Positions 1-32,005 of a stretch of 32,005 nt of DNA are shown piece after piece. A program made the translations under genes and the position numbers. This DNA is from Dehalococcoidia bacterium (GTDB lineage: Bacteria > Chloroflexota > Dehalococcoidia > Lucifugimonadales > UBA3495): positions 1 to 32,005 of the forward strand of contig JAJDWF010000005.1 of assembly GCA_022825745.1 (NCBI GenBank), given 5' to 3'. Numbering within the stretch: the first letter of the stretch is position 1; the number at the start of each line of letters is the position of its first letter. The notes below the pieces were generated by a model. That model saw only the letters and a program-made list of their open reading frames with translations. It did no database searches and was not told where the DNA came from.

Positions 1-63
1 AAGACCAGCGTGGGCAAGTTCGACAAGAAAGTGCTGCCGGAGCGCTTTGAGAGCCACGCCTGA
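1..63 (+). CDS. Acyl-CoA synthetase (AMP-binding), C-terminal end only
   Basis: The first 20 codons read through to a TGA at 61-63 and contain KTSVGKFDKKVLPERF. This is the usual C-terminal signature of AMP-forming acyl-CoA ligases, with the catalytic Lys of the C-terminal subdomain in the PKTSVGKxDKK motif. Such enzymes activate carboxylic acids to acyl-CoA through an acyl-adenylate. Nothing upstream is visible, so the substrate cannot be judged. The stop overlaps the earliest possible start of ccmA, so the two genes may be co-transcribed. Confidence 0.7.
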   Translation, partial: KTSVGKFDKKVLPERFESHA

Positions 64-766
64 GGTGCCGGATGACGGCGGGCCGGCAATTGCCGGCACC
101 GGCATCCGCAAGGACTACGGCGACCGGGCGGTGCTGCGCGGCGTTGACCTAACGGTGGGTTGGGGTGAGATCGCCGTGCTGTTCGGGGCGAACGGCGCGG
201 GCAAGACCACGTTGCTACGCATCCTGGCGGGGCTGACCCGGGCCGATGCGGGAACCACGCACATCGCCGGCCGGCCCATGCACCGCCGGGGCAACCGGGC
301 GCGCCGGCTGGTGGGTTTCGCCGGCCACCAGACCATGCTGTACAACGACCTGACCTGCCGGGAGAACCTGGCCTTTTACGCCCGGCTGTACGGCATCCGG
401 GACGCGGGCGGCAGGATTGACGAGGTTTTGGAGCAGGCGACCCTTTCGGATCGGGCGAACCGGCGGGTCCGCACGCTGTCGCACGGGATGCAGAAACGGC
501 TCGCCATGGCGCGGGCGATTCTGCACCGGCCGGCGGTGCTGCTGCTGGACGAACCGGAGTCGGGACTGGACGCGGAATCGGTGGCGACGCTGGGAGACCT
601 GCTGCGGGATTGGGCCACCTCGGGCCGGGCGGCGCTGCTCACCACCCACAGCGCGGAGGTCGGGCTGGCCTGGGCCGACCGGTCGTTGACGCTGGCCGGC
701 GGACGCATCGAGTCGGACGTTGCGCCGGAGCGGTCAGGTCCGGCGCAACCGACGATGCTACAATGA
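47..766 (+). CDS. ccmA: Heme exporter ATP-binding protein CcmA
   Basis: ATPase of the CcmAB(C) ABC complex, which in cytochrome c maturation System I frees the heme-loaded chaperone CcmE. The protein has a Walker A (GANGAGKTT), a short ABC domain of about 235 residues, the signature LSHGMQKR and a Walker B ending in LLLDEPESGLD. LSHGMQKR is the CcmA version of the LSGGQ signature. The length matches CcmA rather than a general transporter ATPase. The first possible start is TTG at 47, which overlaps the upstream stop. GTG at 65 is an equally good alternative and would remove six residues. It is followed by ccmB after 4 nt, as in known ccm operons. Confidence 0.93.
   Translation: MRATPEVPDDGGPAIAGTGIRKDYGDRAVLRGVDLTVGWGEIAVLFGANGAGKTTLLRILAGLTRADAGTTHIAGRPMHRRGNRARRLVGFAGHQTMLYNDLTCRENLAFYARLYGIRDAGGRIDEVLEQATLSDRANRRVRTLSHGMQKRLAMARAILHRPAVLLLDEPESGLDAESVATLGDLLRDWATSGRAALLTTHSAEVGLAWADRSLTLAGGRIESDVAPERSGPAQPTMLQ
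756..764 (+). promoter_or_regulatory. Possible internal extended -10 promoter for ccmB
   Basis: TGC followed by TACAAT (759-764) lies at the very end of ccmA, 6 nt before the ccmB ATG at 771. A transcript starting about 7 nt downstream would be leaderless. No Shine-Dalgarno sequence is visible before ccmB. There is no clear -35. The same TGC-TAnAAT form occurs before other genes in the window. Confidence 0.35.
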
Positions 767-770
767 CGCC

Positions 771-1445
771 ATGGAACTGCTGCGAGGCGCGCTGACGGTC
801 GCGTGGAAAGACGTGCGCCTGGAACTGCGTTCCCGCGAGGTGATCGCGTCAGCGCTGGTGTTCGGTCTGATCGTGGTGGTGGTGTTCAATTTCGGGCTGA
901 ACCGCGCGCCGGGCAGCCTGGCCCCGGTTGCGCCCGGCCTGCTCTGGGTGGCATACGCCTTCATCGGGGTGCTGGCGATGAACCGGGCGTTCACGCGAGA
1001 GCTGGAGCACGGCGGGCTGGACGGGTTGCTGCTGGCCCCCATCAGCCGGGACGCGGTGTTTCTGGGCAAGATGCTGGGCAGCCTGGCATTCATGCTGGTG
1101 ATCGAGGCGATCCTGCTGCCCGTGTTCGCGGTGATGCTGGACTTGCCTACGCTGTCGCCGACGCTGGGGCTGGTGATATTGCTGGCGACGGTGGGGTTCG
1201 CCACGGTGGGGACGTTTTTCGCGGGCATCGCGGTGCAGACGCGCTCGCGGGAAATCCTGCTGCCGGTGCTGTTTTTCCCGGTGGTGGTGCCGGTGATCAT
1301 CGCGGCGGTGGAGGCGTCGGCGCTGGCATTACAGGGCGGGCCGATGACGGCGGTGTGGACGCGCTGGGCGCCGCTGCTGTTGGTATTCGACGCGCTGTAT
1401 TTGGTAATATGTCCGTGGATTTTCGGTTTCGTGTTTGAGGGATAA
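771..1445 (+). CDS. ccmB: Heme exporter membrane subunit CcmB
   Basis: Integral membrane partner of CcmA. The protein starts MELLRGALTVAWKDVRLELRSRE, a typical CcmB beginning with an amphipathic N-terminus followed by about six hydrophobic segments. Conserved-looking CcmB stretches include LEHGGLDGLLLAP after the second membrane segment and LPVLFFPVVVPVIIAA further on. Length is 224 residues, usual for the family. ATG at 771 is preferred over the upstream in-frame start at 720, because the extra residues would be charged, would overlap ccmA and do not resemble the family. Order and spacing with ccmA and ccmC support the call. Confidence 0.92.
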   Translation: MELLRGALTVAWKDVRLELRSREVIASALVFGLIVVVVFNFGLNRAPGSLAPVAPGLLWVAYAFIGVLAMNRAFTRELEHGGLDGLLLAPISRDAVFLGKMLGSLAFMLVIEAILLPVFAVMLDLPTLSPTLGLVILLATVGFATVGTFFAGIAVQTRSREILLPVLFFPVVVPVIIAAVEASALALQGGPMTAVWTRWAPLLLVFDALYLVICPWIFGFVFEG

Positions 1446-1451
1446 CGCAAT

Positions 1452-2186
1452 TTGGCAGCGATAGCAGGCCGGCCGGCGGGCAAAGCGTCGTGGCAGCGCG
1501 GGCTACGGGACGCGCGGCTCTGGCTGTTGTTGATCACGGCAGTCCTGATGCTGGTGGACGGCTACCTGATCTTCATGGTGGCGCCCACCGACGCCGTGCT
1601 GGGGCATGTGCAGCGCATCTTTTACGTCCACGTACCCATCTCGATCCTGTCGTTCCTGGGGTTCCTGATATGCGCGGTGGCCGGCATCGGCTATCTGATC
1701 CGGCGCACGGAGCGGTGGGACCGGGTGGCGCACGCATCGGCCGAGGTGGGTGTGGTGTTCGTGACGCTGGCGCTGGTCACCGGAATCATCTGGGCGCGGC
1801 CGGTGTGGAACGCCTGGTGGCAGTGGGAACCGAGGCTGACCACCACGCTGATCCTGTGGTTCATCTACGTAGCCTACCTGATGATCCGGCAGTACGCGCC
1901 GACGCCGCAGCAGGGGCGCACGTGGTCGGCAGTCGTGGGCATCATCGGGTTCGTTGACGTGCCCATCGTCTATTATTCGGTGCAGTGGTGGCAGTCAATT
2001 CACCCGAAGCAGGTCATCGGCCCCGAGGCGGCGGAAGGCGCTTTGGAGCCGATCATGGCGCAGATCCTGGTATTCTCGCTGGTGGCGACGCTGGCGCTGT
2101 TCACCTACCTGCTGCTGGAGCGGGTGGCGTTGCGAGGTATTGAAGACCGGCTGTCCCAGTTGCGCCGGGAAGGAAACACGGACTAG
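1452..2186 (+). CDS. ccmC: Heme delivery protein CcmC
   Basis: Six-helix membrane protein of the WWD heme-handling family that presents heme to CcmE. The tryptophan-rich loop is AWWQWEPRLT (residues 121-130). In this loop the common WD is WE. Two histidines, H60 (FYVHVP) and H184 (SIHPKQ), fall where the two axial heme ligands of CcmC sit in E. coli. The 244-residue length is normal. Translation appears to begin at TTG 1452, 6 nt after the ccmB stop. No better ATG lies before the first membrane helix. Together with ccmA and ccmB it completes the heme-loading complex. Confidence 0.93.
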   Translation: MAAIAGRPAGKASWQRGLRDARLWLLLITAVLMLVDGYLIFMVAPTDAVLGHVQRIFYVHVPISILSFLGFLICAVAGIGYLIRRTERWDRVAHASAEVGVVFVTLALVTGIIWARPVWNAWWQWEPRLTTTLILWFIYVAYLMIRQYAPTPQQGRTWSAVVGIIGFVDVPIVYYSVQWWQSIHPKQVIGPEAAEGALEPIMAQILVFSLVATLALFTYLLLERVALRGIEDRLSQLRREGNTD

Positions 2187-2187
2187 C

Positions 2188-2373
2188 ATGACCGAACTAC
2201 CACCGACCAATCTGCCCTATCTCTTCGCCGCCTTTGCCGTAGTGTGGGTGGTGTTTTTCATCTATGCGGCGTATATGTCCTGGCGTCGCCAATCGGCGCA
2301 ACGGGAGTTGGACGAAATGCGGGAATCGAACGGCCAGGAATCCGGTTCCGGCGGCAACGATGGCGGCGGCTGA
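2188..2373 (+). CDS. ccmD: CcmD-like small membrane protein
   Basis: A 61-residue protein begins at ATG 2188, 1 nt after the ccmC stop. It has a short N-terminus (MTELPPTNLPYLFAA), one hydrophobic helix (roughly residues 11-31), then a positively charged, glutamine- and acid-rich tail ending in a Gly/Ser-rich stretch. This is the layout of CcmD, the small subunit that helps release holo-CcmE from CcmABC. CcmD sequences diverge strongly, so the call rests on size, topology and its position between ccmC and ccmE. Confidence 0.75.
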   Translation: MTELPPTNLPYLFAAFAVVWVVFFIYAAYMSWRRQSAQRELDEMRESNGQESGSGGNDGGG

Positions 2374-2380
2374 AGCCCGG

Positions 2381-2386
2381 TATAAT
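2381..2386 (+). promoter_or_regulatory. Candidate -10 box upstream of ccmE
   Basis: A perfect TATAAT lies just after the ccmD stop, 41 nt before the ccmE ATG. No convincing -35 is visible at the proper distance. A GAGGAA ribosome-binding sequence lies at 2409-2414. It may give ccmE an extra promoter within the operon. Confidence 0.4.
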
Positions 2387-2427
2387 TAACGCCGAACCAG
2401 CCTGTACCGAGGAAGCGCAGAGCAACG

Positions 2428-2991
2428 ATGCAATCGGAGAACTACACCAACCCGCCGGCGGAAGTATCCGCCTACCTGGAATCGGAGGCCACGGAGGAAC
2501 GCTCGGGATGGCGCAGCCATCGCATGCGGCTGATCATCCTGGTGGGGGTCATCGCGCTGGCGGTGGCCTACATGGTGTACGCGGCGTTCCCCGGCAACAC
2601 CCAGTACTTCGTGTCGGTCAGCGAGTTCCTGGACGACCCCAGGCTGCACGATGGCCAAACGCTGCGGGTGGCGGGCGCGCTGGACCCGGAGAGCTTCCGC
2701 CGGGAGGACGGCTCGGCGTCGTCGCGGTTCGCGCTGGGCGACAAGGAGCCGGACGTGCCCGGCCTGATTCCCGGCACCCGCGTCATGGAAGCGAGCTACG
2801 TAGGAGTGCTGCCCGACCTGTTCTTCAACCCCCACTCCGAGATCATACTGGAAGGCAGCTACGACGCGCAGAGCGGGGTATTCGCCACGGACAACATCCT
2901 GGTGAAATGCCCGTCAAAGTACCAGTCGCTACAGGCGGAGAACCCGGACGCGGTCCCCGGGGCGGCGGGCGCAACGCAGGGCGGGTACTGA
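2428..2991 (+). CDS. ccmE: Cytochrome c maturation heme chaperone CcmE, Cys (CxxxY) type
   Basis: Periplasmic heme chaperone with an N-terminal anchor (about residues 33-53) and an OB-fold domain. The family stretch VGVLPDLF is followed by the segment with the heme-attachment site. In the classical protein this segment reads LxKHDENY, with His covalently binding heme. Here it reads ILVKCPSKY, so Cys161 replaces His and Tyr165 is kept. CcmE proteins with CxxxY are known from archaea and some anaerobes as the System I* variant. The 187-residue length is normal. The gene ends the ccm cluster: ccmF, ccmG and ccmH are absent downstream, where the next genes are on the other strand. Confidence 0.92.
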   Translation: MQSENYTNPPAEVSAYLESEATEERSGWRSHRMRLIILVGVIALAVAYMVYAAFPGNTQYFVSVSEFLDDPRLHDGQTLRVAGALDPESFRREDGSASSRFALGDKEPDVPGLIPGTRVMEASYVGVLPDLFFNPHSEIILEGSYDAQSGVFATDNILVKCPSKYQSLQAENPDAVPGAAGATQGGY

Positions 2992-2993
2992 AC

Positions 2994-3242
2994 TCAGGCG
3001 AACTGCGCCGTCAGATCGGCGACATTTTTCGGGTCTAATCTTTCGAGCCAGGGAATCCGATCAAGGTTCTGGTCTGCTGATACGATACGGATCAGTTCCT
3101 GCAATACCTCGGCGCTGGTCAGGAAGCTCTCCGGGTGTTGCGCCGCCAATCTCAGTATCCGTATCGCAGGATCTTTGAGCGGATGGGCGCTTCCTGCGGC
3201 GTAGATGGGAATGTCGGCATCAATGAAGTACGGCCGGGTCAT
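2994..3242 (-). CDS. PIN-domain toxin with an internal deletion (VapC-like remnant)
   Basis: The protein starts MTRPYFIDADIPIYAAG, the first strand of a PIN ribonuclease with its first acidic residue. It continues to TSAEVLQEL, where the second acidic residue (E45) lies. It then jumps directly to IVSADQNLDRIPWLERLDP, which is the C-terminal PIN strand. Complete PIN toxins are about 130-140 residues, but this one has 82. The central 45-50 residues, which carry the usual D-x-x-H segment, are missing without loss of frame. It is probably an inactive toxin. The start ATG at 3242 overlaps the antitoxin end. An upstream in-frame ATG at 3263 is less likely. Confidence 0.75.
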   Translation of the reverse strand: MTRPYFIDADIPIYAAGSAHPLKDPAIRILRLAAQHPESFLTSAEVLQELIRIVSADQNLDRIPWLERLDPKNVADLTAQFA

Positions 3243-3471
3243 GCGTGCCCTCAAGAACTTCACGGAGCGCTATCGGGTCCTCGGGCACTTCCAGCGACAT
3301 GGCTGCCAACTGCTCGACGGCCTGCATTCTCTGCGCGCTCACAGTATCGCTATGAGCGTTTTCAATCAGGTTCCGGATTACTGCGGACGCTGACATTCCC
3401 CTGGCCGTGGCCAGTTGGCTCAGTTGCTGCCGGAGTTTCTCGTCCAGCCTGACCTCGAATCTGGTAGCCAT
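3220..3471 (-). CDS. Ribbon-helix-helix antitoxin of a PIN toxin pair
   Basis: An 83-residue protein beginning MATRFEVRLDEKLRQQLSQL, followed by ARGMSASAVIRNLIE. This is the strand-helix-helix pattern of RHH (CopG/Arc-like) DNA-binding antitoxins. The C-terminal part would wrap the toxin. ATG at 3471 is chosen because GGTGAAGGG lies directly before it; the frame is open upstream but has no start with a ribosome site. Its 3' end overlaps the toxin start by 23 nt, so the pair is translationally coupled. It likely represses its own promoter. Confidence 0.75.
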   Translation of the reverse strand: MATRFEVRLDEKLRQQLSQLATARGMSASAVIRNLIENAHSDTVSAQRMQAVEQLAAMSLEVPEDPIALREVLEGTHDPAVLH

Positions 3472-3488
3472 CCCTTCACCTTTTTGAT

Positions 3489-3506
3489 GTACGTACAAGA
3501 TAGTAC
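3489..3506 (-). promoter_or_regulatory. Possible operator of the toxin-antitoxin pair
   Basis: The self-complementary octamer GTACGTAC (3489-3496) and a further GTAC (3503-3506) lie 18-35 nt upstream of the antitoxin start. On the coding strand the sequence reads GTAC-TATCTT-GTACGTAC. RHH antitoxins commonly bind short palindromes over their own promoter. Support is from position and symmetry only. Confidence 0.3.
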
Positions 3507-3540
3507 GGATATAATGATACGGCATTTCGGACAAAATGGA

Positions 3541-3571
3541 AAAGCCCCCGGTGCGCTGCACCGGGGGCTTC
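3541..3571 (-). terminator. Rho-independent terminator of the korAB operon
   Basis: A perfect 13-bp stem (3543-3555 with 3559-3571) and a 3-nt loop lie 24 nt downstream of the korB stop. On the minus strand it is followed by TTTT and further T-rich sequence. Confidence 0.85.
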
Positions 3572-3595
3572 GTAGTTGGCGGTTGCGGGAGTAGG

Positions 3596-4462
3596 CTAGA
3601 ACGTGTAGGCGTCCATCAACTGCTCGACGGTGCGCTCCCGGGCTTTGGAGCGGATGATACCCATGTTGGCGTCCAGGGACTGCCGGGTTTCGTCCTTGTA
3701 GATGACGCCGACGGGGAGGCCGCCCTGCCGGACCAGGTCCTCGGCGGCCCGCTTGTCGCTGGGGTCATGGTCGTCAGGGATGTCCCACAGTGCGGGCGCG
3801 ATGCCCTCCTTGGCGTTCCCCTTGATCAGCTGATAGGTGTCGTTGTAGGTGACGCACGGCGACTGGACGTGAATCATCGACATGCCTTCATGGTTCATGC
3901 CCTCGTTGATGAGACGGGCCAGGACGCGGGGCTGTCCCGAGAAGCCGGACGCGATGAACGATACGCCCAGGGTGAGGTAGAGTTCCAGCGGGTCCAGGTC
4001 CTCTTCAATCTTGCCGAAGGGCGTGCTGCTGGTGATGGCGCCCATCTCGGTGGTGGGAGAACTCTGGCCCTTGGTCAGGCCGTACACGCCGTTGTCCATG
4101 ATGACGGCGGTGAGGTTGACGTTCCGCGCGGCCTGCGGGGCGATGTGCTCGCCACCGATGCTCAGGAAGTCGCCGTCGCCGGCCACCACGATCACGTTCA
4201 GCTCCGGGCGCGCGCTCTTGATGCCCATGGCCACGGGCAGGGTGCGCCCGTGGATGCCGTGGATACCGTAGGGCTGCTCGCCCTCCAGGAGGTGGACCAG
4301 GTTGCCGCTGCAACCGATGCCGGCCACGACCACGTTGTTCTCGATGGGCAGGCCGGTTTCTTCAAGCCGGTTGATCATGGCGAATTCCAGGGCGCGGCGG
4401 ACGCCGAAGTCGCCGCAGCCGGGGCACCATTTGAAGTCGTATTCGGGGTTCTTCTTGCTCAT
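3596..4462 (-). CDS. korB: 2-oxoacid:ferredoxin oxidoreductase, beta subunit
   Basis: Thiamine-diphosphate-binding subunit of the enzyme that decarboxylates a 2-oxoacid (2-oxoglutarate most likely) to an acyl-CoA and reduces ferredoxin. Visible elements are CPGCGDFG (13-20), IGCSG (49-53), and the ThDP motif GDGD (95-98) with the partner Asn in MDNGVYGLTKGQ near residue 124. C13, C16, C51 and C203 match the four ligands of the [4Fe-4S] cluster in this subunit type. Length is 288 residues, as in KorB. Its ATG overlaps the korA stop in ATGA (4459-4462), which indicates translational coupling. The KorB-like LTKGQxSPTT stretch favours 2-oxoglutarate over pyruvate, although substrate cannot be proven by eye. 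Confidence 0.93.
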   Translation of the reverse strand: MSKKNPEYDFKWCPGCGDFGVRRALEFAMINRLEETGLPIENNVVVAGIGCSGNLVHLLEGEQPYGIHGIHGRTLPVAMGIKSARPELNVIVVAGDGDFLSIGGEHIAPQAARNVNLTAVIMDNGVYGLTKGQSSPTTEMGAITSSTPFGKIEEDLDPLELYLTLGVSFIASGFSGQPRVLARLINEGMNHEGMSMIHVQSPCVTYNDTYQLIKGNAKEGIAPALWDIPDDHDPSDKRAAEDLVRQGGLPVGVIYKDETRQSLDANMGIIRSKARERTVEQLMDAYTF

Positions 4463-6168
4463 ACCCGCGCTGCCTCCGTGTGCTCAGACATTATTTCTTT
4501 GACTCGGGCGACCAGGTCGCTGACCTTGAAGGGCAGCCCGGTGTACTGGGTGATGGGGGTTGAGTTGACGCGATGGAAGCGGAGCACGTTGGCCCACTGC
4601 CCCTGGTAGTTCAGCTCAGGGACGATGACCAGCTCTTTGGCGCGCAACTCTTCACGCAGCTTCGGCGGTATCGGATGGAGGAACATGGAGTAGTACCACC
4701 CGATGTCAACGCCCTCGGCGCGCAACTGGTCGTAAGCCTCGCGGACGGGGCCTTTGGAACCGCCCCAGGGCATCAGGGCGATACGGGCTTCCGAATTGTC
4801 GCTTTCGTACTGTTCTTCTTCCAGCAGCTTGAGCTTGCTGAACCGCCGCTCGGTCATCTGGATGTGGCGGCTGGGCAGGTGCGTGGTGTCGCCCATTTCG
4901 TCGTGCTCGCTGCCGTTGGCGACGTAAGCGCCGGGGCCGCCGGGCAGGGGCATGGGCGAAAGCTCGTGGCCGGAATAGCGGTGGTAGCCGTTGCCGCCTT
5001 CGTAGGCAAGCCGCTCTTCCACCGGAATCTTGGACAGGTCGGGGCGCGGTATGTTCTGTACGCGCTCGGCCATGGACATTTCGCTCATCAGGATGACCGG
5101 CCCCTGGTAGCGCTCGGCCCAGTTGAGGGCGTGGGCCGCCGCGTAGAAGCACTCCTCGACGGAGCCGGGAGCGATGACGGGCATCCGCACGTCGCCGTGG
5201 GCCGGGAACAGGCAGCCCATGAGGTCGGACTGCTCGGTCTTAGTGGGCAGGCCGGTGGCCGGGCCGCCGCGCTGCACGTCCACCACGACCAGCGGGATTT
5301 CAGCCATCCAGGCCAGGCCAAGGCCCTCGCTCATCAGCGAGATGCCGGGGCCGGCGGTGGCGGTCATGGACTTTTTGCCGGCGAAACCGGCGCCCAGGAT
5401 AGCGGTGATGGCCTCGATTTCGGAGGACACCTGGTAGGCGAACTTGTCCTCTCCCACGAGGTTGCGCTCCATCCACAGCAGGATGGTGGTGGCCGGCGAG
5501 ATGGGATAGCCGGCGTAGAATTTCAGGCCGGCGTGGGTTGCGCCCAGGGATATGGCCTCGTTGCCCTTGAGCATCATCTGCGTGTAGTCCGGCGGGTTGG
5601 GCGGGGCCAGGTCGCCCAGGACGAAACCGCTCTCCGCGGCGTGCTGCCGGCCGAGCCGCATCGCCTCGATGTTGGAGGAGATGATCTCGTCATCGTTGTC
5701 GCGGCCGCGCCGGAACCGGGCCTCAACGAAGTCCTCCAGGTACTCCTGGGGCATGTGCACCAGCTGGGCCAGCGCGCCGATCACCACCATGTTGGCGGCG
5801 CGGTTGTTGCCTGTGGAACGGGCCAGCGTATCGATGGCCAATCCGAACGAGCGAGGGTCGGTCATCGTGAAGTCATCGGCGTTGTAGATGATGACGCCAC
5901 CCTCGCGGACTTCTTCCGCGTGGGTCTCGTAGGCTTCCTCGTTGAACGCGACCAGCACGTCCACCTCGTCGCCGGAACTCAGGACGGGTTCGGTGCGGAT
6001 GCGGGCCTGGGTCCAGGTGGGACCGCCCAGGATCTGGGATGGGAAGGTGGCATAAGTCAGGGCGTGGTAGCCGACTTGCGTGGACGCCTGGGCCAGACCT
6101 TCGGCTGAGGTAACGACGCCCTGTCCGCCCTCACCGGCGAACCGGACGACGAAGTCGTTCATTTGCAT
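4459..6168 (-). CDS. korA: 2-oxoacid:ferredoxin oxidoreductase, fused gamma-alpha subunit
   Basis: Residues 1-180 form the gamma domain (FAGEGGQGVVTSAEGLAQA), which binds the CoA side. From about residue 200 the alpha part begins with GNEAISLGA and the YPISPATTI motif that contacts ThDP and substrate. The 569-residue gamma-alpha fusion is the common KorA layout. ATG at 6168 is preceded at 9 nt by GGAGG; a second in-frame ATG lies two codons later. It is the first gene of a two-gene operon with korB. The promoter lies about 240 nt upstream, so the mRNA has an unusually long leader. Confidence 0.93.
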   Translation of the reverse strand: MQMNDFVVRFAGEGGQGVVTSAEGLAQASTQVGYHALTYATFPSQILGGPTWTQARIRTEPVLSSGDEVDVLVAFNEEAYETHAEEVREGGVIIYNADDFTMTDPRSFGLAIDTLARSTGNNRAANMVVIGALAQLVHMPQEYLEDFVEARFRRGRDNDDEIISSNIEAMRLGRQHAAESGFVLGDLAPPNPPDYTQMMLKGNEAISLGATHAGLKFYAGYPISPATTILLWMERNLVGEDKFAYQVSSEIEAITAILGAGFAGKKSMTATAGPGISLMSEGLGLAWMAEIPLVVVDVQRGGPATGLPTKTEQSDLMGCLFPAHGDVRMPVIAPGSVEECFYAAAHALNWAERYQGPVILMSEMSMAERVQNIPRPDLSKIPVEERLAYEGGNGYHRYSGHELSPMPLPGGPGAYVANGSEHDEMGDTTHLPSRHIQMTERRFSKLKLLEEEQYESDNSEARIALMPWGGSKGPVREAYDQLRAEGVDIGWYYSMFLHPIPPKLREELRAKELVIVPELNYQGQWANVLRFHRVNSTPITQYTGLPFKVSDLVARVKEIMSEHTEAARV

Positions 6169-6403
6169 CTGGAGGTTCCTCCGAACCGGCTATGGTCTGC
6201 TAAAAGCCGGCGATTTCGCGCATCGCGGGCCGCGGCGCCTGTCGCCACGGACACAAAATAACACCGTCCCGGTTGGTGATGGGAGGTGTTGCCGTAAGGC
6301 TTTCTGGTGTATTGCGGGGGAAAACACCCTGTTGGGCCGCATTCGATACCCGGTCGCCCCATTGCGAAAACGGTGCGGCCACGATTGCGCCGACGTGTTT
6401 AGC
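6169..6403 (-). other. Long 5' leader of korAB
   Basis: This is the sequence between the predicted transcription start and korA. It has no convincing gene. One stem is visible, with GGCCGCA pairing with TGCGGCC around an approximately 30-nt loop, plus weaker GGTGT/ACACC pairings. I do not recognise a riboswitch or T-box. A 67-codon frame beginning at 6362 overlaps the korA start but has no ribosome site and no protein-like composition. Confidence 0.4.
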
Positions 6404-6409
6404 GGACGG

Positions 6410-6439
6410 AATATAGCATTGCAGGGCCGGAATTGTCAA
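6410..6439 (-). promoter_or_regulatory. Sigma70-type promoter of korAB
   Basis: On the minus strand TTGACA (6434-6439) and TATATT (6410-6415) are separated by 18 nt. A TGC directly precedes the -10, giving an extended -10. The predicted start is near 6403. Confidence 0.75.
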
Positions 6440-6755
6440 TTTGGCGCGCTCCTCACGCGTACCCACTTTGTAATTGCGTGATGAAAGGACGGAAAGGTTG
6501 ATTTCCCGCTCATTTCCTCTCATTTGCGCTAATTCAGGTATGGCATCAGGCGGGTTGTGGAGGCTGAATGGGGCCGGGGGAAGGGTTTTGGTGGCGCTAC
6601 CAGTGGTTTTGGCGGGCTGGCGGGCGGGTTTGGGGGAGCGAGGTTCGCGGTGTTTGGAGGTTGGCATGGGACGGCCTCGGGGGTTGGATGGTCAAATGGT
6701 AAGGATGGGCAGTGCGTTAGGGCAAGGGGGAAGTGTCACTACGTGGCGTTCGGTA
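6440..6755. other. Intergenic region with a G-rich tract, no gene seen
   Basis: I see no supported gene here. From about 6551 to 6730 the plus strand is strongly G-rich and C-poor. It includes four close G-runs at 6614-6636 (spacers of 5, 1 and 3 nt), which fit the canonical G-quadruplex pattern. A plus-strand frame through it (6557-6808) gives a Gly/Phe-rich peptide that is explained by the base composition. Confidence 0.5.
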
Positions 6756-7199
6756 TTAGGTGGTTTGATCGGGCGTTTTGCCGGGAATCCTCTCCCGCAG
6801 CCAATTAATGAGCTCAGCCCAACACCACGCAGTCAGTGGGGCCAAGCCGCAAGCTTGCCACATGTGATACTCATCCCTCACGACAACCGCTACCGTCGCG
6901 ACTGCGAAGGGGGCGGCGGCTTGGGTTATTGCCTTTCCGAGTCCGTCAATGCCAGAGGGACGCTTAGTGGTGATCTCGCTCACGCTATACACAGCTTGAT
7001 TCGACGCAATCGCAAGCGCCACTATCACCGCCAAGTCTCCCAACCAAACTCTAAGCGCCATTGCCAGGCTGGGCAAGGCAAATGTGACCGTAATCGTCCC
7101 GATACATCCCCCTGCTATGAGAGCCATCATTACGAACGAAACCGTCGTTGCGGCCAGTCTACCCCCGTTCGTGCCTCTTGCCACCCTTTTGGCAATCAT
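6756..7199 (-). CDS. Small integral membrane protein of unknown function
   Basis: A 147-residue protein with at least three hydrophobic segments: one near the N-terminus after a basic start, one around VWLGDLAVIVALAIAS, and one around APFAVATVAVVV. A Trp/Cys-containing C-terminus and a short basic tail follow. I do not recognise a family. ATG at 7199 lies 5 nt after the stop of the upstream lipoprotein gene, and a GAGG plus GGCGGA sequence overlaps that stop, so the two genes form an operon. An earlier in-frame start at 7226 would overlap the lipoprotein gene. Base composition is lower in G+C than most neighbours, suggesting a possibly acquired pair. Confidence 0.65.
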   Translation of the reverse strand: MIAKRVARGTNGGRLAATTVSFVMMALIAGGCIGTITVTFALPSLAMALRVWLGDLAVIVALAIASNQAVYSVSEITTKRPSGIDGLGKAITQAAAPFAVATVAVVVRDEYHMWQACGLAPLTAWCWAELINWLRERIPGKTPDQTT

Positions 7200-7204
7200 T
7201 CCGC

Positions 7205-8536
7205 CTACCTCAAACCGTCGAAGCAAGCCAGATAGCCCAGCGCGTCATCAAGACCGTCGGTGTCAAACTCGCTCCACAGTCCAGTCTGATTGTCGTCCCC
7301 TTCCGCGTACATCCCGATGTTGAGCTTTGAGTCGGCGTCTTGATTCTGATAAGCGTTGAGCACGACGTTAAATATCTGGCGCACTTGGATGCTGTTGAGC
7401 ACGTAGATGGATGACCCATCATCGGTTATCACGGGGTCAGAATACACTAGGGTGTCCGTCTCGGACCAGTTTTCGATCCCGTAGTCCCAAATCCCGACCG
7501 TGTAGGTATCCACCGATTCCGGGACAATGTACGTGTACGGGCTGATGTACGCGACGCGGAAATCTTCCAGACAGGCCAACGTCAAAACCACTTCGCTGCT
7601 CCATGCGGACGGGTCAGCGTCCATTGTGGCAACTCGCAGGTCTAAATTATCTCGCCCCTGTTCCTTGAATACTTCCGCCAACGCCAATTCCCACTCGGAG
7701 TCACGATACCAAGAACCGGAACCCTTCCACTCAGACGCCGGCGTGGGAGACGGAACGGGGGTCGCAGTCGGCGTAGGGGGCGGTGTAGGCGCAGGAGTTG
7801 CAGTTGGCACGTCGGTCGGCGTAGGTGCGGGGGTTGGCGTGGGTAGAGCGGTTGCAGTTGGCTGCCTCGTGGGTGTAGGGGTGACGGTGGGAGGAACCAT
7901 CGCGGCCAGCGGAGCCTCGTATTGGATTGCCGACACCACTTTTTGAACACCGTCCGAGTAGTGGAGCAACCTGTACTCCTTGATCCTGATTTCCTGCCTG
8001 AAGCCAAGTCGGTAGTCGCCAACGCCGTCCGGCTTCACGGCCATCGCGTAGCATCCGCCTCGCTCCAATTTGGGGAAGTAACCGTTGATTATTATTGCCC
8101 CAGTGGCAATGTTTCGGTCGGCAGGAACTCTTATTTGCCCGCCCTGTCGGTTGAACGCGAATGTCTGCGCATCGACAGATTCGGCATGGCACCCGACCAC
8201 TACACTCGGTCTCGATCGGGGCACGCTGGCACCGACCACGTTTATGTCGCTTGGGGCAATATCGAACGCCGCAGCCAGCGACAGAAGATTGTCCAGTGGA
8301 ATCGCCGTCGGCGTTGGCCTAGGTGTCTGCGTCGGTCTGGTGGTAGGGGTAGGGGAGGCGGTGGGTGGGGTGGAAGTTTCCGTCGAAGCAGGGGATGCAG
8401 TCGACTGTTCCAGTGTGGGTGATGTAGCCTGCTGCTGGGGTTGGGATGTGTCGGCAATCGGCGTCGGGTCTTCACTGCTGCACGCCAACACGGCGGCGGT
8501 CGCAAACACAGCCAAAAGTGTAATCGATAGGCGCAT
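7205..8536 (-). CDS. Thr/Pro-rich surface lipoprotein of unknown function
   Basis: The N-terminus is a lipoprotein signal peptide ending in VLAC, with Cys19 as the lipidated residue. Four parts follow: a Thr/Ser/Pro/Gln-rich linker (about 20-80), a globular domain (about 80-215), a second linker built of PTPT-like repeats (about 215-270), and a C-terminal domain beginning WKGSGSWYRDSEWELALAEVF. The protein is probably anchored outside the membrane, with two domains held on flexible stalks. No catalytic motif is recognised. ATG at 8536 has GGGAGG at 8 nt. Sampled G+C in the 3' part is about 45-55 percent, clearly below the window average. It is followed by a membrane protein gene in the same operon and preceded by a structured leader. 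Confidence 0.8.
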   Translation of the reverse strand: MRLSITLLAVFATAAVLACSSEDPTPIADTSQPQQQATSPTLEQSTASPASTETSTPPTASPTPTTRPTQTPRPTPTAIPLDNLLSLAAAFDIAPSDINVVGASVPRSRPSVVVGCHAESVDAQTFAFNRQGGQIRVPADRNIATGAIIINGYFPKLERGGCYAMAVKPDGVGDYRLGFRQEIRIKEYRLLHYSDGVQKVVSAIQYEAPLAAMVPPTVTPTPTRQPTATALPTPTPAPTPTDVPTATPAPTPPPTPTATPVPSPTPASEWKGSGSWYRDSEWELALAEVFKEQGRDNLDLRVATMDADPSAWSSEVVLTLACLEDFRVAYISPYTYIVPESVDTYTVGIWDYGIENWSETDTLVYSDPVITDDGSSIYVLNSIQVRQIFNVVLNAYQNQDADSKLNIGMYAEGDDNQTGLWSEFDTDGLDDALGYLACFDGLR

Positions 8537-8572
8537 CTGGGGAACCTCCCTCTGCGATCAGGATAGGGCTAC

Positions 8573-8762
8573 CTGTCACAGTCAACCGTTTCCCGTCAGC
8601 GATAAACGCGAGTTGCGCAGAGAGAGGCACAATGCCTCTATCCGTTTGTAACTCGCGTTTTCACGCCCGCTGGGGGCGGAATCAGGGGATAGCCTGATGC
8701 AGTTCCCCCCGCAAGGAGGGATTGGGTATAGCCGACGGCTAACTGCGGTTGAACTGTGACAG
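8573..8762 (-). ncRNA. Candidate structured RNA leader with nested hairpins
   Basis: The outer stem pairs 8573-8588 with 8746-8762, 16 bp with a single bulge. Inside lie a perfect 11-bp stem (8604-8614 with 8650-8660) capped by a 7-bp hairpin (8623-8629 with 8633-8639). Further hairpins are at 8681-8686/8693-8698, around 8704-8720 and at 8729-8733/8737-8741. This multibranch layout is typical of structured RNA. On the minus strand a promoter predicts a start at about 8761, at the first base of the outer stem. The element would then be the 5' leader of the lipoprotein mRNA, ending 36 nt before its ATG. The strand is not certain: a GCAA tetraloop appears on the plus strand. It matches no family I recognise. 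A palindromic mobile repeat is the alternative. Confidence 0.5.
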
Positions 8763-8767
8763 CGGCG

Positions 8768-8796
8768 ATTCTGCCATAGGCATCCCGCAAAAGCAA
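8768..8796 (-). promoter_or_regulatory. Possible promoter of the structured leader and lipoprotein operon
   Basis: On the minus strand TTGCTT (8791-8796) and CAGAAT (8768-8773) are 17 nt apart. The predicted start coincides with the first base of the outer stem. Both hexamers deviate from consensus. Confidence 0.35.
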
Positions 8797-8845
8797 ACGT
8801 AACCTGCCCAATCGCTCACTTACCGCGCGCCCGACGCGGCGGGGT

Positions 8846-8854
8846 TGCTATAAT
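8846..8854 (+). promoter_or_regulatory. Extended -10 promoter of the glycosyltransferase gene, probably leaderless
   Basis: TGC plus a perfect TATAAT (8849-8854) lies 8 nt before ATG 8863. The predicted start is at or within 2 nt of the ATG. No Shine-Dalgarno and no -35 are visible. Confidence 0.6.
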
Positions 8855-8862
8855 CTCTCGCC

Positions 8863-9606
8863 ATGTCGATCAGCCTGGACGTTGTCATTCCCTGCCTGAA
8901 CGAGGAGCGGGCGCTGCCGGTGTGCATCCGCCGGCTGCACGCGTTCATGTCGGAGCGAATGGGCCGCTACGACTGGGGCATCGTGGTGGCGGACAACGGC
9001 TCCACTGACGGGACGCTGGACGCGGCGGAAGCACTGTCGCAGGAGTTCCCGCAGGTTCGCTACATCCGGCTGGACCAGCGCGGTCGGGGGCGCGCCCTGC
9101 GCCGGGCCTGGACCGAGAGCCGCGCCGACGTCGTGGCCTACATGGACGTTGACCTGTCCACCGACCTGGACAGCCTGCCGCCGATGATCGCGGCCATCGC
9201 GGAGGATGGCTACGACGTGGCGACGGGCTCCCGGCTGCTGCCCGACTCACAGGTGGTGGGACGCACTCTGAAGAGGGAGATCACGTCCCGGGGGTACAGC
9301 CTGCTGTTCCGCGCGATGTTCTTCACCACGTTCCGCGACGCGCAGTGCGGGTTCAAGGCGGCCAGCCGGCGGGCGGCGGACGACCTGGCGCCGCTGGTGG
9401 AGGACAACGGGTGGTTCTTCGACTCGGAGCTGCTGATCCTGGCGCAGAAGTGCGGCTACCGCATCAGGGAGTTGCCGGTGCACTGGGAGGACGATCCCGA
9501 CACGCGGGTGCGCATCCTGCGGACGGCGTGGGAGGACGTGAAGGGGCTGCTGCGGCTGAAGTTCGGCGGCGTGGCCCGGGCGCGGCGACAACTCCGGGCC
9601 AGATAA
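8863..9606 (+). CDS. Family 2 glycosyltransferase, dolichol-phosphate-mannose-synthase-like
   Basis: GT-A fold enzyme transferring sugar from a nucleotide sugar, typically to a polyprenyl phosphate. Visible are VVIPCLNEE (7-15), ADNGSTDGT (43-51), the metal-binding acidic motif DVDLSTD (95-101), GSRLLPDS, DAQCGFKA (159-166) and the C-terminal ELPVHWEDD (203-211). This pattern matches the DPM1-like branch. There are no C-terminal membrane helices, so the enzyme is soluble or peripheral. Length is 247 residues. No acceptor or partner gene adjoins it, so the sugar and product are unknown. The mRNA is likely leaderless, with a TATAAT box 8 nt before the ATG. Confidence 0.88.
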   Translation: MSISLDVVIPCLNEERALPVCIRRLHAFMSERMGRYDWGIVVADNGSTDGTLDAAEALSQEFPQVRYIRLDQRGRGRALRRAWTESRADVVAYMDVDLSTDLDSLPPMIAAIAEDGYDVATGSRLLPDSQVVGRTLKREITSRGYSLLFRAMFFTTFRDAQCGFKAASRRAADDLAPLVEDNGWFFDSELLILAQKCGYRIRELPVHWEDDPDTRVRILRTAWEDVKGLLRLKFGGVARARRQLRAR

Positions 9607-9635
9607 GGTATGTGCAGCGGATTCGCGCCTTTACG

Positions 9636-9664
9636 TTGACCGCTTGACCGTCGTAGGTTAGATT
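9636..9664 (+). promoter_or_regulatory. Promoter of the alpha/beta hydrolase gene
   Basis: TTGACC (9636-9641) and TAGATT (9659-9664) are separated by 17 nt, giving a leader of about 46 nt. Confidence 0.6.
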
Positions 9665-9716
9665 CAACGCTGGACATCCGGTTAGCTTTACGACTCGCCA
9701 ATGGAGGAAAATCGCC

Positions 9717-10481
9717 ATGCCGTTCTACGAAAGAGGCGCCACCCGTATCTACTACGATGAGGTCGGTTCGGGATTTCCCCTGCTGATCGTTCCGGGAGGT
9801 GGGCTGAACTCCACCGTGGAGGGCCTGCGGACCTCGCATCCTTTCAACCCCCTGGAAACCTACGGCGGCGACTTCCGCTGCATCGCCGCCGACCTGCGGA
9901 ACGCCCCCACGGGGCAGTCCACCGGGCCGCTGGAGATCGACCGGCCCTGGGATGCCTTCACCGATGACCACCTGGGTCTGATGGACCACCTGGGCATCGA
10001 CAAGTTCGGGGTAATTGGCTTCTGCATCGCCGGGCCGATGATCCTCAACCTGCTGAGCCGGGCCGGCGGGCGCGTGGTAGCGGCGGCGTTGATGCAGCCC
10101 AGCGGGTACCGCCCTGAGCTGCCGGACCTGTTCTACCAGAACAACACGACCGGGTGGGGGCCGCCGCTGTGCGAGAGCCGGTCGGACATCACCATGGAGA
10201 TGGTGCACGACTTCCTGACCAACATGTACACCAACCGGGCCGATTTCGTGTTCACCGTATCCCGCGAGTTCGTCAGCTCGTTACAGACGCCGCTGCTGAT
10301 CGCGCCCGACGACGTGCCGGCGCACCCATACGAGCGCGCGATGGAGGTTGCGAGCCTGGCCCCGAACTCCGAGGTCACCATTTACCCCTGGAAAGACACG
10401 CAGGAGCACATCGACGAAGTCGTCGCCCACGCCGGCCGCTTCCTGAAAGCCCACCAACCGGCAGCCGTCGCGGCGGGCTGA
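9717..10481 (+). CDS. Alpha/beta hydrolase with a cysteine at the nucleophile position
   Basis: A 254-residue alpha/beta hydrolase fold protein. The oxyanion region is LIVPGGGLNS (23-32). The nucleophile elbow reads VIGFCIAGPM, placing Cys103 where Ser is usual, as in dienelactone hydrolases. The acid is Asp198 or Asp199 (LLIAPDDVPAHP), and His231 in DTQEHIDEV completes the triad. The substrate cannot be named. ATG at 9717 has GGAGG at about 8 nt. It follows the glycosyltransferase by 110 nt with its own promoter, so the two are probably independent. Confidence 0.85.
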   Translation: MPFYERGATRIYYDEVGSGFPLLIVPGGGLNSTVEGLRTSHPFNPLETYGGDFRCIAADLRNAPTGQSTGPLEIDRPWDAFTDDHLGLMDHLGIDKFGVIGFCIAGPMILNLLSRAGGRVVAAALMQPSGYRPELPDLFYQNNTTGWGPPLCESRSDITMEMVHDFLTNMYTNRADFVFTVSREFVSSLQTPLLIAPDDVPAHPYERAMEVASLAPNSEVTIYPWKDTQEHIDEVVAHAGRFLKAHQPAAVAAG

Positions 10482-10528
10482 TGGAGAAACCGTAAACCAA
10501 GTATATCTCGGCGCAGCGGCTACGCGAC

Positions 10529-10768
10529 TTATACCGTTGCGCCCAACCTGTTCGCCAGGTCGCGGCCGGACGTCGCTGGAGGCAGCGGTTTGCCATCTTC
10601 CCGATATAGTTCGATGGCTTCGTCAACTATCTGACAAAGCTCCTCAAACACCTGCCGCTCGTCGGCGCCGTGACAACCGCCGTAGATCAGACCCGGAGCG
10701 CTGCCCACGTAGCATTGGTCTTCCTCGGACCATTCAACTATCTTGACGTACCGAGCGCTGTCCCTCAT
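10529..10768 (-). CDS. HicB-family antitoxin-like protein, without a visible HicA
   Basis: A 79-residue protein with the HicB fold pattern: YVKIVEWSEEDQCYVGSAPG, then a Gly-rich turn and an amphipathic helix (FEELCQIVDEAIELYREDG) ending KPLPPAT. HicB proteins neutralise the HicA mRNA interferase, but no HicA-like sequence is found on either side. Many such solitary HicB proteins exist, and this one may be a remnant. The ATG overlaps a TGA in another frame (AAATGA). The short frame ending there reads back toward the tRNA gene and has no start I can support. The terminal SGRDLANRLGATV is too short to be a DNA-binding domain. Confidence 0.72.
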   Translation of the reverse strand: MRDSARYVKIVEWSEEDQCYVGSAPGLIYGGCHGADERQVFEELCQIVDEAIELYREDGKPLPPATSGRDLANRLGATV

Positions 10769-10858
10769 TTCCTGGATTCCTCGATCGCGGCCCGCACTGC
10801 GCGAACCTGATAGTGTCTGGCGTCGCTACCTAAGTTGCCTGATAGAAGGCAAAAGTAA

Positions 10859-10932
10859 TGGCTGGGGATACAGGATTCGAACCTGTGATACCTGATCCAG
10901 AGTCAGGCGTCTTACCACTAGACTAATCCCCA
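10859..10932 (-). tRNA. tRNA-Gln (anticodon CUG)
   Basis: Read on the minus strand, the acceptor stem pairs TGGGGAT with ATCCCCA, followed by discriminator G and an encoded CCA. The anticodon stem-loop is CCTGA-CTCTGGA-TCAGG with anticodon CTG. The T arm is ACAGG-TTCGAAT-CCTGT. All arms are intact, and the weak first pair (T1-A72) with G73 matches glutamine tRNAs. Confidence 0.95.
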
Positions 10933-10984
10933 GCGTCGCCCTTCGATTCTAGCAGAGGGAGCGGCGGGTTTTCAACGCGGCGGC

Positions 10985-11470
10985 TTACGATTGCGCTGAC
11001 CGCCACGCCTCCAGGTTCTGCTGCATGTATTCGACGTGCTCGCGGACGTGGGCCTCGTAGGTGTCCAGCCAGTCGTCCAGCGTCGTGTCGCCGTTCTCGG
11101 GATGGTAGGCGGTGTTGGCCCAGGCGGATTCGGGCAGCGACTTGATCAGCGTGTAGGACTTGCCGCGCAGCCACTTGAACAGGTTGAGCGTGTCGTCGAT
11201 GTCCTGCTCGTGGTAGTCCAGGGCGGCGGCCCACTGGTTCTCGTCGTAGTCCATGAGGGTGCGGCCAGGCTCGGCGATGAGGCGACGGCAGCGGATGTAG
11301 CTGTTGGCCTCGCTGTCGGTGACGTGGATGATGTGCTCGTGGATGCTCCAGCAGCCGTGCTCATCACGGAACTGCCACATCTCCCTGGGGAGCTTGTCCA
11401 GCGCCTCCACCAACTGGGTGTAGGCGTTGCCGTAGGACTCGATTTTCTGCCGGCGGGCTTCGGGGGTCAT
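10985..11470 (-). CDS. DinB-like four-helix metal-binding protein
   Basis: A 161-residue protein of the DinB/YfiT-like superfamily, bundles that bind a divalent metal through three histidines. The candidate ligands are H49 in SIHEHIIHVTDSE and H141 and H145 in YEAHVREHVEYM. Members include thiol transferases and many proteins of unknown role, so no reaction is assigned. ATG at 11470 is chosen; the frame extends five codons further to a TTG. It is divergent from the LLM oxidoreductase gene, separated by about 136 nt containing the latter's promoter. Confidence 0.8.
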   Translation of the reverse strand: MTPEARRQKIESYGNAYTQLVEALDKLPREMWQFRDEHGCWSIHEHIIHVTDSEANSYIRCRRLIAEPGRTLMDYDENQWAAALDYHEQDIDDTLNLFKWLRGKSYTLIKSLPESAWANTAYHPENGDTTLDDWLDTYEAHVREHVEYMQQNLEAWRSAQS

Positions 11471-11519
11471 GGAAGAAACTCTCAACTCCGAAACGGGATG
11501 CTATCCAGCCTATCACGGA

Positions 11520-11548
11520 TTGGCGTATGGGCAAATGACGGATAGAAT
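11520..11548 (+). promoter_or_regulatory. Promoter of the first LLM oxidoreductase gene
   Basis: TTGGCG (11520-11525) and TAGAAT (11543-11548) are separated by 17 nt. A GAGGAG ribosome site (11591-11596) precedes ATG 11607. Confidence 0.55.
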
Positions 11549-11606
11549 GGCATCGCAATCTCAACGCAATCAGACTCCATTTCCCAAACCGAGGAGCGTT
11601 TTCGCC

Positions 11607-12473
11607 ATGCAACTAGGAGCCATTTTCCCGCAGACCGAGATCGGGGCCGACCCCATCGCCGTCAAGGACTTCGCCCAGGCCGCCGAGGCGCTGGGCTACG
11701 AGCACCTGCTGGTGTTCGACCACGTGCTGGGCGCGGACCATACCCAGCGCGCCGAGTGGAACCGCCCCTACAACAAGGACGATATGTTCCACGAGCCGTT
11801 CGTGATGTTCGGCTACCTGGCCGCGCTCACCGAGAAGATCGAGTTCTGCACCGGCATCATCATCCTGCCGCAGCGTCAGACCGCGCTGGTGGCCAAGCAG
11901 ACCGCCGAGGTGGACGTGCTGACCAACGGCCGGCTGCGCCTGGGCATCGGCGTGGGCTGGAACGAGGTCGAGTACGAGGCGCTGGGCGAGAACTGGGAGA
12001 ACCGCGGCCGCCGCTCCGCCGAGCAGATCGAGGTCATGCGGATGCTGTGGACGCAGGAGGTGGTCAATTACGAGGGCCGCTACCACAAGATCACCCACGC
12101 CGGCATCAACCCGCTTCCGGTGCAGCGTCCGATCCCCGTGTGGTTCGGCGGCGGCGCGCCCCAGGTGGTGCGGCGTCTGGCCCGCATGGGCGACGGCTGG
12201 TTCCCGCAATTCAAGCCCGACGGCGAGGGACGGGAAAAGCTGGAGGAGATGCGCGAACTGGCGCGGGGCTACGGCCGGGATCCGTCCGCCATCGGCGTGG
12301 AGGGCCGCGTCGCCCTGATGGACAGCAACAACCCCGACGACTGGAACAAGCTGGCCTCAGACTGGAACGACGCGGGCGCATCGCACCTGTCAGTCAACAC
12401 CATGCGCGCCGGCCTCAGCGGCCCAGACCAGCACATCGAGGCGATACGGCGGTTCAAGGAAGCGGTAGGCTGA
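11607..12473 (+). CDS. LLM-class (F420/FMN-dependent) oxidoreductase
   Basis: A 288-residue luciferase-like TIM-barrel flavin or F420 enzyme. Typical elements are the N-terminal MQLGAIFPQTEIG, the strand-end GYEHLLVFDHVLG, GIIILPQRQTALVAKQ, the GRLRLGIGVGWNEVEYEALG motif and IPVWFGGGAPQVVRRLARMGDGW. The pattern resembles F420-dependent members of the family (TIGR03619-like). The substrate is unknown. ATG 11607 is preferred over the far upstream in-frame start at 11469, because GAGGAG lies 10 nt before it and the family begins here. It is monocistronic, with its own promoter and terminator. Confidence 0.9.
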   Translation: MQLGAIFPQTEIGADPIAVKDFAQAAEALGYEHLLVFDHVLGADHTQRAEWNRPYNKDDMFHEPFVMFGYLAALTEKIEFCTGIIILPQRQTALVAKQTAEVDVLTNGRLRLGIGVGWNEVEYEALGENWENRGRRSAEQIEVMRMLWTQEVVNYEGRYHKITHAGINPLPVQRPIPVWFGGGAPQVVRRLARMGDGWFPQFKPDGEGREKLEEMRELARGYGRDPSAIGVEGRVALMDSNNPDDWNKLASDWNDAGASHLSVNTMRAGLSGPDQHIEAIRRFKEAVG

Positions 12474-12521
12474 GTCGGATTGCCCGGTTCTCCAAAGTAA
12501 GCGGCGACTGCGAACCGCTGG

Positions 12522-12755
12522 CTATGGGGCGAAAGCTTCGGCGGCGGACATACGCCGCTGTAACAGAGGGAGCAGTTGCTCCCTCATTTTTCGCGCATGG
12601 CTAGGTGGCATAGCAGGGTCTGCTAAATAAATCGAGGCGTGCCCAATGTTATCCAGCGATGCCGTATCGATCACCACGAAAACCTGCCGACCATCGGCCT
12701 GAATACTGCGTACAGTTCTGGCTTCAAAACAGAGACCGCAGAAGTTGCTCATCAT
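12522..12755 (-). CDS. Small hypothetical protein
   Basis: A 77-codon frame beginning MMSNFCGLC, with a plausible strand-rich centre (RQVFVVIDTASLDNIGHASIYL) and a basic amphipathic C-terminal helix (ARKMREQLLPLLQRRM). I do not recognise it. A stop codon three codons upstream fixes the longest start, and no clear ribosome site is present. The plus-strand terminator hairpin (12566-12591) lies inside it, which weakens the case. It follows the next gene upstream by 79 nt on the same strand and may be its partner. Confidence 0.35.
   Translation of the reverse strand: MMSNFCGLCFEARTVRSIQADGRQVFVVIDTASLDNIGHASIYLADPAMPPSHARKMREQLLPLLQRRMSAAEAFAP
12566..12591 (+). terminator. Terminator of the first LLM oxidoreductase gene
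   Basis: A 9-bp stem (12566-12574 with 12577-12585) is followed by ATTTTT, 93 nt after the stop. Confidence 0.75.
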
Positions 12756-12834
12756 CCCGGACTACGCCGGGAGACAGGTTAGGGGCAGCGCTGACGGTTT
12801 CATCCAAGTGAGGGGACTGGAGAACCATAACGCT

Positions 12835-13218
12835 TTACGCACGCAGCAGCGATTCCAAATCCGCCGGCAAAGGACGACTCGCCGGAACTTCGTCCCCGAA
12901 GTACTCCTGACCATCGGCGCTACGGGCGTAGTAAGAGAACGCACCGGTGCCGTAAAAGCCTAAATCTATATGCAGTCCGCCGTCATCCCAGGCAAAATTC
13001 ACTTCGCCGTCGTCAGCCAGCGATATATGAGGCAACGCTGCCAGGGGAAAGGACAGCCGGTCGAGGAAAGCTCTGGCGTCGCGGAACGCCGCATCGTCAG
13101 GGGGTTCACTGGAAGGCCAACGCTCATTCTCGGGCACGGAGCGCAGTTGATCCAATCTCCCGACCAGTTGCCGGAATTGCAGCGAGGGCATCAAGGTGGT
13201 AAGCGAGCGCTCTCTCAT
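12835..13218 (-). CDS. Conserved-looking hypothetical protein
   Basis: A 127-residue protein with a helical N-terminal half and a strand-rich C-terminal half: PHISLADDGEVNFAWDDG, then HIDLGFYGTGAFSYYA and a final EYFGDEVPASRPL. The repeated strand pattern with conserved-looking Gly, Asp and Tyr residues indicates a real folded domain, but I cannot assign a family or function. ATG 13218 has GGGAGG 6 nt upstream. It stands in the same direction as the LLM gene at 13273 but 55 nt downstream of its stop, so it may be at the end of that operon. Confidence 0.65.
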   Translation of the reverse strand: MRERSLTTLMPSLQFRQLVGRLDQLRSVPENERWPSSEPPDDAAFRDARAFLDRLSFPLAALPHISLADDGEVNFAWDDGGLHIDLGFYGTGAFSYYARSADGQEYFGDEVPASRPLPADLESLLRA

Positions 13219-13272
13219 GGTGTTCCTCCCGTGCGCTGCGTGGGGTGCAAGCAGAATCTCTCACGTTGAATT

Positions 13273-14205
13273 TTACACCCGCCCCACCAGGTCCCGCAGC
13301 GCGGCGTACGTTCGCGCTCCCGACTGCCCGCCGTCGCCGGCGTCGAAGATGTTGGCGATGAAGTCGGTGGCGCCGGCTTCGGCGAATTGTTCCAGCTGGG
13401 TTTGGAGGGATGATTCGTTGCCTACTACGGCTACCTCGGACGGGCCTTCCACGTCCTCGACGTCCAGGATGCGACGGTAGTTGACCAGGCGGCCGTAACG
13501 CTCGTAGGACTCGGCGGCGGCGCGGCGTCCGACGGCCTCGTCGTCGCACACCGTGGCGGGCAAGCCGACGCAGATGCGCGGCTCCGGGCGTCCGGCGACC
13601 TCGGCGGCGGCGTTGATGCGAGGGCGCACGTGCTCGCGGATGGCGCGGGGCCCGGCCATCCAGGTGATGGTGCCGTCGGCGTGCTGGCCGGCCAGGCGGA
13701 GCATACGGGGCGCCAGGGCGGAAATCACCACCGGGCAGATCGGGCGGTCCAGCACGTCCAGCTCGGCGTTCACGTTGTAGAACTCGCCGGAGAACTGCAC
13801 CCGTCCCTCTTCCATCAAAGGACGCAGGACAGAGAGGTACTCGCGGGTGTGCAGCGCGGGTCGGTCGTAGGACAGGCCGAAGCTGTCTTCGATGCCCGGA
13901 CGATGGGACGGGCCGATGCCGAGGATAAACCGGCTGTCGGTGGCGGCAGCGGTGGTCAATGCCTGCTGCGCCAATGCCATCGGGTGGCGCGGATAGGTGG
14001 GCACCACGCCGACGCCCAACTCAATACGGCCGGTCTGCGTTCCGGCCAGGGCCAGCACGGTGAGGGCGTCGTAGCCCCGCGCCGAGATATGGGGCACCCA
14101 GAAGCTGTCGAACCCGTCGGCTTCGGCCTGCTTGATGCGGCCAATCAGCTCGTCCAGGCTCATCAAGTCAGCAGCGGATGCTCCAACAAAAACTCCGATG
14201 CGCAT
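13273..14205 (-). CDS. LLM-class (F420-dependent type) oxidoreductase
   Basis: A 310-residue luciferase-like TIM-barrel protein. It shows MRIGVFVGASAADL, then DGFDSFWVPH, TGRIELGVGVVPTYPRHP, SRFILGIGPSHRPGIE, REYLSVLRPLMEEG and PVVISALAPRMLRLAG in family order. These match F420-dependent members (TIGR03564-like). It differs clearly from the other LLM protein of the window, so it is not a recent duplicate. The ATG overlaps the stop of the SulP gene in TAATG, so translation is coupled to the transporter. This placement hints that substrate uptake and flavin/F420 chemistry may be linked, but the substrate is unknown. Confidence 0.88.
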   Translation of the reverse strand: MRIGVFVGASAADLMSLDELIGRIKQAEADGFDSFWVPHISARGYDALTVLALAGTQTGRIELGVGVVPTYPRHPMALAQQALTTAAATDSRFILGIGPSHRPGIEDSFGLSYDRPALHTREYLSVLRPLMEEGRVQFSGEFYNVNAELDVLDRPICPVVISALAPRMLRLAGQHADGTITWMAGPRAIREHVRPRINAAAEVAGRPEPRICVGLPATVCDDEAVGRRAAAESYERYGRLVNYRRILDVEDVEGPSEVAVVGNESSLQTQLEQFAEAGATDFIANIFDAGDGGQSGARTYAALRDLVGRV

Positions 14206-15869
14206 TACGCGACCTCCTGCGGTTCGGGTGTAGTGTTCAGGATGTTGCGGGCCACTTCGCGGGCGCCGTCCAGGTCAGCGACGAAACGGTCTTCCGGCAC
14301 TTTGCCGAGGATGTTGAGGGCTTGCAGGTTGCTTTCCACCGGGGAGCCGGCAAGGCCCATGACGATGGACTCGGTGTCCTCCTCGGTGGCAATGTCAATC
14401 ATCTGCTCCACCACCATGGCCGCGCTGTCGTCCATGTAGAGGGTCTCGGAGAAATCGAATATCACCACCTCGTGGTCGCGGATGTCGCCGCCGATGGTGT
14501 TGACCAGGTTGCTGGAGGACGCCACGGAGAAGCGGCCACGCATTCCGACTACGCCGCAGCGCGCGGCGAACTCGTCGCCGTCGTTGGCCGCCGCCGCTTC
14601 CTCGGGCGTGTCGTACAGAAACGCCTGGTCCAGCAGCGGCGTGGAAACCACGCTGTCCAGCTCCTGCCGTTCCACCTGCCGCGCCGCGACCATGCCGGCC
14701 GCGATGAGTCCGATAGCGATTGCCGTGACCAGGTCCAGGAATACCGTCAGCCCCAGCGTGATGACCATGACGATCAGGTGGTCCCGCTGGATGCGGTGGG
14801 CGCGCTTGATCAGCCGCCAGTCGATGATGTCCCAGCCCACCTTCATCAGGATGCCGGCGAGCACGGCGTGGGGAATCTCCGTGACATACCGGCCCAAGCC
14901 CAGCACCAGCGCCAGCAGTATCCCCGCGCGCACCACGCCCGAGAACGGCGTGCGCCCGCCGGAGCGGATGTTGATTACCGTGCCCAGGGTGGCCCCGGCG
15001 CCGGGCAGCCCGCCGATCAGGCCGGCGATGGTGTTGCCGATGCCCTGGCCGACCAGTTCCCGGTTGGCGTTATGCCGCGTGCGGGTCAACGAGTCGGCGA
15101 TGAGGGACGTGAGCAGGCTGTCGATGGAGCCCAGCAGGGCCAGAATCAACGCCGGCGTCAGCGAGCTGACGATGAAGCCCACGTCGAATACCGGGATGCG
15201 CAGGTCGGGGAGGCCGGTGGGCACGTCTCCGATGACTCTGAGGTCGGTCAGCCAGAAGATGCCGATGGCCGAGCCGATGATCATGGCCGCCAGGGGCCCG
15301 GGCAGGTATCGGCTCAGCGGTGGCCTCCAGAGCACGCCGACTAACAGGGTGATGGCGGCGACGATCAGGGCGTGTACCTGGGCGTTGGATATGGCGTCGG
15401 GGATCGCGCTAATTTTCGCCATCACACCGCCCGGCTGGGCCTCGGCGCCCACGAACGGGGCCACCTGCACCAGCATGACGATGATGCCGATGCCGGTCAT
15501 GAAGCCGGAGATAACCGAGTGGGGCGTGTAGGCGACGAACCGCCCGATTCTGATCGCGCCCAGCACGATCTGGATTACGCCGGCCAGCATCACGACGGTG
15601 AAAGCCTTGGCGAAGTCGCCCTCGGCATGGACGGTCACGATGACCGCCATGGCAACGCTCATGGGACCGGTGGGTCCGGAGATCTGCGAGCGGGTGCCGC
15701 CGAACACTGCGGCGAAGAACCCCACGGCGATGGCGCCGTACATCCCGGCAATCGGTCCCAGTCCCGATGCGACGCCGAAGGCCAGCGCGACCGGCAACCC
15801 CACGACGGACGCGGTGATCCCGCCGAACAGGTCGCCGCGCAGCATGCCGAGGGAGTAGTTCGGTCTCAT
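14205..15869 (-). CDS. SulP-family anion transporter with STAS domain
   Basis: A 554-residue membrane protein. The transporter core begins with LRGDLFGGITASVVGLPVALA and includes the GPTGPMSVAMA motif and NRELVGQGIGNTIAGLIGGLPGAG, both hallmarks of SulP carriers of sulfate, bicarbonate or dicarboxylates. The C-terminal STAS domain starts near residue 450, with FDFSETLYMDDSAAMVV as its core. The anion cannot be told from sequence alone. The ATG (15869) lies 8 nt after the coaBC stop, and the 3' end overlaps the LLM gene by one base, so all are in one operon. A SulP gene within a CoA-synthesis operon is unusual. Confidence 0.9.
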   Translation of the reverse strand: MRPNYSLGMLRGDLFGGITASVVGLPVALAFGVASGLGPIAGMYGAIAVGFFAAVFGGTRSQISGPTGPMSVAMAVIVTVHAEGDFAKAFTVVMLAGVIQIVLGAIRIGRFVAYTPHSVISGFMTGIGIIVMLVQVAPFVGAEAQPGGVMAKISAIPDAISNAQVHALIVAAITLLVGVLWRPPLSRYLPGPLAAMIIGSAIGIFWLTDLRVIGDVPTGLPDLRIPVFDVGFIVSSLTPALILALLGSIDSLLTSLIADSLTRTRHNANRELVGQGIGNTIAGLIGGLPGAGATLGTVINIRSGGRTPFSGVVRAGILLALVLGLGRYVTEIPHAVLAGILMKVGWDIIDWRLIKRAHRIQRDHLIVMVITLGLTVFLDLVTAIAIGLIAAGMVAARQVERQELDSVVSTPLLDQAFLYDTPEEAAAANDGDEFAARCGVVGMRGRFSVASSSNLVNTIGGDIRDHEVVIFDFSETLYMDDSAAMVVEQMIDIATEEDTESIVMGLAGSPVESNLQALNILGKVPEDRFVADLDGAREVARNILNTTPEPQEVA

Positions 15870-15877
15870 CGGATTTC

Positions 15878-17074
15878 TTATCCCAGCAAGTCCACCACTC
15901 GGTCCAGTATGCGGTGCCCCACCTCGTACTTGGAGAGGAGCGGCAGCCGTTCCGCGCGCAGTTCCCGGTCAATCAGGACCACGCGGTTGGTATCCACTCC
16001 AAAGCCGCTGCCCTCTTCGGTAATGTCGTTGGCGACGATCAGGTCCAGCGACTTGCGGCGCACCTTGTCGGCGGCGTTGGCCTCCAGGTTTTCGCTCTCT
16101 GCCGAGAAGCCCACTCGCACGAAATCACCGGTGGCCGTGGCCAGTATGTCGGTGGTTTTCTCCAAGTCGATGGACATTTCGTCCGCGGCCGTCTTCTTGA
16201 TTTTCTGCTCGGCGGCGACCGCCGGACGATAATCGGCCACGGCCGCCGCCATGATCAGCGCGTGCGCCGTGGACGTTTCGTGCAGCACCGCGTCGCACAT
16301 GTCCTGCGCGGAAAGCACCGGCATGACGCGAACCAGCGGCGGGTCGGGCAGAGCCGTCGGCGCGGTTACCAGCACCACCTCAGCGCCCCGGTCGCGGGCG
16401 GCCTCGGCGACGGCGTAGCCCATGCGCCCCGACGAGTGGTTGGTGATGACCCGTACCGGGTCGATGGCCTCCTGGGTGCCGCCGGCGCTGACGACCACCT
16501 TGCGTCCGGCCAGGTCACCGTGCTTGCCCAGGGCGGCCGCGATGTGTCCCAGCAGGTCGGCCGGCTCCACCAGCCGGCCCATCCCCATCAGCCCGGAGGC
16601 CAGGCGTCCGGGCGCGGGGCCGGCCATGAACACGCCACGGGCGCGCAGGCGGGCAACGTTCTCCTGCGTCGCCGGATGATCGTACATGTTGGCATCCATG
16701 GCCGGCGCCACCAGCAGCGGGGCCTCGGTGGCGATGACCGTGGTGGTCAGCGGGTCGTCGGCCAGCCCGGCGGCCAGCTTGGCGACGCAATGCACGGTGG
16801 CGGGCGCGATCACCACGATGTCCGCCCACCGGGCCAGCGCCACGTGCTCCACGCTCTGCTCGGAGTTAGGGTCGAAGGTGTCGGTTACGACCGCCCGGTG
16901 GGTGAGGCTACGGAAGGCCAGCGGGGTTACGAACTGGGTTGCGCCGTAGCTGAGTATGGTCTCCACGTTCGCGCCGGCCTGCACCAGCTTGCTGGCCAGG
17001 TCCAGCGCCTTGTAACAGGCGATGCTGCCGGTTACGCCCAGCACAATGTTCTTTCCAGCGAGGGCGGACTCCAT
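15878..17074 (-). CDS. coaBC: Bifunctional phosphopantothenoylcysteine decarboxylase/synthetase CoaBC
   Basis: Catalyses coupling of cysteine to 4'-phosphopantothenate (CoaB) and its FMN-dependent decarboxylation (CoaC). The CoaC part has GVTGSIACYKALDLASKL, the active His in SVEHVALARWAD, VAPAMDANMYDHPATQ and ASGLMGMGRL. The CoaB part starts at VVSAGGTQEAIDPVR with TNHSSGRMG and later MAAAVADYRP and KIKK. The PAMN Asn and the LACG Cys of the E. coli enzyme are Asp and Ser here. ATG 17074 is preferred because AAGGTG lies 6 nt before it; an in-frame GTG exists at 17083. It lies 27 nt after the coaX stop. Confidence 0.93.
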   Translation of the reverse strand: MESALAGKNIVLGVTGSIACYKALDLASKLVQAGANVETILSYGATQFVTPLAFRSLTHRAVVTDTFDPNSEQSVEHVALARWADIVVIAPATVHCVAKLAAGLADDPLTTTVIATEAPLLVAPAMDANMYDHPATQENVARLRARGVFMAGPAPGRLASGLMGMGRLVEPADLLGHIAAALGKHGDLAGRKVVVSAGGTQEAIDPVRVITNHSSGRMGYAVAEAARDRGAEVVLVTAPTALPDPPLVRVMPVLSAQDMCDAVLHETSTAHALIMAAAVADYRPAVAAEQKIKKTAADEMSIDLEKTTDILATATGDFVRVGFSAESENLEANAADKVRRKSLDLIVANDITEEGSGFGVDTNRVVLIDRELRAERLPLLSKYEVGHRILDRVVDLLG

Positions 17075-17080
17075 TTCAAT

Positions 17081-17110
17081 CACCTTTCACCCGGGCACCT
17101 TTCACCCGGC
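17081..17110 (-). repeat. Tandem 15-nt duplication at the coaX-coaBC junction
   Basis: CACCTTTCACCCGGG (17081-17095) is followed directly by CACCTTTCACCCGGC (17096-17110), with one mismatch. It copies the end of coaX, including its TGA, together with the AAAGGTG that serves as the ribosome site for coaBC. Confidence 0.85.
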
Positions 17111-17914
17111 GCCATTCATCCGGTAGATGAGGTCCAGGCCCACCAGGGTCAGCTCCTGGTTGATGTCGTTGAACACCGGCGAGTGGTCGGCGATGACGGT
17201 CACCAGGCCGCCGGTGCCCACCACCTGGGCGTCGGACCCGATTTCCGCCTTGAATCGCTCCACCATGGTGGTAACGAGGCCGGCGTAGCCCAGCACCAGG
17301 CCCGACTGTAATGCCGCGGTGGTGTTGCGTCCCACCGCTGCCGCCGGCGCCACCAGCTCCACCCGACGGAGCAGGGAGGTATTGTCGTACAGCGCGTCGG
17401 CGGACAGGTTGATCCCCGGCGCGATCGCGCCCCCCAGGTACTCCCGATCCCTGGACACGGCGTCGAAAACGGTGGCGGTGCCCAGGTCAACTATGATCAC
17501 CGGAGCGCCGTAAAGTTCTACCGCCGCCACCGCATCCACGATGCGGTCTGCGCCCACGTCCCGGGGGTTGTCGTAGCGCACCGGCATCCCGAGGTCGATT
17601 TGCGAGTTGACCAGCAGGGGCGCTATGCCGAAATACCGCCGACACAGGTCCTCGAACAGCCCGGTCAGGGGCGGCACCACAGAGCAGATGCTGGCCGCCG
17701 TGATGTCCGAAGACGCGATGCCGCGGAACTCCAGCAGGTTCTTGACCAGGATGCCGTACTCGTCGGCGAGCCGCCGGGAATCGGTGGCGACGCGAAGGGT
17801 GGTGACCAGCCGCTGCAAGGGGTTGGCCTTGTTGACGCCGGTTGCGGCGGCCGGCTCATCGTAGAACACGCCCATGGTCACGGCGGTATTGCCGATGTCG
17901 ATGGTCAGCAGCAT
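17102..17914 (-). CDS. coaX: Type III pantothenate kinase CoaX
   Basis: Phosphorylates pantothenate, the first step of CoA synthesis. ASKHA-fold signatures are MLLTIDIGNT at the N-terminus (phosphate-1 loop), NPRDVGADRIVDAVAA (substrate-binding), VDLGTATVFDAV (phosphate-2) and GGAIAPGINLSADALY, followed by the ALQSGLVLGYAGLV and GTGGL regions. Length from ATG 17914 is 270 residues, as expected. A TTG two codons earlier (17920) is possible but does not match the family start. No strong ribosome site is present. A TATACT box at 17934-17939 suggests a short leader. coaX and coaBC together supply the first part of the CoA pathway. Confidence 0.93.
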   Translation of the reverse strand: MLLTIDIGNTAVTMGVFYDEPAAATGVNKANPLQRLVTTLRVATDSRRLADEYGILVKNLLEFRGIASSDITAASICSVVPPLTGLFEDLCRRYFGIAPLLVNSQIDLGMPVRYDNPRDVGADRIVDAVAAVELYGAPVIIVDLGTATVFDAVSRDREYLGGAIAPGINLSADALYDNTSLLRRVELVAPAAAVGRNTTAALQSGLVLGYAGLVTTMVERFKAEIGSDAQVVGTGGLVTVIADHSPVFNDINQELTLVGLDLIYRMNGAG

Positions 17915-17988
17915 CTTCAAGAACCCGGCTAACAGTATAATTTTCGCCGAGCGTTGTCAAAAGCGTCGCAGCGTCAAAACCGCCGGGG

Positions 17989-18462
17989 TCAGCGCCGGTC
18001 GAAACCTACCTGCACGATGCGCGGCCGGTCCACCCCGGCGACGGCGACGTACTGGAACAGGGCGCCGTCAACATCGCGCGGCTGGGCTTCCTGGACGACG
18101 ACGGTTTCCCCTCCCAGCAGGAGGTCAGCGAAGGGCGCCGCCTGGGAATCGGCGTCCGGGTCGGTGGGAAACGCGAAGTCGATGCCGGCAACGTTGGTGA
18201 ACTCGACCTGCCCGTCCTCGTCGCTGATCCAGAACTCGGATATCGCCGTGCCGCCGGCGACCCGGCTCAGGGTGTAGTTGATTTCCTGCGGGGTCATGCC
18301 GGCCTTGAGGGCGGCGTCGATGTAGTAAGCGGTTAGAGTTGCCTGGGCAACCATGTGGTCCGTTTCCGGCGTCTCGACGGCTACCACATCGCCCTTTCCG
18401 CCGCAGGCGATGGCGAGGACGAGTACGACCGAGAGAACTGTCAACATCATGGCTTTGGTCAT
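17989..18462 (-). CDS. Lipoprotein with a Cache-like sensor domain
   Basis: A 157-residue protein with a lipoprotein signal peptide (LVLAIACGG, Cys20). The rest is one domain: a helix (MVAQATLTAYYIDAALKAG), then TAISEFWISDEDGQVEFTN, then a short acidic loop and final strands FQYVAVAGVDRPRIVQVGFD. This helix plus ISDEDGxVxFTN pattern resembles the ligand-binding Cache/PAS-like domains in front of bacterial chemoreceptors and histidine kinases. Here it stands alone as an anchored protein, with no transmembrane transmitter. ATG 18462 has GGAGG 7 nt upstream. The assignment of the domain is by eye. Confidence 0.7.
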   Translation of the reverse strand: MTKAMMLTVLSVVLVLAIACGGKGDVVAVETPETDHMVAQATLTAYYIDAALKAGMTPQEINYTLSRVAGGTAISEFWISDEDGQVEFTNVAGIDFAFPTDPDADSQAAPFADLLLGGETVVVQEAQPRDVDGALFQYVAVAGVDRPRIVQVGFDRR

Positions 18463-18525
18463 TGGAGCGCCTCCGTAGCGATATGTGGCGGCCATTTTAC
18501 ACCGCGCGGGTACGGGCGTGATTTA

Positions 18526-18534
18526 TGCTAAAAT
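18526..18534 (+). promoter_or_regulatory. Extended -10 promoter of the pentapeptide-TIR gene
   Basis: TGC and TAAAAT (18529-18534) lie 32 nt before ATG 18567. No -35 is visible. Confidence 0.5.
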
Positions 18535-18566
18535 CGACGCCGACAACCCCTTTTGGAGACTTGCTG

Positions 18567-19850
18567 ATGGCCAACATGGAACTGGTCCAGATAGTGAAAC
18601 GAGGACGCGATGCGGTGGCGGCGTGGCGCGAGGAGAACCCCAACACGCCCATGGACCTGAACGAGTGCTACATGAGCCACTCGCGCATCCCCATGGTGAA
18701 CCTGCGCGGCGCGGACCTGCGCAACGGCGACTTCATGGGCGCGATGGTGCGCCGCGCCGACCTTTCCAACAGCTACATGAACAACGTCCACTTTTACCGG
18801 GCGGACCTCCGGGAAGCCGACATGAGCCGTGCCATCGCGCCGGGCGCGAACCTGCGGGGCGCGGACCTCCGCAACGCCAACCTGGCCGGCATCAACCTGG
18901 ACGGCGCCACTCTTTCGGAAGCGAATCTTTCCGGCGCGGACCTGACCAACGCCAACCTGGACCGCAGCAATCTGGACCGGGTCAACTTCACCGGGGCCAA
19001 CCTTACGGGCGCCAGCTTCAACGGAGCGAACCTGTCCCGGACGAATCTGTCGGAAGCCACGCTGAGCGCGGCCGACTTCTACGAGGCGGTGCTGAACGAC
19101 GTGGTCACCGAGGACGCCGATTTCAACAACTGCATCATCGGCTACACGGTTTTCCAGAACTGCGCCATGGACGCCGCGCTGGGACTGGACAGCGTTCGCC
19201 ATGACGCGCCCAGCACCATCGGGCTGGACACGCTGCTGCGCTCCCGGGGCGCGCTGCCGCAATCCTTTATCCTGGGCTCCGGCATCCCCGTAGCTGTGGC
19301 AGGCATCCAGGACTCGGTGGCGGACGCTCCGGTAACCACGCTGGAGGTACATATCTCCTGCGCCGACGGCGACATCGAGTTCGCGCGACAACTGGAAGAC
19401 AACCTGCGGGCCCGAGGGGTGCGCACCTGGGTGTTCGCCGAAGGATTCCGGGGCAATCCGCTGGTGGACCGGCGCGCCTCCTCCGGCGAAGAAGAGATCG
19501 AGCGGTGGGTGCGGCACTATGATCGCATTATCGTGGTTTGCACCGCCGCCGGCCTGGACAGCGAAACCGTGCGCAACGACATTACGGCTGCCCAGGAAGC
19601 GGAAAACACCGGCGACCGCTGGACCATGTTCCTGGTGGACGCCGACGGTGTCATGGGTGCCGGCCGGAACCGCGCCGCCCGCCTCCTGAAGGAAGACCAT
19701 CGCGTGTTTGACCTCACCGGCCAGGCGGCGGGATCGGACGAATACCAGGCGGCCCTGGGCGACCTGATCGAAAACCTGCGGGAAGAGCAGCCGGCCAGCG
19801 CCGCCAAGCCGCCGCGCCAGGCCGTTGACCCCAGGACGCTGCAACTGTAG
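18567..19850 (+). CDS. Pentapeptide-repeat protein with C-terminal TIR-like domain
   Basis: Residues 40-185 consist of A(D/N)LxxAxL pentapeptide repeats (RGADLRNGDFMGAMVRRADL and on), which fold into a right-handed beta-helix. A linker LGLDSVRHDAPSTIGLDTL is followed by a TIR-like domain from about residue 255 (VHISCADGDIEFARQLEDNLRARGVRTW). This order occurs in cyanobacterial and other bacterial proteins. The TIR is degenerate. The usual FISYSxxD start reads VHISCADGD, and the S-x-W-x-x-x-E segment that carries the NADase glutamate reads SETVRNDIT (332-340), with Asp. ATG 18567 is chosen over 18525 because GGAG lies 8 nt before it. It is monocistronic, with its own terminator. Confidence 0.82.
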   Translation: MANMELVQIVKRGRDAVAAWREENPNTPMDLNECYMSHSRIPMVNLRGADLRNGDFMGAMVRRADLSNSYMNNVHFYRADLREADMSRAIAPGANLRGADLRNANLAGINLDGATLSEANLSGADLTNANLDRSNLDRVNFTGANLTGASFNGANLSRTNLSEATLSAADFYEAVLNDVVTEDADFNNCIIGYTVFQNCAMDAALGLDSVRHDAPSTIGLDTLLRSRGALPQSFILGSGIPVAVAGIQDSVADAPVTTLEVHISCADGDIEFARQLEDNLRARGVRTWVFAEGFRGNPLVDRRASSGEEEIERWVRHYDRIIVVCTAAGLDSETVRNDITAAQEAENTGDRWTMFLVDADGVMGAGRNRAARLLKEDHRVFDLTGQAAGSDEYQAALGDLIENLREEQPASAAKPPRQAVDPRTLQL

Positions 19851-19914
19851 TTGCCCGAGGCCGTCGGGAAACGCCACCGGTAAAGCGTGGTCGGCGACAA
19901 CGATTAAACGGCAA

Positions 19915-19946
19915 CAGGGGCGGGAATGTTCCCGCCCCTGCTTTTT
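19915..19946 (+). terminator. Terminator of the pentapeptide-TIR gene
   Basis: A 12-bp stem (19915-19926 with 19929-19940) is followed by CTTTTT. The core AGGGGCGGGA/TCCCGCCCCT resembles two other palindromes in the window. Confidence 0.85.
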
Positions 19947-19987
19947 GTCCGTTCCGGAGAACCGACTGATTTGGATGGCTACACCGT

Positions 19988-21262
19988 TTAGATGTAGTCT
20001 TCCTCCTCGTACATCATGTCGACGTTGTCGGTGCTCTGGCCGAGGCCGCGAGTCACGTCGGTGCGGAAGGCTTCCAGCATTTCGTCGGTGATCTCGTTGC
20101 CGTTGGCGCGCGCAGCGTCCTTCAACTGGTCAAAGGCCCACTCGGAAGTGTCGCCGTGAGGCATGTCGAAGAAGCCGGGCTCGAAGACGGGGAGTTCGCC
20201 GGGGCCGAAGTAGCCCTTGCCCTCGATGTTGTAACCTTCGAGGTCGTGGGTGCCCTTGCCGAGGACCTGACCGGTAGCAGCGTAGTGCTCCATGGTGGCC
20301 TTCATGCCGTACTTCTGGATCGGGCAAACCTTCATGCAGACGCCGCAGCCCAGGTAGCGGGCCATGACGGGGCGGCAGCGCTTGAAGTAGAGCTTGTTCT
20401 TCTCAATTCCGCGCCACCAGATCTTGTCGCGCATCAGGGCGCGGCCCGGGCAGCGGTTCACGCAGACCTGGCACACCTGGCAGAAGGCATGGATGCCGTA
20501 GTCCACCGGCTGGTCGTGGGTGACGTTGGCGTCGGTGGTGATCATCATGATGCGGCAGCGGGAGCCGACGTGCGGGGTCAACAGGTAGCCGCAAGCGCCA
20601 AGCTGGCCGAGGCCGGCGGCGACGAACATCGGGATGTAGGGGCCGGTGTTGTCGTTGGGGCTGTGCACCTGGGCACGATAGCCGAGGCTGCGCACGAAGT
20701 TGCCCAGTTCCAGACCCGCGGCGCCTTCGGTGCGGTAGGTGCTGGAGTGGACGATCTCGGCGTCGATGCTGGGGATGGTCTGGGTGGGCTCGAAGTCCTG
20801 CTCGTAGGCCAGGCAGATGACGCTCGGGAAGCGGACCCAGTCCTTCTTGCTCTGGTACACGTAGCGGATGTCAAAGGCGGTGATGCCGACTTCGACGAAA
20901 CCGAGCTCGCGAGCCTTCTGCTTGATGGCCTCGGTGACGTCCTCACCGGTGGCTTCATTCGTGGGCTCCAGGTCGCCGGTCAGACGGGCGGCCATGACGA
21001 GGTTGCGGTTCAGCTTGTCGTGTTCCTTGCGGATCTCGCGCATCTCGGCGTGCTGGTCGCGCAGGGTGTTGGCCCAGTCGCGGGAAGCGCGCTCGGTGAT
21101 GTTCATGGTCTCGACCGGATACTCGCGGGAGTACCAGTCAACTTCACGCTGGTTCATGGGGATGCCGGGAGTAGTCTCGAGCTCCTCCGGCACCGGGATG
21201 GTTACAGGCGCGTCGCCCAGATACTTGCCGGGACGTCGTACCTCATGACCGATGGTTAGCAT
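19988..21262 (-). CDS. Cytosolic reductive-dehalogenase-like corrinoid Fe-S protein (copy 1)
   Basis: A 424-residue protein with the core of reductive dehalogenases. Its elements are ELGNFVRSLGYRAQ, FVAAGLGQLGACGYLLTPHVG and ITTDANVTHDQPVDYG, which together form the corrinoid-binding NADH-oxidase-like fold. A ferredoxin part follows, with cluster 1 ligands C261, C264, C267, C271 (CQVCQVCVNRCPG) and cluster 2 ligands C296, C306, C309, C313. No Tat signal, signal peptide or membrane helix is seen, and no rdhB gene adjoins. It is probably cytosolic, as in catabolic rather than respiratory dehalogenases. Whether it removes halogen is unproven. ATG 21262 has AGGAGGAGGAT directly upstream. A paralog lies at 22648-23925. 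Confidence 0.82.
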   Translation of the reverse strand: MLTIGHEVRRPGKYLGDAPVTIPVPEELETTPGIPMNQREVDWYSREYPVETMNITERASRDWANTLRDQHAEMREIRKEHDKLNRNLVMAARLTGDLEPTNEATGEDVTEAIKQKARELGFVEVGITAFDIRYVYQSKKDWVRFPSVICLAYEQDFEPTQTIPSIDAEIVHSSTYRTEGAAGLELGNFVRSLGYRAQVHSPNDNTGPYIPMFVAAGLGQLGACGYLLTPHVGSRCRIMMITTDANVTHDQPVDYGIHAFCQVCQVCVNRCPGRALMRDKIWWRGIEKNKLYFKRCRPVMARYLGCGVCMKVCPIQKYGMKATMEHYAATGQVLGKGTHDLEGYNIEGKGYFGPGELPVFEPGFFDMPHGDTSEWAFDQLKDAARANGNEITDEMLEAFRTDVTRGLGQSTDNVDMMYEEEDYI

Positions 21263-21310
21263 ATCCTCCTCCTGTGGTTGGACTGCCTAGAATAGGCCGA
21301 ATTTGGGTTC

Positions 21311-21339
21311 AAGATACTGCCGTCATAGTCGAATGTCAA
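21311..21339 (-). promoter_or_regulatory. Sigma70 promoter of reductive-dehalogenase-like copy 1
   Basis: On the minus strand TTGACA (21334-21339) is perfect and lies 17 nt from TATCTT (21311-21316). The leader is about 42 nt. Confidence 0.8.
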
Positions 21340-21353
21340 TACTTCACCCGCTG

Positions 21354-21387
21354 AATAATCATATTCCGTTACATGATTTTGATTATT
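21354..21387 (-). promoter_or_regulatory. AT-rich inverted repeat upstream of the copy 1 promoter
   Basis: AATAATCA (21354-21361) pairs with TGATTATT (21380-21387), and within it AATCAT (21357-21362) pairs with ATGATT (21373-21378). The island is AT-rich in an otherwise GC-rich region and lies just upstream of the -35, where an activator would bind. It is between the aminotransferase end and the promoter. Confidence 0.4.
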
Positions 21388-21398
21388 TTCGCAATGCG

Positions 21399-22568
21399 TC
21401 AGCGCCGGCCGTTCCGTGTCGCTCTGCCCAGACGACGTATCCCCTCCGCCAGTTCGTCGGTCTCGTAAAGCGAGAGGCTGATGCGCAGGGCGTCGGCGAA
21501 TCCGCCCGACGCGGAGAAAGCCGTGCCGGGACGGTAGGAAACCCCGGATTCGCGAGCCGCCGGCAGCAGCGCGTCGGTGTTGACGCCGTTGGTAAACGTG
21601 AGCCAGTAGAAGTACCCGCCCCCCGGTGGCGTGAAATCGACCGTCTCGCCGAATTCCGCGCGCAGCAGGCCGGCAACATCGTCGTGACGCTGGCCATAGA
21701 CCCGGCGCAGCGTTTCGATGTTCTCCTGGAGCAGTCCCATTTCCAACGTAGCGTGGGCCAACGTGGCGGCAAAGTGGCTCAAACCGCCCCCGCTGGCGGC
21801 AACCCCGGATTCGACGAACCGTCGCACGATTCCGGGAGCGGCGTGCACCCAACCCAGGCGCAGGCCGGGCGACAGCACCTTGGAGAACGACCCCAGGGAT
21901 ATGACGCAGCCGCCGGGCGAGTCGTCCAGCATGGCCATGGGCGGCGGTGGCGGCGCGCCATAGTGCAACAGTTGGTACACCTCGTCGGCGATGATGGTGA
22001 AGCCGTGGCGCCGGGCCAGTTCGATGAGATGCCGACGCCGCTGAACGGGCAGCACGGAGCCGTTGGGGTTCTGGTACGTCGGTATCGTGTAAAGCAACTT
22101 GGGTTTGGGAGACTCGCTGGATTCCAACAGTTCCGCCAGCGCGTCGGTGTCCAGACCGTCGCCGTCCGCGGGAACGCCCACGACGTTGAGGCCGTGGTCG
22201 ATGAAAATCTGCCCGATGAGGTAGTAGGTTGGTTCCTCAACGACGACGGTATCGCCGGCGGTGGCGTAAAGGGTGGTCGCCAGGTCGATGGCGGCGGATG
22301 CGCCGGCGGTGAGGAACAGCGAGTCCGGGGCAACCGGGCCGCCGTAGGATTCCTGCGTGGATAGGTACGCGGCCAGGGACTCCAGCAGGGGGCCGAACCC
22401 CTGCACCGCGCCGTATTGCAACGGCGCCGCCGATCGCGTCCCCAGCACCGACTGCGCGGCGGCGGCGAGGGCATCGGTGGGGTGCAGCCGGGGCGACGGA
22501 TGCCCCCAGCCGAGATCGATCACGCCGTCGGATATGGAGATAAGGAGGGAGGGTAGGGGTGCGGTCAT
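21399..22568 (-). CDS. PLP-dependent class I/II aminotransferase
   Basis: A 389-residue fold-type I aminotransferase of the 2-aminoadipate/MocR-like branch. Visible are HPSPRLHPTDAL, LQYGAVQGFGPLLESLAAYL, the aromatic EEPTYYLIGQ stretch, PTYQNPNGSVLP, ADEVYQLLHYG (Asp contacting the PLP ring) and the Schiff-base Lys in LGSFSKVLSPGLRLGW. The final SYRPGTAFSASG and LRISLSLYE contain the substrate-carboxylate Arg. There is no N-terminal GntR-type DNA-binding domain. The substrate is not deducible. The start ATG at 22568 lacks a clear ribosome site and lies only 15 nt after the terminator of the upstream gene. It lies between two dehalogenase-like paralogs on the same strand. Confidence 0.88.
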   Translation of the reverse strand: MTAPLPSLLISISDGVIDLGWGHPSPRLHPTDALAAAAQSVLGTRSAAPLQYGAVQGFGPLLESLAAYLSTQESYGGPVAPDSLFLTAGASAAIDLATTLYATAGDTVVVEEPTYYLIGQIFIDHGLNVVGVPADGDGLDTDALAELLESSESPKPKLLYTIPTYQNPNGSVLPVQRRRHLIELARRHGFTIIADEVYQLLHYGAPPPPPMAMLDDSPGGCVISLGSFSKVLSPGLRLGWVHAAPGIVRRFVESGVAASGGGLSHFAATLAHATLEMGLLQENIETLRRVYGQRHDDVAGLLRAEFGETVDFTPPGGGYFYWLTFTNGVNTDALLPAARESGVSYRPGTAFSASGGFADALRISLSLYETDELAEGIRRLGRATRNGRR

Positions 22569-22583
22569 AATACGCAGCCGTGC

Positions 22584-22613
22584 AAAAGGCCGGCGGGATT
22601 GCTCCCGCCGGCC
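22584..22613 (-). terminator. Terminator of reductive-dehalogenase-like copy 2
   Basis: An 11-bp GC stem (22588-22598 with 22603-22613) with a 4-nt loop is followed by TTTT on the minus strand, 34 nt after the stop. Confidence 0.85.
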
Positions 22614-22647
22614 CTGGTTGCCGGTGTGGCGAGATGTGGACGGGCTA

Positions 22648-23925
22648 CTAGATGTAGTCCTGGTCCTCGGCCATCATCTGCAGGACGTCGCCGGACTGCA
22701 GCTGAATGGCGCGCTGGATCTGAACCTTGAGGTCTTCCAGCATCTCTTCGGGGATCTCGCCGTCGTTGTCCTTGGCGGCTTCCTTCATCGACTCGAAGGC
22801 CCACTCGTCGGAGTTGCCGTGGGGCATGTCGAAGAAGTCGCGCTCGAAGACGGGGAGTTCGCCGGGGCCGAAGTAGCCCTTGCCTTCCAGGTTGTAACCT
22901 TCGAGGTCGTGGGTGCCCTTGCCGAGGACCTGACCGGTGGCGGCATAGTGCTCCATGACGTTCTTGAGGCCATACTTCTGGATCGGGCAGACCTTCATGC
23001 AGACGCCGCAGCCGAGATAGCGGGCCATGACGGGGCGACAGCGCTTGAAGTAGAGCTTGTTCTTCTCGATTCCGCGCCACCAGATCTTGTCGCGCATCAG
23101 GGCGCGGCCGGGGCAGCGGTTCACGCAGACCTGGCAAACCTGGCAGAAGGCGTGGATGCCGTAGTCCACCGGCTCGTCATTGGTGACGTTGGCGTCGGTG
23201 GTGATCATCATCAGCCGCATGCGGTTGCCGGTGTGCGGGGACAGCAGGTAGCCGCAGGCGCCCAGGGAGCCGAGGCCAGCCGCCACGAACATGGGGATCA
23301 CGGGGCCGGTGGCGTCGCTGGAGTGGACGACGTGGGCCTTGTAACCCAGGGAGCGGATGAAGTTGCCCAGTTCCAGGCCGGCCGCTGCCTGCGTCCGGTA
23401 GGTGCTGGAGTGGACGATCTCAGCGTCAACGCTGGGGATGGTCTGGGTGGGCTCGAAGTCCTGTTCGTAGGCCAGGCAGATGGCCTTGGGCAGAACGGTG
23501 AAGCCGCGCTTGCTCTTGTAGTCGTACCGGGGGTCGTAGTTGGTGATTCCAACTTCCAGGTAACCCAACTGGCGAGCCTTGTCCTTGATGAGCTGGGAGA
23601 TGTCCTCGCCGGTGGGTTCGGCGGTGGGCTCCATCTCAGCGGTGGAACGGGCGGCCATGATCAGGTTGCTGTTGAGCTTGTCGTGCTCCTTGCGGATCTC
23701 ACGCATCTCGGCGTGGAGGTCGCGCAGGGTGTTCGACCAGTCCCGGGACGCGCGCTCGGTGATGTTCATGGTTTCCAGCGGATACTCGCGGGCGTACCAG
23801 TCAACTTCACGGTCGGTCTTCGGAATACCGGGAACGGTTTCCAGCTCTTCCGGAACCGGAATCGTGATATCGGCGTCCCCCCAGTGCCTTCCGGGACGGA
23901 CTACCTCGTGCCCAATGGTAAGCAT
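22648..23925 (-). CDS. Cytosolic reductive-dehalogenase-like corrinoid Fe-S protein (copy 2)
   Basis: A 425-residue paralog of the protein at 19988-21262. By eye about three quarters of residues are identical, and the stretch from cluster 1 to residue 360 is nearly invariant. It has the same domain order, the same eight cluster cysteines (C261-C271 and C296-C313), and no Tat signal or membrane anchor. Differences concentrate at residues 96-146, 198-209 and in the C-terminal tail after residue 370. These may tune substrate choice. ATG 23925 has GAGGAGG about 7 nt upstream. It has its own promoter and terminator, so it is monocistronic. A membrane anchor gene (rdhB) is not present. Confidence 0.82.
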   Translation of the reverse strand: MLTIGHEVVRPGRHWGDADITIPVPEELETVPGIPKTDREVDWYAREYPLETMNITERASRDWSNTLRDLHAEMREIRKEHDKLNSNLIMAARSTAEMEPTAEPTGEDISQLIKDKARQLGYLEVGITNYDPRYDYKSKRGFTVLPKAICLAYEQDFEPTQTIPSVDAEIVHSSTYRTQAAAGLELGNFIRSLGYKAHVVHSSDATGPVIPMFVAAGLGSLGACGYLLSPHTGNRMRLMMITTDANVTNDEPVDYGIHAFCQVCQVCVNRCPGRALMRDKIWWRGIEKNKLYFKRCRPVMARYLGCGVCMKVCPIQKYGLKNVMEHYAATGQVLGKGTHDLEGYNLEGKGYFGPGELPVFERDFFDMPHGNSDEWAFESMKEAAKDNDGEIPEEMLEDLKVQIQRAIQLQSGDVLQMMAEDQDYI

Positions 23926-23980
23926 ATTAGCCTCCTCACAGTTGGCTTTCGCCGCTCAAAGGCGGTTGCATTTCGCGCAA

Positions 23981-24007
23981 TTTATACCCTTGCCGCATCT
24001 TTGTCAA
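23981..24007 (-). promoter_or_regulatory. Promoter of reductive-dehalogenase-like copy 2
   Basis: On the minus strand TTGACA (24002-24007) is perfect, with TATAAA (23981-23986) 15 nt downstream; TAAATT at 17 nt is an alternative -10. The leader is about 48 nt. Confidence 0.65.
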
Positions 24008-24128
24008 CAATAATGCGCAACTGCCGGCGCGAATTTCAGCAAATTGCGGATTGCGTCGCAAAAACGCCAAATCCGACCGGTTTGCGCCGGACAAATCCCG
24101 GCCTCGGGACGCCCGGCCCGGATTACGG

Positions 24129-25796
24129 CTAGCCTCCGGTCCGGCGCGCGATCATCGCGTCGGCCAGCGGGCTCGCCCCGGATTTCACCGTGATGTTGAC
24201 CAGCGAGGGCCGCCCGGAGTTGATGGCGCGCTCCACCGCCGGGGCCACGTCGTCGGGCTGCTCCACCAGCTCGGCATAGCCGCCGATGCCCTCCACCACC
24301 TGGTCGTAGCGCACGCCGGGGCGCAGGGCGGTGCCCACGTCGCGCCCGAAGTAGGCCAGCTGGAAAGTGCGGTCGATGCCCCAGTTGCCGTCGTTGCCCA
24401 TGATGCCGGTGATGGGCAGGTTGTGGCGGATGCACGTATCGTATTCCATTGAATAGAACCCGAAGGAGCCGTCGCCCATGAAGGCCAGCACCTTGCTGTC
24501 CGGGTAGGCCAGCTTGGCCGCCATGGCGTAGGGAATCGCCCCGCCCAGGTGGCTCAGCGGCCCCAGGCGCATGAAGTGGCCCGGCGAGCGCGCCGGCAGG
24601 TAGCAGCGACCCCACTGCACGTAGTCACCGCCGTCCAGCACGATGAACGTGTTTTCGTCCACCAGGTGCTCGATGCGGGTGTACACGTCCAGCGGGTGCA
24701 TGGGCGCCGCGTTGGTGGCGTTGCTGCGCAGGCTGTCCAGCCAGGCGTCATGCTCCGCTTTGAGCGCGTCGATCCACGGCCCCACGTTGCGGTTCAGGCT
24801 GCCGGCCGCGGCCAGTTGGTCAACGATGGCGCCCAGGTCGCCCAGCAATCCGACGGCGACGCCCCGGTTACGTCCGATCTCGGCGGGCGACGGGTCGGCC
24901 TGGATCAGCCTGGCGTCGGCGTCGAAGATGCCTCCGTAGCGATAGCGGTGGTCCAGCCGCTTGCCCAGCAGCAGAACCACGTCGGCCTCCCGGAACTTGC
25001 GGGCCGTGCGGTTCAGCGCGCCGTCGGCGTAGCCGAAGCACAGAGGATGCAGGTCGTCGATGAGGCCGCGGGCCTGCTCCACGGTGAAGATGGGCGCGCC
25101 GTAAGCCTCGGCCAGCGCCTCAAGTTGCGCCGGCTCCACCGAGTAGCGGGCCGGGTTGCCCACGATGATGACGGGACGCTGGGCGTTGCTCAGCAGGTTG
25201 GCCGCCTGCGCGATCAGCGCCGGGTCGCCCTGGGGCCGGCCCATGTTGCGGTATTCCTGGGGCAGGTAGGGCGGCAGGTCCTCCTCGCTGATGGGAGCCT
25301 CCTGCAGGTCGATGGGCAGGGTCAGGTGCACCGGGCCGGGGCGTCCGCTCATGGCGGTGCGGAAAGCCGTCGCCACGAATTCCGGGATGCGGTTCTTTTC
25401 GTGAATCAGCCACGAGCCCTTGGACACAGGCGCGGCCATCGCCACCTGGTCGATTTCCTGGAAGGTGGCCTGGCCCTTTTCGGGCAGTTCGGCGCAGCCG
25501 GCGACGAAGATGACCGGGCTTTCGGAGGTGTAGATGGCCGGCAGGCCGGAGATGGCGTTGGCGAAGCCGGGGCCGCCGGTGAACATGGCGACGGCGGGCT
25601 GGCCGGTGATGCGGGCGTACCCGTCGGCCATGTGCATAGCCGCGCCCTCGTGGCGGGCGTCGATGAACTCGATACCCTCATCGGCGGCGGCGTCCACCAG
25701 CGGGAGGATGGTGTCGCCCACGATGGTGAAAACCTTCTGCACACCCTCCTGTTTCAGGCATCGGATAAAGAGGTGGCCCCCGTTCAGCTCCGGCAT
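24129..25796 (-). CDS. Thiamine-diphosphate enzyme of the acetolactate synthase / 2-hydroxyacyl-CoA lyase family
   Basis: A 555-residue three-domain ThDP enzyme. The N-terminal domain has VFTIVGDTILPLVDAA and the activating Glu50 in ARHEGAAMHMADGYAR. The middle FAD/ADP-like domain starts near residue 190. The C-terminal domain has MGDGSFGFYSMEYDTC (440-455) and Asn468, the ThDP-Mg motif. The family includes acetolactate synthase, oxalyl-CoA decarboxylase and 2-hydroxyacyl-CoA lyase, and sequence by eye does not separate them. No small regulatory subunit (ilvN) adjoins, which speaks against classical branched-chain synthesis. ATG 25796 has AAGGAG 8 nt before it. It is upstream of the dehalogenase-like genes on the same strand but separated from them by 203 nt and a promoter. 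Confidence 0.87.
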   Translation of the reverse strand: MPELNGGHLFIRCLKQEGVQKVFTIVGDTILPLVDAAADEGIEFIDARHEGAAMHMADGYARITGQPAVAMFTGGPGFANAISGLPAIYTSESPVIFVAGCAELPEKGQATFQEIDQVAMAAPVSKGSWLIHEKNRIPEFVATAFRTAMSGRPGPVHLTLPIDLQEAPISEEDLPPYLPQEYRNMGRPQGDPALIAQAANLLSNAQRPVIIVGNPARYSVEPAQLEALAEAYGAPIFTVEQARGLIDDLHPLCFGYADGALNRTARKFREADVVLLLGKRLDHRYRYGGIFDADARLIQADPSPAEIGRNRGVAVGLLGDLGAIVDQLAAAGSLNRNVGPWIDALKAEHDAWLDSLRSNATNAAPMHPLDVYTRIEHLVDENTFIVLDGGDYVQWGRCYLPARSPGHFMRLGPLSHLGGAIPYAMAAKLAYPDSKVLAFMGDGSFGFYSMEYDTCIRHNLPITGIMGNDGNWGIDRTFQLAYFGRDVGTALRPGVRYDQVVEGIGGYAELVEQPDDVAPAVERAINSGRPSLVNITVKSGASPLADAMIARRTGG

Positions 25797-25913
25797 AAAT
25801 GCAACTCCTTTCGATAGGGTCTATAGGGCAAAAATCTGCAAATGAACGGCCCGAACGAACGGGCCAAACAATCTTATCACAGCGGCAGCGGGGCAATCCC
25901 GACACTGTGGGGT

Positions 25914-25919
25914 TATACT
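25914..25919 (+). promoter_or_regulatory. -10 box of rsmI, probably leaderless
   Basis: TATACT lies 6 nt before GTG 25926, so transcription would start at the start codon. No ribosome-binding site and no -35 are seen. Confidence 0.5.
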
Positions 25920-25925
25920 CCCCGC

Positions 25926-26777
25926 GTGGGCGCTCTCTACGTAATCGGCACTCCCATTGGGAACCTGGAGGACATCACCCTCCGGGCGGCGCGCATCCTG
26001 GCGTCCGTGCCGCTGGTGGCGGCCGAGGACACCCGCGTCACCCGCCGCCTGCTGGCCCACCTGGACGCCAAACCCCGACTGCTCAGCTGCAACGAGCACA
26101 ACTGGAGCCGACGACTGCCCGCCCTGATGGAAGCCCTGGAATCGGGCGACGTTGCGCTGGTAACCGACGCCGGTTCGCCCGGCATCAGCGACCCCGGCGC
26201 CGGCCTGGTAGCGGCGGTTGCGGAGGCCGGCTATCCGGTGGTCAGCGTGCCGGGCGTGTCGGCGGTATCCGCGGCCCTGTCGGTGGCCGGATTTCCCGCC
26301 GACCGGTTCACGTTCCTGGGGTTCCTGCCCCGCCGCAAGTCGCAGCGCACGGCAACCCTCACCGACGCCGCGAGTTTAGGCCAGACACTGGTCATATTCG
26401 AAGCGCCCCACCGCCTGCGGGCCACGTTGACCGACATCGCCGACGCGCTCAACGACCCGCCGCTGGCGGTGTGCCGTGAGCTGACCAAGCTGCACGAGGA
26501 AGTCTGGCGCGGGTTGGCGTCCGGCGCGCTGGAACACTTTGCTGAACCGCGCGGTGAGTTCACCATCGTCGTCGGGCCAACGGAGTTGGAGGAAACGGCA
26601 ACTGGCGGCGAACCGGCCATCACCGTCGAGGCGGCGCGGGATGCGTTGAAGGAACGCCGCGCCGCCGGAATGCGCGGGCGCGAGGCCGTGGCCGAGGTCG
26701 TGGCGGCCACCGGGCTCCCGCGCCGGACGGTGTATGCGTTGTGGGTGGAGACGGGCGGCCAGGCGCAGACCGGCTAG
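25926..26777 (+). CDS. rsmI: 16S rRNA 2'-O-ribose C1402 methyltransferase RsmI
   Basis: Methylates the ribose of C1402 in the 16S rRNA decoding centre, using S-adenosylmethionine. The N-terminus GALYVIGTPIGNLEDITLRA is the hallmark start of the family, so GTG 25926 is the start. An in-frame ATG at 25842 would add 28 unrelated residues. Also visible are AAEDTRVTRRLLAHL, LVTDAGSPGISDPG, FLPRRKSQR and FEAPHRL. The C-terminal part carries the usual helix-turn-helix-like extension (RGREAVAEVVAATGLPRRTVY). Length is 283 residues, as expected. The stop overlaps the stop of the convergent hydratase gene in a shared CTAG. Confidence 0.94.
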   Translation: MGALYVIGTPIGNLEDITLRAARILASVPLVAAEDTRVTRRLLAHLDAKPRLLSCNEHNWSRRLPALMEALESGDVALVTDAGSPGISDPGAGLVAAVAEAGYPVVSVPGVSAVSAALSVAGFPADRFTFLGFLPRRKSQRTATLTDAASLGQTLVIFEAPHRLRATLTDIADALNDPPLAVCRELTKLHEEVWRGLASGALEHFAEPRGEFTIVVGPTELEETATGGEPAITVEAARDALKERRAAGMRGREAVAEVVAATGLPRRTVYALWVETGGQAQTG

Positions 26778-27574
26778 GCGCAGACTACGACGGCCTCGCC
26801 CAAGCCCTCGATGGAGATGCGGCCCTCGGAGGCGAAACTCAGCGGCGTGGGCGGCACCAGGCTGCCGGTGATTACCGTATCCCCGGCCTTGAGGGGGTGG
26901 TTGCGCCGCGACAGCTCGTTGGCCAGCCACACCAGCGGCTCGAAGGGATGGCCCATCACGTCGCGCCCATACCCCTCGCCTACCTGCTCGTGGTTGATCT
27001 GCATTGTGCCGTGGCAGTTCACCAGGTCCAGGCTCTGCCAGTCGGTGACCGGATCGCCCAGCACCACGCCGGAGTTCAGGATGTTGACCGCCACGCTCAT
27101 CAAGGTGCGCTCTTCGGTTGTCAGGTCGTCCGGCGTGCGAATGTCCACAATCTCGAACGCCGTGGCGATCTCAGACACCGCCTCGGACACGGTCTCCCGC
27201 GTGTAAGGCGCGCCCGACGCCGGCAGGTCCTTGCCCAGCGTCACGCCGATCTCCAGTTCGATGCCCAGGTTCACGTACTCGGTGAAGTTCAGCACCACCG
27301 GCGAGCGCAGGATGGTCTTCTCGAACACGCCGCCCAGCACCGGATGGTCCAGCCCGGCCCGTTCCTGCATGATGGGCGTGGTGTAGGCCAGCTTGTAGCC
27401 GGCCAGCGGCCCCCACAGGCTGGACAGCATGCAGTGCAGTTCCCTCTGGATGCTGTAGGCGTCCTCCAGGGTCTTGGGAAACAGGCTGTCGGGGAGCCGG
27501 TCAAAGGGCTGCACCGCCTGGTACTTTTCGAAAATCAGCTCGGCGGCCTCGCGGGCCGGCGTGGTGGTCACCAT
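26774..27574 (-). CDS. 2-keto-4-pentenoate hydratase / 2-oxohept-3-enedioate hydratase-like protein
   Basis: A 266-residue protein of the FAA-hydrolase-related hydratase family (MhpD/HpcG-like), which adds water to dienoates in aromatic meta-cleavage. Visible are GPLAGYKLAYTTPIMQE, HPVLGGVF, the metal-binding acidic LGIELEIGVTLGKDLP (two Glu) and the ALE-like region AFEIVDIR, followed by NILNSGVVLGDPV. HPLKAGDTVITGSL completes the pattern. ATG 27574 is chosen because AGGAGG lies 6 nt before it; the frame is open far upstream by chance. It stands alone, without other ring-cleavage genes. Confidence 0.88.
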   Translation of the reverse strand: MVTTTPAREAAELIFEKYQAVQPFDRLPDSLFPKTLEDAYSIQRELHCMLSSLWGPLAGYKLAYTTPIMQERAGLDHPVLGGVFEKTILRSPVVLNFTEYVNLGIELEIGVTLGKDLPASGAPYTRETVSEAVSEIATAFEIVDIRTPDDLTTEERTLMSVAVNILNSGVVLGDPVTDWQSLDLVNCHGTMQINHEQVGEGYGRDVMGHPFEPLVWLANELSRRNHPLKAGDTVITGSLVPPTPLSFASEGRISIEGLGEAVVVCA

Positions 27575-27601
27575 GAAGCGCCTCCTGGTGGTCGTTCGTT
27601 G

Positions 27602-27631
27602 GTTGATGCCCTGATTGTTGATGCCCCGATT
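27602..27631 (-). repeat. Tandem 15-nt repeat in the hydratase leader
   Basis: GTTGATGCCCTGATT (27602-27616) and GTTGATGCCCCGATT (27617-27631) are direct neighbours with one mismatch. They lie at the predicted transcription start of the hydratase gene. Confidence 0.85.
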
Positions 27632-27634
27632 ATA
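27629..27634 (-). promoter_or_regulatory. -10 box of the hydratase gene
   Basis: A perfect TATAAT lies on the minus strand, 54 nt before ATG 27574, with no clear -35. Confidence 0.45.
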
Positions 27635-27677
27635 GCCGTTTTCGGATTGGCGAGCGTGGGCAACGTAGCAACGTTGT

Positions 27678-27702
27678 AGGGGCGGGTTTGAAACCCGCCC
27701 CT
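27678..27702. repeat. REP-like GC palindrome
   Basis: A perfect inverted repeat of 12+12 nt around one base, with core AGGGGCGGGTTT/AAACCCGCCCCT. It is downstream of the CDGSH gene and upstream of the hydratase promoter. No T-run follows on either strand, so it is a poor terminator. Its core is shared with 19915-19940 and 30320-30347. Confidence 0.7.
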
Positions 27703-27734
27703 GCCTGATTCCATGAGCGACCGGAGTCCGGTTG

Positions 27735-27941
27735 CTAACGCGCCTCGCTGACTCCCTCGAAGCCGCAGTCGCGGTGGGTGCCGTCGCAGAACGGCTTGTT
27801 GTCGGACTGCCCGCAGCGGCAGAAGGACACCCACTGCCCTTCCGGGATGGTGTAGTTGTTGCCGCTCTGGTCAACAATGTCGATCTCGCCGATGACCCGC
27901 AGGGGTCCGTTGGCACGAATTTCTACCTTGACGTCCGCCAT
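27735..27941 (-). CDS. CDGSH-type iron-sulfur protein
   Basis: A 68-residue protein ending with the [2Fe-2S] motif CRCGQSDNKPFCDGTH, in which three Cys and one His bind the cluster (C-x-C-x2-S-x3-P-x-C-D-G-T-H). The N-terminal half (VKVEIRANGPLRVIGEIDIVD) forms strands typical of small bacterial MitoNEET-like proteins. Such proteins are redox or cluster-transfer proteins, but the partner is unknown. ATG 27941 is preceded by GAGGAGGAATC. The cupin gene lies 102 nt upstream on the same strand, with a hairpin in between. Confidence 0.9.
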   Translation of the reverse strand: MADVKVEIRANGPLRVIGEIDIVDQSGNNYTIPEGQWVSFCRCGQSDNKPFCDGTHRDCGFEGVSEAR

Positions 27942-27971
27942 CTTGATTCCTCCTCGGTTTTAACTGTCAAT

Positions 27972-28010
27972 CCGCCCGTCGCCATAGTTAGCGGCTCCGG
28001 CGTCGGGCGG
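27972..28010 (-). terminator. Possible terminator or attenuator between cupin and CDGSH genes
   Basis: A 12-bp stem with one mismatch (27972-27983 with 27999-28010) and a 15-nt loop. On the minus strand it is followed by ATTGACAGTTAAAA, not a true T-run. Confidence 0.35.
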
Positions 28011-28043
28011 GCTGATTATTCACCATATTGCGGTGCCGGTCAA

Positions 28044-28439
28044 TTACAGGTTCACCACCAGGTTGTCCGGCGCGCGGCACAGGATGCCCTCCTGCTCCTC
28101 GTCGTAGGGGTTCTCCTCGATATGCGGCGTGTTGGCCGGCACGAAGATGAAGTCGCCGGGGCCGGCCTCGATCCACTCCTCGAAGTTCTCGCCGAAATAG
28201 ACGCGCACGTGTCCCCGCAGCACGTAGGCGGCGGTTTCGGCCTCCAGGTGGGTGTGCGGCGGCCCCTTTTCGCGGGGCGCGGCGGTCACCTTGCCCATCC
28301 AGATCTTGGTGGTATCGCCCTTGCCGGGCACAATGGCCGGCTGGCGCACCATGCCGGGCGTCTGGATGGTCTCGGAGGCGTCGCCCACCGTATGCACCAC
28401 GTAGGGCTTGAGGCCGGTCTGCTGTTCAGTTGTCGTCAT
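28044..28439 (-). CDS. Cupin-domain protein
   Basis: A 131-residue single-domain cupin. Motif 1 is PPHTHLEAETAAYVLRGHVRVYFG, with two His and a Glu as metal ligands. Motif 2 is PGDFIFVPANTPHIEENP, with a further His. Many such proteins are sugar isomerases, dioxygenases or ligand-binding proteins, so the reaction is not assigned. ATG 28439 has AAGGAG about 9 nt upstream. It may share an mRNA with the CDGSH gene, although the hairpin between them could reduce readthrough. Confidence 0.85.
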   Translation of the reverse strand: MTTTEQQTGLKPYVVHTVGDASETIQTPGMVRQPAIVPGKGDTTKIWMGKVTAAPREKGPPHTHLEAETAAYVLRGHVRVYFGENFEEWIEAGPGDFIFVPANTPHIEENPYDEEQEGILCRAPDNLVVNL

Positions 28440-28558
28440 CGTTCTCGCTCCTTGGGTTGATGGGGCGGGTTACCCGGGTAGTTCTCCCGCATCCCGGTGT
28501 CGCCGGGTTGGATGATAAAGTCGCGGCGGTCACGATACAAGGGGCACGGCGGTGGTGA

Positions 28559-29548
28559 TTAGGTCGGTGCGTTTCCTGGGGTTGGCTCCGCAGGTTCGGG
28601 TGGTAATTCACTCATGACCCGGTCCAGGCAAGGCTGGATGACCGCATTGAATTTGGGCATATTCTTGCTCGCCCACGCTCTGATTTCGTCGAGATTTTCT
28701 TCGGGGTCTTCAATCGATCCGGGTGTTGAGATGCCGACCACAGCCTCATTTTGGCCATTCCCTCTGCCCCACCAAACTTCGGGTAATGCCTCTTCAATTT
28801 CCTGCCGATGCTGACACATCGCATCAAAAATCCGCTTGTTACGGTCCGGGTCAAAGGTCGCAACATACAGATAAATCGAAAGCACTGAATTTCCACCGCC
28901 CCAGAAGCCTAAGTGATAGTCGATGGCTGAGTAGCCGCTGGGGAACTCCTGGTCATTTGCAGGCCTAGCTATGTTGCGCTCTGCAATGTCCTGTTCGAAC
29001 AATTCGGCGACCAGCGGTCGGAAGAAATCGAGGTATCTCTGCTTATCAGGAGGATACTCGAACTCCGGCCACTCCGAGCGTTTGTCTGGTCCGGCAACCA
29101 ATTCTAATCGGCGCTTAATCGAATTGCCGTTGTGCCATGCGCTCATCTCCACGCCGTAGATTCGCACTCTATTTCCTTCATTGAGCCAGTCCATAGTGCG
29201 ACGATGACAGTCGCCAATCCTGCTGGCAACGAGGATCAAAATGCGTGAATCGCTATGCGACGCATAGTTCAACAGACCGGCGAAATGGTCGTTGTCCGAT
29301 TCTTCCATCTGGTTTTCGATGACTACGTAGTCACCGCTCCCGTCCTCCCTGGCCAGAATGTCAACTCGCCCTTGCCAATCAGACGATGGCGCTAACCAGG
29401 CCTCCTCTTGAATCAGATTCAGCTTTAGACCGATCTCTCTGCTGAGCAAGTCCATATTTTCGGCGAGCCAAGTAGTGAAGTCGGCCTCTGATGGCCAGAC
29501 GCAGCGCACGGGTATGGGCTCAAGATTGTCAGGCTCTGGCGATGTCAT
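28559..29548 (-). CDS. PD-(D/E)XK-nuclease-like protein with DUF4268-type C-terminus
   Basis: A 329-residue protein. The N-terminal half carries a restriction-endonuclease-like core: WLAENMDLLSREIG, then WQGRVDILARE (Asp63) and DYVVIENQME (Glu78, Gln80). The D...ExQ pattern is a known variant of PD-(D/E)XK. The LLNYASHSDSRILILVAS region follows. The C-terminal part has YLDFFRPLVAELFEQ and a mixed domain like DUF4268. Such proteins often lie near restriction or defence genes. Sampled G+C is about 50-58 percent against 67-75 percent in the neighbouring xdh gene, suggesting transfer. ATG 29548 has AGAGGA upstream and lies 24 nt after the HEPN-like gene, so it is the third gene of an operon. Confidence 0.75.
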   Translation of the reverse strand: MTSPEPDNLEPIPVRCVWPSEADFTTWLAENMDLLSREIGLKLNLIQEEAWLAPSSDWQGRVDILAREDGSGDYVVIENQMEESDNDHFAGLLNYASHSDSRILILVASRIGDCHRRTMDWLNEGNRVRIYGVEMSAWHNGNSIKRRLELVAGPDKRSEWPEFEYPPDKQRYLDFFRPLVAELFEQDIAERNIARPANDQEFPSGYSAIDYHLGFWGGGNSVLSIYLYVATFDPDRNKRIFDAMCQHRQEIEEALPEVWWGRGNGQNEAVVGISTPGSIEDPEENLDEIRAWASKNMPKFNAVIQPCLDRVMSELPPEPAEPTPGNAPT

Positions 29549-29572
29549 ATTGTAGTGTCCTCTTTATGCTAG

Positions 29573-29941
29573 TCAGGGTGTTCCGGCGATGCTGAGGAGC
29601 CTGTCGATGTACCGCTGCGTGGTGGGTACCAACTCCGTCAGCAGGTGGTACTCCGGTACGTTCCGGTTGTAGAAGTGGCCGTGGAGTTCTCCGGCAAACC
29701 GGAGACGGTTGCGCAGGGATATATCATGCCCATGGGCATCCACAAGGTGTTGTAGTACCGCCACTCGCCTCACCTCTTCCTTGTCACCAAGGAGGTCATG
29801 GCGAATTCCGATGGCTTGGATGACGTTGTGAACGGCGCCCCAAAGCATTTCGCCGGCTACGGCACTTCGGCCTTCCCTGAGGAAACGTTCGGACAGGGTG
29901 CGGTATTCCCGCATTATGCTGATACGCTCCTGAAAGGTCAT
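29573..29941 (-). CDS. HEPN-like protein 2, with candidate R-x5-H motif
   Basis: A 122-residue all-helical protein. The segment GEMLWGAVHNVIQAIGIRHDL and the C-terminal RFAGELHGHFYNRNVPEYHL are characteristic of HEPN/PaREP1-type proteins. R81 and H87 form the R-x4-6-H motif of HEPN ribonucleases. The assignment is by eye and not proven. ATG 29941 overlaps the TGA of the upstream gene in ATGA, so the pair is translationally coupled. A parallel layout of helices with the upstream protein suggests distant paralogs, perhaps subunits of one complex. Confidence 0.6.
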   Translation of the reverse strand: MTFQERISIMREYRTLSERFLREGRSAVAGEMLWGAVHNVIQAIGIRHDLLGDKEEVRRVAVLQHLVDAHGHDISLRNRLRFAGELHGHFYNRNVPEYHLLTELVPTTQRYIDRLLSIAGTP

Positions 29942-30294
29942 GGGGCTGCTTCCTGGTAGGAGCGGAGGAGTTTTACGAATTGGTGGACGTCCGGGACGGA
30001 GTACCGCATCTCCTCCCAGTCTTCGTAATGCCAGGTGGCGTTGCTTTGGAAGGACCGGGCGGCGAATAGGGCGACCACGTGCCAATTGTCGATGTCGCGC
30101 TTGTGTTTCACGTCCAGCCACTTGGCGAAGCGTATCAAATCGTCTTCGTCGTCGTGGGGCTGACCGTAGTGGTCGGCCAAGTCGCGTAGGGCGGCCTGGG
30201 TGGCGCGCCATAGCAGAATCGACCCCCCGTCGTGGTCTCCGAGGGAAATCGCCTGGTCGGCCAGGTCCAGCAGCTTCAAGGGATGGTAATTCAT
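29938..30294 (-). CDS. HEPN-like protein 1, without the R-x4-6-H motif
   Basis: A 118-residue all-helical protein. LLWRATQAALRDLADHYG parallels the LWGAVHNVIQAIG helix of the next protein. Its C-terminal FAARSFQSNATWHYEDW...VPDVHQFVKLL corresponds in position to RFAGELHGHFYNRN...VPTTQRYIDRLL. The Arg and His of the nuclease-like motif are replaced here. It may be a non-catalytic partner or antitoxin-like subunit; this is inference. ATG 30294 has GGGAGG 5 nt upstream and a TATAAC box at 30309-30314. It is the first gene of a three-gene operon. Confidence 0.6.
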   Translation of the reverse strand: MNYHPLKLLDLADQAISLGDHDGGSILLWRATQAALRDLADHYGQPHDDEDDLIRFAKWLDVKHKRDIDNWHVVALFAARSFQSNATWHYEDWEEMRYSVPDVHQFVKLLRSYQEAAP

Positions 30295-30308
30295 GGCGAC
30301 CTCCCACA

Positions 30309-30314
30309 GTTATA
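30309..30314 (-). promoter_or_regulatory. -10 box of the HEPN-HEPN-nuclease operon
   Basis: TATAAC on the minus strand lies 14 nt before ATG 30294. The leader would be very short, and there is no clear -35. Confidence 0.35.
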
Positions 30315-30319
30315 ACGGC

Positions 30320-30347
30320 GTAGGGGCGAATAATCGTTCGCCCCTAC
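30320..30347. repeat. REP-like GC palindrome
   Basis: An 11-bp stem (30320-30330 with 30337-30347) with core GTAGGGGCGAA/TTCGCCCCTAC. It lies between the xdh-like gene and the HEPN operon. On the plus strand ATTTTA follows. It shares AGGGGCG/CGCCCCT with the palindromes at 19915 and 27678. Confidence 0.7.
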
Positions 30348-30375
30348 ATTTTACCAGCCGCGTTTGCGGGCAGCG

Positions 30376-32005
30376 TCAGCCGCCGTTTTGCTCCCACAGC
30401 GCTTCCAGGACTGCGCCGGGGTTCATGGGCAGGTTGGTCATGCGCACGCCCGTGGCGTCGTGGATGGCGTTGGCGATGGCGGCCATGGGCGGCACGATGG
30501 GCACCTCGCCCACGCCGCGCACGCCGTAGGGATGCCCGGGGTTGGGCACCTCCACGACCACGGTGTCGATCATCGGCAGGTCCAGCGCGGTGGGCATGCG
30601 GTAGTCCAGGAAGCTGGAGTTCTGCATGTGCGCGTCGTCGTTGAAGAAGTATTCCTCGTTCAGCGCCCAGCCGATGCCCTGCACCGCGCCGCCCTGGATC
30701 TGACCCTCCACGTAGGACGGGTGAATCGCCGTGCCGGCGTCCTGGATGGCGGTGTAGCGCAGGATGTCCACCTTGCCGGTGTCCTCGTCCACGGCCACGT
30801 CGGCGATGTGCAGCGCGTAGGCTCCGCCCACACCGGTGGGCGACACGTTGGCCCGCCCGACGATGGGGCCGCCGGTGCCGTTGAGCCGGCCGGCCAACTG
30901 GCGGAAGGTGAAGCGCAGTTCCGGCTCCGACTTGTGCTGGATCACGCCGGCGTCGTACTCCACGTTCTCGGGGTCGATGTCCCAGATGCGGGCGGCGCGA
31001 TTGATCATCTGCTGCTTGACGTCCTGGGCCGCCTCGTAGGATGCCCAGCCGGTCTTGAAGGCCACGCCGCTGCCGCCGGTCATGGAGGTCCAGCCGATGG
31101 AGTTGGTGTCGCCCACGGCGGGGGAAACGTCCTCGGCGGCCAGGCCCAGCACCTCGGCCACGTGCATGGCGGCCACGGCGCGGCTGCCGCCGATGTCCGG
31201 CGAACCCTCCACCAGGCTCACGGTGCCGTCGGCCAATACGCTGACTATGGCGCTGGCGGGGCCGGTGCCGTTGAACCAGAAGCCGCCGGCGACGCCCCGG
31301 CCCACCTTCTTGCCCTCGGCCTCGGGCGAGCGGTCGATGGGCGCGTTCCAGTGGTCGTGCTCGCGGCCGGCCTGCACCGTCTCCAGCCAGCCGATGCTGC
31401 CGAACTGCGGGCCGGTGACGCGGCGGTCGCCCTGCCTGGCGCCGTTCTGCGTGCGGAAGTCCATCTTGTCCATGCCGATGGCATCGCAGATTTCGTCCAC
31501 CACCGACTCCACGGCGAAGGCCGCGGCCGGCGAGCCGGGGGCGCGGTAGGCCGCCGTCTTGGGGTGGTTCAGCACCACGTCCGCCGCCTCGATCTTGCCG
31601 TTCTCGATGTTGTAGCAGGACAGGGCGCACTGCGCTCCCGGGTTCACCGGCGAGCCGGGGAATGCGCCGGCCTCGTAGTACAACGCAACGTCGGCGGCGG
31701 TGATCTTGCCGTCGTTGGTCGCGCCCATCTTCACTCGCAGGTAGCCGCCGGAGGTGGGGCCGGTGCCCTCGAACACCTCGGTGCGGGACATCTGAATTTT
31801 CACCGGCCGGCCGGTCTTCCTGGACAGCACCGCCGCCACGGGTTCCAGGTACACCAGCGTCTTGCCGCCGAACCCGCCGCCGATCTCCAGCTGGGTCACC
31901 AGCACCTTGGATACCGGGAGGCCCAGGATGGTGGACGTCTGGTCGCGCACGTTGAAGTGGCCCTGGCTGCTGCACCAGAGATGCAGGGAGTCGTCGGCGT
32001 TCCAC
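30376..32005 (-). CDS. Xanthine-dehydrogenase-type molybdopterin-binding subunit (5' end cut)
   Basis: Large catalytic subunit of a molybdenum hydroxylase. The visible 542 residues start within LHLWCSSQGHFNVRDQTS and include GGGFGGKT (molybdopterin contact), AYRAPGSPAAAFAVESVVDEI, EGQIQGGAVQGIGWALNEE and the C-terminal GVRGVGEVPIVPP with the catalytic Glu. NAIHDATGVRMTNLPMNP ends the protein. The Cys of CO dehydrogenases (AYRCSFR) is replaced by AYRAPGS, so it is not a CO dehydrogenase but a xanthine- or aldehyde-oxidase-like enzyme. The N-terminal part is outside the window, as are the FAD and 2Fe-2S subunits, if separate. Confidence 0.9.
   Translation of the reverse strand, partial: WNADDSLHLWCSSQGHFNVRDQTSTILGLPVSKVLVTQLEIGGGFGGKTLVYLEPVAAVLSRKTGRPVKIQMSRTEVFEGTGPTSGGYLRVKMGATNDGKITAADVALYYEAGAFPGSPVNPGAQCALSCYNIENGKIEAADVVLNHPKTAAYRAPGSPAAAFAVESVVDEICDAIGMDKMDFRTQNGARQGDRRVTGPQFGSIGWLETVQAGREHDHWNAPIDRSPEAEGKKVGRGVAGGFWFNGTGPASAIVSVLADGTVSLVEGSPDIGGSRAVAAMHVAEVLGLAAEDVSPAVGDTNSIGWTSMTGGSGVAFKTGWASYEAAQDVKQQMINRAARIWDIDPENVEYDAGVIQHKSEPELRFTFRQLAGRLNGTGGPIVGRANVSPTGVGGAYALHIADVAVDEDTGKVDILRYTAIQDAGTAIHPSYVEGQIQGGAVQGIGWALNEEYFFNDDAHMQNSSFLDYRMPTALDLPMIDTVVVEVPNPGHPYGVRGVGEVPIVPPMAAIANAIHDATGVRMTNLPMNPGAVLEALWEQNGG

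Follow-up and report, generated by a model that had tools for sequence, protein, structure and literature searches.

A multi-copy family of structured leader RNAs, probably hiding the ribosome-binding site, upstream of genes for exported proteins in Chloroflexota

Results and discussion

A structured leader upstream of a predicted lipoprotein gene

A minus-strand hairpin element in a 32,005-nucleotide stretch of a Dehalococcoidia genome (contig JAJDWF010000005.1, the window) probably forms the 5' leader of a lipoprotein mRNA and belongs to a new family of cis-regulatory RNAs with multiple copies per genome. It likely acts in cis as a translational switch, with a double pseudoknot hiding the ribosome-binding site; this function has not been shown, and expression data are lacking. 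The members of the family share the order P1, variable hairpins, P2, A, P3, B, P2', spacer, P1', A', B' and start codon from 5' to 3'. The parts of the window's copy, all on the minus strand, are:

8791-8796, -35-like hexamer TTGCTT, assigned by sequence and by a place matching TTGA[CT] in relatives
8768-8773, -10-like hexamer CAGAAT, 17 nt from the -35 hexamer, predicted transcription start at about 8762
8746-8762, P1 5' arm CTGTCACAGTTCAACCG, partner 8573-8588 (swap test, column counts)
8664-8740, variable region with four small hairpins, differing in sequence among members
8650-8660, P2 5' arm AAACGCGAGTT, partner 8604-8614 (swap test)
8634-8643, A segment GGATAGAGGC, 5' half of the apical loop, partner A' at 8561-8569 (swap test)
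8623-8639, P3, 7-bp apical hairpin AGAGGCA-TTG-TGCCTCT (weaker swap signal, z -3.7)
8616-8630, B segment GTGCCTCTCTCTGCG, anti-Shine-Dalgarno-like, 3' half of the apical loop, partner B' at 8542-8556
8604-8614, P2 3' arm AACTCGCGTTT (swap test)
8573-8588, P1 3' arm CGGTTGACTGTGACAG (swap test, column counts, repeat in other genera and families)
8561-8569, A' segment GCCCTATCC, outside P1, pairing with A
8542-8556, B' segment CGCAGAGGGAGGTTC, pairing with B, with the Shine-Dalgarno sequence GGGAGG inside (8545-8550)
7205-8536, presumed regulated gene, a 443-aa predicted lipoprotein with lipobox VLAC and Pro/Thr-rich repeats, without a Pfam match

The minus strand of 8573-8762 folded with -108.6 kcal/mol compared to -73.4 +/- 4.6 kcal/mol for shuffled sequences (z = -7.7), and none of 200 shuffles was as stable. 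Since the plus strand reached nearly the same stability in this test (z = -7.4), folding alone cannot decide the strand. The initial annotation had described nested hairpins with a 16-bp outer stem, an inner stem of 11 plus 7 bp, at least three additional hairpins and an end 36 nt before the ATG of the lipoprotein gene. All of these structures were confirmed: the outer stem P1 (8573-8588/8746-8762) has 16 bp and one bulged base, the two-stage stem consists of 11 bp (8604-8614/8650-8660) and 7 bp (8623-8629/8633-8639), and four further hairpins were located at 8664-8679, 8681-8698, 8704-8722 and 8730-8740. The distance of 36 nt to the ATG held as well, but as a boundary it was 36 nt short: the element extends into these nucleotides, which contain the pairing partners of the apical loop, whose helices with it hide the ribosome-binding site. 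The annotation had recognized no core of known riboswitches, 6S, SRP or RNase P RNA; an Rfam scan of the window likewise gave no match over the element at either threshold, including the relaxed one.

The hairpin at 8704-8722 in the variable region of the window's copy holds CCTCCTTGCGG, which is exactly the B segment of the main subfamily. The copy's own B differs from it; a remnant or a decoy is possible.

The initial annotation had predicted that transcription starts with the first nucleotide of the outer stem, and this prediction fits the whole family. The window's promoter, TTGCTT-17 nt-CAGAAT, is weak and remained under the threshold of the promoter scanner, yet it is in register. Relatives have a much better TTGACA-17-TAnnnT at equal distance from P1. 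Within the -35 window before P1, TTGA[CT] was present in 45 of 67 members, compared to 3.6 % of random positions, and 51 of 67 members had YAnnnT at 3-9 nt upstream of P1, compared to 13.7 % of random positions. Computationally, the -35 and -10 positions are thus fixed relative to P1 in the family, and as they are conserved in relatives, the prediction that transcription begins with the first base of P1 has good support, albeit without measurement.

Discovery and size of the family

Plain blastn with the element detected no relative in the own genome, 98 relatives, plasmids or phages, and in 400 genomes of the phylum only chance matches of 19-27 nt. The family search was performed with covariance models in three steps, built from the single copy, then from six members and then from the 3' part. 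The single-copy model retrieved five full-length relatives among congeners, each before a start codon. The core common to these five runs beyond the element as first delimited and includes CCCTATCCTGATCGCAGAGGGAGGTTCCC just 5' of the window's ATG, with matching changes in the relatives. With the six-member model about 40 members were obtained in 13 of 14 congeners, and the 3'-part model (E <= 0.01) yielded 136 matches in 45 of 250 genomes of the order. The own genome has eight copies, which is also the maximum per genome in the order. Elsewhere in the phylum, the 3'-part model added five genomes with seven matches, each immediately upstream of a start codon; most of the genes concerned encode secreted or membrane proteins. 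A weak model match (L106) was discarded because it had no A/B core. One structured intergenic region without a BLAST relative can thus reveal a whole family by means of a structure model.

Rfam 15 gave no meaningful match over the element in the window and 20 further member loci at relaxed thresholds, and no earlier description was found in the literature searched, an open-access subset that is no proof of absence. The family and its architecture therefore appear new; the kind of RNA, a structured leader hiding a ribosome-binding site, is already known. A sizeable RNA family that covaries strongly and has a clear expression platform hence stands outside Rfam 15 and this literature. Leader copies also cluster in places (L193, L194, L195, L196), and some of them form divergent pairs separated by a few hundred bases.

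Covariation supports P1, P2 and two pairings with the apical loop

Because the variable middle region is placed wrongly in MAFFT and model alignments, alignment-free partner-swap tests were used, in which the own strands of each member are compared with strands exchanged between members. Thirty-six non-redundant members, near-duplicates having been removed, were tested with 5000 permutations. P1 had a mean of -18.1 kcal/mol, in contrast to -9.0 kcal/mol for swapped strands (z -17), P2 -19.4 versus -11.6 kcal/mol, A/A' -15.6 versus -11.05 kcal/mol (z -10.3) and B/B' -26.7 versus -21.2 kcal/mol (z -11.6); in none of the four did any of the 5000 permutations reach the observed mean. Covariation of P3 was weak (z -3.7), and a GGGAA/UUCCC pairing of the P2-P1 spacer with the nucleotides that follow the Shine-Dalgarno sequence received only weak support in the swap test. 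The test makes no correction for relatedness; nevertheless, the effect is not confined to one family: the 25 matches that belong to other genera and families gave z -11.4 for P1, -5.7 for A/A' and -9.6 for B/B', although the search model behind these matches did not include P1 or A/A'. Column counts agreed. For B/B', 97.1 % of the cells were paired and six of seven pairs had changed on both sides (0 of 500 shuffles), and the column covariation of P1 and P3 was 0.342 versus 0.105 (0 of 500 shuffles). The absence of compensatory changes in homologs would have refuted the initial annotation; such changes are abundant.

The strand, which had been left open, is now settled as minus. G-U pairs account for 99 of 568 pairs in B/B', and the same segments on the antisense strand pair with only -19.3 kcal/mol, compared to -26.7 kcal/mol in the sense orientation. 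As the G-U pairs sit on the sense RNA and antisense pairing is weaker, selection acts on the RNA of the gene's strand. The helices, their covariation and the strand are in this way shown by computation. A and B lie inside P1/P2 and A' and B' outside, so both pairings are pseudoknots; that the pseudoknot helices exist simultaneously is inferred. In some members from other classes of the phylum (L208, L209), A' abuts B' and A/A' comprises 10-11 bp.

Genes downstream of the leaders

The B' segment carries the Shine-Dalgarno sequence, and the start codon usually follows within a few bases; this overlap was established on the computational level, as was the association with exported proteins. Forty-four leader ORFs of at least 80 aa, beginning at the expected start codon, were compared with 88 background genes from the window and the long loci. 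An N-terminal hydrophobic segment or a lipobox was present in 35 of the 44 leader ORFs and in 15 of the 88 background genes (P = 3e-12), a lipobox in 21 and 4, respectively (P = 8e-9). These export and membrane signals were scored by simple hydropathy and a lipobox rule, not by a trained predictor. The domains of the downstream proteins are unrelated, e.g., trypsin, subtilase, FN3, TPR and RCC1. In the own genome, five of the eight copies precede a lipoprotein or a membrane protein, and relatives of the window's lipoprotein are located behind two other copies, L141 (own genome, second gene) and L137 (a congener).

A conservative count left 34 of 72 matches without a credible 80-aa ORF where the start codon is expected. 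In some of them the ORF is displaced or begins with a noncanonical codon, or a gene for an exported protein lies further downstream; others seem degenerate or have a terminator-like hairpin at their end. In L143, L144, L140 and L150, a tiny ORF is followed by a terminator-like hairpin.

Two observations concern individual loci. After the leaders of L177 and L198 a lipoprotein frame is present, but ACG or ATC stands at the expected start codon. L120, L129, L133 and L138 have no leader ORF; in these four members another conserved module follows, beginning with a hairpin like GGTCGCCGG...CCGGCGACC and continuing with CACCC...GGGGGTG adjoining a new start codon (MSMLP... in some); this module resembles a second ribosome-binding-site hairpin.

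Proposed mechanism

We propose that transcription would start at the first base of P1 and that the RNA would fold into P1, the variable hairpins and P2, capped by the apical loop A-P3-B. Once transcribed, A' and B' may pair with the two halves of the loop, forming a double pseudoknot with P1/P2. The Shine-Dalgarno sequence would then be buried in the B/B' helix of about 14 bp and translation would be blocked. If P3 were kept closed, or B/B' were opened otherwise, the ribosome-binding site would become free. P3 shares bases with A and B and hence competes with the full pseudoknot. Control that is off by default is inferred, as is a signal, be it a small molecule, an ion, a protein or another factor, that shifts the balance.

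A cis-acting leader is expected between promoter and gene start, which is met on sequence evidence, though not by every copy, and to have a conserved RNA structure with compensatory changes, which is met. The criterion of a riboswitch expression platform is fulfilled by B/B' covering the Shine-Dalgarno sequence and by the bases common to P3, A and B; its function was not shown. The proposal of a riboswitch-like leader in the initial annotation is thus supported, but a riboswitch in the strict sense is not established, ligand binding being untested. The family represents a candidate regulon of exported proteins in largely uncultured bacteria of unknown regulation. It predicts which genes answer one common signal, and the RNA is directly testable.

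Comparison with known RNA systems

SAM-II, SAM/SAH, SAM-V and preQ1 riboswitches are translational riboswitches with a pseudoknot that sequesters the Shine-Dalgarno sequence. Like the new family, they are located in 5' leaders, and one strand of the pseudoknot is able to incorporate the ribosome-binding site (PMC7367207, PMC6061858, PMC11625349). In contrast, the new family is much larger, matches no Rfam model and has an unknown ligand; A/A' and B/B' link one apical loop to a segment proximal to the start codon, and B/B' has about 14 bp. Riboswitches for c-di-GMP (GEMM, c-di-GMP-II) occur many times per genome before unrelated genes, including those of secreted and surface proteins. They resemble the new family in copy number and in the unrelated genes behind them; the GEMM and c-di-GMP-II models had no match over the element in the 21 loci tested. 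Among the structured RNA candidates of Chloroflexota from comparative surveys, to which the new family is similar in this respect, is the Chloroflexi-1 motif, given for Chloroflexus aggregans only (PMC2864571). Its family RF01698 had no match in the window or the further member loci. T-box leaders with translational control are long 5' leaders able to hide the Shine-Dalgarno sequence, a likeness to the new family, which is however located before genes of exported proteins and not before aminoacyl-tRNA or amino-acid genes. The T-box model had no match in the window or 20 further member loci.

Alternative explanations

A bolder reading sees in the family a new riboswitch class, a sensor of a metabolite, a second messenger or the envelope state. 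We find almost as much reason to accept this as to doubt it. If true, Dehalococcoidia-like and other Chloroflexota bacteria would use such a riboswitch to govern how a large set of exported proteins is translated, by means of a double pseudoknot that joins one apical loop to the ribosome-binding site. In a variant of the translational leader no small ligand is needed: the leader would be opened by a protein or by a factor related to the ribosome or SRP, or it would help to bring mRNAs of exported proteins to the membrane. Export or membrane location is the sole property common to the associated genes, whose domains are unrelated; however, no candidate regulator was identified, and we consider this variant possible, with the balance against it. 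The very stable B/B' helix, at the mean given above, argues against an RNA thermometer with a weak, melting helix, the growth temperatures being unknown.

The initial annotation had offered a stand-alone RNA as alternative. A family of trans-acting small RNAs, with a 3' end that merely resembles a ribosome-binding site, could account for the copies with a tiny ORF and a terminator-like hairpin or without an ORF. In most copies, however, B' is a Shine-Dalgarno sequence with a start codon at the expected spacing, the associated ORFs are strongly enriched in exported proteins, and several ORF-less copies have a gene for an exported protein slightly further on. This explanation is unlikely, also for the window's copy.

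A mobile palindromic element (MITE) with terminal inverted repeats is very unlikely. In its favor are the outer inverted repeat and the position of the region within a 2.7-kb insertion relative to congeners. Against it, no second copy with the same ends exists in the genome, 98 relatives or a collection of 84,980 species, except for one unrelated-looking match; the ends of family members differ by compensatory changes; the position between promoter and start codon is fixed, and no target-site duplication was seen. As a pattern, the outer repeat occurred only in the window's copy among 50 family genomes. The paired ends gave one chance match in the 84,980-species contig collection, on a Bacteroidetes contig without further resemblance, and the outer-repeat pattern gave 36 chance matches in viral contigs. 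Many dispersed copies with identical ends, which would have refuted the initial annotation, were thus not found, the exact ends being present at this locus only. The mobile-palindrome reading was rejected on the covariation of the ends and the lack of copies with the same ends. A DNA hairpin recombination site (attC-like) or another DNA-level palindrome, suggested by nested inverted repeats and by clustering of some copies in divergent pairs, is all but excluded and was rejected on repeat orientation and strand asymmetry: G-U pairs favor one strand only, and promoter and Shine-Dalgarno sequence are coupled to the element.

Genomic neighborhood

The lipoprotein gene and its element are absent before the orthologous glycosyltransferase gene in 13 congeners. 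Between the PFOR and glycosyltransferase genes, about 2.7 kb (6169-8862) are lacking in congeners; this part contains the lipoprotein gene with its leader and a stretch without a clear gene. Several congeners have other insertions at the same site. Upstream of the glycosyltransferase gene (8863-9606), at a distance of about 7 nt from the ATG, lies a TATAAT box (8849-8863) that is conserved in congeners (L011-L023), where everything further upstream has changed. The box is seen as a conserved promoter, and the glycosyltransferase mRNA is probably leaderless. In L012:186-374 (G009), a second copy of the first 63 glycosyltransferase codons lies about 1 kb before the intact gene. Upstream of the glycosyltransferase gene in L011 (G006), a palindrome CCGTCATTCCCGCG...CGCCGGAATGACGG resembles a common bacterial dispersed repeat.

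Elsewhere, the window encodes two luciferase-like monooxygenases, which by inference would suit a SAR202-like bacterium, and has a tRNA gene (10862-10932, minus strand). A coding repeat with a 15-nt period and the pattern A-[DN]-L-x-x (18691-19065) indicates a pentapeptide-repeat-like protein. The neighboring stretches 20066-21145 and 22729-23808 are paralogous, with 82-85 % DNA identity over two 300-nt pieces at a spacing of 2663 nt.

Follow-up and report, generated by a model that had tools for sequence, protein, structure and literature searches.

Whether three small genes lodged between metabolic genes in a Dehalococcoidia (Chloroflexota) genome form one defence system, or share a site for some other reason, is the question raised by a 32,005-nucleotide stretch of DNA (hereafter, the window) from genome G000. 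The preliminary description of the locus proposed a single defence or toxin-antitoxin module composed of two HEPN-like proteins, P1 and P2, and a nuclease-like protein, P3. We consider it somewhat better than an even bet that the locus consists instead of two separable units, a PaREP1 HEPN heteropair and a PDC-S11-like nuclease, residing in a defence-type site of variable cargo.

Gene layout and coding status

The three genes are co-directed, minus-strand open reading frames between xanthine-dehydrogenase-like (xdh-like) and cupin genes (Table 1), with an ATGA overlap between P1 and P2 and with P3 starting 24 nt past the P2 stop, in agreement with the layout first described. The lower G+C content noted at the outset is likewise evident, at 0.56 in the cargo versus 0.64-0.70 in the flanks. 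Compared with its nearest relatives (L009 and L010), the window gave dN/dS values of 0.08-0.18 for P1, 0.08-0.23 for P1 and P2 together and 0.27-0.29 for P3; because all values lie between 0.08 and 0.29, the three genes encode real proteins under purifying selection. No Rfam RNA was found close to the locus.

Table 1. Features of the cargo site and its flanks, with positions in the window
Feature	Coordinates	Strand	Description
Xanthine-dehydrogenase-like (molybdopterin) subunit	30376..31950	-	Conserved left flank of the hotspot
REP-like palindrome	30320..30347	.	GTAGGGGCGAA-n6-TTCGCCCCTAC, on the xdh side of the cargo
P1 (U)	29938..30294	-	Motif-less HEPN-fold protein, 118 aa
P2 (D)	29573..29941	-	PaREP1-family HEPN protein (assigned by sequence), 122 aa
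P3	28559..29548	-	PD-(D/E)XK-like protein with C-terminal DUF4268, 329 aa
K 3' remnant	28454..28546	-	~130-aa gene in relatives; last 28-31 codons left
Cupin-like protein	28044..28439	-	Conserved right flank of the hotspot

Fold, family and motifs of P1 and P2

The AF2 models of both small proteins are five-helix bundles (pLDDT 94.6 and pTM 0.89 for P1; pLDDT 94.4 for P2), and their best PDB matches in Foldseek were 2q00 for P1 (TM 0.77) and, for P2, the HEPN protein 2hsb (TM 0.78) and 2q00 (TM 0.70-0.72), so that structure prediction bears out the earlier assignment of both to HEPN. The Foldseek probability was 1.00 for both proteins with E-values of just 0.01-0.03, and HEPN proteins, including MntA-HepT chains, were abundant in the list. 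Modest Foldseek E-values are usual with small helical bundles. The P2 profile matched a single sequence in the PDB, 2jpu/2q00 of Sulfolobus (E=0.017), which is listed as the PaREP1/8 structure by Anantharaman et al. 2013 (PMC3710099). Judging from profile matches, P2 belongs to the PaREP1 (PF05942) HEPN family: its own score (E=5e-5, 23.6 bits) is just under the cut-off of 24.4, and 23 of its 24 same-position relatives match the family, with a best E-value of 6.5e-15. P1 had no Pfam match above chance, and PaREP1 was matched by 5 of 21 P1 relatives (best E 2.9e-10). The two profiles aligned to each other in hhalign with a probability of 99.3 (E=4.5e-20), in line with the initial suggestion of distant paralogs, and P1 is accordingly a diverged, motif-less homologue of P2. 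Matches to the Pfam families PigL_N, DUF1940, HpaB, PolyA_pol and TAGT were weak, all under their cut-offs, and were discarded; NCBIfam returned nothing usable.

The preliminary description singled out an R-x5-H motif (R81/H87) in P2 only and called this HEPN active-looking. Both residues are present as stated, but R81 is shared by only 3 of 24 P2 relatives and is absent even from the 65-70% identical orthologues in L009 and L010; conservation thus rules out R-x5-H as an active HEPN motif and marks R81 as a chance residue. The invariant positions of P2 are E31, G35, H87 (24 of 24 relatives) and F90, with W34, A83 and Y91 near-invariant, and P1-type proteins keep no comparable set. The catalytic Rx4-6H motif is absent from P1, which is indeed motif-less as described, and its R is not conserved among P2 relatives. 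This pattern matches exactly what has been published on PaREP1/8, 'Lacks R but H is conserved' (PMC3710099), a family whose HEPNs go without the R as a rule.

P1-P2 pairs across genomes

Among HEPN families, PaREP1 is one of the more strongly expanded. Its genes are numerous in the bacterial family of the source genome; several genomes hold at least 10 copies, and many copies are solitary. At about two dozen places in this family a P1-type gene (U) lies upstream of a PaREP1 gene (D), mostly with an ATGA overlap. The distances among U proteins and among D proteins correlate strongly (24 pairs; Mantel r 0.87, with 0 of 2000 permutations as high), a correlated divergence that would be expected from linkage alone too. 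In the rest of the class, 55 of 343 genomes carry PaREP1 genes. Most of the genes inspected there stand alone or form D-D tandems, so the heteropair of a degenerate and a conserved HEPN is mainly a trait of this family. Some U partners carry an extra N-terminal, helical-looking region of ~100 aa (L018:773-1504 and the 244-aa upstream ORF in L024), and L006:77-1504 holds a single open frame with two U-type HEPN domains, followed by a shortened D gene.

Tandem PaREP genes with a REase gene in the operon are known within PaREP1/PaREP8 (PMC3710099). The pair described here differs in being bacterial and in having a systematically degenerate upstream partner, and the accompanying nuclease is of the DUF4268 type, rather than the MNT plus DUF1626 reported there. 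Our literature search found no paper demonstrating a PaREP1 function and no post-2013 paper that treats PaREP1 together with toxin-antitoxin systems.

The overlapping two-gene layout and the strict U-D asymmetry invite the interpretation that the pair is a toxin-antitoxin system of its own, with P2 an RNA-targeting toxin, P1 its antitoxin and the nuclease an unrelated neighbour. It would also fit that U is retained where D is truncated (G014) or missing (G009), as if the toxin were lost first. MNT-HEPN toxin-antitoxin systems share the HEPN fold and the two small overlapping genes, besides the MntA-HepT chains among the Foldseek matches; in contrast to them, the locus has neither Rx4-6H nor a nucleotidyltransferase partner, MNT being absent from the three genes and none being picked out on visual reading of the listed hotspot cargo ORFs. 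With no DNA-binding domain in P1, and with solitary PaREP1 genes lacking U common outside the family, we consider a toxin-antitoxin pair rather unlikely.

P3, a predicted DUF4268 nuclease

Residues 172-306 of P3 match DUF4268 (PF14088; E=5.7e-11, 43 bits against a cut-off of 27), and over its whole length P3 matches the PADLOC candidate PDC-S11 (E=5.8e-49). In its N-terminal half, D63 is conserved in 58 of 58 homologues, Q80 in 57, and E78, H88 and Y95 in 56 each, such that D63...E78-x-Q80 constitutes a PD-(D/E)XK-like signature with Q80 where K is expected. Some active PD-(D/E)XK enzymes, such as BglII, tolerate Q instead of K. The DUF4268 part of the assignment made from the sequence is supported, and P3 is probably PD-(D/E)XK-like, its nuclease activity being predicted. 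The P3 profile matched no chain in the PDB; in PHROGs, P3 matched one uncharacterised family and nothing else. Because P3 and its closest relative are 92% identical in the N-terminal part and 63% in the C-terminal part, with a break near residue 180, approximately at the start of DUF4268, the protein may combine a conserved half predicted to cut DNA with a diversifying recognition half. GmrSD type IV restriction enzymes with DUF4268 (PMC4619093) offer a precedent for this domain as an accessory of DNA-cleaving defence proteins, although the locus has neither DUF262 nor DUF1524. Among Pseudomonas strains, PDC-S11 has been reported as commoner in those resistant to phage (90% of 10), a weak correlation (PMC10855318). 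In contrast to PDC-S11 as a single-gene candidate, the lineage studied here comes with a small partner, K, that the window has lost, and often with HEPN neighbours at the site. The locus that initially could not be named is thus partly nameable, as PaREP1 (PF05942) and PDC-S11/DUF4268.

A genus-wide hotspot of exchangeable cargo

Each of the genus's 13 other genomes has an orthologue of the xdh-like flank (92-97% identity), and 12 of them have one of the cupin flank (91-100% identity); in G011, the left flank at the cargo is a 51-52% paralogue of the xdh-like gene, and in G009, where the cupin was not found, the right cargo edge was placed by K. Between these flanks, the cargo differs among the 14 genomes, spanning 1.5-5.6 kb and comprising HEPN pairs, DUF4268 nucleases or a dCTP deaminase (Table 2), the latter assigned by a match to PF22769 (E=1.4e-34 for the copy in G010). 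dCTP deaminases are known to act against phages. A site that exchanges nucleases and a dCTP deaminase agrees with the defence-like character proposed earlier, a defence role being the probable interpretation, and the genus-wide hotspot links PaREP1 to both kinds of cargo.

Table 2. Cargo between the xdh-like and cupin genes in 14 genomes of the genus
Genome	Cargo
G000 (window)	Pair A, DUF4268
G008	Pair A, split PD-(D/E)XK plus DUF4268, pair B, DUF4268, K
G011	Pair A, pair B, DUF4268, K
G015	Pair B, DUF4268, K
G014	Coiled-coil gene, U, truncated D, DUF4268, K
G012	Coiled-coil gene, U fragment, DUF4268, K
G009	Coiled-coil gene, U, fused nuclease-DUF4268, K
G017	Coiled-coil gene, DUF4268 copies, pair-B relic, DUF4268, K
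G018	Fused nuclease-DUF4268, coiled-coil gene, DUF4268 copies, K
G006 and G016	DUF4268, K
G007	Fused nuclease-DUF4268, K
G010 and G013	dCTP deaminase

Synonymous divergence between the window and G008 (L009) is 0.27 for xdh and 0.60, 1.12 and 0.48 for P1, P2 and P3, respectively. Because cargo values of 0.48-1.12 exceed that of the flank, the cargo has a history different from that of its flank, and this comparison supports transfer better than G+C content alone, from which transfer had originally been suggested. In the alignment of the window with G008, pair A agrees at 80% and DUF4268 at 84%, and ~2.1 kb of the G008 cargo, comprising the split nuclease and pair B, is missing from the window. 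Since G011, too, has pair A, pair B and DUF4268, loss of pair B from the window allele is the most economical explanation.

The constant companion of the nuclease

The remnant of a fourth gene, K (~28546-28454), was overlooked in the earlier reading. K encodes a ~130-aa protein and overlaps or comes after DUF4268 in most hotspot cargoes of the genus; intact copies (L009:9456-9866, L072 and L144) represent a family with the sequence APWREAVTYRxTWPHEYVLLQKDGQ...YLFxGDYKYW...RARLYRDRRDFIIQxGDTG. The window retains the last ~28-31 residues at 81-86% identity (E down to 7e-14), and no other K copy was found in its genome; P3 dN/dS nevertheless gives no sign of decay although K is lost. In three other families of the class, K lies immediately before DUF4268, and in several genomes (L187, L189-L193) it immediately precedes a second kind of PD-(D/E)XK-like protein, whose motif, read by eye, is 'VESKFWAGLQPEQ'. 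Standing beside two kinds of PD-(D/E)XK-like protein, the unnamed K is a candidate partner of defence nucleases.

The HEPN pair also keeps close company with the nuclease, directly upstream of the DUF4268 gene (at most 24 nt away or overlapping) in five hotspot genomes and in the decayed case of G017; wherever a hotspot genome has both, the pair or its relic is immediately upstream. A second DUF4268 gene, from another clade, is followed by a HEPN pair, in reversed order, on another contig of the source genome (L108, G000 contig C114, 3229-5098). Together with the PaREP and REase genes noted side by side in archaea (PMC3710099), these arrangements would suit one integrated three-gene defence system in which P3 is the executor and the HEPN pair either detects infection or keeps guard over the nuclease, or in which these roles are exchanged. 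The co-occurrence, however, is patchy: at the same site, close DUF4268 relatives in G006, G016 and G018 have no HEPN neighbours, no HEPN gene was found within ~1.5 kb of DUF4268 at any of 29 loci from other families of the class, and most HEPN pairs are without a nuclease. On the DUF4268 tree, K adjacency requires 2 changes (13.6 on average after shuffling), whereas HEPN adjacency requires 5 (7.7 after shuffling). Because K adjacency changes less often on the tree and all 29 outside loci are HEPN-free, the constant companion of this DUF4268 lineage is K, not the HEPN pair. The HEPN-free loci and the tree weaken a fixed three-gene module, and the single module first proposed gives way to parts that separate in related genomes; we regard one integrated system as unlikely. 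Distinctly unlikely, in our estimate, is the more specific proposal that a PaREP1 heterodimer acts as the sensor or switch of the PD-(D/E)XK-DUF4268 nuclease, with K as an extra component in intact loci, an architecture that would be undescribed before. A lineage-specific PaREP1 expansion with a non-defence cellular role, found here by chance, would fit the high copy numbers and many solitary genes, but is highly improbable in view of the exchange with nucleases and dCTP deaminase at one hotspot and of a cargo synonymous divergence above that of the flank.

Two probably separable units at one site

The reading as two separable units is supported by the HEPN folds and PaREP1 membership, by the recurrence of overlapping U-D pairs with the same asymmetry, by the exchange of cargo in 14 genomes, by the HEPN-free DUF4268 loci and by the contrast between K and HEPN on the tree; the position of the pair directly upstream of the nuclease in the hotspots and the pair on C114 count against it. 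The window would then present one allele of the variable cargo between the xdh-like and cupin genes. Its first unit would be a HEPN heteropair in which the PaREP1-type P2 and its degenerate partner P1, translated in overlap, form a HEPN-HEPN heterodimer; P2 may offer an RNA-binding or RNase surface, P1 may hold or regulate P2, and the heterodimer may be used against mobile elements. The second unit would be the PD-(D/E)XK-DUF4268 nuclease: DNA cutting is predicted for its conserved N-terminal half, and recognition of the target or trigger for the C-terminal half, which changes faster. In the window, all but the 3' end of K, the small partner it usually has, is lost. Both units would occur together because the site gathers such genes, cooperation between HEPN and nuclease being possible but unneeded. 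That PaREP genes occur in tandem and beside REase genes was already noted in archaea in 2013 (PMC3710099), to which the present analysis adds a heteropair in bacteria, a DUF4268 neighbour, a hotspot shared across the genus, and K. The alleles with and without the pair, and with and without K, form a natural set suited to testing the role of PaREP1.

Other features of the site

A coiled-coil gene with a nuclease-like C-terminus (DADxI...VVEVGxTV) recurs in the cargo (L147, L154, L155, L156 and L150), and the dCTP deaminase cargo (L146 in G010, L148 in G013) has a conserved 107-aa ORF upstream, between the same flanks. An apparent HEPN-nuclease gene fusion in G017 was rejected, as a frameshifted pair-B relic there runs into DUF4268. 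The 28-bp palindrome on the xdh side occurs at 15 exact sites genome-wide, compared with 0 for a reversed-pattern control, and a ~55-bp stretch that holds it is repeated ahead of pair A and pair B in G008, a repeat that could serve recombination.
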